Assembly (NCBI GenBank): GCA_024280215.1
Contig: JAJRQO010000028.1
Coordinates: 62,001 to 126,000, forward strand
Direction of reading: 5' to 3'
Source: Candidatus Zixiibacteriota bacterium
GTDB taxonomy: Bacteria; Zixibacteria; MSB-5A5; GN15; FEB-12
DNA length: 64,000 bases
In this document: piece by piece, positions 1-64,000 of the stretch
Numbering within the stretch: position 1 is the first letter of the stretch
Layout of the letters: every line of letters begins with the position of its first letter
Notes under the pieces: model-generated
The model's input: the letters and a program-made list of their open reading frames with translations, nothing else
Told to the model about the DNA's origin: nothing
Database searches by the model: none
Translations under genes and position numbers: made by a program

Positions 1-354
1 AACAGGCTTGCCTGTTCCGCATATTATGAATGTTCAACCACACCCCTTCCCGTGCTTGACACGGGATCCAGTCCTACAAGCAAAGCAGATATTGTCATTC
101 CCAACTTGATTGGGTGTCCAGAAAAATGGCTTCGTTTTCTGAAACCAGAGTTTTTTGTATAGCTTTTGTATTGATTACAATTGTAGAATGCGAAAATGTT
201 TGTATAATAAAATTATTCCGAATAAAAGAATTCACACAGAACGAGCAATAAAAGTAAACTACATTTTGTTTGTATCGAAACTGATTTGATTAAGTAGCAG
301 ACGAGAATGATTACCACCTACTTACAAAATCTTTCCCACAACACATAGTAACTT
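1..354. repeat. Gene-free left edge with CTTGA-loop palindromes
   Basis: No coding region is supported here. The sequence starts with a perfect 7-bp hairpin (AACAGGC, TT, GCCTGTT; 1-16), possibly the terminator stem of a gene outside the window. Two further palindromes share the loop CTTGA: CCCGTG-CTTGA-CACGGG at 49-65 and CCCAA-CTTGA-TTGGG at 100-114. The same loop with another stem recurs at 34643-34659 and, inverted, at 1962-1978, so these are members of a dispersed short palindromic repeat. From 120 to 354 I see only AT-rich sequence. Confidence 0.6.
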
Positions 355-1749
355 TCATACTTCTCTACTACCCCTACAACCTTCAGATCTATATTGAGTA
401 CAACCCCAAAATTCTTTCCATTTTTGTCCTGGGTAAGGTTTTAAAAGTTTCATTGGGCTATCACATAAAGGACATAATGGTTTATTGGATTTATATTTAT
501 AATTTGTTTTAACGTTTTTTGATTTTACCTTTGAATCAGATAACATACTAGTAAAGGCATTATCTGTTCGTGTGGAAAGCATATCCCACCTAGAATACCA
601 AATACCTTTATTTCTTTTTATATTAAGAAGTTCAGCTAGTCTTGGACCTGTTTCTTCAGTTAGTTCCTTTGTACCACTCCAATTTTGATCACATGAGTTG
701 CAATGAACATTTACATAAGCATTAACTGATATCGCAATGTTTTCACTCTTACACAAAGGGCAAGATAAAGAATGAAATATTTTAATCTTATTCAATTCTT
801 CAAATGTAGTTAACTCTAATCGTCTGATATGTGGTCGAACTTTATGGTAACCCTCACTTGACCTATTGTGTCTCGAATGACCTCTAACTATTGTAAAATA
901 CCTAGTCTTGATTTTACCCCATATCCCATCATGTCCAATATCGGGTTCAAGGGCATGATGGAATTCACATAATGTTACTAAATTATTTGGTACATGCTCT
1001 CCACCTTGAGAGACCGGTATTTTATGATGAATGTGTAAATAATCAGAACGAGACGGACAACCAGATACCTGACAATGATTACCATCCCTTCTTAAAACGA
1101 CCTTTCGTAAATAATCCCAAAAGGGTGGATATCCAGGCCAGTTATTAAATACTTTTAGAATTTTATAGTCATCTTTAGATAACTGGACGTTAGGCTCATG
1201 AAAATGCTTTAGAGAAGGTTTCTTAGGTTCTGGATAATTTTTCTCCCACTCTTTTTTTTGTCTATTCCAAATCTCTATTTTCTTTATTTGTTCTTTTTTA
1301 AAGTAGAATGAAAAAAGAGACAGACTTATAGGAACTACAATAAAACCAATATGAATTAAAAGTAAAAAGAGTGATAACCATGCAAAAATAGTTAATGGAG
1401 TATCTTCTGAATGATAACCAAATTTTTGTGCTAAATCGAGATAAGCTAATCGCCTTGATTCTATCTCTGTTAAATAGTTTCTTCTTCTTTTCTCATATTT
1501 CTGAGGGAACGTGATAGTTGAGACTGTTAAAAGACAGGTTTTACATAAATATGATTTATCGTTTAGTCTTAAACCTGGTCCTAGCTTGCTACTACAAAGA
1601 ATGCAGGGCGTGTTTCCAGTTTGCACCTTACTCGAATTGGAAACTTCATTTTTTTCTATAAGTTTATCAAGGTTTACATTAGATAAAAATAATTTTGGAT
1701 TGAATGACGAATGCCATTTATCTATAGTCAAATTAAACTCCTCAGACAT
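355..1749 (-). CDS. HNH endonuclease-like protein with zinc fingers and a membrane segment
   Basis: A 464-residue protein with an unusual domain order. Near residues 49-73 there is a CxxC...CxxC zinc site (CILC, CKTC). A hydrophobic segment around residues 120-150 (LSLFLLLIHIGFIVVPISLS) looks like one or two membrane helices. A classical HNH core follows around residues 215-270 (RRDGNHCQVSGCP, IHHKIPVSQGG, NNLVTLCEFHH). The C-terminus carries two more Cys4 modules (CPLC...CNSC and CPLC...GCRG), the last resembling topoisomerase-type zinc fingers. HNH domains cut DNA; whether this membrane-tethered form does so is inference. It ends in TGA. No good ribosome binding site precedes the ATG. It borders a repeat-rich zone, so it may be accessory DNA. 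Confidence 0.75.
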   Translation of the reverse strand: MSEEFNLTIDKWHSSFNPKLFLSNVNLDKLIEKNEVSNSSKVQTGNTPCILCSSKLGPGLRLNDKSYLCKTCLLTVSTITFPQKYEKRRRNYLTEIESRRLAYLDLAQKFGYHSEDTPLTIFAWLSLFLLLIHIGFIVVPISLSLFSFYFKKEQIKKIEIWNRQKKEWEKNYPEPKKPSLKHFHEPNVQLSKDDYKILKVFNNWPGYPPFWDYLRKVVLRRDGNHCQVSGCPSRSDYLHIHHKIPVSQGGEHVPNNLVTLCEFHHALEPDIGHDGIWGKIKTRYFTIVRGHSRHNRSSEGYHKVRPHIRRLELTTFEELNKIKIFHSLSCPLCKSENIAISVNAYVNVHCNSCDQNWSGTKELTEETGPRLAELLNIKRNKGIWYSRWDMLSTRTDNAFTSMLSDSKVKSKNVKTNYKYKSNKPLCPLCDSPMKLLKPYPGQKWKEFWGCTQYRSEGCRGSREV

Positions 1750-1835
1750 TAAACATATAAAACATAGTCCAACATGTCAAACAGTGAAATATTCAAATAG
1801 AGATTTATAAAGTGGATAATGTTTGAGGTTGCCGC

Positions 1836-2066
1836 GGGTGGCAGACACCCTCGTCTACCCATGAACGTCCATCACTTTCACTATAACATCTTACTGTTTT
1901 CGCATCACATCTCATTCTATGAATTACTTGATTTTGAAAGAGGAAAACAACAATGTTGGTTCCCCGATCAAGTCGGGGATGGTTTAGAGGGTGGGATTAC
2001 GTTAGCATGCGTAGGTCGAAACCCCTATGGTTTCGACAACTTTGTCGGGAGTGCAGGACTCCCGAC
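1836..2066. repeat. Cluster of short perfect palindromes
   Basis: Between the HNH gene and a small Lys-rich gene lies a run of perfect hairpins: GGGTG/CACCC (1836-1850), CCCCGA-TCAAG-TCGGGG (1962-1978), GTCGAAACC/GGTTTCGAC (2015-2037) and GTCGGGAGT/ACTCCCGAC (2044-2066). No conserved coding region covers them; the open frames here look accidental. The second is the reverse complement of the palindrome at 34643-34659, so at least part of this zone is a dispersed repeat family. Similar elements in other genomes are extragenic palindromes of the REP type. Confidence 0.65.
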
Positions 2067-2095
2067 TAACTATAAAAGAAAGAGAAAAACTGATG

Positions 2096-2187
2096 CACAA
2101 AATCACTACAACAAATATGAACCAAAATGGCTTAACCCATTTATTACCAGCAAAGCCATTTCGCTGTAACCGTCTGCGATGGATTTA
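2096..2187. repeat. 92-bp structured repeat, copy A
   Basis: This segment recurs at 2731-2822 with roughly 85-90 percent identity by eye and equal length. It can fold into two stems: AAATGGCTT pairing with AAGCCATTT (2125-2133 and 2153-2161), then CCGTC-TGC-GATGG at about 2170-2182. The second stem has a G-U pair here and a G-C pair in copy B, so structure is kept while sequence changes. No coding function is evident. Confidence 0.7.
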
Positions 2188-2225
2188 CCCATATTGTGAC
2201 CGTTTCTTGAGACTCCAGACCCCTC

Positions 2226-2339
2226 TTAAGGAGTCTTTTTCTGTTGCTTATCTTGTCTCTTTTTTTCCTTTTGAGCGTCTTTACTCTTCTTCTGCTTGTC
2301 ACTCTTACTTTTGTCTTTTTTTCCGCCTTTATCACCCAT
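2226..2339 (-). CDS. Tiny lysine-rich protein (37 aa)
   Basis: A 37-codon gene beginning MGDKGGKKDK and ending KKTP. The start is set by a strong ribosome binding site, AGGAG seven bases before the ATG (in the 2340-2356 interval). About half the residues are Lys, with Gln, Asp and Ser making up most of the rest and no hydrophobic segment, so it should be a soluble, disordered, basic peptide. I recall very similar MGDK-starting Lys-rich miniproteins in many bacterial genomes, without a known function; that memory is the only family evidence. A hairpin (GACTCC/GGAGTC, about 2214-2236) overlaps the stop codon and is followed by T's on the plus strand. Confidence 0.65.
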   Translation of the reverse strand: MGDKGGKKDKSKSDKQKKSKDAQKEKKRQDKQQKKTP

Positions 2340-2385
2340 GAGAGAGCTCCTGTCGGTTTGAGATTAGTATGCATTGCAATAGGTA

Positions 2386-2545
2386 CCACACCGCTTGGGG
2401 ACTGTTGAAAAACCTCTTATATTGGAACATACTTCGACTCCGCTCAGTATGACAAATTATAAGCTGTTGTCTTTCAAGTCACCCTGAGCGGAGTCGAAGG
2501 GTCTTGAAAGACTGTTTGGACTTTTTCAACAAGCCCCTTGCGGTG
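2386..2545. mobile_element. MITE-like element with about 25-bp terminal inverted repeats
   Basis: The left end (2386-2412, containing CGCTTGGGGACTGTTGAAAA) is a near-perfect inverted match to the right end (2522-2545, containing TTTTTCAACAAGCCCC). Inside is a second perfect 16-bp inverted pair, CTTCGACTCCGCTCAG (2432-2447) and CTGAGCGGAGTCGAAG (2484-2499). The element is about 160 bp and encodes nothing. Termini with GGGxCTGTTGAAAAA are typical of some IS families, so a non-autonomous IS derivative is the natural reading; the parent IS is not in this window. Confidence 0.6.
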
Positions 2546-2730
2546 GGTTGAGAATAACCCTATCCCAATTATCATAGCTTAACATATAAACAAAAACAAT
2601 AATTTAGTGTTCGAAGTCAATCATAAAAATGATTTCGCGACACTCTTCATGCAAATTCTCTATATTAACTTAGCAAATTCCTTAATCCAACCATGTATGA
2701 TAGAGTTATTTTAAAAAAGGGTTTTGCATA

Positions 2731-2822
2731 CACAAAATCACTACAAGAAATATTAGCCAAAATGGCTTAACCCATTTGTTTTTAGCAAAGCCATTTCGTT
2801 GTAACCGTCTGCGACGGATTTA
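2731..2822. repeat. 92-bp structured repeat, copy B
   Basis: Second copy of the repeat at 2096-2187, same orientation. It keeps the AATGGCTT/AAGCCATT stem and has a fully paired CCGTC-TGC-GACGG stem (about 2805-2817). It lies 185 bp beyond the MITE-like element, so the two copies flank the Lys-rich gene and the MITE. Confidence 0.7.
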
Positions 2823-2898
2823 TTTAGAACGAAAAAAAGCATGGAAAAACACCTTTAAAAACTTTTTTATATGCGACTGAAGCCATTTCAAGCTGACC

Positions 2899-2969
2899 CT
2901 TCGACAAGCTCAGGGTGACTCGGTGTAGCTTGGTTGTTTTTATAACACGTCATACTGAGCTTGTCGAAG
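2899..2969. repeat. Inverted pair of TTCGACAAGCTCA elements
   Basis: CTTCGACAAGCTCAG (2899-2913) and its exact reverse complement CTGAGCTTGTCGAAG (2955-2969) bracket about 40 bp. The same unit appears singly near 34718-34732, and a variant with a different centre (CTCCG) forms the inner arms of the MITE-like element at 2432-2499. This is a dispersed short palindrome-forming family. Confidence 0.7.
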
Positions 2970-2984
2970 TATGCTCATAAAGAG

Positions 2985-3201
2985 TTTTGGAATTATAAGA
3001 AATTTAATGGTGGTGGGTCGGTTTTAACAATAAGAAGTGTTGAAAGGAATTTTGGAATTATAAGAAATTTAATGGTGGTGGGTCGGTTTTAACATAAAGA
3101 AGTGTCGAAAGGAATTTTTGAATTTAAGGAATTTAATGGTGGGGGGTCGGTTTTAACAATAAGAAGTGTTGAAAGGAATTTTGGAATTATAAGAAATTTA
3201 A
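2985..3201. repeat. 65-bp tandem repeat abutting tRNA-Tyr
   Basis: Three full units of 64-65 bp start near 2985, 3050 and 3114, and a fourth partial unit runs into the 3' end of the tRNA-Tyr gene. Each unit contains TTTAATGGTGG(T/G)GGG, which matches the tRNA acceptor end plus its immediate downstream sequence (in tRNA orientation), followed by a degraded resemblance to the T-arm (TTTTAAC versus TTTGAAC). The unit therefore appears to derive from the tRNA 3' end and its flank. There are no variable spacers, so this is not a CRISPR array. Confidence 0.8.
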
Positions 3202-3283
3202 TGGTGGGGGGAGGATTTGAACCTCCGAAGGCGTCGCCGACAGATTTACAGTCTGTTCCCTTTGACCACTCGGGAACCCCACC
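3202..3283 (-). tRNA. tRNA-Tyr (GUA)
   Basis: Class II tRNA of 82 nt. The acceptor stem is GGTGGGG/CCCCACC with discriminator A, the anticodon loop is CTGTAAA (anticodon GUA) on a CAGA/TCTG stem, a long variable arm follows, and the T-arm is GGAGG-TTCAAAT-CCTCC. CCA is not encoded. Confidence 0.95.
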
Positions 3284-3386
3284 AAAAAAAAAATTACTCT
3301 GATTTAGTTTCTCCACTCAAACAGAGAAGCCAAGTATAAAAAATTATTTGAATAAAATCAAACAGTATTTTAATTATTTGAAACTT

Positions 3387-4259
3387 TTAATCCAAAGCTT
3401 CAATATATGCCTCTAACTTGGCTTTATACATACATGTCGGCATGCTCGTTACCAATTTTACTAACTGCGATTTATCAATTGTGTTACTTTTATATGCTGC
3501 CGTTTCAACCGATCCAAAAGAAACATCATCTTTTGAAGCAGCAAAGGTCGAGACTTCAAGCATCGAATCAGGGTTACCCGCATCAAACCAGTTAAAAGAA
3601 CTACCCAGATTTACAAATTTCAAATCTTTGGAATCCAGATAATGCTGTATAACATGCAATATCTCAAGCTCTCCCCTACCAGATGGGGTCAATTTTTTGG
3701 CAACCGATGCGACCTTTTTGTCAAAGATATACAACCCGATTATGGCAAGGTCAGACTTCGGCTCTTTTGGCTTCTCTACCATATTAGTCACATTACCGTC
3801 GGCATCAACTTCAGCGACTCCAAAAAGTTCAGGATCAGTCACTGGAAATCCAAAGATAAGCGAACCCGACTTATAATTTTTGACAGCTTCGACAACCTTA
3901 TTAACAGGGTCAAATATATTATCACCGAGCAAAAGGACAACATTATCATCACCGATAAACTCTTCACCCAACACAAATGCATCAGGAATTCCTTTGGCGA
4001 TAGTCTGAATCTTATAGCTAATTTTGATACCATAATCGGAACCATCTCCAAGCAATTCTTTGAAACCAGGAAGGTCACGCTCTGTAGAAATCAATAAGAC
4101 ATCCTCTACCCCCATCGCCATAAGCGTCGAGAGTGGATAACAGATAAGTGGTTTATCATAAACTGGCAAAAGTGGTTTCCCGACAACTTTCGTACATGGG
4201 TACAACCGTGTTCCTTTCCCACCTGCTAAGATAATTCCTTTTTTTATTTGATTATTCAT
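3387..4259 (-). CDS. rmlA: Glucose-1-phosphate thymidylyltransferase
   Basis: Transfers dTMP from dTTP to glucose-1-phosphate, giving dTDP-glucose, the first step of dTDP-rhamnose synthesis. The 290-residue length is right for the family. The nucleotide-binding signature GGKGTRLYPCTKVVGKPLLP lies at residues 13-32, DKPLICYPLSTLM follows, and EEFIGDDN...LLLGDNIFD carries the metal-binding Asp. The start overlaps the end of rmlD by four bases, so translation is probably coupled. It is the last gene of the sugar operon; tRNA-Tyr lies about 100 bp downstream with no clear terminator between. Confidence 0.93.
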   Translation of the reverse strand: MNNQIKKGIILAGGKGTRLYPCTKVVGKPLLPVYDKPLICYPLSTLMAMGVEDVLLISTERDLPGFKELLGDGSDYGIKISYKIQTIAKGIPDAFVLGEEFIGDDNVVLLLGDNIFDPVNKVVEAVKNYKSGSLIFGFPVTDPELFGVAEVDADGNVTNMVEKPKEPKSDLAIIGLYIFDKKVASVAKKLTPSGRGELEILHVIQHYLDSKDLKFVNLGSSFNWFDAGNPDSMLEVSTFAASKDDVSFGSVETAAYKSNTIDKSQLVKLVTSMPTCMYKAKLEAYIEALD

Positions 4260-5128
4260 TTTGCTCTATGTCCTTTTAGTTCTAAATATTCTTCTAAGGC
4301 TTCTTCCCAGTTTTTCATTTTGTAAAACTTGGTAAGCTTTGAGTTATCCATCGCACAATACTGCGGTCGCTTCGCATGAGTATGAAATGAATCATACGAT
4401 ACAGGTGTAAGGTCAGTTGTTAAATGCGATAAAGCAAATATCTTTTCAACAAATTGATACCATGAACATGTTCCGCTATTGCAACAATGATATGTCCCGT
4501 AGCTATCAAATTCTTTATCAATAATATGTTTAATCACTAAAGCGACATCTTTAGTATGGGTAGGAGAAATTATTTGATTGTCGATAACTTTAAGTTTTGT
4601 ACCAGACTTTGCTGCGTGAATCATTTTCTCTACAAAGTTTATATTCGGGTTGTCAGTTTCTTTTGAACCAAACAACGACGAAATCCGCAGTACAAAATGA
4701 TTCCGAGCGTACGCTTTGACTCGTTGTTCTCCGACAAACTTTGACTCGCCATAGATATTTAAAGCGTTTGGTTCGTCAACTTCTTTGTACTGGTTGTTTT
4801 TCATCCCATCAAATACATAATCGGTACTGATATGAATAAGAGTAATATTATGTTCAGATGCAAACAGTGATAGATCCAAAACAAATTTGCTATTTATAGC
4901 AAATGCTTGTTCGCTGTTATCCTCGCATTGATCAACTTTGTGATATGCGATACAGTTTATGATATAATCAACATCTTTATATTTGAGTAATTTCTTATCA
5001 ACGCTATCAATATCAGCGTCAAAATCAGCACGGATAGATTGTCTTATTTCTATACTATCCGATGATGTGAACCGTATAATATCTGTGCCGAGTTGTCCTG
5101 CTGCTCCGAGGAGTAAAACTTTTTTCAT
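4256..5128 (-). CDS. rmlD: dTDP-4-dehydrorhamnose reductase
   Basis: Reduces dTDP-4-keto-L-rhamnose to dTDP-L-rhamnose with NAD(P)H. A 290-residue extended SDR of the RmlD type: Rossmann motif GAAGQLG at residues 8-14, STDYVFDG in the middle, and the catalytic YGESK pair following it. It ends in TGA overlapping the rmlA start (4 bp) and starts one base after the SDR gene upstream, so the operon is tightly packed. Assignment rests on RmlD-like motifs and on rmlA and rmlC next to it. Confidence 0.9.
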   Translation of the reverse strand: MKKVLLLGAAGQLGTDIIRFTSSDSIEIRQSIRADFDADIDSVDKKLLKYKDVDYIINCIAYHKVDQCEDNSEQAFAINSKFVLDLSLFASEHNITLIHISTDYVFDGMKNNQYKEVDEPNALNIYGESKFVGEQRVKAYARNHFVLRISSLFGSKETDNPNINFVEKMIHAAKSGTKLKVIDNQIISPTHTKDVALVIKHIIDKEFDSYGTYHCCNSGTCSWYQFVEKIFALSHLTTDLTPVSYDSFHTHAKRPQYCAMDNSKLTKFYKMKNWEEALEEYLELKGHRAK

Positions 5129-5129
5129 C

Positions 5130-6164
5130 TTATTCTATGTCCAAAATACCGTTGTACTTTTCGATTTCTTTTATACGCTTGTGCCATGTGACTAACTGCT
5201 GATACCACTCAAGGGTAATCGATGAATCATCTTTGACTAATTTACCCGACTTTAGTGCTTCTAAAATTTCGATGACACCCTCTTTGAGATTTCGTTTTGC
5301 TTTCCATCCGAGAGTCGATTCAATCTTGTTAAAATTAAGCCGATAACTTCGTACATCAGGGTCACCATACCATTCGATTTCTATTTTCTCACTCAAAAAT
5401 TCAGCGACAATTGTTACTATCTCCTGTGCTAAATCTTTGATTTGAAAATTATGACTCTCTGAACCAACATTAAAAATCTCACCATTGATGAGTGAGCTTT
5501 CGGTTTCTAAAAGTTGACAGAATAAATCTGTTGTATCCTGCACATGTAACATCGGTCGATACTGCGAACCATCACGCATCAATGGAAGCATCTTGCTCGC
5601 ATAGCAGCCATAAGTCATCCCATTGACCGCCAAGTCAAAACGCATCCGTGGTGAGAGTCCATAGACCGTAGCTTGACGCATAACCGTAACTGTGAAGTCT
5701 TCTGCTGCGAGAGGAAGTACACCAAGTTCTGCTTGTTCGTTTGCTTTGGCATAGACAGTCAATGGGTTCGTCTTACAGGATTCATCCCGCAAGTCGTCAT
5801 GGAATCCATAAATTGATGCACTTGATGGGAGGATATACTGCTTTACACCAGCTTGTTTGGCAAGGGCGGCAGTTCTTATACGACTGTCAGCATTGATTTC
5901 CATCGTTGCTTGTTTAAAAAGTTCAGCAGATGGGTCATTTGAAATTGCCACTAAGTCAATAACCGCATCAACATCTTTAAAGTGTTCTATTGTAAGTTTT
6001 CTGGAATCATCTTTCACTACATTTAGTACATTGTGTTGAGCTAATTTGTTAGCACCAAAAAAGAATCTGTCAACTGCTACAACTTCGTATTTTTTAGAGA
6101 GTAGTTTTGGAACTAAGACCGAACCGATATACCCTGCTGCACCTGTGACTAAAACTTTTTTCAT
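5130..6164 (-). CDS. NAD-dependent nucleotide-sugar epimerase/dehydratase (extended SDR)
   Basis: A 344-residue extended SDR: glycine-rich GAAGYIGSVL at residues 8-17, VIDLVAISND, SSASIYG, catalytic YAKAN and a nucleotide-sugar-binding region RQATVYGLSPRMRFDL. It occupies the place where rmlB (dTDP-glucose 4,6-dehydratase) would be expected, but it lacks the RmlB layout (no DALTYAGN-like segment, no YSASKA signature), so I do not call it RmlB. It could be a 4-epimerase or a dehydratase for another activated sugar. It overlaps rmlC by four bases and runs into rmlD with one base between. Confidence 0.85.
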   Translation of the reverse strand: MKKVLVTGAAGYIGSVLVPKLLSKKYEVVAVDRFFFGANKLAQHNVLNVVKDDSRKLTIEHFKDVDAVIDLVAISNDPSAELFKQATMEINADSRIRTAALAKQAGVKQYILPSSASIYGFHDDLRDESCKTNPLTVYAKANEQAELGVLPLAAEDFTVTVMRQATVYGLSPRMRFDLAVNGMTYGCYASKMLPLMRDGSQYRPMLHVQDTTDLFCQLLETESSLINGEIFNVGSESHNFQIKDLAQEIVTIVAEFLSEKIEIEWYGDPDVRSYRLNFNKIESTLGWKAKRNLKEGVIEILEALKSGKLVKDDSSITLEWYQQLVTWHKRIKEIEKYNGILDIE

Positions 6165-6724
6165 GAATTTTCTCCATATACAAATGGAGTTTGAATCTCT
6201 TCAAGTCTTGGTGCTTTGGCATCTCGCTCTGATAATATTGGTGATTGAACATCCCACTTAATTCCAATTTCTGAGTCGTTGTAAGCAAAAGAATTGTCAA
6301 ATTCAGGAGCATAATAATTATCAACTTTATATTGAATCTCACAGTCTGCTTCCAATGTTTTAAAACCATTCGCAAATCCGATAGGCAAATACAACAGCAA
6401 TTTGTTTTCAGATGATAATTCAAAGGTATCGTATTTTTTAAATGAAGGACTTCCCTTGCGAATATCAATAACGACATTCAAAATTGCCCCACCGATAACT
6501 CGGATTAGTTTTGCTTGTGCATGAGGAGGGGATTGAAAATGCATCCCTCTAATCGTATCAGCATCTTTTGAAAATGATTGATTGTCCTGAATGAAGTCGT
6601 TTGAAATGCCGAGAGTTAGTAATTTCTCTTTTTGATATGACTCAAAGAAAAAGCCTCGATTATCTTCAAAGACTTGTGGCTTTATAAGTAAAACGGAATC
6701 AAATATAGTTTTGATAATTTTCAT
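6161..6724 (-). CDS. rmlC: dTDP-4-dehydrorhamnose 3,5-epimerase
   Basis: Cupin-fold epimerase acting on dTDP-4-keto-6-deoxyglucose, 187 residues as usual. Visible signatures are FEDNRGFFFESY near residue 20, IRGMHFQ with the catalytic His, VVIDIRKGSP, and LYLPIGFANGF. The last motif is normally GFAHGF; here the conserved His is Asn, so activity may be altered. The catalytic Tyr/Asp region is present (IQYKVDNYYAPEFDNSFAYND). First gene of the rml operon; ends in TGA overlapping the next ATG. Confidence 0.88.
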   Translation of the reverse strand: MKIIKTIFDSVLLIKPQVFEDNRGFFFESYQKEKLLTLGISNDFIQDNQSFSKDADTIRGMHFQSPPHAQAKLIRVIGGAILNVVIDIRKGSPSFKKYDTFELSSENKLLLYLPIGFANGFKTLEADCEIQYKVDNYYAPEFDNSFAYNDSEIGIKWDVQSPILSERDAKAPRLEEIQTPFVYGENS

Positions 6725-6800
6725 ACTTAGAATATTCAGAATTTTCTCTTGAAATTCAACTTATAAATGTAAATGAGAGAAGAAATTTTAGATGAAGATT

Positions 6801-6998
6801 TTATTCATCTAGTTCTGGGGCTTCTTTATTGGTGATTTTTTTAATAGCTTTCTTAAACTTTTCAATATTTTCCTCAGAATCAGGTTCTAAAGCAGCTCTG
6901 GTAGATGGTATTTTCGTTGTTGTAGCGAGGTCAATTTTGCCTGTATACCCTGCCACTTCTCGAATATATTTGTAATATTTTATAAGTTTTTCAGCCAT
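6801..6998 (-). CDS. Small protein paired with an XylR_N/V4R sensor
   Basis: A 65-residue soluble protein with a basic N-terminal half and an acidic tail. Its centre (LATTTKIPSTRAALEPDSEE) resembles a small uncharacterised family I have seen in other bacteria, but I cannot name a domain. Its ATG overlaps the stop of the upstream sensor gene (TAATG arrangement), so the two are translationally coupled and likely act together. No membrane or metal-binding motif is visible. Confidence 0.65.
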   Translation of the reverse strand: MAEKLIKYYKYIREVAGYTGKIDLATTTKIPSTRAALEPDSEENIEKFKKAIKKITNKEAPELDE

Positions 6999-7600
6999 TA
7001 TTTCTCAAATTCTTTATACACTTCTAAATGTGAATCAGCCTCTTTACCCCATTCTTGCGGTCGTTGTATCTTCCATTCGCAATGAGAGTCGCCTTTGCCT
7101 TTGCAAACTGGTTCGATAGCAATGACTAATTTACCAAAAAATGCTGAACACCACCCAGTCGCATATCCCATAAGAGACCAGCAAATTGGTTCTTTTGCTA
7201 TCTCATTAAAACTAAGATGTTGTTCTGCTTCATAAGAATTTTCCCAAATTCCTGTAAAGAAAAACTCATCTTTCTCTCTATCAAATTGAATCTTGGTCGT
7301 TTTTGCTGAAACAATCCCTTCCCAAGTATGAATCACCGGACCAGATGCTAATAATTCCATCTCTGACTCAAACTCATAATTAACTTTCATTTGTAGAAAA
7401 TCTGAGTAACCATTCTGATAACCGAATTTTAAGAAAAAAGCTTTCGCTCCATCAAATCCAATTCGTTCAATTAGATTTTGACGTAACAAACCGATAGCGT
7501 TTGCATCAAAAATTACTAACCTGGAGTCATTAAATGATGTTTGTCCTTCTTTGATATTAAAATCAAGATCGTTCTTTAAATTGAAATCTTTAGCCTTCAT
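6998..7600 (-). CDS. Stand-alone XylR_N / V4R (4-vinyl reductase) sensor protein
   Basis: About 200 residues made of an XylR_N-like N-terminal part (KAKDFNLKNDLDF, LVIFDANAIGLLRQNLIERIG) and a V4R domain (CWSLMGYATGWCSAFFGK, then EPVCKGKGDSHCEWKI with the conserved Cys pair). In XylR/DmpR activators this region binds aromatic effectors and is followed by an AAA+ domain; here nothing follows, so it is a free ligand-binding module. I choose the ATG at 7600 because AGGGA lies about ten bases upstream; a longer frame to 7648 would need TTG. Coupled to the 65-residue gene downstream. Confidence 0.8.
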   Translation of the reverse strand: MKAKDFNLKNDLDFNIKEGQTSFNDSRLVIFDANAIGLLRQNLIERIGFDGAKAFFLKFGYQNGYSDFLQMKVNYEFESEMELLASGPVIHTWEGIVSAKTTKIQFDREKDEFFFTGIWENSYEAEQHLSFNEIAKEPICWSLMGYATGWCSAFFGKLVIAIEPVCKGKGDSHCEWKIQRPQEWGKEADSHLEVYKEFEK

Positions 7601-7690
7601 ACGAAATTTGTCCCTAAAATGATTCGTTATACAGAATATTATCGGCAAAATTAAATATTTTATAATAGAGTATTTGAGAATGTATTAAAA

Positions 7691-7763
<73 letters not shown>

Positions 7764-7832
7764 AAGTCAAACTTTAAGAATTGACAATCTACCATTTTAT
7801 CGTAAGATGTCAACTGAAAATTAACAGAGTTC

Positions 7833-8198
7833 TTAGAAATATTTTTTTGTCTCGCTTGAAAAGAGCATATACATAGATAATAGTGAAAATAATAATAAAA
7901 TTATCTGATCATATTGCCAATTTCCAAACAAAGACAAAATTATTATAAGGCTATTCATCCCGATTAGCCCATACCAACCGAATTTTTTATATTCACCAAA
8001 CGCTAAGACCGTCATGATTAATATTAGCCCAATAGCAGCAAAGAGAATCATTTCACCCATTTTACTATAATTTCGGTCTAAAATCGAAAGTACAATCTGT
8101 ACTCCACCGTAAAGGAGAAATATTCCTGAAATAATATAGCCGTGCCATAATGCAATTTTATAATTAATATGTTCGTTGAGAGTTTTTTCTTCACTCAT
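7833..8198 (-). CDS. Small membrane protein, four predicted helices
   Basis: A 121-residue protein with about four hydrophobic segments (IISGIFLLYGGVQIVLSIL, MILFAAIGLILIMTVLAFG, WYGLIGMNSLIIILSLFG, IILLLFSLLSMYMLF) and a short cytoplasmic-looking N-terminus. A GGAG site precedes the ATG. It lies 13 bases downstream of the ROK kinase gene and probably shares its transcript with hisS. I do not recognise a family. Confidence 0.7.
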   Translation of the reverse strand: MSEEKTLNEHINYKIALWHGYIISGIFLLYGGVQIVLSILDRNYSKMGEMILFAAIGLILIMTVLAFGEYKKFGWYGLIGMNSLIIILSLFGNWQYDQIILLLFSLLSMYMLFSSETKKYF

Positions 8199-8211
8199 AG
8201 GTTATACTCCT

Positions 8212-9180
8212 TTATACTGTTTCGCCTAAAAGCCCAGCACCAATAAACCCCGCATCATTACCTAATGATGCTTTAACAACTTTCAAGTTTTCGGTTGCTG
8301 ATGAAAAAGCATGTCTTTTTAATTCTGTCGAAACTAACTCTACAAATCGACCACCACCATCAGTTATACCACCACCGATAACGACAGTTTCTGGATTTAG
8401 TAGATTTACAATACCTGCTAAACCAATTCCTAAGTATGCAGCAGTTTCAGCAATCACTTCTGCTGCGACTTTATCACCACGTTTATTGGCAGCAAAAAGT
8501 TTTTTTATCGTTAAGTTTTCTATGTCAGACTTTAAAACATCTTTAAAGACAGGGGTAAAAGCCCCATCTAACATAGTTATTACTCTTTGAAGAATATGTT
8601 TTGAAGAACAGTATGCTTCAAGGCAACCATTGTTACCACAAGCACATTCAGGTCCATCAAAATTAATTGTCATATGTCCTAATTCACCACCAGTGTAATT
8701 ACTTCCGTGCAATATTTTTCCATCATAAATAAAAGCACCTCCAATGCCTGTTCCGACAGTAAGGCAAACGACATTGGTCATCTGTTGGGCTGCACCAAAA
8801 CGGTATTCTGCCAAAGCCATCGCATTGACATCATTGTCAACATGTATTGGGACATTTAGGCGATCGTATAATGCTGTCCCAATTTGTGTACCTGTCCATC
8901 CTTCTATGTTTGGACAAGGACCAATAACTTGCCCCGTTTGGCTATTTACAGCACCAGGAGAACCTACTCCGATATGACGAATGTCATACTCTTCGTCAGC
9001 GGCATAGTAAAGAAGCCGCTCCCCTATGTTTGTAACAAGATGTAATAATGCTTGGGGTCCTTTTTCAGACATTGTCGGTTTTTGTTCACGATAGACGATT
9101 GTCCCTGTGTTGTCAAAGATTCCGAATTTGATATTAGTGCCACCAATATCTATACCCGCAAAATATCTTTTTTCATTCAT
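8212..9180 (-). CDS. ROK-family sugar kinase (glucokinase-like)
   Basis: Phosphorylates glucose or a related hexose with ATP. The 322-residue protein has the ROK layout: N-terminal phosphate site GIDIGGTNIKFGIFD, PGAVNSQTG, the substrate loop HVDNDVNAMALAE, LTVGTGIGGAFI, the ROK signature HMTINFDGPECACGNNGCLE with a CxCGxxGC zinc site, and GGG near the C-terminus. The start overlaps the hisS stop by four bases (ATGA), so it is cotranslated with hisS. Glucose is the most likely substrate by family; specificity is inference. Confidence 0.88.
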   Translation of the reverse strand: MNEKRYFAGIDIGGTNIKFGIFDNTGTIVYREQKPTMSEKGPQALLHLVTNIGERLLYYAADEEYDIRHIGVGSPGAVNSQTGQVIGPCPNIEGWTGTQIGTALYDRLNVPIHVDNDVNAMALAEYRFGAAQQMTNVVCLTVGTGIGGAFIYDGKILHGSNYTGGELGHMTINFDGPECACGNNGCLEAYCSSKHILQRVITMLDGAFTPVFKDVLKSDIENLTIKKLFAANKRGDKVAAEVIAETAAYLGIGLAGIVNLLNPETVVIGGGITDGGGRFVELVSTELKRHAFSSATENLKVVKASLGNDAGFIGAGLLGETV

Positions 9181-10616
9181 GATGTCGACATGTTTTCTTT
9201 AATATAAGAAATTAAATCTTTGGCTTCAATTGATTCTTGTATGTTTTCTGCTTTGAGCCACTCTTCACGGTCAGATGTCTCTTTTGCTTTTTCTTTCCCA
9301 GCTTGTAAATTTTTAATTGTTAACAAACCTTTTTCGAATTCATCGGAACCAGCAATGAGGGCAAATGGAATACCTACTTTGTCACCATATTTAATTTGTT
9401 TCGTAAGGTTCTTTGTATCACCCGTAAAAATCTCTGATGGTATTCCCGCATTACGTAATTCTTGCAAAATATTTAAATATTCTGGTAATCGTTCTCGATC
9501 CATGACAGTAACTAATACTTGTGATGTCGATTCTTTTAATTCCAACGCATCCAAAGCAAGTAGTGCAGCTAAGAGCCGATCTACACCAATTGATGAACCA
9601 ACCGCAGGTATCGAACGCCCTAAGAAACGGTCGACTAAATTATCATATCGCCCACCAGAAAAGACTGAGCCATATTCAGGTAAGTCCAAAAGAGTCGTTT
9701 CAAAAACAGGACCCGTATAATATCCAAGCCCTCTTACAATAGTTAAATCAATTTCCGTTTTGGTAGCATCTATATTCATATTTGAAAGATTTTCTAAAAT
9801 AGAACGTAATTCGTTTATGCCTGTCTGAGAAACTTCTATTGAGCCTAATAACTTTTCGACCGCATCCAAACCGCTTACATTTTTTTGTGATGCGATGTCT
9901 AAGAACTCTTCAATTTTACAAATCTGGGTATTCTCAAGTTCAACACCTTTAATTTTGTCACCAGAAACATCAACACGTCCCGCACCTAACTCTAATATGA
10001 CAGCATCTCTTCCCTGCTTATCGAGTTTGTCTATGACGCGCATTACATCAGATGATTTTTCTTGCGGAATAGAGGCGTATTCTATGAGTCCATTCAAAAT
10101 TTTCCGATTTGAAAAACGAACTTTATAATTTTTAACATTGAGCTTGTCCATTGTAGAAACCATGGCAGAAATAATTTCAGAATCTGCTAAAAGGTTTTGT
10201 GTGCCTACTATATCAACATCAAACTGCATAAATTCTCGATAACGTCCTGGTCCTGGTTTATCAACGCGCCAGACATTGCCGTACTGATACCGTCGAAATG
10301 GTAAGGGAAGGGTTGGATTGGAGGCAACAAAACGAGCCAATGAAACTGTAAACTCATAGCGAAGTGCCATATCGACATCATCGGGTCCTTGGAAACCAAA
10401 GAGTTCATTGAGAGAATCTTCGTTGTAGTGTGAACCTAAAAGAGTTTCGGCAAATTCAAGTGATGCTGTCTGAAGTGGTAAGAAACCCATTAATTCAAAT
10501 GAATCTTTAATCTTAGCGAGCATTGCTTCACGAGCAATTTGTTCACGTGGTGGATAATCACGGAAGCCTTTTAACACCTGAGGTTTTACTTTTTGTTTTT
10601 TATTTTTCTTACTCAT
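9177..10616 (-). CDS. hisS: Histidyl-tRNA synthetase
   Basis: Class II aminoacyl-tRNA synthetase charging tRNA-His. 479 residues, slightly long for the family. Visible signatures: GFRDYPPREQIAREA at the N-terminus, motif 2 region RRYQYGNVWRVDKPGPGRYRE, the histidine-binding RGLGYYTGPVFE, GRYDNLVDRF, and motif 3 GSSIGVDRLLAAL. A C-terminal anticodon-binding domain follows (VLVTVMDRE...IPFALIAG). No convincing ribosome binding site precedes the ATG. It ends in TGA, overlapping the ROK kinase start. Confidence 0.95.
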   Translation of the reverse strand: MSKKNKKQKVKPQVLKGFRDYPPREQIAREAMLAKIKDSFELMGFLPLQTASLEFAETLLGSHYNEDSLNELFGFQGPDDVDMALRYEFTVSLARFVASNPTLPLPFRRYQYGNVWRVDKPGPGRYREFMQFDVDIVGTQNLLADSEIISAMVSTMDKLNVKNYKVRFSNRKILNGLIEYASIPQEKSSDVMRVIDKLDKQGRDAVILELGAGRVDVSGDKIKGVELENTQICKIEEFLDIASQKNVSGLDAVEKLLGSIEVSQTGINELRSILENLSNMNIDATKTEIDLTIVRGLGYYTGPVFETTLLDLPEYGSVFSGGRYDNLVDRFLGRSIPAVGSSIGVDRLLAALLALDALELKESTSQVLVTVMDRERLPEYLNILQELRNAGIPSEIFTGDTKNLTKQIKYGDKVGIPFALIAGSDEFEKGLLTIKNLQAGKEKAKETSDREEWLKAENIQESIEAKDLISYIKENMSTS

Positions 10617-10773
10617 CTTATTCTATACTATTACTTTTAAAGTTCAAATTTATTCGATAATGTATGAAATTTTATTTTCTGACGCAACATATCTTATTTT
10701 AAGCTCTTTTCTCCAACTACTTGATTTTTTCTAATAACTCTGTATTTTGGTTTATAATTCTAAAGGAGTAATA

Positions 10774-12198
10774 ATGAAAATTAAAACAGTAACTATGCTT
10801 TTAGCTATCAGTCTTGTCTCACTACCTCTACTTGCCAAAGATGGCTCTATAGATAAAAAACTACTTAATAATTTTGAAAAAGAAATTGACAATCTTTCCA
10901 ATGTTGACCAACTGATAAACATGGTTACAAATAATAAGATAGCGGATCTTTCCCTTAATCACGGTAAAGTTATTGCCCATAATAAACTTTTCAATCACAC
11001 ACTAAAATCTACGAAAATCTCGAATCAAAAAAGTTCTGGACGGTGTTGGGCATTTGCTGGTGGCAATTTAATAACTCCGAAGGTTATGTCTAAACTCCAG
11101 CTCTCAGATTTCCAAATCTCAGAATCATTTATCGCATTTTATGATAAACTTGAAAAAGGGAACTACTTTTTGGAACGTGTCATCGAACTTCGTGAGCGTC
11201 CATTAGATGATCGTTCACTACAAGGTGTTTTTGATTCTTTCTTTGGCGATGGTGGCTGGATGCATTATTTTATTGACCTTATAAAAAAATATGGTGTCGT
11301 CCCCAAAGAAATTATGCCAGAGACCAAACAATCCTCGGCGACTTCTTCGTTAAATAAATTAGGTAAAATGCTCCTTCGTTCATTTGCTGCTGAACTTTTG
11401 GAGATGCATCACAATGGGGAAAATGAAAAAGCACTACGGAAACGTAAAGAAGAAATGTTGACAGAGCTTTATAAGTTTTTAGTTTTAAATTATGGAAAAC
11501 CTCCAAAAACGTTTACCTACCGTTATGAATATAATGACAAAGATGACACCACAAAAACTGAAAAAGTAATTATCGAACAAGAGTATACACCAAAAACTTT
11601 CTTTACTGAATTCTATGGTTCTTCTATGCCTGAGTATGTCGCAATTGTACATAATCCAACAATGAAATATGAGACTCGCTATCTGATGGAAAATAGTCGT
11701 AATATTTATGAGTCAGAAGATTTTGACGTAATTAATCTCCCAATAGACGACTTAAAAAAATACGCCCGAGCATCAATATTGGATTCTCAAGCGGTCTGGT
11801 TTGCCTGTGATGTTGGTCATGAGAATTACAAAAAAGGTGCTATCATGGATGTAGATATTTATGACTATAACAACACGCTCGACCTTGATTTTAAAATGAC
11901 TAAAAAAGAACGTCTACTCTATGGTGAAATTGCTCCTACTCACGCGATGGTATTGACTGGTTTAGATACTGCTCAGAACGGTGAAACGGTTAAATGGTTG
12001 GTTGAAAATAGCTGGGGTTCTAAATCTGGTAAAGATGGTTTCTGGAGTATGTATGATGATTGGTTTGATGAGTATCTTTTACTAATTATCGTTGATAAAA
12101 ATATGCTTTCTGAAAAAGATAAAAATCTATTTGACTCAAAGCCGAAGATGATAAAAGACTGGCAACCGTTCTTTTTAGCTTTAAGAAATTTGGAATAA
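10774..12198 (+). CDS. Secreted C1-family aminopeptidase C / bleomycin hydrolase
   Basis: A papain-fold cysteine aminopeptidase of 474 residues. The start at 10774 is fixed by AAGGAG six bases upstream; an N-terminal signal peptide follows (KIKTVTMLLAISLVSLPLLA). Catalytic residues are visible: Gln and Cys in NQKSSGRCWAFAGG (Cys about 91), His in THAMVLTG (about 390) and Asn in VENSWG (about 412). PepC and bleomycin hydrolase are normally cytoplasmic; the signal peptide places this one in the periplasm or outside, as in Bacteroidetes C1 peptidases. It is followed two bases later by the FAD oxidase gene. Confidence 0.9.
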   Translation: MKIKTVTMLLAISLVSLPLLAKDGSIDKKLLNNFEKEIDNLSNVDQLINMVTNNKIADLSLNHGKVIAHNKLFNHTLKSTKISNQKSSGRCWAFAGGNLITPKVMSKLQLSDFQISESFIAFYDKLEKGNYFLERVIELRERPLDDRSLQGVFDSFFGDGGWMHYFIDLIKKYGVVPKEIMPETKQSSATSSLNKLGKMLLRSFAAELLEMHHNGENEKALRKRKEEMLTELYKFLVLNYGKPPKTFTYRYEYNDKDDTTKTEKVIIEQEYTPKTFFTEFYGSSMPEYVAIVHNPTMKYETRYLMENSRNIYESEDFDVINLPIDDLKKYARASILDSQAVWFACDVGHENYKKGAIMDVDIYDYNNTLDLDFKMTKKERLLYGEIAPTHAMVLTGLDTAQNGETVKWLVENSWGSKSGKDGFWSMYDDWFDEYLLLIIVDKNMLSEKDKNLFDSKPKMIKDWQPFFLALRNLE

Positions 12199-12199
12199 A

Positions 12200-13567
12200 A
12201 TGCCGATGTCAATTGTTGAAAAATTAAAAGAACTACTTCCAGAATCACAAGTCTCGACACAAGCTGACCATCTCAATGTTGCGTCACATGATGAGTCGAC
12301 TCTTGAGCCAGTTACGCCATTAGTCGTTGTCTGGACAAAATCTACCGATGAAATCGTCGCTGTTGTCAAACTATGCTACGAGACAAAAACTCCACTCACG
12401 ACCAGAGGAGCTGGCTCTGCCCTTGAAGGTTCTACCATTCCTACTGCAAATGGTATCGTGCTTGACGTCTCTCAGATGACAGAAATAGTTGAGTTTGCTC
12501 CTGATGACTTGCAAGTTAAAGTACAACCAGGGATTATATATGATGATTTAAATCTTCACTTGAAGCAAGAGTCACTCTTTTTCCCACCTTCCCCCGGTGG
12601 TTCTGGAGACATCGCAACCATTGGCGGTATGGTCTCAACTAACGCATCTGGGATTTACTCAGTAAAATACGGTGGTACCAAAGAATATATCCTTGAGCTT
12701 GAAGTTGTTATAGGCGATGGAACATTTATGAAACTTGGCACCAAAGCTATCAAACGTTCGAGTGGGTATAACCTTGTAGATCTTATCGCTGGCTCTGAAG
12801 GAACGTTGGCAGTAATTACATCTGTGACACTCAAATTAGCAGGATTACCCGAGGGGCGTCTGAAAACAGCGTATAAATTTGAATCAGCCAATAATGCCGC
12901 TCAAGCTGTTTCAGAAATTTGTAAATATGGAATAGATGTCGCCGCTGTTGAATTTTTAGATAAAAATGTCATGACTGCTCTTAACCTTTTGAAAGATTAT
13001 AAACTTGAGGAAGTACCCGCACTCTTTTTAGAGTTTCATGGCTCCGATGAAGTTCTCAGTTCTAACAATGAAATGGCAGCATCAATCTGCGAAGAATTAG
13101 GCGGTTCTGAGTTAAAACTTGCTGATGGGCAAAATCCTTGGGAAATCAGACATTATGTGACTGATTCGATAAAACATAGAAAACCTGGTTTTACAATTCT
13201 TCGTAATGATGTCGCCTTTCCTATTTCCAAACTTCCAGAAATGGTTAATTACTGTCATGAATTAAGCAAAGAATATAATATATTGATTCATGCTTTTGGT
13301 CATGTCGGGCTTGGATTGCTTCATGCTCTCATTTTGGCAGATAAATCAGATGAAAATGAGTGGTCTCAGGCGATTAAAATGAATGATTTAATCATAAAAA
13401 AGACTCTTGAATTGGGTGGTACAATATCTGGAGAGCATGGCATTGGCTTGGGACATAAAGACTTATTTGAATTAGAACATGGTAAGTCGGTTTTGTTGAT
13501 GCAAATGATAAAAAAACAATTTGATCCCCATAATATATTAAATCCTGGCAAAATATTTGATTTATAA
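12200..13567 (+). CDS. FAD-linked oxidase, glycolate/D-lactate dehydrogenase GlcD type
   Basis: 455-residue flavoprotein oxidising a 2-hydroxy acid such as glycolate or D-lactate. It has the FAD_binding_4 domain (TRGAGSALEGSTIP, FFPPSPGGSGDIATIGGMVS, RSSGYNLVDLIAGSEGTL) and a C-terminal FAD-oxidase domain ending GEHGIGLGHK...PHNILNPGKIFDL. No iron-sulfur segment is fused and no glcE or glcF lies next to it, so the electron acceptor is unknown. An in-frame ATG two codons downstream (12206) is an alternative start. Cotranscribed with the aminopeptidase. Confidence 0.88.
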   Translation: MPMSIVEKLKELLPESQVSTQADHLNVASHDESTLEPVTPLVVVWTKSTDEIVAVVKLCYETKTPLTTRGAGSALEGSTIPTANGIVLDVSQMTEIVEFAPDDLQVKVQPGIIYDDLNLHLKQESLFFPPSPGGSGDIATIGGMVSTNASGIYSVKYGGTKEYILELEVVIGDGTFMKLGTKAIKRSSGYNLVDLIAGSEGTLAVITSVTLKLAGLPEGRLKTAYKFESANNAAQAVSEICKYGIDVAAVEFLDKNVMTALNLLKDYKLEEVPALFLEFHGSDEVLSSNNEMAASICEELGGSELKLADGQNPWEIRHYVTDSIKHRKPGFTILRNDVAFPISKLPEMVNYCHELSKEYNILIHAFGHVGLGLLHALILADKSDENEWSQAIKMNDLIIKKTLELGGTISGEHGIGLGHKDLFELEHGKSVLLMQMIKKQFDPHNILNPGKIFDL

Positions 13568-13595
13568 CAATAATTTTTAGTAAATTGCCACTTAC

Positions 13596-13623
13596 TTGAC
13601 AAACCAATGAGATGTAATATATT
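13596..13623 (+). promoter_or_regulatory. Sigma70-like promoter for the DUF1573 pair
   Basis: TTGACA at 13596-13601 and TATATT at 13618-13623 with a 16-bp spacer, about 50 bases before the first DUF1573 start. An AGAGG ribosome binding site follows at 13664-13668. Confidence 0.55.
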
Positions 13624-13671
13624 GGCGAATATAACTGGAACAAAAATTACTTTTATCACTATAAGAGGCAT

Positions 13672-14364
13672 ATGATACTACTACTAAGAAATTGCATATT
13701 AATGATACTCTTTGTTGGTTCATCTTTGATGGCTCAACCTGAACTTGAAATTGTCCAACCAAATTTTTCATTTGGTATGATACCACAAAGCTCAACAGTG
13801 TCGCAAAAATTCTGGTTCAAATCTATCGGTGATGATACGCTCAAAATTACTGAGATAAAAACTGGCTGTACATGTGCGATTATGCCCCTAAAACAAGATT
13901 TTATTGTACCTGGAGATAGTATGGAAGTTCAGTTTTTATGGGATGTAAAAAAACGGGTCTTTCAGATTGGACGCTATCCCTATATTTTTACAAATGCCTC
14001 TGATGAACCATATCGTATGTCTTTAACAGGTGAAGTTCACAAAAGATTGGACTCTTTGAAGCCTGTATCTGTTTCGCCTTATAAATGCGAATTCACAAAG
14101 CTTAGGAATAATGATGTCAAAGAAGTTAATTTTACTCTTACAAATCAAACTGATATTGATATGAATATATCCCTTTTAACGAATTCAGTTGATGAATGTA
14201 TCGTAAATGTTCCTTTGATGATCCCAGCATCTGGAAAAGCTGTTGGTTCGATTAAAGTTAAAGATGAATTTCTCGATAAAGAATTTAAGGGTTCGATAAC
14301 AATTTTGTTTGACAATAAAGATAATACAAGAATTTCGATACCATTCAGAAGAAAAATATATTAG
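13672..14364 (+). CDS. DUF1573 domain protein (Cys form)
   Basis: A 230-residue exported protein: signal peptide at 1-21, then a DUF1573 domain, an Ig-like (ASH/HYDIN-type) fold common in the FCB group, with unknown function. The family's CxC motif is present as KTGCTCAIMP (Cys66, Cys68). The N-terminal region NFSFGMIPQSSTVSQKFWFK is closely similar to the next gene's FNFGYVPQNSKISHDFWLH, so the two are tandem duplicates. Own promoter at 13596-13623 and an AGAGG site before the ATG. The next gene starts 47 bases downstream. Confidence 0.85.
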   Translation: MILLLRNCILMILFVGSSLMAQPELEIVQPNFSFGMIPQSSTVSQKFWFKSIGDDTLKITEIKTGCTCAIMPLKQDFIVPGDSMEVQFLWDVKKRVFQIGRYPYIFTNASDEPYRMSLTGEVHKRLDSLKPVSVSPYKCEFTKLRNNDVKEVNFTLTNQTDIDMNISLLTNSVDECIVNVPLMIPASGKAVGSIKVKDEFLDKEFKGSITILFDNKDNTRISIPFRRKIY

Positions 14365-14411
14365 TAATATAAAATATAACAATCATATAAAATGAAAGGT
14401 CTTTTGATTTC

Positions 14412-15149
14412 ATGAAAAAAATTACAATCATGGCATTTGCTCTTTTGCTTATGCTGGCAGCGTCTCAAGTCTCATCAGCCCCACGTATGACAATGCCTGA
14501 ATCTGTTTTCAACTTTGGCTACGTGCCTCAAAATTCAAAAATTAGTCATGATTTTTGGCTTCACTCTACTGGAGATGACTCGCTGAAAATAATTAAAGTG
14601 GTACCTGGTTGAGGATGCACAAAAGCTCCTTTATCTAAAAAGGAACTCGCTGTCGGTGACAGCACTTTACTTGAAATTATTTTCTCTACCAAATCATATA
14701 AAAACCGTATTACCAAAAGACCTAAAATTCAAACCAATGAAGGTCCACCTGATAAAAGAGTACAAATTATAGCTGATGTTGTCGCTCGACCAGATTCTAC
14801 CTATCCATTGGTAATGAAACCATACAAACTTGATTTATCACAGTTTGGTGAAAAACTAAGAGACAAAATAGATTTTACAATTACCAATGTCTCTGATGAA
14901 AAAGTTGATCTTTCGATGATTGCTTTTGCTCAGGATTTTTTTGATGTCAAACTTCCTTCTTCAATTGAAGCTGGTAAATCTGCCTCATGTACTTTAAAGT
15001 TGAAAAAGGATGCGATAAAAAAGAATTTTGAAAAGTCATTTACTATTGAAACATCTGATTCTAAAAATTCACGATTTACAATGCCTGTAAAACGTAAACT
15101 CAGATCTTCATCTCAAGCGAGTGCCAAAAAAGCAAAATCTGGTAAATAA
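14412..15149 (+). CDS. Probable DUF1573 selenoprotein (UGA = Sec67)
   Basis: Read through an in-frame TGA at 14610-14612 the gene encodes 245 residues: signal peptide (LLLMLAASQVSSA), DUF1573 domain, Lys-rich tail. The TGA falls at residue 67 in the context VVPG-U-GCTKAPL, exactly where the first Cys of the CxC motif lies in the paralogues at 13672 (C66-T-C68) and 38353 (C65-D-C67); the second Cys (69) is kept. Homology continues unbroken on both sides and UGA is a normal stop elsewhere, so selenocysteine is the best reading. Candidate SECIS hairpins follow the UGA. A nonsense mutation is the alternative. A redox or metal role for the U-x-C pair is inference. Confidence 0.8.
14625..14663 (+). 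promoter_or_regulatory. Candidate bacterial SECIS hairpins after the DUF1573 UGA
   Basis: Two hairpins follow the UGA at 14610-14612. The first is TCCTTT-ATCTAA-AAAGGA (14627-14644), loop about 20 nt from the UGA, extendable past one mismatch. The second is a perfect GCTGTC-GGT-GACAGC (14649-14663), whose GGT triloop lies about 42 nt from the UGA, slightly farther than the usual 16-37 nt. The second matches the HesB-like hairpin in stem length and GGN loop. Folding and SelB recognition are not demonstrated. Confidence 0.5.
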
Positions 15150-15166
15150 AACTTAAGAGTTGTTAC

Positions 15167-15201
15167 AAAAAAACCGCTTTCATGTCGAAAGCGGTTTTTT
15201 T
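15167..15201. terminator. Bidirectional terminator
   Basis: Perfect stem CCGCTTTC-ATGTC-GAAAGCGG with A's on the left and T's on the right. It sits between the convergent DUF1573 and GWxTD genes and can stop both transcripts. Confidence 0.9.
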
Positions 15202-15231
15202 ATATCTTTTCTATGTTGGTCTAAATGGCTC

Positions 15232-16671
15232 CTACCTATCAAGGACGTCCATGAAGCCAGTAATAATCCATTCTGCCCATTGCCTATTGTAAACTTCACC
15301 ATCTGCATTAGAGTGAACTAAACGGTACTCATCGTCACCATAGGCATCTTCAAAGACAAATGTTAGCCCCCGTTCATGTGAGTGGTAATACCATACGACA
15401 AATGAGTTCCCACTTCGTGGTGCTTCGTTGTCATCACGCTGTTCCCATAAACCATACTGCATGTAAATTCGTCCACGATCAGTATTCCAACCATTTGTAA
15501 GAAGGTCATTGTTTGAAAAGTTCTTATTGGCATATAGAAATCTTTCGACTGTTTCTTCACGAAATTCGTTAACACCATTATTCTTGGTTTCATCATGTTC
15601 AGCCCAAATTGCTTGAAGAAAATTTTCTTTACCTCTATCACCAAGGTTATTTAAAGTCTTTTTTTGTTCATGGGTAAGAATGTATGTCGAAAGCTGAACC
15701 TTTTGTTTTAAAGTAAGTCCTGAGTATGAATCAGCACCTTGTTTAAGCTCTTGAGCAGCTAAAATAACCTCTTGTGGAGATATGATTGAAAGAGGTAAAT
15801 AAGATGTATCAGCAGCTTCTGTTGCTAAATCTACGACTATAATTTGCAAATTGTATGTTCCTCGATTCCATCCTGCTATATCAATAGATTCAAGAAAGAC
15901 AGCCGAACTTCCAGGCTTCTTGCTTAGTCGTGAACCAAACATTTGGTAGATGTTTTTATCTTTATCTAAAGCATTGATGATGAGCTGATATTTAGTTCGA
16001 GAACTTTCAGAGTAATCTAAATTATAAATTTCACCATACACATATATTGATTTGTCAGAATCAGCAAAAACCGAAACAGGATTAATTAAGAGATTGTAAC
16101 CATTTTTATAAGTTGGAATATTTCTGTTGGCAGAATCTATGCCAATATATTGAGCATGAAATGCAGAATTGAGACTACTTAAATTAATCGTGTTTGTTTT
16201 TGAACTGGCTTCAACGGTGAATTTATCAATGAAAAACTCCCCTTTCTTTTTACTTACAACATCAATAATTGTTAGGCGGGCAGAATAAATGCCAGGCTTA
16301 ACTTGTAAAGAAAGTTTATTGAATAAACGAATGTCGGCTTTTGATGCTTCCTCTTTGGTTGCCGCAACTACTGTAAACAAAGTATTGGTTGAATCAATCG
16401 GATACCCCGAAACATCAAGAAGTTCGACATGGGCGAAAATTCTGGCAAAATACCTACTGTCTACTGTATCAGGTTTGTAAAACTCAAAATTATTTCTATT
16501 TAATGTGAATGGGAATTCCACTAATGCCGTAGAGTCATAAGCCGGATTATTGTACACCGATGCATTAGCATAGACCGCTATATCGGTTAAACTTCCTTGT
16601 GCTGATAAATTTGTGCCAAAGACACTCAATATAAAAACTATTGATATTAAAAACTTATAATGTACTTTCAC
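15232..16671 (-). CDS. GWxTD domain protein, exported
   Basis: A 479-residue protein with a signal peptide (FLISIVFILSVFGTNLSAQ), a long beta-rich middle without recognisable repeats, and a C-terminal GWxTD module around residue 394 (NGWNTDRGRIYMQYG) followed by a YYHSHERGLTFVFED segment. GWxTD domains are typical of FCB-group envelope proteins of unknown function. It is the last gene of the MacAB-TolC block and pairs with the GWxTD gene 18 bases upstream. The conserved ending suggests a structural or assembly role; no enzyme motif is visible. Confidence 0.82.
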   Translation of the reverse strand: MKVHYKFLISIVFILSVFGTNLSAQGSLTDIAVYANASVYNNPAYDSTALVEFPFTLNRNNFEFYKPDTVDSRYFARIFAHVELLDVSGYPIDSTNTLFTVVAATKEEASKADIRLFNKLSLQVKPGIYSARLTIIDVVSKKKGEFFIDKFTVEASSKTNTINLSSLNSAFHAQYIGIDSANRNIPTYKNGYNLLINPVSVFADSDKSIYVYGEIYNLDYSESSRTKYQLIINALDKDKNIYQMFGSRLSKKPGSSAVFLESIDIAGWNRGTYNLQIIVVDLATEAADTSYLPLSIISPQEVILAAQELKQGADSYSGLTLKQKVQLSTYILTHEQKKTLNNLGDRGKENFLQAIWAEHDETKNNGVNEFREETVERFLYANKNFSNNDLLTNGWNTDRGRIYMQYGLWEQRDDNEAPRSGNSFVVWYYHSHERGLTFVFEDAYGDDEYRLVHSNADGEVYNRQWAEWIITGFMDVLDR

Positions 16672-16689
16672 CTTTTCGGCTCCTTAAAT

Positions 16690-18009
16690 TTACTCTCTTC
16701 GGTACAGTCCATCGTATGGATATACTAAGCGATAATCTCCATCTTCATTTTGATCAACAAAGACAAATTTTAAGTATTTTGAATTCTGATAATAATACCA
16801 TTCTTGATACGGTCTCTGATCAGTTAAAACAGGGTAATCATCTAACTGGTCAGGTTCACCATACATAATATAGATACGCCCACGGTCAGTATTCCAACCA
16901 TTCCCGAACATATAATCAAAATTATGATTTGCGATTGCAACTCTGCGGTAAAACTCATTTTTGGTTTCATTCTCAAATGTCCCAGGTGTTGGATCTTGAG
17001 ATTCCCAAAAAACATTAAAGGCTGCTAACCGTTCTTCGTATGTTTCTTTATCTTTTAACAATTCTATTTCTTCATGTGATGCTATTATTTCAATCTGATG
17101 AACAAGAATTTTGTAATCATATTTGATAAGTGCTTTTGGAGTCCAAACAATTTCAAAATCTTTGTATCTTGTTGCAATCTTTTTGTTACGGTCTCCTCGT
17201 AAAGTGATAATAAGCTCATATTTTCCTGGACGTAACTCATCGATTGAGAGTTCTCTGAATTGTCTTTCAGTATCGTTATTGAAAGTGGTAGTTAACGAAT
17301 CTCGATAAAGCATTCCTTTAGATTCATGTCTTAATACGGTCTCAACACGAATATCTTTGTATTTTTCTTTCCCTTGGTAAAGTTCAATGTAGAAATATAA
17401 TGATTGCTTACCAGAAAGACCAAACTTATGACGCACCGAAGGAATTAATCGTAATTCGCCTTTATTAAAAACAGAAATGCTGTCTATAGCGGAAGCAACT
17501 CCTTGCACCAATTCAATTTCAGAGACAGACGGCTTTTTATGTTTGTACTTTTTAACTTTGACTTTAAATTTTTCTGTCCGTTCTTTATTATGTACAGGGT
17601 CATAAAGTCTGACAATGACTTCATATTTTCCCTCCTCAACAAAGAAATTTACTTGGTTCGTTCTATAATCTGCTCGTGAAGATACCTTTGATTTATTTTC
17701 AACCCTTACTGTTTGATTAAATTTGTAATTGTCGTACCGTTTTTTATTCCTAAATATATCTACAGTAATTTCGTATTCGGCTTCATATTTCTTGTCAACT
17801 TTTTCAAAATTAAGAGCAGCATTAAAAATTTGATAATATACTTCTAAACGAGCAGTTTTATCAGTTACTTCAGATTTAAATAGAGCGTAATCTACTGAAA
17901 AGTAGCTTTTTATAGTGCTATTTTCAGCAACTTTAAAAAATTGCGATGACACCGTTGTCGCACAGAGTGTGCAAAAAAGGATTATGAGTAATGTTTTTTG
18001 TTTATTCAT
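16690..18009 (-). CDS. GWxTD domain protein, exported
   Basis: 439 residues with an N-terminal signal peptide (TLLIILFCTLCATTVSSQ), an Ig-like-rich Lys-heavy middle, and a C-terminal GWxTD module near residue 370 (NGWNTDRGRIYIMYGEPDQ) ending WYYYQNSKYLKFVFVD. It resembles the downstream neighbour in layout, and the two probably arose by duplication. The gene lies about 110 bases after the last permease gene of the ABC block in the same direction, so cotranscription is plausible but not certain. Function unknown; envelope location inferred from the signal peptide. Confidence 0.82.
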   Translation of the reverse strand: MNKQKTLLIILFCTLCATTVSSQFFKVAENSTIKSYFSVDYALFKSEVTDKTARLEVYYQIFNAALNFEKVDKKYEAEYEITVDIFRNKKRYDNYKFNQTVRVENKSKVSSRADYRTNQVNFFVEEGKYEVIVRLYDPVHNKERTEKFKVKVKKYKHKKPSVSEIELVQGVASAIDSISVFNKGELRLIPSVRHKFGLSGKQSLYFYIELYQGKEKYKDIRVETVLRHESKGMLYRDSLTTTFNNDTERQFRELSIDELRPGKYELIITLRGDRNKKIATRYKDFEIVWTPKALIKYDYKILVHQIEIIASHEEIELLKDKETYEERLAAFNVFWESQDPTPGTFENETKNEFYRRVAIANHNFDYMFGNGWNTDRGRIYIMYGEPDQLDDYPVLTDQRPYQEWYYYQNSKYLKFVFVDQNEDGDYRLVYPYDGLYRRE

Positions 18010-18117
18010 CTGTTTGTCATTTCTACAAAAATTCTCAATTCATAATGCAAATTATACATAATAATCCTATCAGGACAATATAAAAAATAGACGTTTTTAA
18101 TGAGGATTTGTTGAATT

Positions 18118-19368
18118 TTATTCGTAGCGAAGGGCTTCAATAGGGTCAAGGCGTGATGCTTTGATTGCTGGATAGACGCCAGAGACTAAGCCAACAGTAA
18201 CAGAAACTATAAAACCAACAATAACCCAGAAAATTGGTATCGAAAGAGGCCAGCCGAGAATGCCATTCACAAGCAACCCAAGCGAGACTCCAAATATAAT
18301 GCCAATAATACCACCAGTCGCAGATAATGTCATCGCTTCAGTTAAAAACTGTAAAACGATATTGCTTCTTTTGGCTCCAATTGCTTTTCTGACACCTATT
18401 TCTCGAGTACGTTCCGTGACTGATACAAGCATAATATTCATGACACCGATACCACCAACCATCAAACCGACAGATGTAATCACAAGCATCACTAAATAAA
18501 TATTATCAGTGATGCCGCTAATGAAATCTTTAAATTGATCCTGAGTTCCTAAAACAAAATTATCTTTTTTGTTAAATGGAACTTTCCTGAAAATTCGTAG
18601 TACTGCTGTAATTTCATCAACGGCCTCATCCATAAGTTCATAAGTTACAGCTCTGGCAACTAATAAAAGTTCTTTTTCCCAAGGATGAATTTTACTAAAT
18701 GTTGATAATGGAAGTGCGACAAGTTTATTGATTTGGTCATTACCAAAATTAGATTTTACATATTCAAGAACTCCTACAACAGTATATTTATTACCATTAA
18801 CCCGTATTTTTTTTCCGATTGAGTTTTCCTCGGGGAAAAGCAAATCATTTAAGTCAGAGCCAATGACGCAAATCATTGCCCGAGTTTGTACATCAATTCT
18901 GGTAATAAAACGACCTGAGGACAATGCTTTGTTATTAACTTTTAAATAATCTGGCCATGTCCCCATCAAACTGGGATTGTTGAATTTTCTGTTTTTATAT
19001 TTTGCTTCGTTTCCCCCAGGTTTAAAATAATAATTTTGTGGAGAAACTCCCTCGACATAATCACAGTTTGCCATGATTGTTCGAGCTTCACCCTCTGTGA
19101 TAGATGGGCGGTTTCTATCTTCGTCAGTAAGTTTTGATCTGTCGACACTATCATCAAATTTTGTAATCATGATAATATTGGAACCAAGCGAATCTATCTC
19201 TTGATTCACAGCACCATTTAAGCCATCTATAATCGCAGCCATACCAATAACAGAACTGACCCCAACCATAACACCTAAAACCGTTAAACCTGCACGAAAC
19301 TTGTTCCCACGAATCGATGAAAGTGCAAGCAGTATAGAGTTTTTAATTTCAATCCAACTAAGAATCAT
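18118..19368 (-). CDS. MacB-like ABC transporter permease (third copy)
   Basis: 416 residues: N-terminal membrane helix (KFRAGLTVLGVMVGVSSVIG), a large periplasmic MacB_PCD-type domain, and three C-terminal helices with the FtsX signature GGIGVMNIMLVSVTERTREIG and VRKAIGAKRSNI. I start it at the ATG at 19368 to match its tandem paralogue; a longer frame to 19389 would need TTG. It lacks the fused ATPase of E. coli MacB and must use the separate ATPase encoded upstream. The C-terminal third is nearly identical to the permease at 19423, so it is a recent tandem duplicate. Confidence 0.88.
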   Translation of the reverse strand: MILSWIEIKNSILLALSSIRGNKFRAGLTVLGVMVGVSSVIGMAAIIDGLNGAVNQEIDSLGSNIIMITKFDDSVDRSKLTDEDRNRPSITEGEARTIMANCDYVEGVSPQNYYFKPGGNEAKYKNRKFNNPSLMGTWPDYLKVNNKALSSGRFITRIDVQTRAMICVIGSDLNDLLFPEENSIGKKIRVNGNKYTVVGVLEYVKSNFGNDQINKLVALPLSTFSKIHPWEKELLLVARAVTYELMDEAVDEITAVLRIFRKVPFNKKDNFVLGTQDQFKDFISGITDNIYLVMLVITSVGLMVGGIGVMNIMLVSVTERTREIGVRKAIGAKRSNIVLQFLTEAMTLSATGGIIGIIFGVSLGLLVNGILGWPLSIPIFWVIVGFIVSVTVGLVSGVYPAIKASRLDPIEALRYE

Positions 19369-19422
19369 AACAAATTGATACCTTTGCAATAAAGAGATAT
19401 TACTTTATGTTTATTTCTGATG

Positions 19423-20676
19423 TTATTCGTATCTGAGTGCTTCAATAGGGTCAAGTCGTGATGCTTTTATCGCTGGATAAACTCCAGAAACCAATCCTAC
19501 GGTTACAGAAACAACAAAGCCGACAATAATCCAGAATATAGGTAAAGATAATGGCCAATCTAAAGCGAAATTTATCACCAAACCTACAGTAGTGCCAAAT
19601 AGAATACCAATCACTCCACCAGTAGCAGAAAGTGTCATAGCCTCTGTTAAAAATTGTAAAATGATATTACTACGTTTTGCTCCAATAGCTTTTCGCACGC
19701 CAATCTCACGAGTACGTTCTGTGACTGACACAAGCATAATATTCATGACTCCAATACCACCAACCATCAAACCGACAGATGTAATGACAAGCATGACGAG
19801 ATAGACTTTGTCTGTTATACCACCAATTAAATCTTTAAACTCTTCCTGAGTTTCCAAGACAAAATTATCTTTTTCATTGAATGGAACATTTCGATGTATT
19901 CGAAGAGTTGATGTCACTTCATCTAAAGCTTCTTCCATAACATCTTTTGTAACTGGTTTCACAAATAGAGTCAATGCTTTATCCCACGGATATAGTTTTT
20001 TTGAGGTTCCAAGAGGCATTAAAATCATTTCATTGACTTCATCATTTCCGAAGTTAGATTTTACTTTTTCCATAATACCTATGACTTGAAACTTATTACC
20101 ATTAACCCTAATCTCCTGTCCGATTGCTCTTTCCCCATCAGGAAATAATATTTTTGCTACATCAAAACCAATCACACAGACCATCGCTTTTATCTGATTA
20201 TCAATATGAGTAATAAACCGACCTTCTCTAACCTCTTTATTATTTACTTTGAGATAATCAGGCCATGAACCAATAATTTGCGGAGAGTTATATTTTCTAT
20301 TTTTAAATTTGACTTCATTACCACCTTGGAGGTAAAAATGATTTTGAGGAGCTACACCATCGACCAGAGTACAATTTTTCTGAATAGCGAGTGCTTCACT
20401 TTCAGTAATCTCTGGACGGTTTCTTTCCGAGTCGGTTAAATTATCCCAATCTACATTAGACTTAAAAGTTCTTACCATTATAATATGGGAGCCTTTAGAA
20501 TCAATTTCCTGATTCATCGCTCCATTGAGACCATCAATAATCGCTGCCATTCCGATTACAGAACTGACACCAATCATCACTCCTAAAATAGTAAGTCCTG
20601 CTCGAAATTTGTTTCCTCTTATAGAAGAAAGTGCGAGCATGATTGAATTTCTAATTTCGACCCAACTGAGAATCAT
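19423..20676 (-). CDS. MacB-like ABC transporter permease (second copy)
   Basis: 417 residues, same architecture as the neighbour at 18118: one N-terminal helix, periplasmic domain, three C-terminal helices with GGIGVMNIMLVSVTERTREIG. Identity with that neighbour is very high at both ends and lower in the periplasmic domain (for example VDGVAPQNHFYLQGGNE versus VEGVSPQNYYFKPGGNE), which suggests divergence in what the periplasmic part contacts. It starts three bases after the permease upstream. Two different permeases could form a heterodimer around one ATPase dimer; that is inference. Confidence 0.88.
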   Translation of the reverse strand: MILSWVEIRNSIMLALSSIRGNKFRAGLTILGVMIGVSSVIGMAAIIDGLNGAMNQEIDSKGSHIIMVRTFKSNVDWDNLTDSERNRPEITESEALAIQKNCTLVDGVAPQNHFYLQGGNEVKFKNRKYNSPQIIGSWPDYLKVNNKEVREGRFITHIDNQIKAMVCVIGFDVAKILFPDGERAIGQEIRVNGNKFQVIGIMEKVKSNFGNDEVNEMILMPLGTSKKLYPWDKALTLFVKPVTKDVMEEALDEVTSTLRIHRNVPFNEKDNFVLETQEEFKDLIGGITDKVYLVMLVITSVGLMVGGIGVMNIMLVSVTERTREIGVRKAIGAKRSNIILQFLTEAMTLSATGGVIGILFGTTVGLVINFALDWPLSLPIFWIIVGFVVSVTVGLVSGVYPAIKASRLDPIEALRYE

Positions 20677-20679
20677 AAC

Positions 20680-21900
20680 TTACTCATAACTTAAAGCTTT
20701 TATAGGGTCAAGCTTTGCTGCTTTCATGGCTGGATAAATACCAAATATCAACCCGATTCCAGTAGAGATTCCTAAGCCGATAGAGATTGCTAACACGGAC
20801 GGATTTATTTCCATACCCATGCTACTCACAAGTAGAGCTTTTGCAATAATAAAGCCAGCAAGAACGCCTATTAAGCCCCCCCCAAATGTTACTAAAAGCG
20901 ATTCAAATAAAAATTGTATTAAAATATGTTTCTGTTTAGCCCCTAATGCTTTTCTTATTCCAATTTCTCTTGTGCGTTCAGAAACAGCAACCATCATAAT
21001 GTTCATTACAACAATACCACCAACCACAACAGAAATAGATGAAATTCCAATTAATCCTAATCGAATAAATTTCGTAATTGAATTTAACATTTCTAATATC
21101 GAATCAGCAGTCAATATGTCAAAATCATCTTCTTCATTAAACGGTACATGACGTTGAGCTCTGAGTACCATCCGTACTTGATCCATTGCATCAGGCAATT
21201 CAGCAACTGAGTTCGCTTTTATAACTAAACTGAGTCCTCGACGAGGTGTTCCAAATTGTTTTGTATAGGCAGCTAATGGAATTTCTACAAAGTTATCAGC
21301 ATCACCAAAAGTAGAACCAATCTCTTTCGCAACACCAATGACGGTGTAAGATTTAGCACCAACTTTTAAAGTTTTACCAAGTGGATCGATATTGCTAAAA
21401 AATTCTTCTTTTATTGTGTGACCTATAAATACAACTGATTTTCGATAAATGTCATCTTCATACGAGTGAAACCGTCCATTGGCTACGTCTAACTCAATGA
21501 TGTCAATAAGATTTGCGAATCCCGCTTTGATTGTAACTCGTCGAAGTGAATTATCTCTATATTTAACAGTTGCCTGATTATAAGCACGAGGAGATATCTT
21601 ATCAACTAAATCGCATCCTTCTGAAATAAGTTCAACTGTCTCTGCTTCAATCGGTTTACGTTTTAACTTTTTCATAAATTCTTCGTGAGACATCGCCATA
21701 CCAATTTTTTGAACGAAAAATGTCGCAGGTCCTAAAGTAGAGAGATCATCTTCGACCGATTGTGCCATACCTTCAAGAGCAGAGATAATGGTCATAACTG
21801 ATGTTACCCCAATCATTACACCAAGTAATGTTAGGCTTGATCTAAGTTTATTTACCCATAAAGCATCAATTGCTATTTTAAATAATGCACCAAATATCAT
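20680..21900 (-). CDS. MacB-like ABC transporter permease (first copy)
   Basis: 406 residues with N-terminal helix (KLRSSLTLLGVMIGVTSVMT), periplasmic domain and C-terminal helices bearing VGGIVVMNIMMVAVSERTREIG and IRKALGAKQKHI. It is clearly a more distant paralogue of the two permeases downstream. It starts three bases after the ATPase gene, so ATPase and permease are cotranslated; the three permease genes are separated by only 3 to about 50 bases. Confidence 0.88.
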   Translation of the reverse strand: MIFGALFKIAIDALWVNKLRSSLTLLGVMIGVTSVMTIISALEGMAQSVEDDLSTLGPATFFVQKIGMAMSHEEFMKKLKRKPIEAETVELISEGCDLVDKISPRAYNQATVKYRDNSLRRVTIKAGFANLIDIIELDVANGRFHSYEDDIYRKSVVFIGHTIKEEFFSNIDPLGKTLKVGAKSYTVIGVAKEIGSTFGDADNFVEIPLAAYTKQFGTPRRGLSLVIKANSVAELPDAMDQVRMVLRAQRHVPFNEEDDFDILTADSILEMLNSITKFIRLGLIGISSISVVVGGIVVMNIMMVAVSERTREIGIRKALGAKQKHILIQFLFESLLVTFGGGLIGVLAGFIIAKALLVSSMGMEINPSVLAISIGLGISTGIGLIFGIYPAMKAAKLDPIKALSYE

Positions 21901-21903
21901 AAC

Positions 21904-22611
21904 TTAATGTATCGCATTTCTCATTTCTTGGGTTACTTGTTCATCCGTTGCAATCTGACCGTCTAAAATAGTAATAACACGTTTTGCGTGTAAGGCAATA
22001 TCACGTTCATGGGTTACAACAATAATTGTATTACCTTGTTTGTGTAGCTCATCAGAAAGACGCATAATCTCAACAGATGTTTTACTATCTAAGTTACCTG
22101 TTGGTTCATCAGCTAATATCAATGATGGGTCATTTACTAATGCACGAGCAATAGCGACTCTTTGTCTTTGACCACCAGATAACTCGCTTGGTTTATGGGT
22201 GACACGGTCAGCAAGGTCAACACGAGTTAAAGCTTTAACAGCTTTTTCTTTTCGTTCGTCTGTTGAAGAACCATTATAAATCAATGGAAGTTCGACATTA
22301 TGAAGTGCTGTTGCCCGAGGAAGCAGATTAAATGTTTGAAAAACAAAACCAATTTCACGATTACGAATATTGGCAAGCTCATCATCTGTCATGTTACTGA
22401 CATCTTTATCATTTAAAGTATAATTACCTTGAGATGGAGTGTCTAAACATCCAATAAGATTCATGAGTGTTGATTTACCAGAACCAGATGGTCCCATGAT
22501 AGCAACATACTCACCTTTTTCAATTGCTATAGATGCACCTCTAAGAGCATGAACTGTTTCGGCACCCATTTCGTAGGTTTTCCAAAGATCCTTAGTTTCA
22601 ATGAGAGCCAT
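21904..22611 (-). CDS. ABC transporter ATP-binding protein, MacB/LolD type
   Basis: 235-residue ATPase driving the three adjacent permeases. Walker [11 protein letters not shown] (about residue 40), Q-loop [10 protein letters not shown], signature [15 protein letters not shown], Walker [13 protein letters not shown] and switch His in VVTHE are all present. These features and the free-standing form match LolD/YknY/MacB-type ATPases. It lies two bases after the adaptor gene, giving the order TolC, adaptor, ATPase, permeases. The substrate could be a peptide, lipoprotein or small molecule; the sequence does not say. Confidence 0.93.
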
Positions 22612-22613
22612 AA

Positions 22614-23930
22614 TTATTCTTTCTCTTTCTTTTTCTTTTTGATTTTCTCAACCAAATCACCATCTTTGATAGTTCTGAGAACTTTATAAGGGCCTGTAAT
22701 AATTGAGTCACCGTCCATTAAACCATCAGTCACTTCAATATTCTTTTGGTTAGCAATTCCAGTATTAATCTGAACAAATTTTGCTTTACTATCTCTTACG
22801 ACAAAAACACCTTTGAGTTCTTCTTTTTTATCTTCAGAGTCACTATCCATGTTATCATCATCAACTTCTGTGGCAGCTTGAACAGCATTAGCATCAGTTG
22901 TTGTTGGTTTGTCTTTTTGATCAGTTTTGCTATTGGCACTTTCTAAAGAGTCTAAATCGTAGGAACGCATGACAACAGCAGAATACGAAATCGAAAGGGC
23001 AGATTCTTTTTTGTTAGATACAATATCAACAGTTGCAGACATTCCTGGTCGGATACGAACGTTTGAATCTTTAAAAATTACTTTTACTTTAAAATTAGTA
23101 GACTGGTCTTGTGAACCACCAGAAATAAGAGCAGTGTTTCCTATTTCAACGACTTCTCCAGCAAATACCGTATCAATAAATGCGTCAACTTCAATATCAA
23201 CCGCTTGTCCAAAAGCTACTTTGTTGATTTCAGTCTCATCAACTTCTACCTCTACCTCAAAAACATCAAGATTAGAAATTGTCATCAATGTACGCCCTTG
23301 TGAAAAAGCTGTTTGTCCTTGAGCAATCTCACCAATTTCACAGTCTAAAAAAGTAATAATACCAGACATTGGAGCAACGATTTTTGCTTTACTTAATTTA
23401 TCGAGTTGATTGTTATAACGTGATTTCACTTGTTTTGATTGAGCAAGCATCGCATTGTATGATGATTCAGAATTGAGATAGGCATACATCGCATTGGTTA
23501 ATTGTGTCTCAGAAGAAAGATTGTCTTCACGTAAACGTTTTTGACGATCATACTCTTCTTTGTTTTGGTTCATTGTTATTTTAGAACCTTCCAGTCGAGC
23601 TTCAATTTCAGTCATCGCAAACTTTGCTTCATTGACATTAGACCGTAACTGGATAGTGTCTAAAACAACAAGTAAATCACCAGCATTTATATGTTCACCT
23701 TCATTCACCAAAAGGTTTATTATTTCACCGTTCACTTGTGAAGTAATATCTACTTTTGTTTGAGGTTGAATTCGACCCGAAGCGGAGACTATTTCAACAA
23801 GCTCTCTTTTCTTTGCGGACTCAATATTTACTTTTGTAATTTTCTCTGTATTTGCAGTCATGCTAAAATAGCCGACGCTTCCTATGACTACAACGAGTAA
23901 AATTATGAGGATAAGTTTCTTTTTATTCAT
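22614..23930 (-). CDS. MacA-like periplasmic adaptor (membrane fusion protein)
   Basis: 438 residues: N-terminal membrane anchor ([20 protein letters not shown]), biotinyl-lipoyl-like domain ([29 protein letters not shown]), an alpha-helical hairpin, second lipoyl half ([17 protein letters not shown]), a beta-barrel and a membrane-proximal domain. It bridges the inner-membrane permeases and the TolC protein encoded just upstream. An acidic insert ([15 protein letters not shown]) interrupts the membrane-proximal part, and the C-terminus is Lys-rich; both look lineage-specific. Confidence 0.9.
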
Positions 23931-23950
23931 CTTCTACCTTTATTGTATTG

Positions 23951-25336
23951 CTACATTTTTCCCATTGCATTTTCAAGTTTGGCAACTGCAAGGTTTAAAT
24001 CAAAATCAGCCCTTATGTAGGAAACCTGAGCAGTTTTTAATGAAACTTGAGCATTCAAAATATCTAAAATTGTTGCAGCACCTAAATTATATTTCTCTTG
24101 AGTAATTTTTAAATCTTCTGTTGATGCATCAACATTTGCTTGAGCGATGTTTTTCGATTTCTTTTGTTGTTCAATATCAAAAAACGCTGTTTTAATTTCA
24201 CGTGCTAAAAAGTTTTTTGTCTCAGCAACTTGAGCTCTCGCATTGTTTCTATTTATTTTTGCAGTTGTGACACTTCGTTTGGTTTGGAAGCCATCAAAAA
24301 GATTCCAGTTTATACTGAACCCATAACGCAGATTATCAGACGAGTAATCAAATACTGTTGGGAATGCTTGAGTTCCTGTAAACTTTGTATAACTTGCATT
24401 GGCTGAAACAGTAGGTAAATATCCAGCAAGAGATTGCTTGACCCCTTTTTGAGAAGCAAACAACCCACTTTGAGCAGACAATAAACCAGGCTCATGCGAC
24501 AAACCAAAACTGATAGCATCATCTATTGAACCAGTATATGTATGTTCGGAATATTCTTTTGAAAAAGTATGGTTTTTGTTTGGATCAAGTCCAATTGTAT
24601 ACGCAAGTGATGCTTCAGCAGTCACAACTGTATTGGTAGCGGTTAATAATGAAAGCTGGTCATTTCCAGATTGAACTTTTTGCTTTAACACATCAGAGAG
24701 TGATGCCGAACCTAAATCGTATCTTGATTGAATCAGCTTTAATTGTTCTTCAGATCGTTTCACTGCCTCTTCTTGAACATCGACATTTTCAACCGATGCT
24801 AAGTATGCGAAGTATGATACTTTAACCGCATAAATCAAATCTTGTTCAGAGTTCAACACATCCAAATGGGCAACTTCTGCATTTGCTTTTGCTGCAGATA
24901 GCGAATAAAAATTACCAATATTTAATAACCACATATTTGCGGATAATGTTAAACTTTTATTTGGTCCAAAGTCTTGATCACCAGCATCTATTTCAACAAA
25001 GTTTAAAGGATATTTAACAAATGATTTTGCGGAATCTCCGTAAGCATATCTAGTAATTATTGTACTATCATATTCAGTTGCACCAAAAGTTTTAATATTG
25101 GTTTCTTTCCCTTTACTATAATTATACGAAGCATCAACTCTTGGCAAAAATGCACCTAATGCTGATAACTTGCCAGCCTTGGCAACATCTTCTCTACCAC
25201 GAGCAGCGATAATCGATGATCTGTTTTGTAATGCCAAATCAATACAGTCATTGAGTGATAAATCTTTTGCCGTAACGTTGCTTGTTAAAAGCATAACGAC
25301 TGCGAGTAAACTTATAGTAAGGTATTTGAACCTCAT
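23951..25336 (-). CDS. TolC-family outer membrane efflux protein
   Basis: 461 residues from the ATG at 25336, chosen because AAGGAG precedes it by eight bases and a signal peptide follows (LTISLLAVVMLLTSNVTA). The protein has two OEP repeats: LNDCIDLALQNRSSIIAARG starts the first, and the characteristic long helices (SRYDLGSASLSDVLKQKV and KYNLGAATILDILNAQVS) appear in each half. It should form the outer membrane channel for the adaptor and ABC proteins encoded downstream in the same direction. Confidence 0.9.
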   Translation of the reverse strand: MRFKYLTISLLAVVMLLTSNVTAKDLSLNDCIDLALQNRSSIIAARGREDVAKAGKLSALGAFLPRVDASYNYSKGKETNIKTFGATEYDSTIITRYAYGDSAKSFVKYPLNFVEIDAGDQDFGPNKSLTLSANMWLLNIGNFYSLSAAKANAEVAHLDVLNSEQDLIYAVKVSYFAYLASVENVDVQEEAVKRSEEQLKLIQSRYDLGSASLSDVLKQKVQSGNDQLSLLTATNTVVTAEASLAYTIGLDPNKNHTFSKEYSEHTYTGSIDDAISFGLSHEPGLLSAQSGLFASQKGVKQSLAGYLPTVSANASYTKFTGTQAFPTVFDYSSDNLRYGFSINWNLFDGFQTKRSVTTAKINRNNARAQVAETKNFLAREIKTAFFDIEQQKKSKNIAQANVDASTEDLKITQEKYNLGAATILDILNAQVSLKTAQVSYIRADFDLNLAVAKLENAMGKM

Positions 25337-25349
25337 ACGTGAATCTCCT

Positions 25350-26066
25350 TTATTTAAACATTGCACCAAGAGCCGCTGCTCCAATGTGCATGATTGATAA
25401 CAAACCTATTGATAAGACCGATAACATGTATCCTTTGTTGCGTGAAAAATCATATATTATTGATAAACCAATTCCTGCCACGATTATTTCCCATATATGG
25501 AATAATGAAATTTTTGATAATGCCGTGAATGCGATTGATTGAACTCCTTGGTCGGCAACTAAAAACCCTAATGAAATTCCAGTCGTCAAATCACCTTTAG
25601 CGAGAACCATCGGTACTAATAATAAATTGCCAATCATATATAAAACTTCACAATATATCATCATAGAGAAAATTGTTTTGAACTTAGCTTTTCCGCCCAT
25701 AACAAAATTACCAAAAAAGAGTGCTAAACTCGCTGTAATCAATGGAGTGAGTAACATACCAATCCCCATTCCAACTACTGTCATTATCTCCATAAAAGAC
25801 TTTGCTGACTCTGGAAGTTGTTGCCCCTTCATTTGCTCTTGAAATTCTGGGCTATCCAACTGCATCTGCATTATGATATCCTTTAATAAATAACCAACTA
25901 AAAGACTCACAGCAAAAAGCACTATATACGGTATAAGGATTGTATGATTATCTTTTATTTTTTTAAATAATGATGCTGGGTCGTAAAAAACTTCAACGAT
26001 ACCTTTGAATGCGTACGAACTACTTTTTTCCATTTTTACTTCTGCATTTGAATTTTCTTGTTCCAC
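25350..26066 (-). CDS. Yip1-domain membrane protein
   Basis: 238 residues with a short polar N-terminus, then the Yip1-type opening FKGIVEVFYDPASLFKKIK and five or so hydrophobic helices (LIPYIVLFAVSLLVGYLL, VVGMGIGMLLTPLITASLAL, IYCEVLYMIGNLLLVPMVL and two C-terminal ones). Bacterial Yip1 proteins are often found with envelope transport genes; their role is unknown. It ends 13 bases before the TolC gene, so it is probably the first gene of the efflux operon. Confidence 0.8.
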   Translation of the reverse strand: MEQENSNAEVKMEKSSSYAFKGIVEVFYDPASLFKKIKDNHTILIPYIVLFAVSLLVGYLLKDIIMQMQLDSPEFQEQMKGQQLPESAKSFMEIMTVVGMGIGMLLTPLITASLALFFGNFVMGGKAKFKTIFSMMIYCEVLYMIGNLLLVPMVLAKGDLTTGISLGFLVADQGVQSIAFTALSKISLFHIWEIIVAGIGLSIIYDFSRNKGYMLSVLSIGLLSIMHIGAAALGAMFK

Positions 26067-26178
26067 ACTAAACTCCTGCTTGGTTTCTTTAGACGAAACC
26101 GATTGATAAAAGTTTCATAAAGTTAACATTATTTAACTTATATACTAAAGCAATATTAATTTATTCATTCCATTTTAT

Positions 26179-26208
26179 AAAAAAAGGGTATATCGCAAAG
26201 ATATACCC
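26179..26208 (-). terminator. Terminator of the pyrophosphatase gene
   Basis: On the minus strand a 9-bp stem GGGTATATC/GATATACCC with a 5-nt loop is followed by seven T's, starting 24 bases after the pyrophosphatase stop. Confidence 0.88.
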
Positions 26209-26231
26209 TAATATCTGATTATCAATCTATT

Positions 26232-28235
26232 TTAAAATAAATATGGACCAACAACTAAAGAAACGATAGCCATAAGTTTGATTAAGATATTCATGGCAGG
26301 ACCAGAAGTATCTTTGAAAGGATCACCAACAGTATCACCTACAACAGCAGCTTTATGGGCGTCAGAGCCTTTACCACCGTGTGCGCCAGTTTCGATATAC
26401 TTCTTCGCATTATCCCATGCACCACCCGCATTTGACATCATAAGTGCCATCATCACACCTGACATAGTAGAACCAGCAAGCATACCTCCAAGACCTTCAG
26501 CACCTAAAAGTTTACCAATTATAATTGGTGAACAGATTGCTACTAATCCTGGCATGACCATTTGTTTTAAAGCACCTTTAGTCGCAATGTCAACACAACG
26601 ACCTGTATCAGGTTTCGCTTTACCTTCCATAAGTCCAGTAATCTCTCTGAACTGACGGCGAACTTCTTCAACCATTTCAGCAGCAGCTTTACCAACCGCA
26701 TTCATTGTAAGAGCGGCAACAAAAAACGGAAGCACACCACCCATGAAGAATCCAATCACAACTAATGGATCTAAGATGTTTATACTTGTTAAACCGACAG
26801 CTGAAGAATAAGCAGAGAATAATGCGAGTGCTGTCAATGCAGCAGAACCAATAGCAAAGCCTTTACCAATAGCAGCTGTTGTGTTACCTAATGAATCTAA
26901 TTTATCAGTAATTTTACGGACATCTTCACCTAAGCCAGCCATTTCTGAAATACCACCGGCATTATCAGCGATTGGGCCATACGCATCAACAGATATTGTC
27001 ACACCGATAGTTGCAAGCATACCAACACCAGCAATACCGATACCATATAGACCCGCAAATGTAAAGCCAGCGAAAATTGCTCCACAAATAACAATAATAG
27101 GAAGTAGCACAGATTCCATACCTACTGCTAAACCAGAAATAATATTTGTAGCAGAACCAGTTTCAGAAGCATCTGCGATATCTCTGATAGGTTTTGCGGC
27201 AGTATAATATTCGGTTAAAAGACCTAACATGATGCCAGCAACGTTACCAGCAAGAATAGCCCAGAATACATTTGTATCAATTCCTAATGTATTAATTATA
27301 TACCATGCAGTTCCAAGCATTACAACAGAACCTACATAAGTTACTAAACGTAAAACCGATGCTGGGTTCATTGCTGAGAAAAGACGTACTGATAGAATTC
27401 CTAAGATTGAAGCAATCGCACCAAAGGCGACGATTAACAACGGAAGTTCCATAAGCTTTGAACGCATAGAATCTATAATCTCTACTCCACCAAGTGATGT
27501 AGCAGTAGCAGCAATAGCGATTGTCGCAATTACAGAACCAACATACGATTCAAACAAATCAGCACCCATACCAGCAGTATCACCAACATTGTCACCAACG
27601 TTATCAGCAATAACCGCAGGGTTACGAGGGTCGTCTTCAGGAATTCCAGCTTCAACTTTACCAACTAAATCAGCACCAACATCGGCAGCTTTTGTAAAGA
27701 TACCACCACCAACACGAGCGAACAATGCGATAGTTGAGGCACCCATAGCAAAACCTGAGATATTAGATGATGAGACAGCATCTCCGAAGAAATAGAATGC
27801 AGTCCCTACACCGATGAGACCAAGTGATGCGACTGACATTCCCATAACAGCACCACCAGAGAATGCGATAGATAAGGCAGATGCTTCTCCCTCATCTTTG
27901 GCTGCGGCAGTTGTACGTACATTGGCCGCAGTTGCTGCTTTCATACCAATGAAACCAGCAAGCATAGAACAGAATGCACCACCAATAAATGAATATGCTG
28001 TTTCAGGTGTGGTATACAGAAATAGCATTCCACTTACTACTACAATAAAACCTACAAGAATAGTGTATTCTCTTTTTAAAAAGACCATCGCTCCATCATG
28101 AATAACATCTGAAATTTCTTTCATTAATTCTGTTCCTGTAGATTTTGTTTTAATCCACATTAAAAGAATTATTGCGAAAATAATTCCAATTGCTCCGATG
28201 ATGACCGATAATTGACCAGTCTCAATTCCCATCAT
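26232..28235 (-). CDS. hppA: Membrane-bound ion-translocating pyrophosphatase
   Basis: Couples PPi hydrolysis to Na+ or H+ pumping across the inner membrane. 667 residues, about sixteen helices. Diagnostic motifs are [20 protein letters not shown] (PPi site), [20 protein letters not shown], and [14 protein letters not shown] near the C-terminus. The segment [18 protein letters not shown] has Ala where K+-independent enzymes have Lys, marking the K+-dependent class. The Glu in DLFESYVG is the position seen in Na+-pumping members, so Na+ transport is likely but unproven. A strong AGGAG site precedes the start; a terminator follows. Confidence 0.95.
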
Positions 28236-28356
28236 TTCTGATTTCTCCTGTCAAGATTATAATATTTAATAAGTTACATTTTTTCTACTGTTATAAATTA
28301 GGCAAGAATATATTGAATAATTACAATTTGGCAAGCTAAAATTGGATAAATTAGAT

Positions 28357-28388
28357 AAAAAAAACGGCTTATAAATATAAGCCGTTTT
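28357..28388. terminator. Terminator after the 476-residue lipoprotein gene
   Basis: Stem ACGGCTTATA/TATAAGCCGT with an A-rich left flank and T-rich right flank, 26 bases beyond the lipoprotein stop (minus strand). Confidence 0.85.
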
Positions 28389-28413
28389 CAGTCAAGTTCT
28401 ATAATCAATTAGA

Positions 28414-29844
28414 TTAAAGCTTTTCGACGGTAACCCATACTAATGGGAAACCTCTTAAAGCGTCATTTACATACATATGACCACGTAAGGTAAAGCCTTG
28501 AGTGGTTGAGTCAGCAGCTCCGCTCGTTATTGGTAAATCACCAATATAGGCAAACAACGGGAAGTTAGTCGTGTCTGAGTAAAAAATTGGTTCCATTGTA
28601 ATAAAGACGTAACCTGGAGTACCTGCCAAATTAGGTAAAGTAACTAATGGTGCTGGGAGGTTAGTTAAGAAATCTTCACCAGGGAAAAGTGGAACACGAG
28701 GTGGGCTTTGATAAATTGTATCTATATAAGGATTACTTGCGTCTGGAGCAGTAATATCATAAAACTCTCCAGTAGTCAATAATCCACCATCAATATCTGT
28801 TAAAAACGGTTCGAGGAATTTCCACCCAGGTAATGTTAAATTCCCAACAGCAGCTGGGTTGATAGCATCTGAAATTACCCAACCTTTGTATTTCCAGCCA
28901 TATGGTGACAAACTAGGCATTTCAAAATTATCCTGAACAAATTTTTCTTCTGTTACACTAAATGATGATGTTTCGTAGTCGATCAAGAGTGATGTCGGAT
29001 AATACGAAGGATCCGCATAAAATGTATCGGTTACTATTGAGTCAATTACCGAGGAATCAATTACAATAGAATCTATAAAAGGTAATCCAACTATAGTATC
29101 TATAACATTAAATCTTGTAATTGTTCTTGAGATTGTATCAATGCCAACACCGTTTGTATCAGGTCCCATTACTTGGATCGTGTCAAATGTTACAATAGAT
29201 GTTGTATCAATTCCTAAGATAATCGTATCTAAAATATATTCAGTAACTAATTCAGTAGAATCTAAATGCCATTCATTAATCGCGGTTGTGTCAGTAATTA
29301 CTCTTAAATTACTTGTATAGTTACTAAACCAAATAGAACGTCCATTAGTTGAATTATCAGGTCCATCAGATGTCCCGACCATATTGTAACGTGCAGTCGC
29401 ATTCCAAAGAGAATCAGTTAAAGGAACTTGTAATTTAATAGTAGGGCTCGAAGTGAAATCTACCAGCATTATAGATGCAGGTGAATTTGGAGCAGCATCA
29501 ACAGCAGGTTCTACAGAAATCAAAATAGAAATATAATTATCGATATTTTCATCTAAATAAAATCGACCACCTTCAGAACGAGTAGCTGTACCAGCTTCAT
29601 TTAAAAATGTTCCGGCGGTGAAATCATATCCAAATTTGCCTAATGATAACGTATCAGTTGCATTAGCAACCCATAATTCATAGACAGTTTCGGCTGGATT
29701 ATTTGGTAATCTTTCAGGGTTGAGACTCAAATATGCTCTACCATTTGGTGTTATTACATCATCAGGCTGATCACATCCAGTTGCGAATATTAACAGACAT
29801 ACTGTTAATGTGCTTAATAACAACATCTTAGAACTTTTATACAT
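28414..29844 (-). CDS. Large surface or periplasmic lipoprotein of unknown function
   Basis: 476 residues with a lipoprotein signal (LLSTLTVCLLIFATGC, Cys24 as lipid site). The N-terminal part resembles a beta-sandwich (YLSLNPERLPNNPAETVYELWV); the centre, around residues 205-275, is a low-complexity stretch rich in Ile, Asp, Thr and Ser with irregular D-[TS]-I-V steps; the C-terminus is beta-rich. I do not recognise a family. It is transcribed alone: a terminator follows and a divergent gene begins about 215 bases upstream. Confidence 0.75.
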   Translation of the reverse strand: MYKSSKMLLLSTLTVCLLIFATGCDQPDDVITPNGRAYLSLNPERLPNNPAETVYELWVANATDTLSLGKFGYDFTAGTFLNEAGTATRSEGGRFYLDENIDNYISILISVEPAVDAAPNSPASIMLVDFTSSPTIKLQVPLTDSLWNATARYNMVGTSDGPDNSTNGRSIWFSNYTSNLRVITDTTAINEWHLDSTELVTEYILDTIILGIDTTSIVTFDTIQVMGPDTNGVGIDTISRTITRFNVIDTIVGLPFIDSIVIDSSVIDSIVTDTFYADPSYYPTSLLIDYETSSFSVTEEKFVQDNFEMPSLSPYGWKYKGWVISDAINPAAVGNLTLPGWKFLEPFLTDIDGGLLTTGEFYDITAPDASNPYIDTIYQSPPRVPLFPGEDFLTNLPAPLVTLPNLAGTPGYVFITMEPIFYSDTTNFPLFAYIGDLPITSGAADSTTQGFTLRGHMYVNDALRGFPLVWVTVEKL

Positions 29845-30059
29845 CTATTTGTTCCTCCTTGGGAAACTTATATATTTTTCCAATTTCAGTAATACAAAAC
29901 GAAATTATACCATTAAATACCAGCTATTGTCAAGTTCTTATTCAAAAAGATTTTAACTCTTACATAATGACGAGTAATACTAACTAAACATCTAAAGAAA
30001 TTGTGTACTTTAGTCGATAATTATGCAAAATATTATAATTGTTTATAAGGAGCGAATTC

Positions 30060-32114
30060 TTGCAAAAATGTCCAAAATGTTTAGCCGAGCAAAACAACGT
30101 AAACTCAAGTGCATGTTTTTATTGTGGCGCAGATATGAGCGAGGTTGTTGACTCAAATAATGTAGATTATAACGTTCAAGATGATTATGTCCCAGAAAAA
30201 TCAATCTCTCTCCCTGATTCCGATGACCTTGGAATAGAAACTACGGCTGATATGATGGAATCTGAAGCAAAGCACTTAAACAGCTCTTCCCCGCTTGAAG
30301 ATATTGATTCTAAAAATACTATCAAAGATGAAAGCGATACAGCTCCTATTAAAAAGGATTCGTCAGATATTAAAAAACTTTCTGAAGAAGAAATTAAAGA
30401 AATCGAGAGTAACCTCTATAATAAAAATGACTATATTAACGATAGAGAGAAATCTGCTCTTATGGAAAAAATTTCATCTGTTAACCCCTCTGATCCAGAA
30501 CCATTTTCAAATTCTCCTATTCAACCTCCTACAAAAGAGGATAATAACCCAGAACCTAAAATTGTTAAAGATAATTTAGAAAATAACTTACCTAAGCCAC
30601 AGATTTCAAAAAAAGGGCAAGGGCTCGCATTTTTTTACAAAAATTATATCAAAATAGAAGGCTCTCAAAAATTACATCCTGAAGATGAAATGATTATCAA
30701 TAATCGAAATTATGTTCTGAAACCAAAAAATTTAAATAAGAATATCGCTGTCTATTCTTTTGTGGCAATATTACTACTTTCTGTTTCTGTGGTTGGTTCT
30801 TTTTTAGCTGGCAACTCAGGTGTTGGTGATGGGCAGGTATTTGGACTTATTCTTGATGAAAACGATAATCCATATCTAAGTGGTGCAACTATTATCTTTG
30901 ACGATTTAAACGAAAGATCTCAATCTGATGCTAATGGTCTTTTCACTTTTAGTGATATACCAGCAGGTTCTCATAAAATAGCTTATAAAATTGGTGGTGA
31001 AATTATTGGTACTGATTATATAACGATTGCCGATAATAACTTTTCTTTTATAACACTAAAGCCTATGGAAGAAATTGTTGAAATTCCTGTTAAACAAACG
31101 GTACAAATTGCTAAAGCACCTATTGAAAAAAAGAAACAAGAAGTTGTCACTCCTAAAAAGGTTACACCGCCTAAAAAAATAATTGCTAAGAAAAAAACAA
31201 CTTCCAAAAAGAAATCTTCAGCAAAAGCAAAAAGTGGATATGGTAAACTTGTACTCAATGCCAATGTTGATGGTGCTAAAATAAAAGTTGATGGGTCCGT
31301 CTTGGGTGCTGGTAACCTTACCTACTCTAAAATAAAATCAGGAAAACATTCTTATACAATCTCTTTAGATGGATACGAGTCTACAAAAGGTTCTTTTACT
31401 ATAAAAAAAGGTGAAACAAAAACTCTCTCTCCATCCCTTAAACCTCTAACTCAAGCAAAAAAAGAAAAGAAGTTTAAAGGAAACGATTACCTCTACTCAG
31501 CCAAAAATGCTTTCAAACAGGCTGACTATACTACTGCGATTGCTGACTACAACAAAGTCATTGAACAAGCTCCAAGTTCAGCAAATGCATATTATGGACT
31601 CGGTGAATCTTATTCCAAATTAAAAAAATGGGATAAGGCTTACGATAATTTCATTAAATCCGCAGAGATTAATCAGTTCAAAAAAAGAACCAACGAAGCA
31701 ATCGCTTGTTATAATCAAGCTATCAAAGTTGATGATAAAAAAACTACTGGTTATTTAGGTCGTGGAGATATCTATTTGGATGCGGGTGAATTTAGAGCAG
31801 CTCTTGGTGATTTCGATAAAGTTGTAAAGCTTGATAAACGAAATTTTTATGGATATTTCGGAATGGGTGAAGCATCTTTTGAATTACAACGTTACTCAAA
31901 AGCAATCAAGTCATTTAAAGATGCTCGTTCTTTAAAAAATGACAATACACTTGTTCATCAATATTTGACATTGGCGTATATGTATGAACATGACAGAAAA
32001 AACACAAAAAAGAGTTTGGAAAAATTTAACGAATATGCTTCTGAAAATGAAAAAAACAGTTTCAAGAAAAACAGTCAGTATTCAGTAATCAAAAAATTTG
32101 TAGCTTCGGAGTAA
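30060..32114 (+). CDS. Zinc-ribbon, membrane-anchored PEGA/TPR protein
   Basis: 684 residues, started at TTG 30060 because AAGGAG lies seven bases upstream and the zinc ribbon follows at once (CPKC...CFYCG). A long acidic, disordered stretch runs to about residue 225; then one membrane helix (SFVAILLLSVSVVGSFLAG), a CarboxypepD_reg-like beta domain (GLILDENDNPYLSGATIIF), a Lys-rich linker, a PEGA domain (GYGKLVLNANVDGAKIKVDG) and TPR-like repeats to the end. The layout suggests cytosolic metal binding linked to extracytoplasmic protein interaction; the partner is unknown. Followed nine bases later by the Two-CW gene. Confidence 0.82.
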   Translation: MQKCPKCLAEQNNVNSSACFYCGADMSEVVDSNNVDYNVQDDYVPEKSISLPDSDDLGIETTADMMESEAKHLNSSSPLEDIDSKNTIKDESDTAPIKKDSSDIKKLSEEEIKEIESNLYNKNDYINDREKSALMEKISSVNPSDPEPFSNSPIQPPTKEDNNPEPKIVKDNLENNLPKPQISKKGQGLAFFYKNYIKIEGSQKLHPEDEMIINNRNYVLKPKNLNKNIAVYSFVAILLLSVSVVGSFLAGNSGVGDGQVFGLILDENDNPYLSGATIIFDDLNERSQSDANGLFTFSDIPAGSHKIAYKIGGEIIGTDYITIADNNFSFITLKPMEEIVEIPVKQTVQIAKAPIEKKKQEVVTPKKVTPPKKIIAKKKTTSKKKSSAKAKSGYGKLVLNANVDGAKIKVDGSVLGAGNLTYSKIKSGKHSYTISLDGYESTKGSFTIKKGETKTLSPSLKPLTQAKKEKKFKGNDYLYSAKNAFKQADYTTAIADYNKVIEQAPSSANAYYGLGESYSKLKKWDKAYDNFIKSAEINQFKKRTNEAIACYNQAIKVDDKKTTGYLGRGDIYLDAGEFRAALGDFDKVVKLDKRNFYGYFGMGEASFELQRYSKAIKSFKDARSLKNDNTLVHQYLTLAYMYEHDRKNTKKSLEKFNEYASENEKNSFKKNSQYSVIKKFVASE

Positions 32115-32123
32115 GCCAGTAAT

Positions 32124-32408
32124 ATGTCTAAAAAGTTAAATTGTTGGGAATTTGTAAATTGTGGTAGAGAAAAAAATGGTCTTATGGTCTCTACGTTAGG
32201 TGAATGTAAAGTTGTCACCGATATGAAGTACGATGGACTCAATAACGGTGTTGGTGCTGGGCGTGCTTGCTGGATGACGCATAAAGACAATTGTGTTATG
32301 ATAAAATCTCAACAATATTTATCTTGTTATGATTGTCCTTTTTATAAACGTGTTGCATTTGAAGAAGAAGAACAAATTGTCTGCGAATTAGAACCTGCCG
32401 CAGTCTAA
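32124..32408 (+). CDS. Two-CW domain protein
   Basis: 94 residues with eight Cys in the Two-CW pattern: LNCWEFVNCGRE near the N-terminus and ACWMTHKDNCVMI then CYDCPFYKR. Such proteins are small soluble Cys-rich modules, probably metal-binding, often next to signalling genes in deltaproteobacteria and FCB bacteria; the function is not established. Cotranscribed with the PEGA/TPR gene (nine bases between) and followed by a terminator. Confidence 0.78.
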   Translation: MSKKLNCWEFVNCGREKNGLMVSTLGECKVVTDMKYDGLNNGVGAGRACWMTHKDNCVMIKSQQYLSCYDCPFYKRVAFEEEEQIVCELEPAAV

Positions 32409-32428
32409 AAACAGATTTCAGAAATCTT

Positions 32429-32462
32429 AACGGCTCTGCAGTTCTTGCGGGGTCGTTTTTTT
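32429..32462 (+). terminator. Terminator after the Two-CW gene
   Basis: An 11-bp stem with wobble pairs, AACGGCTCTGC/GCGGGGTCGTT, loop AGTTCTT, then a T-run, 20 bases after the stop codon. Confidence 0.85.
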
Positions 32463-32544
32463 ATTTGCTTGCCATCAAAACTTTTCCGTACTATTTTCGT
32501 TATTAGAAACAAATCTAATAACGTACCAAAACAGGAGCTCTTTT

Positions 32545-34464
32545 ATGGTTCGCAAAATCTTAATTTCTACCCTCATCTTAATTTTTGCCTTTTCATCGCT
32601 TGCAATTGCAGATGAAGGTACAAAAACAAAATCACTATTAGATGCGGGCAAATATGTCCCTGATATCGGCACTTTCCTGCAAATCGGAGCCAACTCGCCA
32701 GCAGGTATCAACTGGGATGGTGACAAAATTTTCTTCCGCTCATCAACCTCTGGGGCTTCTCAAATCTATCGCATCACCGATGCTGGATGGCCATATCAAC
32801 TTACTACATTTGAAGATGGTGTCGACTATTTTGTTTTAGCACATAATGGTCTCATCGCAATAGTTGGAGCATCTGTAGGTGGTTCTGAACAATCTCAACT
32901 CTACCTTATGGATACTGAAACAGGTCGCGTTCTCAAACTGACTGATTTTGAAGATGTCCAAATAGGGTCAGTTACTTGGGCAAAAAATGATGCCTCGATA
33001 TATTATCGCTCTAATGAAGAAAATAAACGTGATTTCTTCCTTTATGAAATGAATATTGCAACTGGTGAAGCAAAAAAAATTCTTAATAACCCTGGCTACA
33101 ATGCAATTGCCGATTTATCCCAAGATGGTAAAATGATGATTGTTGCCAACTACACCTCAAATGTAAATAACGACTTATTCCTCTTAGATTTGACTTCTGG
33201 TGATTTTAAAGCCTTAACGAAAGACGAAGGCGATGTTGTCTATGGTTCGCCTACTCTAATGCCTGACAACAAAACAATCTGGCTTGTTTGTAATGGCAAC
33301 AAAGATGGTATCGCTCGCCTTGCTAAAATGACTGTAGGTTCATCCAAAGTTGAATATGCAACCGATGGTTGGCTTGACCCACAATGGGAAGTCGAAGGAA
33401 TTGGCTTCTCACGTGATTTCAAAACTATGGGTGCCCAAATAAACGAAGAAGGTTACAATCGTCTAAAGCTTCGTGTAGTTGAATCTGGTAAAGAACTCCC
33501 GTCTCCACCACTTGACGGCATGCTTGGTTTCTCTGGTGCCGATAAAAATGGAAACTTACTACTCTCATTTTCAGGACCTACGCAAGCTCCTGAATGCTGG
33601 TTATGGAATCCTCATACCGAAAAACTCAAACAGTTGACATTTTCTATTTATGCTGGTATTGATCGTAAGATTTTTACCGCACCAAAGCTTATCAAATACA
33701 AATCATTTGATGGGCTCGAAATTCCTGCTTTCTTATATTTACCAGCGGACTATGATGGCAAACCAATTCCATTTATTGTCTCCGCCCATGGTGGTCCAGA
33801 AGGTCAATTCCAACCAGCTTTTATTCGTAATTTCCAATATTTGATGCTTAACGGTTTTGGTATCATTGCTCCGAATCCTCGTGGCTCATCTGGATATGGT
33901 CGTGACTATATGAATCTTGACAACTATAAACTCCGTAAAAATTCACTAAAAGATTACAAAGCCGCAGTTGAGTATCTTCTTGAAAACAATTACACTCAAA
34001 AAGGTCAAATTGGTATTCGTGGTGGTTCCTATGGTGGCTATGTTGTACTGGGTATGATTACCGAATACCCTGAAATGTTTAACGCAGCTATTGATGTTGT
34101 CGGTATTGCTAATTTTAAATCATTTTTAGAAATCACAAAACCATATCGTCGTGCATTACGTGAATCTGAATATGGTCCATTGTCCGATCCTGAATTTTTA
34201 GAATCTGTTTCACCAATTCATAAAGCACATCTGATTAAAACTCCTCTATTTGTTATTCATGGGGAAAATGACCCTCGTGTTCCAGTTGGTGAAGCTCGTC
34301 AGATTATCAAAGCGGTCAATGACAATGGTGGGATTGTGGATTCGTTGATTTTTCCTGATGAAGGACATGGCGCTAGAAAACGGGTCAATGTTATTGAATC
34401 GTATAGACGTCAGGTTGCATTTTACAAAAAACATTTATTACCATTGGATGTAAATAAAGAATAA
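32545..34464 (+). CDS. Secreted S9-family prolyl oligopeptidase-like peptidase
   Basis: 639 residues: signal peptide (ILISTLILIFAFSSLAIA), a beta-propeller (repeated blades such as YRITDAGWPYQLTTFEDGVD and LYLMDTETGRVLKLT), then an alpha/beta hydrolase domain. The catalytic Ser lies in GIRGGSYGGYV (about residue 496), Asp in HGENDPRVP and His in DEGHGARK. S9 enzymes remove dipeptides or acylated residues from short peptides; this one is likely periplasmic. It stands alone between terminators. Confidence 0.9.
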   Translation: MVRKILISTLILIFAFSSLAIADEGTKTKSLLDAGKYVPDIGTFLQIGANSPAGINWDGDKIFFRSSTSGASQIYRITDAGWPYQLTTFEDGVDYFVLAHNGLIAIVGASVGGSEQSQLYLMDTETGRVLKLTDFEDVQIGSVTWAKNDASIYYRSNEENKRDFFLYEMNIATGEAKKILNNPGYNAIADLSQDGKMMIVANYTSNVNNDLFLLDLTSGDFKALTKDEGDVVYGSPTLMPDNKTIWLVCNGNKDGIARLAKMTVGSSKVEYATDGWLDPQWEVEGIGFSRDFKTMGAQINEEGYNRLKLRVVESGKELPSPPLDGMLGFSGADKNGNLLLSFSGPTQAPECWLWNPHTEKLKQLTFSIYAGIDRKIFTAPKLIKYKSFDGLEIPAFLYLPADYDGKPIPFIVSAHGGPEGQFQPAFIRNFQYLMLNGFGIIAPNPRGSSGYGRDYMNLDNYKLRKNSLKDYKAAVEYLLENNYTQKGQIGIRGGSYGGYVVLGMITEYPEMFNAAIDVVGIANFKSFLEITKPYRRALRESEYGPLSDPEFLESVSPIHKAHLIKTPLFVIHGENDPRVPVGEARQIIKAVNDNGGIVDSLIFPDEGHGARKRVNVIESYRRQVAFYKKHLLPLDVNKE

Positions 34465-34485
34465 GAAATTTTACACACCCCCCAG

Positions 34486-34732
34486 CCCCTCTTTTTAGAG
34501 GGGAGTCAAAATATAAGGCAGGTCGCGTTTGACCTGTCTTTTTTTATTATAGTTTAGTAAGGTTCAGGTATGCCTGAATCTAAAAGGGCGTTTCACGAAA
34601 CGCCCCTACAAACATTGTCATTCTCAACCCTGACTAAACCATCCCCGACTTGATCGGGGAACCATATAATTGTAGGGCAGGTCTTTCCGAAACCTGCTTT
34701 TTTTTATGATTTGTCATGCTGAGCTTGTCGAA
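34486..34732. repeat. Second palindrome cluster, including terminator-like hairpins
   Basis: Between the S9 gene and the HEPN-like gene (489 bp without a gene) lies a run of hairpins: CCCCTC/GAGGGG (34486-34503), CAGGTC/GACCTG with a T-run (34519-34545, a plausible S9 terminator), TTCAGG/CCTGAA (34563-34578), GGGCGTTT/AAACGCCC (34586-34605), CCCCGA-CTTGA-TCGGGG (34643-34659), GCAGG/CCTGC with eight T's (34677-34705) and one CTGAGCTTGTCGAAG unit (34718-34732). Several match the cluster at 1.8-3.0 kb. The rest of the gap, to 34830, holds nothing I recognise. Confidence 0.7.
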
Positions 34733-34830
34733 GTATACTCCAAAGAATAACCCCCCACAACCCCTTACCTGAGGACGACCGGATCCAATCCTTTGGTATA
34801 TCACATATTTTTAATAATTTCAGAATGTGA

Positions 34831-34858
34831 TTGACAAATAATGCGTTTAAAGTATTAT
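34831..34858 (+). promoter_or_regulatory. Sigma70-like promoter for the HEPN-like gene
   Basis: TTGACA at 34831-34836 and TATTAT at 34853-34858 with a 16-bp spacer, about 95 bases before the TTG start. Confidence 0.55.
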
Positions 34859-34953
34859 TGTGTACGACATCTACGTTTTGACATCAAAAGGGTAATCAAT
34901 TATAAATATTTATTCTTATATGAAAATAATTTAGTACAGATTAAGGAGTAGTT

Positions 34954-35869
34954 TTGGAAAAGTTTAAATTACCAGGTTCTTCGTATAAAGAACTAGCAAA
35001 TATTATTTTAGCATACAATGCTCAAAATGGACCTGCAAGCCCAAAAGAAGTTGCTTCATATATAAAAGTTCATGAAACAACTATTAGTTTAAATAATGGC
35101 TTTTTAGTCAATATCGGTGTAATCACAAGCGGTAACAAAAAAACTATTACAGAAATTGGCAAATTATTGGCAGGAGCAATAGAACATCAATTGGAATTAG
35201 AAATAAAAAATTCATGGTACAAAGTTATAAATGAGATTGATTTTTTCCACAAAATAATTTCTGCGGTTAAGATACGTAAAAGCATGGAACAGAACAGCTT
35301 ACAGTCTCATATCGCATATACCGCTGGTGCAGGAAAAAAGAATCACACTTTAACTGGTGCAAATACAGTAATTGAAATTTTAAAAATTGCTAATATTTTC
35401 AAAGAAGAAAACGGAATTATCGAAATCCTAAAATCTGATAAAAAGTTAGAAAGACAAGTTGAGTTTTATCCCATAAATATCAATTTGTGATGAAGCTGAA
35501 ATAATAACTCCACTAGGAAATGCTTTACTTAGAGCAAATTCTAAATTGGCTAGAGAAGCTGTTTTACAAGCTGGCAACTCATTAGATTCATTCTTATCCA
35601 ATATGTTAAACCATTATAATATTCCAAATACGGCAAATGGAATTAATCAGAAACTAGATGCACTCAAAGGCGATAATAAGATTGCCACAAAATTACAGTA
35701 TAAAGGTTATTATCTAGGTCATGTTAGAAATGCAGCTGACCATGGAGTTGATAGAGACATTAATGCTCCTTGGGACATTTCAAATGAAACAGGTTTTGAA
35801 TTCGTATTGTTAACTTGCTCATTTATAAAAGCATATTATGAATATATGAATAATGTTTTTGAATTATAG
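34954..35869 (+). pseudogene. wHTH plus HEPN-like gene interrupted by a frameshift
   Basis: Two frames look like one protein of about 305 residues. The first (178 codons, TTG start with AAGGAG five bases before it) ends at TGA 35488-35490; its N-terminus (SYKELANIILAYNAQNGPA, EVASYIKVHETTIS) looks like a winged helix. The second frame is open right from that TGA, offset by one base, has no good start, and runs to 35869; it contains HVRNAADHGVD, an R-x4-H motif of HEPN ribonuclease-type domains. Removing one base near 35484-35489 joins them. A mutation, a sequencing error or programmed +1 frameshifting are all possible. Family assignment is tentative. Confidence 0.6.
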
Positions 35870-35950
35870 ATCATAGACACTTTCCCTACAACTCTTCCCT
35901 AAAAAACAATTCTCTCCCCTTTACAAAAAAGCACCTCAAAAGGGGAAAAT

Positions 35951-36568
35951 ATGACTTTATCAAAACAAACAAAATCCAACCGTGAAAACGCCAAAAAATC
36001 AACAGGACCAAAAACCGAAAAAGGCAAAAATATCGTCTCCCAAAATGGTACCACCTTTGGACTCTTCTCAAAAAAACTCATTATCAAATCCGCCCACCTC
36101 ACCGAAGACAGAGTAGACTACGATCTCCTCATCGAAGACCTCCGTTCAGAGTTCAAACCACAAACATGGTTTCAAGAACTGCTTATCCGAAAAATAGCCA
36201 ACTCCCTCTGGCGTTCCCAACGTGCCGTCATAGCAGAAACCGCCCACATCAACAAACAACTCGAAAATATCGATGACAAAATCGAAAAAGAAGAGTTCCT
36301 CCATTCATTCAAAATGAAACGAGACAAAAACCTCCCACCGCTTGATTTCAATTCCCCCGATTCAAAAGAATTATCAGACCTCATAGGTGTCAATTCCATT
36401 CCAAAGACTAACTTTGCTACGAAGATTATGTACTATGAAATGCGTCTTGACCGCCAACTTGCCAGAACCTACGACTTACTCCGAAGAGTCCAATCAAAAG
36501 ATGAATTGGATAAGAAGGAGCAACAAAAAAAGGTCGTTAATGACCGAAACAAACCAATTTCCCTATAA
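35951..36568 (+). CDS. Uncharacterised protein with NAKKSTGPKTEKGK motif
   Basis: 205 residues, soluble and strongly charged. The N-terminus (NRENAKKSTGPKTEKGKNIV, then SQNGTTFGLFSKKL) matches a family seen in many environmental genomes, often in several copies and near mobile DNA, whose function I do not know. The middle is alpha-helical (LLIRKIANSLWRSQRAVIAE). Codon use is unlike the neighbours: C-ending codons (AAC, ATC, CTC, ACC) dominate, suggesting recent acquisition. It follows the HEPN-like gene after about 80 bases in the same accessory patch. Confidence 0.72.
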   Translation: MTLSKQTKSNRENAKKSTGPKTEKGKNIVSQNGTTFGLFSKKLIIKSAHLTEDRVDYDLLIEDLRSEFKPQTWFQELLIRKIANSLWRSQRAVIAETAHINKQLENIDDKIEKEEFLHSFKMKRDKNLPPLDFNSPDSKELSDLIGVNSIPKTNFATKIMYYEMRLDRQLARTYDLLRRVQSKDELDKKEQQKKVVNDRNKPISL

Positions 36569-36643
36569 CTCCAACAACAACTAATCATTACAACGAAAAA
36601 GTTGTTTTCTGGGATTTTAGAGTTATTGAAGTAAATAAGAAAA

Positions 36644-36668
36644 GGCGGAACTACTAAAGAGTTCCGCC
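36644..36668 (-). terminator. Terminator of the SPOR lipoprotein gene
   Basis: Stem GGCGGAACT/AGTTCCGCC with a 7-nt loop, followed on the minus strand by TTTTCTT, 27 bases after the SPOR gene stop. Confidence 0.85.
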
Positions 36669-36694
36669 CTACAATTTATTAGATGACAATTATT

Positions 36695-37201
36695 TTAGAA
36701 GCTGTTGACGGTGACATCGACCCATGTTTCAAGGGAGTACTTGTCATTCAGTTCCGCTTGCAGTGCTTTGGCATCGGCGAGGTTGGCAAAGATTCCGATT
36801 CGTACTCGGTAGTAGCCTTGGTTCTCGACTGTAATCGATGTGATGTATGGTTCATATCCCCGTTTGCTAAACACCTCTACAAGATGGGTGGCATAGTCAC
36901 GGTCTTCACATCCAGCGACCTGTACGGTGTAGCCGTCGCCATCTGGTTTCTTAGGCATTTTGGCAAGTTCAGCAGCTTGTTGTTGTGCTAACGCTTCCAT
37001 TTCTGCCGCCTCTTCCTCGGCTGCCTTAGCGGCTAATGCTGTTGCGAGTGAATCGGCAACGGCGGCAGAGTCTGCTGCCATCTGTGCTTCACCAGAAAGT
37101 TCTTTTTCGAGTTGGGCAGCTTCATCTTTGGCTTCTTTTGAACAACCAACGATAAAAATTGATAAAACAATTAAAAAGGATAGGTATTTAGTTGTACGCA
37201 T
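36695..37201 (-). CDS. SPOR-domain lipoprotein
   Basis: 168 residues: lipoprotein signal (FLIVLSIFIVGC, Cys20), an Ala/Glu-rich helical stretch likely to form a coiled coil (residues 30-85), then a SPOR domain (GYTVQVAGCEDRDYATHLVE...YYRVRIGIFANLADAKALQ). SPOR domains bind denuded peptidoglycan, often at division sites, so this should be a periplasm-facing lipoprotein. It is transcribed alone, divergent from the PLP enzyme gene, with its own terminator. Confidence 0.88.
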   Translation of the reverse strand: MRTTKYLSFLIVLSIFIVGCSKEAKDEAAQLEKELSGEAQMAADSAAVADSLATALAAKAAEEEAAEMEALAQQQAAELAKMPKKPDGDGYTVQVAGCEDRDYATHLVEVFSKRGYEPYITSITVENQGYYRVRIGIFANLADAKALQAELNDKYSLETWVDVTVNSF

Positions 37202-37305
37202 TTAAAACTCCAAATTTATATGAGTCATATTCTAATTAAAAGCATATAAACCAATAGACGGTTTTAAAGTCAACTTAAAAAAAGAAACAACTTTTTTAAA
37301 AGAAA

Positions 37306-37335
37306 TTGTTGAAAAACGGAATAAAATTGTATAAT
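37306..37335 (+). promoter_or_regulatory. Sigma70-like promoter for the PLP enzyme gene
   Basis: A perfect TATAAT at 37330-37335 preceded by TTGTTG (37306-37311, 18-bp spacer) or TTGAAA (37309-37314, 15-bp spacer). An AAGGA ribosome binding site lies before the ATG at 37362. Confidence 0.5.
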
Positions 37336-37361
37336 ATTACGCAACTATAGAAGGATATAAA

Positions 37362-38351
37362 ATGAGAGTACATGAATCAATTATAGATTTAATCGGCAAC
37401 ACACCAATGATACGACTTCGGACAGGGATTCCTAATGGTGGATGTCAGGCGTTTGTGAAGTTAGAGTTCTTTAACCCGACTGGTTCTTTAAAAGACCGTA
37501 TGACCAAATATGTCATTGGGAAAGCGATAAAAAGTGGTACCCTTAAAATCGGTGACACCGTTATTGATAATACTTCGGGTAATACGGGTTCATCAATCGC
37601 CTTGATTTGTTCATACTACGGCTTAAAAGCGATTGTGACGACACCTGTGAAAACATCTAAGGAAAAGATTGACCTCATCAAGTCGTTTGGTGCTGAAGTG
37701 ATTGTGACGCCTGAAGTAGATGACCATCATGACCCAAGAGGTTGTTATATGGTCGCTCGGAGACTTGCCGAAGAGCATGGGTATTTTCATCTGAACCAAT
37801 ACGACAATCCTGAAAATATTGAATCACACTATCTTAACACCGGCCCTGAAATTTGGAATGATACCGATGGGAAGATTACTCATTTTGTTGCTGGGATTGG
37901 AACTGGTGGTACATTTTCAGGTATAGCGAAATACTTAAAAGAGAAAAATCCGAATGTGAAGACTATTGCGGTTGATCCTGAGGGTTCGATATTCGCTGAA
38001 TATATTCGTAATAATAGAGAGACTGCTGGGCATGCCTATAAAGTTGAAGGGATTGGGTCGGATGTGATTACAGAAGCATTGTTACCGAATTTAGTAGACG
38101 AAGTGATTACTGTTTCAGATAAGGATGCATTTAACCGAGCCAGAGAGATTTCTAAAGTTGAAGGAATCTCGGCAGGTGGTTCGTCGGGGTCGGTTTCGGT
38201 TGCTATGGAGCAAGTTGCTAAAGGTTTAAGCCGGAATGATGTTCTTGTCGGTATCTTTGCCGATGCAGGGATTCGGTATCTGAGTAAATGTTATAATGAT
38301 ACGTGGATGCGAAAATTTGGATATCTTCCTGAATTAGAGGAAGTGAAATAA
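37362..38351 (+). CDS. Cystathionine beta-synthase-type PLP enzyme
   Basis: 329-residue fold-type II PLP enzyme of the cysteine synthase family. The PLP Lys is in NPTGSLKDRM (about residue 47); TSGNTGSSIA, GIGTGGTFSG and GGSSGS are the phosphate and substrate loops. Compared with CysK, the segments DPEGSIFAEY, KVEGIGSDVI and YLSKCYNDTWM are closer to cystathionine beta-synthase, but the C-terminal regulatory CBS pair is absent. It could condense serine or O-acetylserine with homocysteine or sulfide. Two bases before the DUF1573 gene, so the two are cotranscribed. Confidence 0.88.
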   Translation: MRVHESIIDLIGNTPMIRLRTGIPNGGCQAFVKLEFFNPTGSLKDRMTKYVIGKAIKSGTLKIGDTVIDNTSGNTGSSIALICSYYGLKAIVTTPVKTSKEKIDLIKSFGAEVIVTPEVDDHHDPRGCYMVARRLAEEHGYFHLNQYDNPENIESHYLNTGPEIWNDTDGKITHFVAGIGTGGTFSGIAKYLKEKNPNVKTIAVDPEGSIFAEYIRNNRETAGHAYKVEGIGSDVITEALLPNLVDEVITVSDKDAFNRAREISKVEGISAGGSSGSVSVAMEQVAKGLSRNDVLVGIFADAGIRYLSKCYNDTWMRKFGYLPELEEVK

Positions 38352-38352
38352 T

Positions 38353-39033
38353 ATGCTATTACGAAATATGATCTTGATGTTGACTATGCTTTGTTTGCCA
38401 ATGAGCCTGTTTGCTCAAGGTTTGACGTATGAAGAGCAGATGCATGATTTTGGACATGTTGGGATAGATTTTAAAGTGTATAATCAGTATCTTTTTGTAA
38501 ATCGTACCGATGTTGATATTAAGATTCTTGATATTGAAGTGAGCTGTGATTGTTCATCAGTACATACTGTCGATAGTTTGGTGCAACCAGGTGATACAGT
38601 GTTTTTTAATTTGACGTTTGAGACAAAAGATTATTATGGTCCAGTAAACAAATCGTTTACTGTTTTTACAGATCATCCAAAACTTCCTGAGCTTCAATAT
38701 TTCTATGTGTCTATTATAGGTCAATGGTTTAATGGTATTAAGCCAAATCCTATTTCATTGTTTTTCTTACCGTCCAAAAAAAGTCAGGTTATATCTATAC
38801 CAAATTCTCGATTTGATTCTTTAAAACTTTTGAAGCATTTACGAAATGATAAAACTGTTTCGGTTACAGTCATAAAAGATTCAGCGAAGAAAAATGAGTC
38901 TATTAAGTTGTCTGTTTCTCCAAGCAATACGTTGTCTACTGGTACATATAAAACCAATATTACTTTGGTAATTGAAGCAGATGATAATGATGAAACGGTA
39001 TTAACAATTCCAGTCAAAATAGTTAAATACTAA
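38353..39033 (+). CDS. DUF1573 domain protein (third paralogue)
   Basis: 226 residues with a signal peptide (LTMLCLPMSLFAQ) and a DUF1573 domain starting YEEQMHDFGHVG. The CxC motif is present as VSCDCSS (Cys65, Cys67), which aligns with C66/C68 and U67/C69 of the two paralogues at 13.7-15.1 kb. It is an exported Ig-like domain protein of unknown function. Its ribosome binding site (AGAGGAAG) lies in the end of the preceding PLP enzyme gene. Confidence 0.85.
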   Translation: MLLRNMILMLTMLCLPMSLFAQGLTYEEQMHDFGHVGIDFKVYNQYLFVNRTDVDIKILDIEVSCDCSSVHTVDSLVQPGDTVFFNLTFETKDYYGPVNKSFTVFTDHPKLPELQYFYVSIIGQWFNGIKPNPISLFFLPSKKSQVISIPNSRFDSLKLLKHLRNDKTVSVTVIKDSAKKNESIKLSVSPSNTLSTGTYKTNITLVIEADDNDETVLTIPVKIVKY

Positions 39034-39168
39034 TCAATGTAGATAAAGATATTTTATGTAGATGTGGGAAGGAATACGGTTTCATTCTTAAACTGAATAC
39101 TTGACAAATTATTATAATTGTTATTATTTGTAATAAATATAAGAATTAAATATAGATAAAAAATTTCC

Positions 39169-39235
39169 GAGGGTGTCTTTCTGTTGTCCCTGGGTAGTTT
39201 CCTAGCCCCCTCTACCCAACCAGTTGAACACCCTC
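39169..39235 (+). ncRNA. Candidate structured RNA, unrecognised
   Basis: A 67-nt segment in a gene-free stretch (39034-39316) folds as a rod: outer stem GAGGGTGT/ACACCCTC (8 bp), short CTG/CAG helix, inner stem TGGGTAG/CTACCCA (7 bp) and a 14-nt C-rich loop. It is much more GC-rich than its surroundings. TTGACA at 39101-39106 could be a -35 box, but the -10 is weak. It matches no riboswitch or RNA family I know, and because it is palindromic the strand is not certain. Confidence 0.45.
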
Positions 39236-39270
39236 TTATTTATTGCATTTTTGAGAAATTAAGCAAAAAA

Positions 39271-39294
39271 AAAGCTACCTAAAAAGGTAGCTTT
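39271..39294 (-). terminator. Ferredoxin terminator
   Basis: Stem AAAGCTACCT/AGGTAGCTTT with a 4-nt loop and long A/T flanks, 23 bases after the ferredoxin stop on the minus strand; it may work in both directions. Confidence 0.88.
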
Positions 39295-39316
39295 AAAAAA
39301 TCATACAAACAGCGTA

Positions 39317-39502
39317 TTATGCTTTGTCAATACAATCTACTGGACAAACTTCTACACACGCAGAACCGTCGTCTTGATCTTCACACTCATTACAAGTATT
39401 AGGATCGATGATATAGATATCACCCTCTTCAATAGAATCTGTAGGGCATTCAGGTAGACAAAGACCACATGCTGTACAATCATCAGAAATTTTCATAGCC
39501 AT
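39317..39502 (-). CDS. 2[4Fe-4S] ferredoxin
   Basis: 61 residues with two cluster sites. The first is CTACGLCLPECP (Cys9, 12, 15, 19); the second is CNECEDQDDGSACVEVCPVDC, with the eight-residue insert between the second and third Cys that is usual in clostridial-type and Allochromatium-type ferredoxins. It carries electrons at low potential in the cytoplasm. Single-gene unit with its own terminator. Confidence 0.93.
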   Translation of the reverse strand: MAMKISDDCTACGLCLPECPTDSIEEGDIYIIDPNTCNECEDQDDGSACVEVCPVDCIDKA

Positions 39503-39663
39503 AATTTATTTCTCCAAGTCAAAAGGTTCATGTTTTCATTACGGCAATCAATATATAAAATAAATTATTGAGGACAAGTATATTTTCATAAAAAGAGAAT
39601 ATTTTATTATATATCAACACCTTAGAGGCTTTTAAGTTTACAAAACAGTAGTCTTTTATGTTC

Positions 39664-42507
39664 TTAAAAACATGGTGCTGGAGCAGCCCCACCTGTAAAC
39701 ATAAAGTCAACTAATACAACAATATCCGAGATATCAACAGGAATAGCACCACCAGATGCGTCAATATCAGCTTCTTCGATACACGGAGGAGCCGTACCAC
39801 CAGTGAACGAGTATGCGACGAGATAGACTAAATCGGCAATATCAACAGATCCTGTAAAGGTTCCATCATCTGGGCCACCATCGACATTACCACGGTCAGC
39901 AATACAACAGCCATCGCATGCGTCGCCGAAGCCATCGGAGTCCGAATCAATTTGTGATGGATTTACAACTAATGGACAGTTGTCAACTAAGGTGAGAATG
40001 CCATCACCATCATCGTCTTCATCGAGATAGTTAGGGATGCCGTCCAAGTCTGTGTCACCGTTTGAGAGTTCATCTATAGTGAGAATGCCATCGCCATCAT
40101 CATCAGGGTCGAGAGCATCGATAATGAAATCGTTGTCGGTATCTAATGGATTTAAAAGGTCGCCACCGATTTCAGCTAAATCATCGATAGAGTCTCCGTC
40201 AGAATCTACGAGGAGTGGATTCGTTCCTATTGTCACCTCAAGAGTATCAAATATGCCGTCACCGTCTCGGTCAATATCAGGGTCACAGCAAGTTGGAACA
40301 GGAAAAACTGGGAAAGCAGACATACCAATTGCAAAATATTCTTGATATTTAAGAGTATCATCAGGTGATATAATACAGTCACCATTTAAGTCAGCATATG
40401 ATGGGAATTCAGGAGCAGAAACTACTCCTTCCAAGTATCGTACCAAATAAGTCATATCAGCAACGGTAAGATTGAGCCCGTCATTGTTAATATCTCCATT
40501 AGCAAAACAACTTGTTAAAGAAGGAACGACAGTAGTTTTTTTATTTTGAGAAAAATTAGACCATTGGTTTTCAGCATCTTTTACACGAACTTTGTAGTAG
40601 TAACTCCCTAACGGTTTATTAGTAAAGTTATAAAAAGTATCAACTATAGTAGATGAAATGACAGTAGTTGTGGTAAAGCTAACAACGGGATAAAAGTCAT
40701 CTACTCTGAATCCATCTCCAACAACAAATCCATCTGTTCGATAAGATAAACGAATAAAGATTGACTGACCATTGAATGAACTAATATCAAAAGTTGATAA
40801 TATCCACGCACCACTTGAAGATCCAGTAATACCATGTCCAGCATTATTTCCGTTTGGATTAGTAGTTGTTGTAATATTACCTTCAATAGAAGTGTAATTG
40901 ATACCGTCGGTAGAAACTTCGACGTATGCGTAATCCCAATCTTGTTCAATATCATATTTAACATAGAATGAAATAGTATCATTTAGGTTAACGAGGAATG
41001 GTTCAGTGGAAGTCATAGATGTATTAAGATTATTTCCAGAGTCGGAATAAAATGCTGAAGGAGGATTATTGTAATCAGAGGAAGAAATTAAGAATCCAGA
41101 ATTACCCCAATTAGAAAAGTCGTCACCAGCATCAAATCCAGTAGTATATCCTTGTTGTTCAGTTAGTTCATATTCGACTGCCGGATTATTCGTGTCATTT
41201 GTTAAGAAGTTCACTTCGTAACTTATACTATCAACAAGATTATCGACTACAACTATTGGTTTTTTAGGTGGGACTCTTTGATAGATATCTCCAGCTACTT
41301 TTGCAAGAAAAATATTAGGTGCGAGATTTTCATTTACTAAGCTATTGATGTTTTCAGGAGGAGGCCAGAAACCATCAGAGCTACTTCCTACTTCAAACAA
41401 GACATGTAGGTTTTTATTTTTAGTTGTTTGTTCGCCGTACATCCAATCGCCAGCTTCACCATTGACAAGATAAAGTGACCATCCAGGTCCAGTAGCATAG
41501 TTGTTATAGGCAGAAACAGAATCCCCCATAAGGGCAAAAACATCTTCATCTTCGGTATACAAATAATCGTATCCCCATGGCCAAAGGAATAAATTTGAGT
41601 ATGAATGATAATCAACACAAAGAACAAATTCGTGAGCTTCGATAAAGTCACGCATCGTCTGAGTTTCTGGTTCTGAGAATGGAGCGGTACCTCGATACGT
41701 TTCGCTTGATGTCACAGGTGATGAGCCATTGTCATCCAGTCCCCATTTGTAGCCATAGTTTCTATTCAAATCGACCCCAAATGTACCATCACCATTGACG
41801 CGACGATTCTTTCTCCAAAGACCACCTCCACTTGGTTCTATAACTTGATTGTGATAATATCCGTCAGGATTTACGTTGAGGATAAACCACATTTGTCTAT
41901 TGTCAACAATATCTGTGATTTCGGAATCAAATCCATAATTAGACGCAATATGTTCGATAAAATTGAGTAACACTAATGGTGTGATTACTTCTCTTGCATG
42001 AGTAGCGGAGTAGTAGAGGATTTCAGGTTCCGCTTCTTGGACATTAGGATTATCAGAAATTTTGAATGCCCATATATCTCTTCCCTCAAGTGTTGTCCCG
42101 ATGCTTACTTTATTTGAAATTATTGTAGGGTTGTTGGCAATGAGTGTATCAATAGCTGCATTGATTTCTGCTAAAGTTTTGTATGCTCCCATAGTTTGGA
42201 GGGCACCTGGGCTTTTATCGACGGCATTAGCATATATTTGAGTTTGGTAGTGGGCTACGGCATCTTCATATACAGTTTCAGTTCTAAACCCAGCATTTTG
42301 CAATTCCAACAGTTCAGCACTAGTTGTAAGAATCGTTATAAAATTATCCCCATTTTCAACAATATCAAGTGCCATCTTTTGCAGAGTTGGTAGTGTTGAT
42401 TTGTCATCGATAAAAACTTTTACTTGTTTCATATCACGAGCTTGAATTGTAATGGCGGTTACAATAATTAGGAGGATAATTGTCAAAATAACTGAAGAAT
42501 GTTTCAT
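39664..42507 (-). CDS. Secreted M14 zinc carboxypeptidase with dockerin and TSP3-type repeats
   Basis: 947 residues. After the signal peptide (VILTIILLIIVTAITIQA) comes an M14 catalytic domain: HARE with the zinc His and Glu (about residue 170), NLNRNYGYKW region, the third zinc ligand in VDYHSYSN (about 299) and catalytic Glu in LFEVGSS (about 371). A beta-sandwich follows, then a dockerin-like pair (GDINNDGLNLTVADMTYLV, ADLNGDCIISPDD), calcium-binding TSP3-like DxDGDG repeats, and a second dockerin-like pair at the C-terminus. It should digest extracellular protein; the dockerins may attach it to a surface or complex, but no cohesin is in the window. Confidence 0.9.
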   Translation of the reverse strand: MKHSSVILTIILLIIVTAITIQARDMKQVKVFIDDKSTLPTLQKMALDIVENGDNFITILTTSAELLELQNAGFRTETVYEDAVAHYQTQIYANAVDKSPGALQTMGAYKTLAEINAAIDTLIANNPTIISNKVSIGTTLEGRDIWAFKISDNPNVQEAEPEILYYSATHAREVITPLVLLNFIEHIASNYGFDSEITDIVDNRQMWFILNVNPDGYYHNQVIEPSGGGLWRKNRRVNGDGTFGVDLNRNYGYKWGLDDNGSSPVTSSETYRGTAPFSEPETQTMRDFIEAHEFVLCVDYHSYSNLFLWPWGYDYLYTEDEDVFALMGDSVSAYNNYATGPGWSLYLVNGEAGDWMYGEQTTKNKNLHVLFEVGSSSDGFWPPPENINSLVNENLAPNIFLAKVAGDIYQRVPPKKPIVVVDNLVDSISYEVNFLTNDTNNPAVEYELTEQQGYTTGFDAGDDFSNWGNSGFLISSSDYNNPPSAFYSDSGNNLNTSMTSTEPFLVNLNDTISFYVKYDIEQDWDYAYVEVSTDGINYTSIEGNITTTTNPNGNNAGHGITGSSSGAWILSTFDISSFNGQSIFIRLSYRTDGFVVGDGFRVDDFYPVVSFTTTTVISSTIVDTFYNFTNKPLGSYYYKVRVKDAENQWSNFSQNKKTTVVPSLTSCFANGDINNDGLNLTVADMTYLVRYLEGVVSAPEFPSYADLNGDCIISPDDTLKYQEYFAIGMSAFPVFPVPTCCDPDIDRDGDGIFDTLEVTIGTNPLLVDSDGDSIDDLAEIGGDLLNPLDTDNDFIIDALDPDDDGDGILTIDELSNGDTDLDGIPNYLDEDDDGDGILTLVDNCPLVVNPSQIDSDSDGFGDACDGCCIADRGNVDGGPDDGTFTGSVDIADLVYLVAYSFTGGTAPPCIEEADIDASGGAIPVDISDIVVLVDFMFTGGAAPAPCF

Positions 42508-42579
42508 TGTTGCTCCGTTTGTCGTTTATTGTGAGTACTTTATTCAATGTATTAAAAAAAAATAGATTTGCAAGAAGTA

Positions 42580-42611
42580 AAAAAGCCGTTCCTATATAGA
42601 AACGGCTTTAG
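42580..42611 (-). terminator. Terminator of the dockerin-only gene
   Basis: Stem AAAGCCGTT/AACGGCTTT extended by CTA/TAG with T's on the minus strand, about 35 bases after the dockerin gene stop. Confidence 0.85.
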
Positions 42612-42643
42612 ATTTTAAATACTAGTATTCATCAGCATTATTT

Positions 42644-43177
42644 TTATGGACAGTCAGGTAAAATTGTTCCCCCAAACATATAACTAACTATTAATATTAG
42701 ATCACTAATATCAATTTCTCCATCAGCATTAAAGTCAACTTCAGCTAAACAAGCAGGAGGTGGTCCCTCAAGAAACATAAATGCAACGATATAAACTAAA
42801 TCACCAATGTCCATTGAGCCAGAGAATGTTTCATCTATATCTCCTAACGTTCCCTCACAACAACTGGAAGAAGAGGAAATGGATGGTGCGATGCATGTAC
42901 AATCCACGAACAAACTTATATTATTACCAGCTTCTGCCATTAGAACGACGTCATTAGTATCAATTACGCAATCACCATTTACATCGGCATTTGACAAAAC
43001 TGGTGGAGTTGGTCCGCTCTGATATAAAAAGCTCATGAGATAAACTAAGTCAGCAACATCATAACTGCCGCTATTGTCAACATCACCAATGAATTGATTG
43101 GCACAGGTGTCAACTTGAGCATGTAAAGTTGCTGAACTAATGATGATTAACAGCATAGTGAATAGTAATTTTTTCAT
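42644..43177 (-). CDS. Secreted dockerin-repeat protein
   Basis: 177 residues from the ATG at 43177, chosen because GGAGGAG lies just before it and a signal peptide follows (KLLFTMLLIIISSATLHAQ). The mature protein is little more than two dockerin-like pairs: GDVDNSGSYDVADLVYLMSF with ADVNGDCVIDTNDVVLM, and GDIDETFSGSMDIGDLVYIV with VDFNADGEIDISDLILI. The DxNxDG loops should bind calcium. With no catalytic part, it may act as a connector or inhibitor. It lies just upstream of the M14 gene, which ends in the same kind of repeat. Confidence 0.85.
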   Translation of the reverse strand: MKKLLFTMLLIIISSATLHAQVDTCANQFIGDVDNSGSYDVADLVYLMSFLYQSGPTPPVLSNADVNGDCVIDTNDVVLMAEAGNNISLFVDCTCIAPSISSSSSCCEGTLGDIDETFSGSMDIGDLVYIVAFMFLEGPPPACLAEVDFNADGEIDISDLILIVSYMFGGTILPDCP

Positions 43178-43344
43178 AAACTCCTCCTTGGATTCCGTTG
43201 AGAACACCCATATAAGAATGCTTTGTTTTATTGTATGTGTGTCTATTTAATAAATAAGATATATAAATAGACGAATCTGTCAAACAAAAATGTCTTAGAA
43301 TGTAAATATCGCAGAAATTGTTTTTTTGGGGGATTGAAAATATA

Positions 43345-43416
43345 AGGCGCCACCCAGATTCGAACTGGGGAATAAAAGTGTTGCAGACTCTTGCCTTACC
43401 ACTTGGCCATGGCGCC
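43345..43416 (-). tRNA. tRNA-Cys (GCA)
   Basis: Acceptor stem GGCGCCA/TGGCGCC, anticodon loop CTGCAAC (anticodon GCA), T-arm CCCAG-TTCGAAT-CTGGG and discriminator U as expected for Cys. CCA is not encoded. Confidence 0.95.
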
Positions 43417-43433
43417 ATATATTAATAAAAAAA

Positions 43434-43506
<73 letters not shown>

Positions 43507-43567
43507 TTAATCAGGTTGATAATATATATAGGAATTTAATTTTGTCAACTTCTTTTCTTTAAATAAT

Positions 43568-45454
43568 TTACCGTCTCTTCTTTTGCATCTTTTGTAAGCT
43601 ATTTTGTGCCATTGAATCAATTCGAGGAAAATACCAAGGGACAATTTCTAAGAGAAATTTCTTATGGATATTCGCTTTTTGACGATTATTCATAAATAAT
43701 TCATACAAATACATCTCTTTATGAGCCATAAAAATTGATGAATCCAAAGTAAGTACATAATCGAGTAATTTAATCGCTTTTTCATGCTCATTTAAGAGCT
43801 TATGGCTAAAAGCCTTTTGATAGAGCAGGTAATTGTAAATCGGTTTTTTGGAGACTTTTATCGCTTTATCAAAATATGATATAGCTTGTTTTTGTTTACC
43901 TGATGAATACGCTTCCATGCCTAATTTATAATTATCAACAAATGCCAGTGGATAGGTTGGCTTGATTTCACCTTTTGAATCTTCGTTCTTTTTGAAGACC
44001 ATCTGTACGGTACCTTTTTTGGCGTAATCTGGTTGACGGTACCAGCCTATTTGACTATACGATTGTAAGAAACGTGGATAGAGCATAAGTGCTTTTTCTG
44101 CGGGTGCTGATGGTTTGACACCTGTTGAGAACATGATATAGTCTGGAGCTGATTCAAGGATGTAGGCGGAATTATGTTTGCTCTCTTTCCATGTCGTGAC
44201 CATCCCCTCGATTGGTGCTTCGGCGTGTCTTGCAATAGTTGAGTCAGTTAGACCAAGCATGTCGATGATATGGTGTCCGATAAGTTCGTAGCTGAAAATT
44301 CCGATGGTTGGGAGAGCGACAGAGAAATTTGAGTCGTCCTGATTTTTGATTGATTGAGCCATGAAGGACATTTTGTCGGTGAAGTGTTTTTCTAAACGAT
44401 TGTAATCATGTACGAATTTGTTCGGGAGGTAAAATGTTAAACCACAAAGAAGAATTGTAGATGCTAAGAGTATCGGATGTTTGAGTTTGTTTTTAAATTT
44501 TGTGGAAATTGAAATAATCATATAGCTAACAATGAGAGCGTATAGACCAATCAACGGTATAAAGAAGCGATGCACTTTGAGAACATCTCCCCCAACAAGT
44601 GTTATGTAGATTGTATAAATGAAAGTGAAAATTATAATTGATTGGAACTCTTTTGAGAGTTTTTTGAAATTGAAAAGTGAAAACAAAAGTGGGATTCCAT
44701 AGAAGCCATAGTGTGCCATGAAGCGGAAAGTGTATTCAAGCCCATTGGAGAGTTGTGCAATTGAAAAACCCGTTTTGGCATAGAATGAATTTGGGAGGAT
44801 GTCGCCATAGTAGTACAGTTTGAAAGCAATATATGGAAGTCCAAGACATAGAGCAATCAAAGCTGAGCGGAATGAATATTTTGGGAGTTTGCGGGTAGTG
44901 ATAAGTTCAATGATGACGAGAATGATAGCTATAAATGCTCCCTCGGGTCTGAGAAGTACAGCGGCGATGAGTGCAAATGGAAGTAGTTTGTTTTTCTGCA
45001 AATATAAATAGAGAGACAAAAGAGCAAAGAAAGCAAAGGCGGATGTTTCAAGACCTGCGACAGCCCAGTACGCCATTGATTGACTTGCAGCGGTGAGATA
45101 GACCGCAATTAGCAGAAACTTATTTTCTTGTTTCAGTTCAATTATTTTATTGGAGAATAAATATATCAAAAACAGAATTCCAATACCAAAGAGGTAGCCC
45201 GTTAGTTTTGAAATGAGTATATAATTCAATGAGAGCTTTCCCCAGAAAATCATATAGAGAACCCATCCAAAATTTGTAAATCCCTCTACCCTTTCGCCAA
45301 TATTAAAAACTAATCCGTCGCCATTGAGGAAGTTTTGCACAAAACGGTATGAGATGTAAGCGTCATCTTGAGTGAAATTTAAAGTATAACAAAAGTATGA
45401 AAATAGTAGAATTGGTGGAAGGAGGTAGATATGTTCTTTAATTAGTTTTTGCAT
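43568..45454 (-). CDS. Multi-spanning GT-C-type glycosyltransferase-like protein with TPR tail
   Basis: 628 residues with about ten membrane helices and, early on, the DD motif of a GT-C lipid-linked-sugar glycosyltransferase: FTQDDAYISYRFVQNFLNGDGLVFN followed by GERVEGFTNFGW (quoted in parts). The C-terminal 150 residues are soluble and contain TPR-like repeats (LGMEAYSSGKQKQAISYFDK, NEHEKAIKLLDYVLTLD). It likely transfers a sugar from a polyprenyl carrier on the periplasmic side; donor and acceptor are unknown. The start lies within the last 17 bases of glgA, so it is coupled to it. Confidence 0.78.
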   Translation of the reverse strand: MQKLIKEHIYLLPPILLFSYFCYTLNFTQDDAYISYRFVQNFLNGDGLVFNIGERVEGFTNFGWVLYMIFWGKLSLNYILISKLTGYLFGIGILFLIYLFSNKIIELKQENKFLLIAVYLTAASQSMAYWAVAGLETSAFAFFALLSLYLYLQKNKLLPFALIAAVLLRPEGAFIAIILVIIELITTRKLPKYSFRSALIALCLGLPYIAFKLYYYGDILPNSFYAKTGFSIAQLSNGLEYTFRFMAHYGFYGIPLLFSLFNFKKLSKEFQSIIIFTFIYTIYITLVGGDVLKVHRFFIPLIGLYALIVSYMIISISTKFKNKLKHPILLASTILLCGLTFYLPNKFVHDYNRLEKHFTDKMSFMAQSIKNQDDSNFSVALPTIGIFSYELIGHHIIDMLGLTDSTIARHAEAPIEGMVTTWKESKHNSAYILESAPDYIMFSTGVKPSAPAEKALMLYPRFLQSYSQIGWYRQPDYAKKGTVQMVFKKNEDSKGEIKPTYPLAFVDNYKLGMEAYSSGKQKQAISYFDKAIKVSKKPIYNYLLYQKAFSHKLLNEHEKAIKLLDYVLTLDSSIFMAHKEMYLYELFMNNRQKANIHKKFLLEIVPWYFPRIDSMAQNSLQKMQKKRR

Positions 45455-46916
45455 ATTTTTCAGTCAATAAATTTTCAAATAAAATTATGTATCGTTCTGC
45501 GGATTTTTTCCATGAAAAATCTTCGGACATTGCATTTTTCATAAGTTTAGTCCATGCATGTTTATGATGGTAGAGTTCTACTGCTTCAACTACTGACGAA
45601 TATAAATCGTTTGCCTCATACGAATCAAAAACAAAGCCAGTCCCGGTTCCGTCGCTATCATTAAATGGAAGAACAGTATCGGCTAAACCTCCCACTTTAC
45701 GAACAATTGGGATAGTTCCATAACGTAATGAGTAAATTTGGTTGAGTCCGCATGGTTCATATTTTGATGGCATTAAGAAAATATCCGATGCCGCTTCGAT
45801 TTGGTGAGCGAGAGTATTATCAAACTTGATAAACGCTTTGCATTTGTCTTTGTATTTTTTTTCAAGCTCTTTAAACATCGTTTCGTACTTTTCTTCACCC
45901 GTACCAAGAAGTACGAGTTGGATGTCTAACTTGAAAAGTTTGTCGGCTATTTTTTCAATCAAGTCAAAACCTTTTTGGTCAGTGAGTCTTGAAATAATTC
46001 CAATGAGTGGAGTTTTGTTCCTGTGCGGAAGTCCTGCAATATTGAGTAGCTCGACTTTATTCATCTTTTTACCAGATAGATTTTGCTTGCGGTAGGAATG
46101 ATTGATATGTTTATCAGTTGTTGTTGACCAAATTTTATAATCAACACCATTGAGGATTCCAATGATATCTTCAGAGCGTTCACGAAGAACACCATCAAGT
46201 CCGCATCCAAATTCTTCAGTTTGAATCTCTTTGGCGTAAGTTTTTGATACGGTTGTGATTTTGTCTGCGTATGCTATGGCTGCTTTAAGGAAGTTTACTT
46301 TGCCATAGAACTCAAAAGGTGATACGGGATAAAATAAATTTTTAGAAAGCCCAAGTTTGCCGAATCTATTATTTGGAAACATGCCATGGAAAGCAAGATT
46401 GTGAATTGTTAAAACTGATTTACTATCTTTGAAAAATTCATCATTGTTATAATTCAATTTTAAGTATGCTGGGATAAGTGCTGCTTGCCAATCATGTACA
46501 TGAGCGATGTCTGGTTTGAATCCTATCTCTTTGGTGACTTTGAGAACGGCTTGATTGAAAAATATAAAGCGGTCGTCGTTGTCGGCGTAATCTTTACCAG
46601 TCTTTAGATCCATGTAGAGTTCAGGTCGGTCATAGAGTTTGTCATTACTCATAAAGATATATTCAAGTGGTAGTTTTTTATGTTTTATGGAATATGCTGA
46701 GAGTTGAAATGAACTCCCATTAATCTGTACATCCAGCTCGACGTCTAATTTTTTCATTTGATTTGAAAATGGTTTGGTAGATTGATACTTTGGTAAAAAG
46801 ACCTTTACGTGATGTCCCGATTTGGCAAAGGATTCAGGTAATGCTCCACATACGTCGCCTAATCCTCCTGTTTTTGCAAATGGTACAACTTCTGATGTCG
46901 CAATTAAGATATTCAT
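45438..46916 (-). CDS. glgA: Glycogen (starch) synthase
   Basis: Adds glucose from ADP-glucose (or UDP-glucose) to a growing alpha-1,4-glucan. 492 residues, GT5 type: N-terminal ADP-glucose-binding KTGGLGDVCGALP (residues 15-27), the HDWQAAL motif, the linker region (LNGVDYKIWSTTTDKH) and the C-terminal EPCGLNQIYSLRYGTIPIVR with the catalytic Glu. It starts two bases after galT ends. With galT and the GlmU-like gene it forms a nucleotide-sugar and polysaccharide operon. Confidence 0.93.
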   Translation of the reverse strand: MNILIATSEVVPFAKTGGLGDVCGALPESFAKSGHHVKVFLPKYQSTKPFSNQMKKLDVELDVQINGSSFQLSAYSIKHKKLPLEYIFMSNDKLYDRPELYMDLKTGKDYADNDDRFIFFNQAVLKVTKEIGFKPDIAHVHDWQAALIPAYLKLNYNNDEFFKDSKSVLTIHNLAFHGMFPNNRFGKLGLSKNLFYPVSPFEFYGKVNFLKAAIAYADKITTVSKTYAKEIQTEEFGCGLDGVLRERSEDIIGILNGVDYKIWSTTTDKHINHSYRKQNLSGKKMNKVELLNIAGLPHRNKTPLIGIISRLTDQKGFDLIEKIADKLFKLDIQLVLLGTGEEKYETMFKELEKKYKDKCKAFIKFDNTLAHQIEAASDIFLMPSKYEPCGLNQIYSLRYGTIPIVRKVGGLADTVLPFNDSDGTGTGFVFDSYEANDLYSSVVEAVELYHHKHAWTKLMKNAMSEDFSWKKSAERYIILFENLLTEKYAKTN

Positions 46917-46918
46917 TT

Positions 46919-47917
46919 TTATAGTTCAATTTCTCTGAGGTATGTGGCGGCTTCTTCTGGAGTGGTTGGATTGATATAAAATCCTGAGCCCCATTCAAAG
47001 CCAGCAATTTTTGTTAATTTTGGAATAATTTCAATATGCCAATGATAGTATTCTTGTGATTTTTTTGAAACCGGTCGGGTATGAATCATAAAATTAAATG
47101 GTGGGTCGTTTAATGCTTTCTTTAATCTGCTCAAGGTATCTTTCATACATCGTGCTAAAACAAGATAATCATCGTCACTCATCTCAAGATAACTTGATTG
47201 ATGCGATTTAGGAAGAATCCAAGTTTCAAATGGAAAACGAGGAGCAAATGGTTGGACAGTAATAAATGAATCAAAATCTGCTACGACTCTTTCCTGTTCG
47301 GAAATCTCTTGTCTGATAATATCGCAGTAGATACATCGTTCTTTAAAATTAAAGTACTTTTCCGCACCTTCTAATTCTTCAGCGACTCTTTTCGGAATGA
47401 TTGGGGTTGCGATAAGTTGTGAATGAGCATGCTCTAATGATGCCCCAGCGGCTTCACCGTGGTTTTTGAAGACTAAGATATATTTGAGTCTACTATCTCG
47501 TTCTAAATCGAGCATCCGTTCTCTGTAAGCCCAAAAAATATTCTTGACTTCTTCGTCAGACATGTCAACAAGGTCACGATTATGTTCTGGAGTTTCAATT
47601 ATAACTTCATGAGCTCCAATACCATGCATGCGGTCATATAAACCTTTTGGTTGGCGGTCAAGGCTTCCCTCGACAATGAGTGCTGGGTATTTATTAGGAA
47701 TAACACGCAGCGACCAACCTTGTTGGTTTGGTTCGGAAGTCGAGTCACGATAAGAGATAATTTCAGGTGGTGTGTGGACTTCATGTCCAGGGCAAAATGG
47801 GCATTGAGTCGCTTCTTTACGTTCTGAGACAGAATTAAAAGAGGTCGGTCGTTTGGCTCGTTCAGATGAGATAATTACCCATCTTCCGATTATTGGATCT
47901 TTTCTTAGTTCAGGCAT
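46919..47917 (-). CDS. galT: Galactose-1-phosphate uridylyltransferase
   Basis: HIT-superfamily transferase exchanging UMP between UDP-glucose and galactose-1-phosphate. 332 residues with both zinc Cys pairs (CPFCPG and CIYCDI) and the catalytic EHAHSQ (HxHxQ). RKDPIIGRWVIISSERAKRP at the N-terminus is typical. Some members are ADP-glucose phosphorylases (APA2-like), which cannot be excluded and would fit the glgA neighbour. Nine bases separate it from the GlmU-like gene upstream. Confidence 0.88.
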   Translation of the reverse strand: MPELRKDPIIGRWVIISSERAKRPTSFNSVSERKEATQCPFCPGHEVHTPPEIISYRDSTSEPNQQGWSLRVIPNKYPALIVEGSLDRQPKGLYDRMHGIGAHEVIIETPEHNRDLVDMSDEEVKNIFWAYRERMLDLERDSRLKYILVFKNHGEAAGASLEHAHSQLIATPIIPKRVAEELEGAEKYFNFKERCIYCDIIRQEISEQERVVADFDSFITVQPFAPRFPFETWILPKSHQSSYLEMSDDDYLVLARCMKDTLSRLKKALNDPPFNFMIHTRPVSKKSQEYYHWHIEIIPKLTKIAGFEWGSGFYINPTTPEEAATYLREIEL

Positions 47918-47926
47918 AATTGTTTT

Positions 47927-49198
47927 CTAAAATTGTAGGATTCCGTTGTCAGATGTATTGTCGTCAGTGAGTGAGCGTAGTAAAGTTTCATCATGGTCAG
48001 AGAAATTGAGTCCACGACGGTCATAAACAATTTTGGCTGTCTCGATAGCTTTTTCCACATCATATTTTTTATAATTTCCTGTCGAACCCCATTGGAAAGG
48101 TTTAACTTCTTTGTCAGTAATGAGTGTTCCACCAAATAAGTTACAGCAAACACCGATTTGAATTCCAGTATTAAGTAGAGTACCAATCCCGAATTTAGTA
48201 TGGTCTCCAATGAAAGAACCAATTTTGTTTGAGTTAGTATTGACAGCTTTACCATTGAGACGAGTTCGGATTTCTGAGTAATTATTTTTTAAATCAGAGT
48301 TAGTTGTCATTGCACCAAAATTTACCCATGAACCGACATAGCTATGCCCGATAAATCCATCATGATATTTGTTTACGTAAGATTGGAAAATCGACCATTC
48401 GACTTCTCCCCCGACACGGCAAGTATGTCCAATAGAAGAAGATGAAATTTTGCCTCGTAGGATAAGTGAGTTTGCCCCGATAGCAGTAGGCCCGTAGATG
48501 GTAGCGTGACTTTCGATTTTGGTGTTGTCACCTATATAGATTGGTCCATTTGAGGCATCTAAAACAGCCCCAGGCATAATTTCAACGTTGTTACCAAGAT
48601 AGACGTCATCGATGTTGACCCAGAAGACGCCATCGTGAACTTTGACACCAGTAGCGGTAGGAAAAGATTTTTCCATCCATCTGAAATCATCAACGATTTC
48701 TTTTTCAACATCAGCCATCAAATCCCAAGAATGATTGTAGAGTGTTGCGGTTGTATGGAAGTCCATAATTTGATCTTTTTGTGATTGAAAGTAATTATTG
48801 TATTCTTGGATAGTGGCAATTTGAGGAAGATGATTTAGTGTCTCAGGAGTAAGATAAATGGCAACAAGTGGTTCGTTAGAATAGTAAACAATAGAGTCTT
48901 TTGCTTCTGAGACTAATTTGGGTAAATTGCCATACTCACGAATACGTCCATTTATGAATAAAATAGGAGTATCAGTCTTTTTAATAATGTTAATTGGAAT
49001 ATCTTTGATGAGTTCATTCGTCGTTGGAGCTAAATGATCACGGCAAGTTAGTGTCAAAGTTGATTCAGGAAAATATTTTTCAGCTCTTAAATAGAGTGGT
49101 AATATACCAGCCCTCAATGCATAAATTGGTCGGAAAGCGGCCAACGGACTGAATTGAGCTACTGATGAGTCTTCAAAATAGATGATATGTAAAGCCAT
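47927..49198 (-). CDS. GlmU-like sugar nucleotidyltransferase / acyltransferase
   Basis: 423 residues of the alternative GlmU family seen in Bacteroidetes. The N-terminal half resembles a degenerate nucleotidyltransferase (FEDSSVAQFSPLAAFRPIYAL) without the classical GGxGxR(M/L) loop; the C-terminal half is a left-handed beta-helix of hexapeptide repeats (VYLGNNVEIMPGAVLDASN, IYIGDNTKIESHATIYGPT, AIGANSLILRG). It would acetylate and activate glucosamine-1-phosphate if it is a GlmU; other sugar-1-phosphates are possible. First gene of the block with galT, glgA and the GT-C protein. Confidence 0.82.
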   Translation of the reverse strand: MALHIIYFEDSSVAQFSPLAAFRPIYALRAGILPLYLRAEKYFPESTLTLTCRDHLAPTTNELIKDIPINIIKKTDTPILFINGRIREYGNLPKLVSEAKDSIVYYSNEPLVAIYLTPETLNHLPQIATIQEYNNYFQSQKDQIMDFHTTATLYNHSWDLMADVEKEIVDDFRWMEKSFPTATGVKVHDGVFWVNIDDVYLGNNVEIMPGAVLDASNGPIYIGDNTKIESHATIYGPTAIGANSLILRGKISSSSIGHTCRVGGEVEWSIFQSYVNKYHDGFIGHSYVGSWVNFGAMTTNSDLKNNYSEIRTRLNGKAVNTNSNKIGSFIGDHTKFGIGTLLNTGIQIGVCCNLFGGTLITDKEVKPFQWGSTGNYKKYDVEKAIETAKIVYDRRGLNFSDHDETLLRSLTDDNTSDNGILQF

Positions 49199-49427
49199 AT
49201 TGTTCCTTGTTTCAATATATTAAGTTTTTGTCACTCTTCTTTTTATCGGCACGTTTTTCTAAATGCATATATGGAAAGTAGATATTTACTATTGATTCAG
49301 CAAGTTTTATTTCAAAATCAGTGATAAAATGAATAGTGGATTATTTTAATAAAATGTATTACATTTTTGAATCATTTTAAGTGAATTATTATCTTAAAGA
49401 TAAAAGTAACATATTGGAGATTTGAAA

Positions 49428-49754
49428 ATGTTTGAAATTACTGATAGTGCCAAAGACAATCTGACAGAACTACTGAAGTCAGATTCGGCCAAAGACAAAG
49501 AATTAGTTGTATACTTTCAAGGACATGGCTGATCTGGTCCCAATTTGGGAATGGCTCTGGAAGAGTCAACGGATGGTTTAGAAAAAGCTGAATCAAATAG
49601 TATTGTCGTTTACCTTGATAGTAAGTTGAAAGAATTTTTAGAACAAACTGGGATTGTTACTATTGATTTCCAGTCTTACCCCTCAGGTGGTGGTGGTTAT
49701 ATGATTACTGTTGGCGGTGGTTGTGACACCAGTAGTTGTGGTGGAAGTTGTTAA
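49428..49754 (+). CDS. HesB-like selenoprotein (UGA = Sec35)
   Basis: Read through TGA 49530-49532 this encodes 108 residues of the HesB/IscA fold. The ATG at 49428 has TTGGAGA upstream, and the N-terminus MFEITDSAKDNLTELL is typical. Sec35 lies in FQGHG-U-SGPNLGMALEE, the exact site of Cys in the GCSGP motif of homologues. The C-terminal GGGCDTSSCGGSC supplies the other Cys. HesB-like selenoproteins are a known prokaryotic family, which supports Sec over a nonsense mutation. IscA-type proteins deliver iron or Fe-S clusters; whether this one does is unknown. Single-gene unit with a terminator 15 bases after the stop. Confidence 0.88.
49553..49567 (+). promoter_or_regulatory. Candidate bacterial SECIS in the HesB-like gene
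   Basis: Hairpin GGCTCT-GGA-AGAGTC, six pairs (one G-U), loop beginning GG, located 27 nt after the UGA. This meets the usual bSECIS rules (loop 16-37 nt downstream, G among its first two bases). A second hairpin TCCCA-ATT-TGGGA at 49538-49550 lies closer to the UGA and competes only partly. Confidence 0.55.
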
Positions 49755-49768
49755 TAAATTTATACCTA

Positions 49769-49801
49769 AAAGAGTCCCGATAATGTTGGGGCTCTTTTTT
49801 T
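49769..49801 (+). terminator. Terminator of the HesB-like gene
   Basis: Stem AAGAGTCCC/GGGGCTCTT (one wobble) with a 9-nt loop and a following T-run. Confidence 0.9.
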
Positions 49802-49929
49802 ATTATAGAGGCGTAATATTTCTTGACTTTTAACTTTAAATGAGTATCTACGAGAAGCATCAATAAGATGATAGTTTTTTATAAATGAAGATTATTTTGG
49901 TTATTTTAAAAACCAAGTAGGAGCAACGT

Positions 49930-51270
49930 ATGTCTACCTTTGTTGATACAATAATGGCTGATGTGAAAGCAAAAAATCAGGCACAACCTGAATTTCATCA
50001 AGCAGTGCAAGAAGTTGTCGAATCATTAGAACCAGTTATTGATAAACATCCTGAATACAAAGAAGCAAAAATTTTAGAACGTATTATTGAGCCTGAACGT
50101 GTTATCATGTTTCGTGTTCCTTGGGTTGATGATCAAGGACAAGTACAGATTAACCGTGGTTTTCGTGTTGAGTTTAACTCAGCAATCGGACCATATAAAG
50201 GTGGCTTGCGTTTTCATCCATCGGTTACTCTTTCTATCTTAAAGTTTCTTGGTTTTGAACAAATTTTTAAAAACTCACTGACTACTCTTCCTATGGGTGG
50301 TGGAAAAGGTGGTTCTGATTTCCAACCTAAAGGACGTTCCGATGATGAAGTGATGCGTTTTTGCCAGAGCTTCATGAGTGAATTGTACAGGCATATTGGA
50401 CCGAACACTGATGTACCTGCCGGTGATATTGGTGTTGGTGGTCGTGAAATTGGTTATTTATTCGGTCAGTATAAAAAGTTAAAAAATTCATTTGATGGAA
50501 TACTAACTGGTAAAGGTTTAGATTGGGGTGGTTCACTTATTCGCACTGAAGCTACCGGGTATGGTACCGCTTATTTCTTAAAAGAAGTGTTGAACCATCG
50601 GAATGAAACTATTGATGGGAAGACAATTTGTATTTCTGGGTATGGTAATGTTGGTTGTTATTTTATTGAAAAAGCAAATGAACTTGGTGCTAAAGTTGTC
50701 ACGATTGCTGATGAATTTGGATATGTGTATGACCCAGATGGTATCGAAGGTGAAAAACTTGAGTATCTTAAAGGTCTTTGGACTATTCATCGTGAGTCTG
50801 CTGAACAATATGCGAAAAAGTTTAAACTTAAATGGGTTCCAGAACGTCGCCCTTGGGAAGTAAAATGCGACATTGCTATCCCTACTGCGACACAAAATGA
50901 AATTGAAAAAGAAGATGCTGAAAATCTTGTAAAGAATGGTTGTATCGCTGTATGCGAAGGTGCTAATATGCCTTCAACTCCTGAAGCAATAGACGTCTTC
51001 ATGCAAAACAATATAGCCTTTGGACCAGGTAAAGCGGTCAATGCTGGTGGTGTTGCCGTCTCTGGTTTAGAAATGTCGCAAAATTCTATGCGAATAAATT
51101 GGACTCGTGAAGAAGTCGATGCGAGACTACACACTATAATGAAAGATATTCATTCTTCAGTTATTACTGCTGCTGATAAATATGGTTCACCTGACAATTA
51201 TGTCAATGGTGCCAATATTGCTGGTTTCTTAAAAGTGGCTAATGCGATGATGGATCAAGGTGTAGTTTAG
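49930..51270 (+). CDS. gdhA: NADP-type glutamate dehydrogenase, first copy
   Basis: Hexameric GDH, 446 residues, converting 2-oxoglutarate and ammonium to glutamate (or the reverse). Signatures are the substrate-binding [21 protein letters not shown] with the catalytic Lys, [15 protein letters not shown], the Rossmann GYGNVGCYFIEKA, and [20 protein letters not shown]. An AGGAG site precedes the ATG. A TTGACT at 49823 may be part of its promoter. It is followed by a terminator and then by a second gdhA, so each copy has its own transcript. Confidence 0.94.
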   Translation: MSTFVDTIMADVKAKNQAQPEFHQAVQEVVESLEPVIDKHPEYKEAKILERIIEPERVIMFRVPWVDDQGQVQINRGFRVEFNSAIGPYKGGLRFHPSVTLSILKFLGFEQIFKNSLTTLPMGGGKGGSDFQPKGRSDDEVMRFCQSFMSELYRHIGPNTDVPAGDIGVGGREIGYLFGQYKKLKNSFDGILTGKGLDWGGSLIRTEATGYGTAYFLKEVLNHRNETIDGKTICISGYGNVGCYFIEKANELGAKVVTIADEFGYVYDPDGIEGEKLEYLKGLWTIHRESAEQYAKKFKLKWVPERRPWEVKCDIAIPTATQNEIEKEDAENLVKNGCIAVCEGANMPSTPEAIDVFMQNNIAFGPGKAVNAGGVAVSGLEMSQNSMRINWTREEVDARLHTIMKDIHSSVITAADKYGSPDNYVNGANIAGFLKVANAMMDQGVV

Positions 51271-51302
51271 AATTATTCATTAATTTTATATAGAATTTTT
51301 AT

Positions 51303-51330
51303 AAGGCGAGAATTATTCTCGCCTTTTTTA
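51303..51330 (+). terminator. Terminator of the first gdhA
   Basis: Stem GGCGAGAAT/ATTCTCGCC with a very short loop and seven T's, 33 bases after the stop. Confidence 0.92.
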
Positions 51331-51375
51331 TTGCAAAAGAAGTATACAAGTTAATATGTATCGGAAATATCAATC

Positions 51376-51404
51376 TTGACATTAGTGTTTTAAACTTCTA
51401 ACTT
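51376..51404 (+). promoter_or_regulatory. Possible promoter of the second gdhA
   Basis: TTGACA at 51376-51381 and a weak TAACTT at 51399-51404, 17-bp spacer, about 80 bases before the ATG. The -35 is perfect, the -10 poor. Confidence 0.35.
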
Positions 51405-51450
51405 GAAATAAGTATTAGACATTTTGAATAGACAATTAAATTTATTCTAA

Positions 51451-52821
<1,371 letters not shown>

Positions 52822-52841
52822 ATTATTAAGGCTTTAGACTC

Positions 52842-52868
52842 AAAGGCGGGATTCTTCCCGCCTTTTTA
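52842..52868 (+). terminator. Terminator of the second gdhA
   Basis: Stem AAAGGCGGGA/TCCCGCCTTT with a 3- to 5-nt loop and T's, about 20 bases after the stop. Confidence 0.9.
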
Positions 52869-52927
52869 TTTTAATTGACTCTCATCATTAAGCAGTGATA
52901 TATTATTTTCATTAATGGAGAACACTT

Positions 52928-55888
52928 ATGACTGCAAATAAAAGTTTACTTAGTTACGAATCGAAGTTTCAAAAGTTTGACTCTCTCATGAAATTCAGAG
53001 TCAAACATATCTTGTTGGTATCGTCATCTTATGATTCATATGTATTGGAAGAAGATGGTCAATTAACTGATTTGATTTATAATGAATATTTTGAATTCAA
53101 CCTTACCGTTACGCCTCATGTGATTAGAGCATCTACTCCTGAGGAAGCATACGAAATACTTGAAGAGCAAAAGATTGATTTAATAATAATTTTTAAAAGA
53201 GTTGCTGATATTGATGTGACTTCTTTTGGTTATAAAGTAAAATCGGAGTTTCCGAAACTTCCTATAATAATGCTTGCCTACCATGAACGTGAATTGCGAA
53301 AGATGATGACTGATGATTATCTAACGGTGATTGACGAAACTTTTGTATGGACAGGTGATGTGAAGATTTTACTTTCGATAATAAAACTTGTTGAAGATCG
53401 TATAAATATCGATTCGGATACCAAGTTAGTTGGTGTTCGAGTTATTATTATAGTAGAGGATTCAGCGAAGTTTTATTCTTCATATTTACCGCTTTTATAC
53501 AATGAGATTATGAGTCAAACTCGTGCATTGATGGTAGAGGGGTTAAATATTTCTCATAAAATACTTCGTAATAGAGCAAGACCCAAAATATTATTAGCTC
53601 AAAATTATGAAGATGGATTAGCACTTTTTAAAAAATACCGTAAATATATGTTAGCTGTAATTTCGGATTTCCGTTTTAAAATCAATGGCGAGTTTGATGA
53701 GATTGCAGGTATTAAATTAGTACAGCAAATTAGAAAAGAATATCCTGAGTTACCAGTATTGATGCAATCATCTGGTGAGAAAAACCGTGAGGTTGCCACC
53801 CAACATGGATTTGGATTTATCTCAAAACGTTCATTAAAACTTCATGGTGAGCTAAGAGAATTTATAAAGGCAAATTTTGGTTTCGGAGATTTTATCTTTG
53901 TTGACCCAGATACCTGTAAACCAATTGCTCGAGTTTCTGATTTTAGGTCGATGGAGAAAACGATTAAAAGTATTGCTGAAGATTCTCTTTTGTATCATGC
54001 TCATCGAAATCATTTTTCAAATTGGTTAATGGCTCGAACAGAATTTGACCTTGCTGACATGCTTCGTCCTAAAAAAGCAACCGAGTTTGAAACTATCGAG
54101 ACATTACGAAGCTATCTCATTAGAACATTTAGAAATTTTAGACATGAAAATCAACGAGGTGAAATTACTGATTTCTCCAGAAGACAATTTGATTTACAAT
54201 CTGAATTTGTTCGTATAGGTGGTGGTTCTCTTGGTGGTAAAGGGCGTGGTCTTGCTTATGTTAATGCATTGCTAAATCAATATAAATTACATGACTTCTT
54301 TGATAATGTCAAAGTCTCTGTTCCAACTTCAGTTATTTTAGGTACTGATGTGTTTGATGAGTTTATGGATAAAAATAATTTGATGGAGTTTGCTCTCTCT
54401 CCTCATACCGATGAAGAAACAGTAGCCGAATTTTTAAGAGCAAAACTACCTACAGAAATTGTAGCGGATCTTGACGCATTGCTTGAAGTTATTGATTACC
54501 CTCTTGCCGTTCGTTCCTCTTCTATGCTTGAAGACTCTCATCTTCCAACTTTTGCGGGTGTGTATGAAACACACATGCTACCTAATAGTAATCCCAGTAA
54601 ACGTGTCCGAAGACAACAATTAGGTCAGGCGATAAAAACTATTTACGCTTCTACTTATATGAATAATGCCAAGTCATACCACGATGCGGCTAATAACCGT
54701 CTTGAAGAAGAAAAAATGGCGGTGATTATACAAAAAGCTGTAGGGACAAAATTTAATGACCGTTTTTATCCAAGCTTTTCAGGAGTAGCTCTCTCATATA
54801 ATTATTATTCACTTGAAAATATCGAACCTGAAGATGGAGTTGTCTATGTTGCCTTAGGTTTTGGTAAAACAATTGTTGAGGGAATGAATTGTCTCAGGCT
54901 TTCACCGAGCTATCCAAACAATCTTCCACAATTTTCAACCGTTGATGATATGCTTACAAATGCTCAGAAAGAATTTTTTGTACTGAATGTTGACCCTGAA
55001 ACAAGTGGTGTGCAAATTGATTCCGATGGGTTAACAAAATTGGACACAAAGGATGCAGAAGGTGATGGTACTCTCTACCCTATTTGCTCGACATATTCAA
55101 TCGAAAACAATCGTGTGTATGAAGGTTCGTCACGAGACGGAGTTCGAATTATTACATTTGCTCCTATATTGAAATCTAAGATATTCCCATTAACCGATAT
55201 AGTAAAGTTTCTCATGCAGTTAGGCTCACAAGGCTTGAACTGTCCAGTAGAAATAGAATTTGCTGTTAAGCTAAATCCAGATAAGTCTGTTCCTGATGAA
55301 TTTTATTTTTTACAGATTCGACCAATGATTAAAGAGGCACAGATTGAAGCAGTAGATTTAGACTTAATAGCACCTGAATGTATAATCGGACGAAGTAATA
55401 AGACGCTTGGTAATTTTGTTCGTAATAATATTTGCGATATAATTATTGTGGATCCGAAAACATTTGACCGCTCCAAGACAGTAACAATTGCAACCGAGGT
55501 TGGGAAATTCAATGATATGCTCTATGAAGATGAAATCCCATTTTTATTGATTGGTCCTGGTCGTTGGGGAACAACTGAACGTTGGCTTGGAATACCTACT
55601 GTGTGGAATCAGATTTGTGGTGCGTCGGTGATTATGGAGTCTGCTTATGGAGATTTTGCTCCCGACCCATCTTTTGGAACACATTTTTTCCAAAACCTGA
55701 CTTCGTTTCAAACAGGTTATTTTACAGTTAATGAAAAAGCTAAAAACGGTTTTATTGATTTTGATTTTATCATGTCACAACAGATGATTGATCGTTCTGA
55801 GTTTGTTTGTCATATCAAACTTGAAAAACCACTTGAGATTCATATTGATGGTCGGATTGGTTGTGGGGTTATTGCAGTTTCAGATTAG
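52928..55888 (+). CDS. Receiver-like domains fused to a PEP/pyruvate-binding (PPDK_N-type) kinase domain
   Basis: 986 residues, soluble. Two receiver-like domains occupy roughly residues 20-160 and 170-320; only the second has a likely phospho-Asp (LAVISDFRF) and the usual Lys region (GFISKRSLK). Then, from about residue 410, a PPDK/PEP-synthase N-terminal nucleotide-binding domain: RIGGGSLGGKGRGLAYVN, YPLAVRSSSMLEDSHLPTFA, VEIEFAVK, and DEFYFLQIRPMI. The swivelling His domain and the PEP barrel of PEP synthase are missing. So it may phosphorylate or bind a partner under two-component control. A GGAG site precedes the start; convergent overlap of four bases with the next gene. Confidence 0.85.
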   Translation: MTANKSLLSYESKFQKFDSLMKFRVKHILLVSSSYDSYVLEEDGQLTDLIYNEYFEFNLTVTPHVIRASTPEEAYEILEEQKIDLIIIFKRVADIDVTSFGYKVKSEFPKLPIIMLAYHERELRKMMTDDYLTVIDETFVWTGDVKILLSIIKLVEDRINIDSDTKLVGVRVIIIVEDSAKFYSSYLPLLYNEIMSQTRALMVEGLNISHKILRNRARPKILLAQNYEDGLALFKKYRKYMLAVISDFRFKINGEFDEIAGIKLVQQIRKEYPELPVLMQSSGEKNREVATQHGFGFISKRSLKLHGELREFIKANFGFGDFIFVDPDTCKPIARVSDFRSMEKTIKSIAEDSLLYHAHRNHFSNWLMARTEFDLADMLRPKKATEFETIETLRSYLIRTFRNFRHENQRGEITDFSRRQFDLQSEFVRIGGGSLGGKGRGLAYVNALLNQYKLHDFFDNVKVSVPTSVILGTDVFDEFMDKNNLMEFALSPHTDEETVAEFLRAKLPTEIVADLDALLEVIDYPLAVRSSSMLEDSHLPTFAGVYETHMLPNSNPSKRVRRQQLGQAIKTIYASTYMNNAKSYHDAANNRLEEEKMAVIIQKAVGTKFNDRFYPSFSGVALSYNYYSLENIEPEDGVVYVALGFGKTIVEGMNCLRLSPSYPNNLPQFSTVDDMLTNAQKEFFVLNVDPETSGVQIDSDGLTKLDTKDAEGDGTLYPICSTYSIENNRVYEGSSRDGVRIITFAPILKSKIFPLTDIVKFLMQLGSQGLNCPVEIEFAVKLNPDKSVPDEFYFLQIRPMIKEAQIEAVDLDLIAPECIIGRSNKTLGNFVRNNICDIIIVDPKTFDRSKTVTIATEVGKFNDMLYEDEIPFLLIGPGRWGTTERWLGIPTVWNQICGASVIMESAYGDFAPDPSFGTHFFQNLTSFQTGYFTVNEKAKNGFIDFDFIMSQQMIDRSEFVCHIKLEKPLEIHIDGRIGCGVIAVSD

Positions 55889-57387
55889 TTTTCTTTTTTT
55901 GAAAGAAAGAGAACTAAAGTAAGAAACGAAATTGAAATAAAGGCAAGTAATATACCAAGAAGTTCAGGTGTTAATGTTTTGTTCTGAGCAAAAATTGGCA
56001 TAAATCTAAAACTTGAATTTATTACAATTGTGAAGAGTAGAAAGAGAACTGTTTCTTTGATGCCTTTTTTGATAGCATAGCCGATACAAGCACCAGCGGC
56101 AACATGGAAAATTATCAAAAAGATTCGCTCTACTAAATTGACTGAAAATAATAATGCGGATGGTGTACCAAATGCTAAATAAGTTGCTTCAATCAATCCA
56201 AAGCCCAAACCAACCATTGCCCCTATGGAGACATGCGACAATTTTTTTTGTAAAAGAAATTTGATGAGTATGAAAATAACAGCAGATTTGAGAGATTCTT
56301 GTATAAGTCCAGCTGAAATTGCTGGTAGGATGCCCCATTTGAGTGCAGATTCTCCTGCTTGTAAAACATTGGGTACAAAATATTCCGAGAATAGAAACTC
56401 TTGAAGAGGGATTTGTGTGAAAGGAATTAATATAAATATTCCACCACCAATGATACATGCTATGCCAGAATTTAAGTTTTTATAAAAGGTTTTGGTGAAA
56501 AAGAATGTTGTTGCGACTCCAAATAATGAATATAGAATAAAGACAAAAAAGAGTTTTCCTACAGATTTAGGGGCAACTTGCTTAGGGGTGTTCTTCTGTT
56601 CTGCTAATTTTTGAGCAGCGAGTTTTGCTTTGAGTGGGTTTCTAACAACATCCTGATAAATCTTTAGTTCTTGGGATGGAATTACAAGTTTTGCCAGTCG
56701 TTTGTCAGGTGTAAAATATGCGGTCATCATAGTTGGATAGGTAAACTCAATAACAAAACAAGAATCAAATACTTCGTTGTATAGTCGGATGTTTCTAAAA
56801 TCTTCAACGATACCAGAGATATCTGATTCAATCAGTGATTGTGACATAAAAACAGTGTCATTGATTTGAGTTCCAACGGTTAAATCAAGGGAAGCGATGA
56901 AAAGTTCAAGTTGGTCAATATAATTATTTTCAACAGCAAATTTAATATCTCCAAGATTAATCTTCTGATTGACTTTGTTACCGATTCTTGTGATATAGCC
57001 TGTTAAACTGTTTCCATCACGTTCTAAGTTAGTCTCTTCCCTCTGGTCGTTGACCGAAATTTTCATCTTATCACCAAGATATGTACCATCATTGGCAATA
57101 AATTGAGAATTTAAAATATCAAATTTTAGATTTGCGGAAATTTTTGAGTAATCAAGATGCAGCTTTTGTTCTACAAGAAAACCATCAACTCCATTGACGC
57201 TTACTTGTTCTTTGATAATAGATGTTAATTTTCCAATAGTAGAATCTTTTGAGATGAATGTCCAGAGCCTGAAATCGCCAAGTTCACGATATTCATCCAT
57301 AGTTGTAAAGCCTGAAACAGACCGCTCAGCAAAAGCATTGTTACATATAAATAGCAATATAAAAAGTATCGGTAACGTTTTTTTCAT
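55885..57387 (-). CDS. PrsW-like membrane protein, putative intramembrane protease
   Basis: 500 residues. The N-terminal 280 residues follow a signal peptide (TLPILFILLFICNNAFA) and are beta-rich and periplasmic. The C-terminal half has about seven helices with PrsW-like motifs: GLIQESLKSAV, GLGFGLIEATYLAFG and FHVAAGACIGYAI, spaced as the E...K, E and H motifs of PrsW/CPBP proteases. The first motif has one Glu rather than EE, so activity is uncertain. PrsW family members cleave membrane anti-sigma factors; the target here is unknown. Confidence 0.7.
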   Translation of the reverse strand: MKKTLPILFILLFICNNAFAERSVSGFTTMDEYRELGDFRLWTFISKDSTIGKLTSIIKEQVSVNGVDGFLVEQKLHLDYSKISANLKFDILNSQFIANDGTYLGDKMKISVNDQREETNLERDGNSLTGYITRIGNKVNQKINLGDIKFAVENNYIDQLELFIASLDLTVGTQINDTVFMSQSLIESDISGIVEDFRNIRLYNEVFDSCFVIEFTYPTMMTAYFTPDKRLAKLVIPSQELKIYQDVVRNPLKAKLAAQKLAEQKNTPKQVAPKSVGKLFFVFILYSLFGVATTFFFTKTFYKNLNSGIACIIGGGIFILIPFTQIPLQEFLFSEYFVPNVLQAGESALKWGILPAISAGLIQESLKSAVIFILIKFLLQKKLSHVSIGAMVGLGFGLIEATYLAFGTPSALLFSVNLVERIFLIIFHVAAGACIGYAIKKGIKETVLFLLFTIVINSSFRFMPIFAQNKTLTPELLGILLAFISISFLTLVLFLSKKEN

Positions 57388-57431
57388 AATGATGTAGAAG
57401 ATATAAACTTCTAATTCCTTGTCAATAGATA

Positions 57432-58169
57432 TTAAGCTTTTGCAAACAATTCACGTTTGTCTTTAATCGGTAATTGTTTTAGCATCTGTTGGACAATCCC
57501 AAACGTTGTTTTAGAGGCATCTTCAAGAGAAAAAATAAATTCTGATGCGGCAGTTTCTGATGCGACATCGGAGATTATTCGGATGATTACAAACGGAACA
57601 TTGTTCATCTGACAGACTTGTCCAACCGCTCCACCTTCCATTTCAACTGCTACGGCACCAAATTCTGTTTGAAGCCATTGGATTTTTTCTGAATCAGAAA
57701 CAAATGTATCACCACAGGCGATTGTACCAACAATGACGTTTGATTTAATTGATTTTTCAGATTTATAAGTATCAAATGCTTTGCGTGCTGATTTAATTAA
57801 ATTTGGGTTAGCTTCAATCAATCTTGAAAGTTCAGGTATTTCTCCAGGTCTTCTTCCAAAGGCAGTCAGGTCAACATCATATTGAACGACAAAATTAGAA
57901 ATGACGATATCTTGTTTTTTTATGTACGGTACTAACCCACCTGCCATACCAGTAAATATAATAGAGTCCACACCAAATCGGTCGATGAGAAGTTGTGTTG
58001 CAATGGCAGCATTTACTTTTCCAACTCCACACTTCAGTAAGACAATGGCATGTCCCTCAAGTGTTCCAAAATGAAACGTGATTTGCGATTGAACAATAGA
58101 TTTACCAATATCTGCTTTATCTAAAAACAGTTGTAGCTCTTCATCTAACGCACTTATAATACCAATCAT
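57432..58169 (-). CDS. mtnN: 5'-methylthioadenosine/S-adenosylhomocysteine nucleosidase
   Basis: 245 residues. Splits MTA and SAH to adenine and a thioribose product, recycling sulfur and relieving methyltransferase inhibition. Motifs: IGIISALDEEL with the catalytic Glu, FTGMAGGL, CGDTFVSD, the substrate-binding VEMEGGAVGQV, and IRIISDVASE with the catalytic Asp. It lies about 50 bases after the methyltransferase gene in the same direction, a sensible pairing since methylation releases SAH. Confidence 0.93.
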   Translation of the reverse strand: MIGIISALDEELQLFLDKADIGKSIVQSQITFHFGTLEGHAIVLLKCGVGKVNAAIATQLLIDRFGVDSIIFTGMAGGLVPYIKKQDIVISNFVVQYDVDLTAFGRRPGEIPELSRLIEANPNLIKSARKAFDTYKSEKSIKSNVIVGTIACGDTFVSDSEKIQWLQTEFGAVAVEMEGGAVGQVCQMNNVPFVIIRIISDVASETAASEFIFSLEDASKTTFGIVQQMLKQLPIKDKRELFAKA

Positions 58170-58220
58170 ACTGTACTCCTTCTTTCTCTTTTTTATCGGA
58201 AGAATACGAAAATAATGGAG

Positions 58221-58979
58221 TTATGATTTAATAGCAGTCAGAACAAGATCTCGTGACGTTTTACCAAATTTCTTTTTCAAAAAGAGATCAGAGTATTTGT
58301 TTATTTTTTTGAAACCGTTTTTCTTTAAGGCAGCCACTAATTCAGGAGGTGTAAAATTTTCAAATTCATGACGGAACATTTCAGAGTTTGGAGGGTTAGT
58401 CGAAATGTCAAGTCTGTTGACGTAAACATATAATCTTTTTCCTTTACGTTCGGAGAAACGTTGGTAATAAAGGTTTTCATGTTGAGTCGCACGAATTGGT
58501 AAGATTTCTCCATCAACAATTGAAATATAGTTGAGAGCTTGGAGTACTAAGCTACCACCTGGTTTGAGGGAGTTATAAAAACCTTTCAGAGCAAGTGAAA
58601 GATTATGAAGTGAACCTACACCAGAAATTGAGTTTGCTAAGCAGACAACGAGGTCAAATTTATGATGAAAAGATTTTGGTAATTTTTCAAAGCTTGCGAT
58701 TTGATATGACAGATTAGATTTGTCACCATAATTATTTTTTGCCATTTTTATCATAGGGCTTGATTTGTCGATCCCTTTTGTCGTTACACCTGATTCAGCA
58801 AATAGCATCGAAGTTAACCCAGAAGCACAACCCGCATCTAAAACGGTTTGCGGATTATAGATGTCTATGAGTGCATCAACTTCTTTTTTGTGAGCAACTT
58901 TACGGTTGGCCGCATTTGTGAGGAAATCATATTCATGGGCGTATATCTCAAAAAATGATTTTTGTCTTTTTAAACTCAT
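58221..58979 (-). CDS. Class I SAM-dependent methyltransferase
   Basis: 252 residues from the ATG at 58979, chosen because AAGGA lies just upstream; a longer frame to 59012 would use TTG. The SAM-binding motif I is VLDAGCASGLTSMLFAESG, followed by GIDKSSPMIKMAK and FDLVVCLANSIS. The substrate cannot be told from sequence. Upstream of mtnN in the same direction. Confidence 0.85.
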   Translation of the reverse strand: MSLKRQKSFFEIYAHEYDFLTNAANRKVAHKKEVDALIDIYNPQTVLDAGCASGLTSMLFAESGVTTKGIDKSSPMIKMAKNNYGDKSNLSYQIASFEKLPKSFHHKFDLVVCLANSISGVGSLHNLSLALKGFYNSLKPGGSLVLQALNYISIVDGEILPIRATQHENLYYQRFSERKGKRLYVYVNRLDISTNPPNSEMFRHEFENFTPPELVAALKKNGFKKINKYSDLFLKKKFGKTSRDLVLTAIKS

Positions 58980-59035
58980 TCTGTATCCTTCTTTTTTATC
59001 AACATATCTCAACAGAAAAAATAGGTCAACTAAAT

Positions 59036-60085
59036 TTATGGGTGAGTCATTTGCCCTTGTTCAACAATTGGTAATACTCTTCTATACTCTTGGTCGGAGA
59101 CTTCATTTTTCCATGGTCCAAAGAATTTGAATCCAAGCATAGAACCCCAGAAGAAGATGAGCAGGATTGCTGCCCATTTCATTTTATTAAATGGTATAGA
59201 TTTTTTTACAATTTTAATTTCAAGAGTATTTTGTACAGGGCAAGATTCCACACATGCCATACATCCAGTACATTCATCTGAGTAGACTTCTTTCACTTTC
59301 TGAACATTGATAAATGATGGACATGCATTCGTGCAGGATGAACAATCGGTGCATGAACTTTCATTACGTACAATTCGAGTTGGTGAGATAAAATTGAAGA
59401 GCCCAAGTAATGCTCCATACGGGCAGAGATAGCGACACCAGAAACCTCGTATGACCAAAGAGAGAAGTACCAATCCAATGACAACTTTTAAAGCAAGAGG
59501 TGTGATGTCTGTAAAGAAACGCATCATGAGAAAATCGGATGCGATGTTGTAATCAGTGTAGATAAATCCTTCAATAGCTAATGCTGACATAGAGACAAGA
59601 ATTGCATGTGCGAAGAAAATCAGGATAATATATTTTAAGGATCGTAATGGGTAGTCGAGCCATTTGGGGAGTTTAAGTCTTCGTTTGAATAATTTGTTTG
59701 ATAAATCACCAAGCATTTCTTCGATAAAGCCAACAGGGCAAATCCATGAACAGAATCCTTTTTTAAACAAAAAGGCTGTAAGGAGAATGGTAATAAAAAT
59801 CACCATGCCAGCAGGATGGATATTATTAACAGTCCCTGTCTCGACGAAATGCCTGAGAGAAACCAATGAACCAATCGGAAGCCACGCTTCAATCCCCGGT
59901 GGGCGGACGACTTGTTCAGCCGTTTGGCTTCCTTGAAGATAGACAATAAAAAGGTAAAACTCAATTCCTATCCAAATGTTAATAGCAACAGAGAAAAGTT
60001 GAGAGAAAAACCTTAATTTTTGAATCGGTTTTTTTTGTACTGGAATGCCCGTTTGGAAATCTGTATGCATGTTGAGTAAGTTCAT
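59036..60085 (-). CDS. NapH/YccM-like polyferredoxin membrane protein
   Basis: 349 residues: about five membrane helices, a pair of CxxxCP motifs in the membrane part (GFCSWICPVGF, FWCRYLCPYGA), then two [4Fe-4S] sites on the cytoplasmic side (CTDCSSCTNACP and CTGCMACVESCP), and a C-terminal helix. NapH, NosR, CcoG and RnfB-like relatives pass electrons between quinones and soluble carriers. Partners are not in the window. AAAGG seven bases before the ATG. Separated from the methyltransferase by about 55 bases. Confidence 0.88.
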   Translation of the reverse strand: MNLLNMHTDFQTGIPVQKKPIQKLRFFSQLFSVAINIWIGIEFYLFIVYLQGSQTAEQVVRPPGIEAWLPIGSLVSLRHFVETGTVNNIHPAGMVIFITILLTAFLFKKGFCSWICPVGFIEEMLGDLSNKLFKRRLKLPKWLDYPLRSLKYIILIFFAHAILVSMSALAIEGFIYTDYNIASDFLMMRFFTDITPLALKVVIGLVLLSLVIRGFWCRYLCPYGALLGLFNFISPTRIVRNESSCTDCSSCTNACPSFINVQKVKEVYSDECTGCMACVESCPVQNTLEIKIVKKSIPFNKMKWAAILLIFFWGSMLGFKFFGPWKNEVSDQEYRRVLPIVEQGQMTHP

Positions 60086-60198
60086 ATCAATACCTTTTTT
60101 AATTTCTTAATTCCTGCTTTCACAAGAACAACGTATAAAACTAAGAACGGTATAGATAATACAGTCTGCATTGATTTTAGTCAAACAAGATTAAAATA

Positions 60199-60233
60199 AA
60201 AGAGCCATACCGTCTATAATTGGTATGACTCTT
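60199..60233 (-). terminator. Terminator of the FG-GAP gene
   Basis: On the minus strand AAGAGTCATACC/GGTATGGCTCTT (one mismatch) closes a 10-nt loop and is followed by TTATTTT, about 25 bases after the stop. Confidence 0.85.
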
Positions 60234-60257
60234 GGTCGTTTTGTCACAAGAATGTCA

Positions 60258-63122
60258 TTATTTCATCATAAGCATCTTGATTGATTTAGAAAAGTTTTTA
60301 TCGGTTGTTAATTTCATTAGATAAATACCAGTTGCAGCTTTACTACCGCTTGCGTTTGTACCATCCCATTCTACAGTATGTATACCTGCAGAGAATTCTC
60401 TGTTTGCTAAAGTTTTAATCTTTTGTCCTGCGATATTGAAAATATTCATCGTGACTAAAGATTTCTCTGGTAAAGAAAAACTGAGTTGGGTTGTTGGATT
60501 AAATGGATTTGGATAATTTTGAGCAAGAGCAAATTGAGACGGTAAATTCATATCACCATCATCCAGCCCAGTAGGTACTTTATCAAAAAGGTTAAACACA
60601 TAAACCGCATCATAATTCGGGTTAGAAATCTGCTTTACTCTCCAATAATATGATGTTGTGTCGTTTGTCGGAAGTTCGGATGTATATTTGATATGTTGTG
60701 TAGAGACAATAGACTCATGAATTATGTTAGTAAAATCTATATCTGAAGCTAACTGGAAATTTACATCACCACTCATATCCCATGCAAATAGAGGACTTTT
60801 ATCACCAGTGAATTGTCCTGGAATAGGGTTTACTGGAGAGATTCCCGATGGGTAAACAACAAATGTATATCCATCTTTAGACATTGGAATGTCTTTCGCA
60901 AGTGAGAATTGCTCATTATCTAACTTGAATTCTATAGAAAAAGGTTCACCAATTGGAACGTCAATTTTTGGATCTACTTCAATGCGATAGGCACCATCTT
61001 CAACAGTTTTTAACGAATAAACTTTATCAATATGTGTATTGTCATCAATACTCTTGAGATAAATAGAACTTGCAGAGAAAGAACTACTGACATTATTCAT
61101 AACTTTCCCAGCAGGTGATGTCATCTGCATGTTGGCATTATTTAAAACTTCTAATTCAAATGACTTGCTGTTTGCTATCAAAGTATTATCAGTATTTTCT
61201 AATAAGAATAGTGTACCATCTTCTACGTTATCGGTTCCAACCGATGAGATGTCAACATCACCATCTAAATCGAAATCTACACAATTGATTGTAAAGAGTG
61301 GAATATCTGAGATATAATAGCGTTGTTCATTAACAAAATTACCATCACCGTCACCATATAAGATACCAATATATTTAAAGGCACTATTTACAAAGGCAAT
61401 ATCAAGATTATTGTCGTCATTAAAATCTGCGATGGAATTTCCAAAGACCTGACCTTTTAAAGTTCTAACAGGAACAACATCAAAAGTTCCATTTGGCTTT
61501 CCTTGATATAGGACAATTTCACTGAACTCTCCCCCAACAGATGGAGAGGTAATTACAAAATCAAAATACCGATCATCATTAAAATCAGAACCATCGTTGG
61601 TTATATCAATATCGACGGTACCATAAGACTGAGGATGAAATTCTATGAATGAAAATGTTTCATTTCCCCGATTATGATAAATATAGACACCCGCATCGGT
61701 TCCAATAGCGAGATCATTCTTGTTATCACCATTAAAATCGGCTGTATTAAGAGAACGAACTTTTTCGGATAACTCAATTTTAAACATTTCCTCAAAATAT
61801 CCTGAACCAAGACCTTTAAAAATAATAACAGATTGAATTCCAGAGACGGCATAGTCTAAGAATTTGTCTCTATTGAAATCATTTAAAACAGCATTTCTGG
61901 TTACTAACTCAGAAGAAACTGTTATATAACTATTTTCGTTATCAAATTGAGAACCACGCAATCCAGACAAAACATTTATAGAAGGTTGCGGCAAAGTAGA
62001 GGGATATATAGCATCTAAGATTTCATCTGAATCGATATATCCTAAAGCAAGAGTAAAATGTGGATATGTCGGTGGTGGCGACATAAATTTTAAATCAGTA
62101 GTATAATTATTATACTCAAAATCGTATGTCGCAAAAGTGGTTTTTAAATCAACTTGATAACCTACAGTTAAAATTTCAGGATAAGGGTCATCATCAAGAT
62201 TTTCCCATAACATTTCTTGAGGTTGATGAAAGTTAGAGATACTTTTTTTTGTGAAGTCGACAAGAAAGTCATCTGACTCGAGAACTTGAATAATAATGGA
62301 TCCTTCTACACATGTACTAGATGAGTCACAGCCCTCAATAATGGCTTCCCAAATACCGATATCTGCAAGCGATGGTGTCCATTCAAAAATATTTTTATCA
62401 TTTTCAGTTATCTTGGGACTGTTAAGTGTTGTTTCGGTATTATTATCAAATTTACTAAATCTTTTAATATTTAAAGTAGTAGGAAAGTTTAACGGCGAAG
62501 TTATTATAATATTTGAAGATGTTTTTTCTTCGGCTATCACAGTCGTATTATTATTATCTATTATGATTTCGGGAAATGGTGTTCCTACTACAATAGGTAT
62601 TTTCACTTTTTGAAATTGTGGTTCAAAAATTACATAGCTCTCAGGTAATTGTGATGAAAAAATAAAATCAAAGGTCGGTTCTAAATGGGCTGAATCTATG
62701 CTAATTATTCCTGGAGTTAATCCAGTAAAATAGAATTCTACAATAGCGTCATTCCCCGGAGGTAGATGATTTGTATACGAATCTAATGCGACTTGGATAT
62801 TGTTGGGGCTATAATAATTATATTCGCCACAACTTCTTATATTAAAGATAGATGGGTCAAGTAAGCGATTAAGGTATCTTACGGAATCAAAAACAATAGA
62901 TGCTCCGTTGATAGATTCAAGGTTAAAACGAGTGAGGATTGTTCTTGTTGCAAAGTCATTTACAACACGAATGGTAACAGGCATTGATCTTCCGATAATC
63001 AAAGAATCACATTCAATAATGATACTGTCTAATATCCCGGGATCATCACCTTGCCCCCCTTGAGCAAAGAGTGGAGCATTCAAAATGGCGATTACAACGA
63101 GAACGATTAGAAATTTTTTCAT
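60258..63122 (-). CDS. Secreted FG-GAP/VCBS repeat protein with Por-type sorting domain
   Basis: 954 residues from the ATG at 63122, which has GGGAGG five bases upstream, followed by a signal peptide (FLIVLVVIAILNAPLFA). The centre contains FG-GAP-like repeats with DFNxDxxxD calcium loops (LNDFNRDKFLDYAVSG, TADFNGDNKNDLAIGTDAG, CVDFDLDGDVDISSVG), probably a beta-propeller. The C-terminus carries the sorting signature LAQNYPNPFNPTTQLSFSLP and ends TGIYLMKLTTDKNFSKSIK, a T9SS-like C-terminal domain common in FCB bacteria. It should be exported to the cell surface; no T9SS gene is in the window. Confidence 0.9.
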   Translation of the reverse strand: MKKFLIVLVVIAILNAPLFAQGGQGDDPGILDSIIIECDSLIIGRSMPVTIRVVNDFATRTILTRFNLESINGASIVFDSVRYLNRLLDPSIFNIRSCGEYNYYSPNNIQVALDSYTNHLPPGNDAIVEFYFTGLTPGIISIDSAHLEPTFDFIFSSQLPESYVIFEPQFQKVKIPIVVGTPFPEIIIDNNNTTVIAEEKTSSNIIITSPLNFPTTLNIKRFSKFDNNTETTLNSPKITENDKNIFEWTPSLADIGIWEAIIEGCDSSSTCVEGSIIIQVLESDDFLVDFTKKSISNFHQPQEMLWENLDDDPYPEILTVGYQVDLKTTFATYDFEYNNYTTDLKFMSPPPTYPHFTLALGYIDSDEILDAIYPSTLPQPSINVLSGLRGSQFDNENSYITVSSELVTRNAVLNDFNRDKFLDYAVSGIQSVIIFKGLGSGYFEEMFKIELSEKVRSLNTADFNGDNKNDLAIGTDAGVYIYHNRGNETFSFIEFHPQSYGTVDIDITNDGSDFNDDRYFDFVITSPSVGGEFSEIVLYQGKPNGTFDVVPVRTLKGQVFGNSIADFNDDNNLDIAFVNSAFKYIGILYGDGDGNFVNEQRYYISDIPLFTINCVDFDLDGDVDISSVGTDNVEDGTLFLLENTDNTLIANSKSFELEVLNNANMQMTSPAGKVMNNVSSSFSASSIYLKSIDDNTHIDKVYSLKTVEDGAYRIEVDPKIDVPIGEPFSIEFKLDNEQFSLAKDIPMSKDGYTFVVYPSGISPVNPIPGQFTGDKSPLFAWDMSGDVNFQLASDIDFTNIIHESIVSTQHIKYTSELPTNDTTSYYWRVKQISNPNYDAVYVFNLFDKVPTGLDDGDMNLPSQFALAQNYPNPFNPTTQLSFSLPEKSLVTMNIFNIAGQKIKTLANREFSAGIHTVEWDGTNASGSKAATGIYLMKLTTDKNFSKSIKMLMMK

Positions 63123-63302
63123 ACGTGCCTCCCATGGCATTTGTTTTAAAAAGTTTCGCTTCCAATAAAGAAACGGTTTACCCTTTCGTATTGTTTAATA
63201 TAAAATAAAAAAAATCAGACTTATACGTCAATTATTAAATCGAGAATTGTACTTTATGCCTAAAGTGGATCGCTATAGTAAAATTATTAAGTTGCATCGG
63301 TT

Positions 63303-63332
63303 TTGACAGTGTGGTATGTTGAAAAATAAAAC
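63303..63332 (+). promoter_or_regulatory. Possible promoter of the DAACS symporter
   Basis: TTGACA at 63303-63308 with a weak TAAAAC about 18 bases downstream, 23 bases before the ATG. The short leader makes this tentative. Confidence 0.3.
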
Positions 63333-63354
63333 AAAACTATATAAAGAGTAAGCT

Positions 63355-64000
63355 ATGACTGGAAAATCAGGAAATTTAATATTAATTGGAATGATTGCTG
63401 GTGCTATTTTAGGTGTACTTGGCGGTTTGTATGTTGGTGACTTTTTTCTTTCAATTCGTTTTATTGGAACTCTCTTTCTAAACGCTCTTAAAATGGTCAT
63501 CGTACCGTTGATTGTTGCTTCTATGATTGTAGGTGTGACAAGTTTAGGTGATATGTCTAAATTAGGAAAAACAACGGGGAAAACATTACTCTATTATTTA
63601 GTTACAACAAGTTTCTCTGTAATAATAGGTATTATCTTAGTAAATATCTTAAATCCTGGTGAAGGTGTAGAAAGTTTGGGAGCCTTTATTCCTGACATCG
63701 TTGCGGATAGCGAGGGGAAATCATTTTTAGATGTGATTCTTGGTCTTATCCCACCCAATATTATTGATGCTGCCGCTAAGGGTAAAATTCTCCCTCTTAT
63801 TGTTTTCTCTTTATTGTTTGGTGCGGTGCTATCTACTATTGGAGACAAAGGGAAACCCGTCGTTGCCTTTTTTGAAGGGCTCAATGCTGCAATTATGAAA
63901 CTTGTTAATTGGATAATATATTTTGCTCCTCTTGGTGTGATGGCCTTAATCGGTGGTATTGTCGCTGAAAACAGAGAATCACTTGGTGAACTGCTTTCGT
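63355..64000 (+). CDS. Dicarboxylate/amino acid:cation symporter (DAACS), truncated by the window
   Basis: The ATG at 63355 opens a frame that runs off the right edge (215 codons seen of about 400). The N-terminus has the family's helices (GNLILIGMIAGAILGVLGG) and the DAACS signature NALKMVIVPLIVASMIVG, followed by FGAVLS and FFEGLNAAIMKLVNWIIYFAPLGVMAL. GltP/DctA-type carriers take up glutamate, aspartate or C4-dicarboxylates with H+ or Na+. AAAGAG lies before the start. Confidence 0.9.
   Translation, partial: MTGKSGNLILIGMIAGAILGVLGGLYVGDFFLSIRFIGTLFLNALKMVIVPLIVASMIVGVTSLGDMSKLGKTTGKTLLYYLVTTSFSVIIGIILVNILNPGEGVESLGAFIPDIVADSEGKSFLDVILGLIPPNIIDAAAKGKILPLIVFSLLFGAVLSTIGDKGKPVVAFFEGLNAAIMKLVNWIIYFAPLGVMALIGGIVAENRESLGELLS

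Follow-up and report, generated by a model that had tools for sequence, protein, structure and literature searches.

The window, that is, the whole 64,000-nt stretch of Candidatus Zixiibacteriota DNA that was analyzed, carries three DUF1573 or DUF1573-like genes, one of which is crossed by an in-frame TGA. The genes, the codons at issue and the adjoining terminator-like element are as follows.

14412-15149, + strand: putative Sec-containing DUF1573 gene, from the ATG at 14412 to the TAA at 15147-15149; 245 residues with U67-G68-C69
14610-14612, + strand: codon 67, a UGA predicted to be read as selenocysteine (TGA conservation; exchange with TGC/TGT in paralogues)
14616-14618, + strand: Cys69 codon, the invariant Cys that completes the U-G-C pair (38/38 Sec copies, 53/53 Cys copies)
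13672-14364, + strand: tandem all-Cys DUF1573 paralogue with C66-T-C68 (PF07610, 62.2 bits)
38353-39033, + strand: third DUF1573-like gene of the window, a distant paralogue with C65-D-C67 (29.3 bits against the family profile)
15171-15197, + strand: intrinsic-terminator-like hairpin and T run, directly 3' of the full-length TAA (sequence)

With the TGA counted as selenocysteine (Sec), the frame 14412-15149 encodes 245 residues and contains no second TGA; the Sec lies in the motif V-P-G-U67-G-C69-T, and the protein matches the Pfam family DUF1573 (PF07610) with 76.7 bits, above the curated cut-off of 26.1. A sequence-only reading of this DNA had placed the UGA directly over the first Cys of a CxC pair, and the CxC pairs of both paralogues agree with this placement. 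It had further held that UGA acts as an ordinary stop in at least four other genes; TGA ends 5 of the 43 long ORFs in the window, so UGA is not globally recoded, and a general reassignment of the codon was rejected. The terminator-like hairpin that follows the TAA fits a gene end at 15149 rather than at the TGA.

The best homologues in 41 genomes (the source genome and its relatives) mostly have a frame that is open but for a single TGA; the relatives carrying the Sec gene are mostly labelled Candidatus Zixiibacteriota. All 38 distinct Sec copies at the level of the order have TGA at the same codon, in keeping with the earlier argument that its position is beyond chance, and UGA is found at this codon also in more distant families of the class (12 families in total). 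The 178 residues said to continue past the UGA are likewise borne out: the frame is open to the TAA, and the codons 3' of the TGA evolve with a dN/dS of 0.10-0.17, indicating purifying selection. The reading of the UGA as a nonsense mutation or a sequencing error, in a gene undergoing decay, has next to no probability and was rejected, since the same UGA is shared by relatives in dozens of genera and the downstream frame remains under purifying selection; no TAA or TAG was seen in its place, nor does the frame show decay, two outcomes that had been named as speaking against Sec. Some genomes carry more than one copy: a cluster of three Sec-DUF1573 genes occurs in G096 and G097 (L126, L127), and in G101 and G102 (L129, L130) a second Sec copy with U-H-C is clustered with the U-G-C copy. 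One record, L047 (QQUK01000194.1), is titled Calditrichaeota bacterium CLD4, but its match equals that of G001:C58, which belongs to the genus of the source genome, and the label looks wrong.

The four genes of the Sec machinery for which a search had been suggested are all present in the source genome (3.03 Mb, given as 96% complete). selA (532 bits) and selB (322 bits) are adjacent on contig C40, selC, with the anticodon UCA, lies near them, and selD (372 bits) itself carries one in-frame TGA. The selD TGA (L061, about 2390-2392; G000:C39, minus strand) is part of a CAGU motif and is followed at about 20 nt by a G-loop hairpin; this spacing is the usual one, in contrast to the DUF1573 gene. 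Nearly all genomes of the phylum have SelB (116/132), so its co-occurrence is uninformative as a test for Sec. One genome given as 100% complete (G127, L114) has a Sec-DUF1573 copy and no SelB match at E ≤ 1e-60.

Two adjacent helices lie within the coding sequence downstream of the UGA.

14624-14647, + strand: helix I, AGCUCCUUU...AAAGGAACU, between the UGA and the apical hairpin (pairing, covariation)
14649-14663, + strand: helix II, GCUGUC-GGU-GACAGC, putative SelB-binding bSECIS hairpin (fixed synonymous sites, pairing)

Helix II has a GGU loop and, in the window gene, a 6-bp stem. The codons for A-V-G-D-S that form it show almost no variation among Sec copies (GCT in 37 of 37 with Ala, GTC in 38/38 and GAC in 38/38; at the remaining positions GGT in 30 and GGC in 8, AGC in 34 and AGT in 4), whereas the A-V-G-D-S codons of Cys copies vary freely and Pro replaces Val in 44/53. 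Pairing in helix II reaches 96.5%, compared with 57.8 ± 2.7% under resampling of synonymous codons. A compensatory variant, GCUAUC-GGU-GAUAGC, is found in G099, G101, and G102 (L128-L130) and changes V to I in the protein; a few Sec copies (L127, L132, L133) have GCUGCC, which breaks one pair. For helix I, 81.5% of cells are paired (56.2 ± 2.1% with codons resampled), and one pair covaries (columns 24/41: UA, AU, GC, and GU); the helix is imperfect in the source genome, with one mismatch and an alternative fold for its 5' part. The covariation score of the RNA element is 0.162, compared with 0.087 ± 0.008 after shuffling. A computed consensus fold that draws the 5' arm into another hairpin (columns 10-26) was set aside, as its pairs rest on codon-constrained invariant bases. 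Helix I was also considered as the SelB hairpin and rejected; its loop is 10 nt long, the first two loop positions are mostly CT or TT, and the required G is absent. A phylum-wide search with the RNA model gives matches in 105/132 genomes, a figure that includes some Cys copies and does not equal the number of Sec genes.

The region 14610-14680 had been put forward for bSECIS prediction, and a conserved hairpin with a G-rich loop does lie inside it, in favor of the Sec reading. Its spacing departs from the published model: in 72/75 Sec sequences, the window gene included, 42 nt separate the UGA from the apical loop, a distance outside the 16-37 nt of the published consensus (PMC13188914). Another hairpin that agrees with that model occurs in only 13/75 Sec sequences, the window gene not among them. 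The consensus places the energy threshold at or below -7.5 kcal/mol; the hairpin alone, with helix I not counted, has -6.8 kcal/mol in the 6-bp form of the window gene and -8.4 kcal/mol in the 7-bp consensus version. The Zixibacteria element resembles the consensus in its short stem, its 3-nt loop beginning with GG (in agreement with the G[G/U] rule for bSECIS elements) and its in-frame position 3' of the UGA; it differs in the distance of the loop and in the second helix that stands between. As the same paper admits bSECIS elements that fail the consensus model, the departure in spacing has precedent.

It is highly likely, judged from this comparative evidence, that Sec is inserted at codon 67 under the guidance of the described RNA element, and the DUF1573 gene is very probably a true selenoprotein gene. 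SelB and tRNA-Sec would decode the UGA, guided by the helix II hairpin together with the neighboring helix I, and the GGU loop would be the likely SelB contact. Folding of helix I may shorten the path between the UGA and the SelB hairpin, which would explain how a spacing of 42 nt can work. A programmed leaky stop, yielding a truncated and a full-length product, the latter with an ordinary amino acid and no selenium at the site, might likewise conserve both the UGA and a downstream RNA structure; it is nonetheless highly improbable given the full Sec machinery of the genome, the hairpin loop that obeys the bSECIS rule and the exchange of the UGA with Cys in aligned paralogues.

This exchange, for which an alignment of homologues had been proposed, is seen exactly at the UGA site: Cys takes the UGA position in 53/53 aligned Cys paralogues, against UGA in 38/38 Sec copies. 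On the tree, the Cys paralogues, with the motif PGCGCT, are interspersed with Sec copies, and a minimum of 17 Sec/Cys changes is needed, at least 10 of them forced by starred branches; these counts were taken from a quick tree, whose branch stars are less reliable than those of a careful tree. G088 (L108) holds tandem Sec and Cys copies on very short branches, and its Cys copy retains the hairpin GCTGTCGGAGACAGC; such a relic hairpin is kept by some Cys copies (L108, L123). The G088 pair looks like a recent exchange in which the RNA signal was left over as a relic. Because the change counts cannot separate gain from loss, we infer the direction, from Sec to Cys, from the relic hairpin. Taken with the RNA data, these observations incline us to the view that Zixibacteria possess a distinct class of bSECIS, with two adjacent helices and a 42-nt spacing, that is mostly missed by current rules; that the RNA element has influenced the protein sequence (Val for Pro in AVGDS); and that Sec and Cys have toggled repeatedly in the phylum.

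The sequence-only reading did not count DUF1573 among the reported selenoprotein families. This point is to be corrected: DUF1573 (PF07610) is already cataloged as such, with the motif UGC (PMC9312934, PMC13188914), and it has an NCBIfam entry, NF041425 (OS_HP2 family (seleno)protein, OS_HP2_seleno). PMC9312934 cites Zhang & Gladyshev 2007 for the DUF1573 selenoprotein. The cataloged protein (CAB1076174.1, MDJ0815992.1; Olavius algarvensis symbiont study, 2007) has the same Pfam domain and the same U-G-C as the window member, which differs in coming from Candidatus Zixiibacteriota and in being accompanied by Cys sisters and tandem copies. NF041425 is matched by each of the 31 proteins in the Zixibacteria alignment. 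The window protein matches it over residues 29-111 with 76.1 bits (2e-21), a significant score that stays under the curated cut-off (100 bits), so annotation with NF041425 would leave the protein unnamed. A literature search that covered few subscription papers found none that links Zixibacteria to a DUF1573 selenoprotein; within that literature, the clade in Zixibacteria is new, and so are its bSECIS with two helices and a long spacing and the repeated swaps between Sec and Cys.

The Zixibacteria proteins thus make up a new and well-supported branch of a selenoprotein family already on record, with the UGA and its RNA signal retained across the phylum. Dozens of Sec genes beside Cys sisters, some with relic hairpins, provide a large natural set for asking what Sec offers over Cys, in this case in an Ig-fold protein. 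Standard search rules would in most cases overlook a long-spaced bSECIS of this kind, and the selenoproteomes of bacteria in such phyla may be undercounted. Annotation that takes every UGA as a stop truncates or splits these genes.

Two features of the window protein are relevant to its location and fold.

14412-14480, + strand: residues 1-23, N-terminal hydrophobic helix, likely export signal (sequence; helix at residues 3-17 in the model)
14490-14780, + strand: residues 27-123, DUF1573/HYDIN-like Ig domain that holds U67 and C69 (PF07610, model)

An AlphaFold2 model (pLDDT 88.8) consists of an N-terminal helix followed by two Ig-like domains. Residues 21-126 superpose on 2qsv from Porphyromonas gingivalis with a Z of 14.7, and HYDIN and VesB domains are also alike; residues about 130-233 resemble a PapD-type chaperone domain. 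The likeness to HYDIN/SPD-2/VesB-like and PapD-like Ig domains (2qsv, 4lk4, 2e6j; Z about 12-15 for residues about 21-126) is one of fold only, and function cannot be read from the Ig fold alone. A PDB sequence search with the DUF1573 alignment gave no match.

The gene product would be an exported two-domain Ig-fold selenoprotein in which U67-G-C69, in the first Ig domain, forms a selenol/thiol pair one residue apart, with the tandem CxC paralogue as its Cys-based sister. Across known families, Sec mostly serves in redox catalysis. We moderately favor a periplasmic redox role, based on the invariance of UxC/CxC, in which U67 and C69 would form a reversible selenenylsulfide. CxC pairs often bind metals, and the same invariance in Sec and Cys forms could mark a selenolate-thiolate site for a soft metal such as Cu, Hg, or Zn in a carrier or sensor, with Sec inserted in the same way. 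Such a site would suit the lack of an adjoining thioredoxin-like gene, but the alignment offers no additional invariant residue (His, Met, or Cys) as a ligand and the prevailing use of Sec elsewhere is catalytic, and we consider it possible but rather unlikely. The proposal that the CxC of DUF1573 has a redox or metal role fits the data in either case.

Returning to the favored redox role, the gene neighborhood shows no obvious partner. The upstream neighbors, an FAD-linked oxidase and a C1-like peptidase, are not retained as a pair in all relatives, and the neighboring genes were set aside as a clue to function. Downstream, on the minus strand (window 15232-20676), are two genes with GWxTD domains and, after them, two permease genes of the MacB/FtsX type; relatives, too, have GWxTD genes next to the Sec gene (L050, L079).
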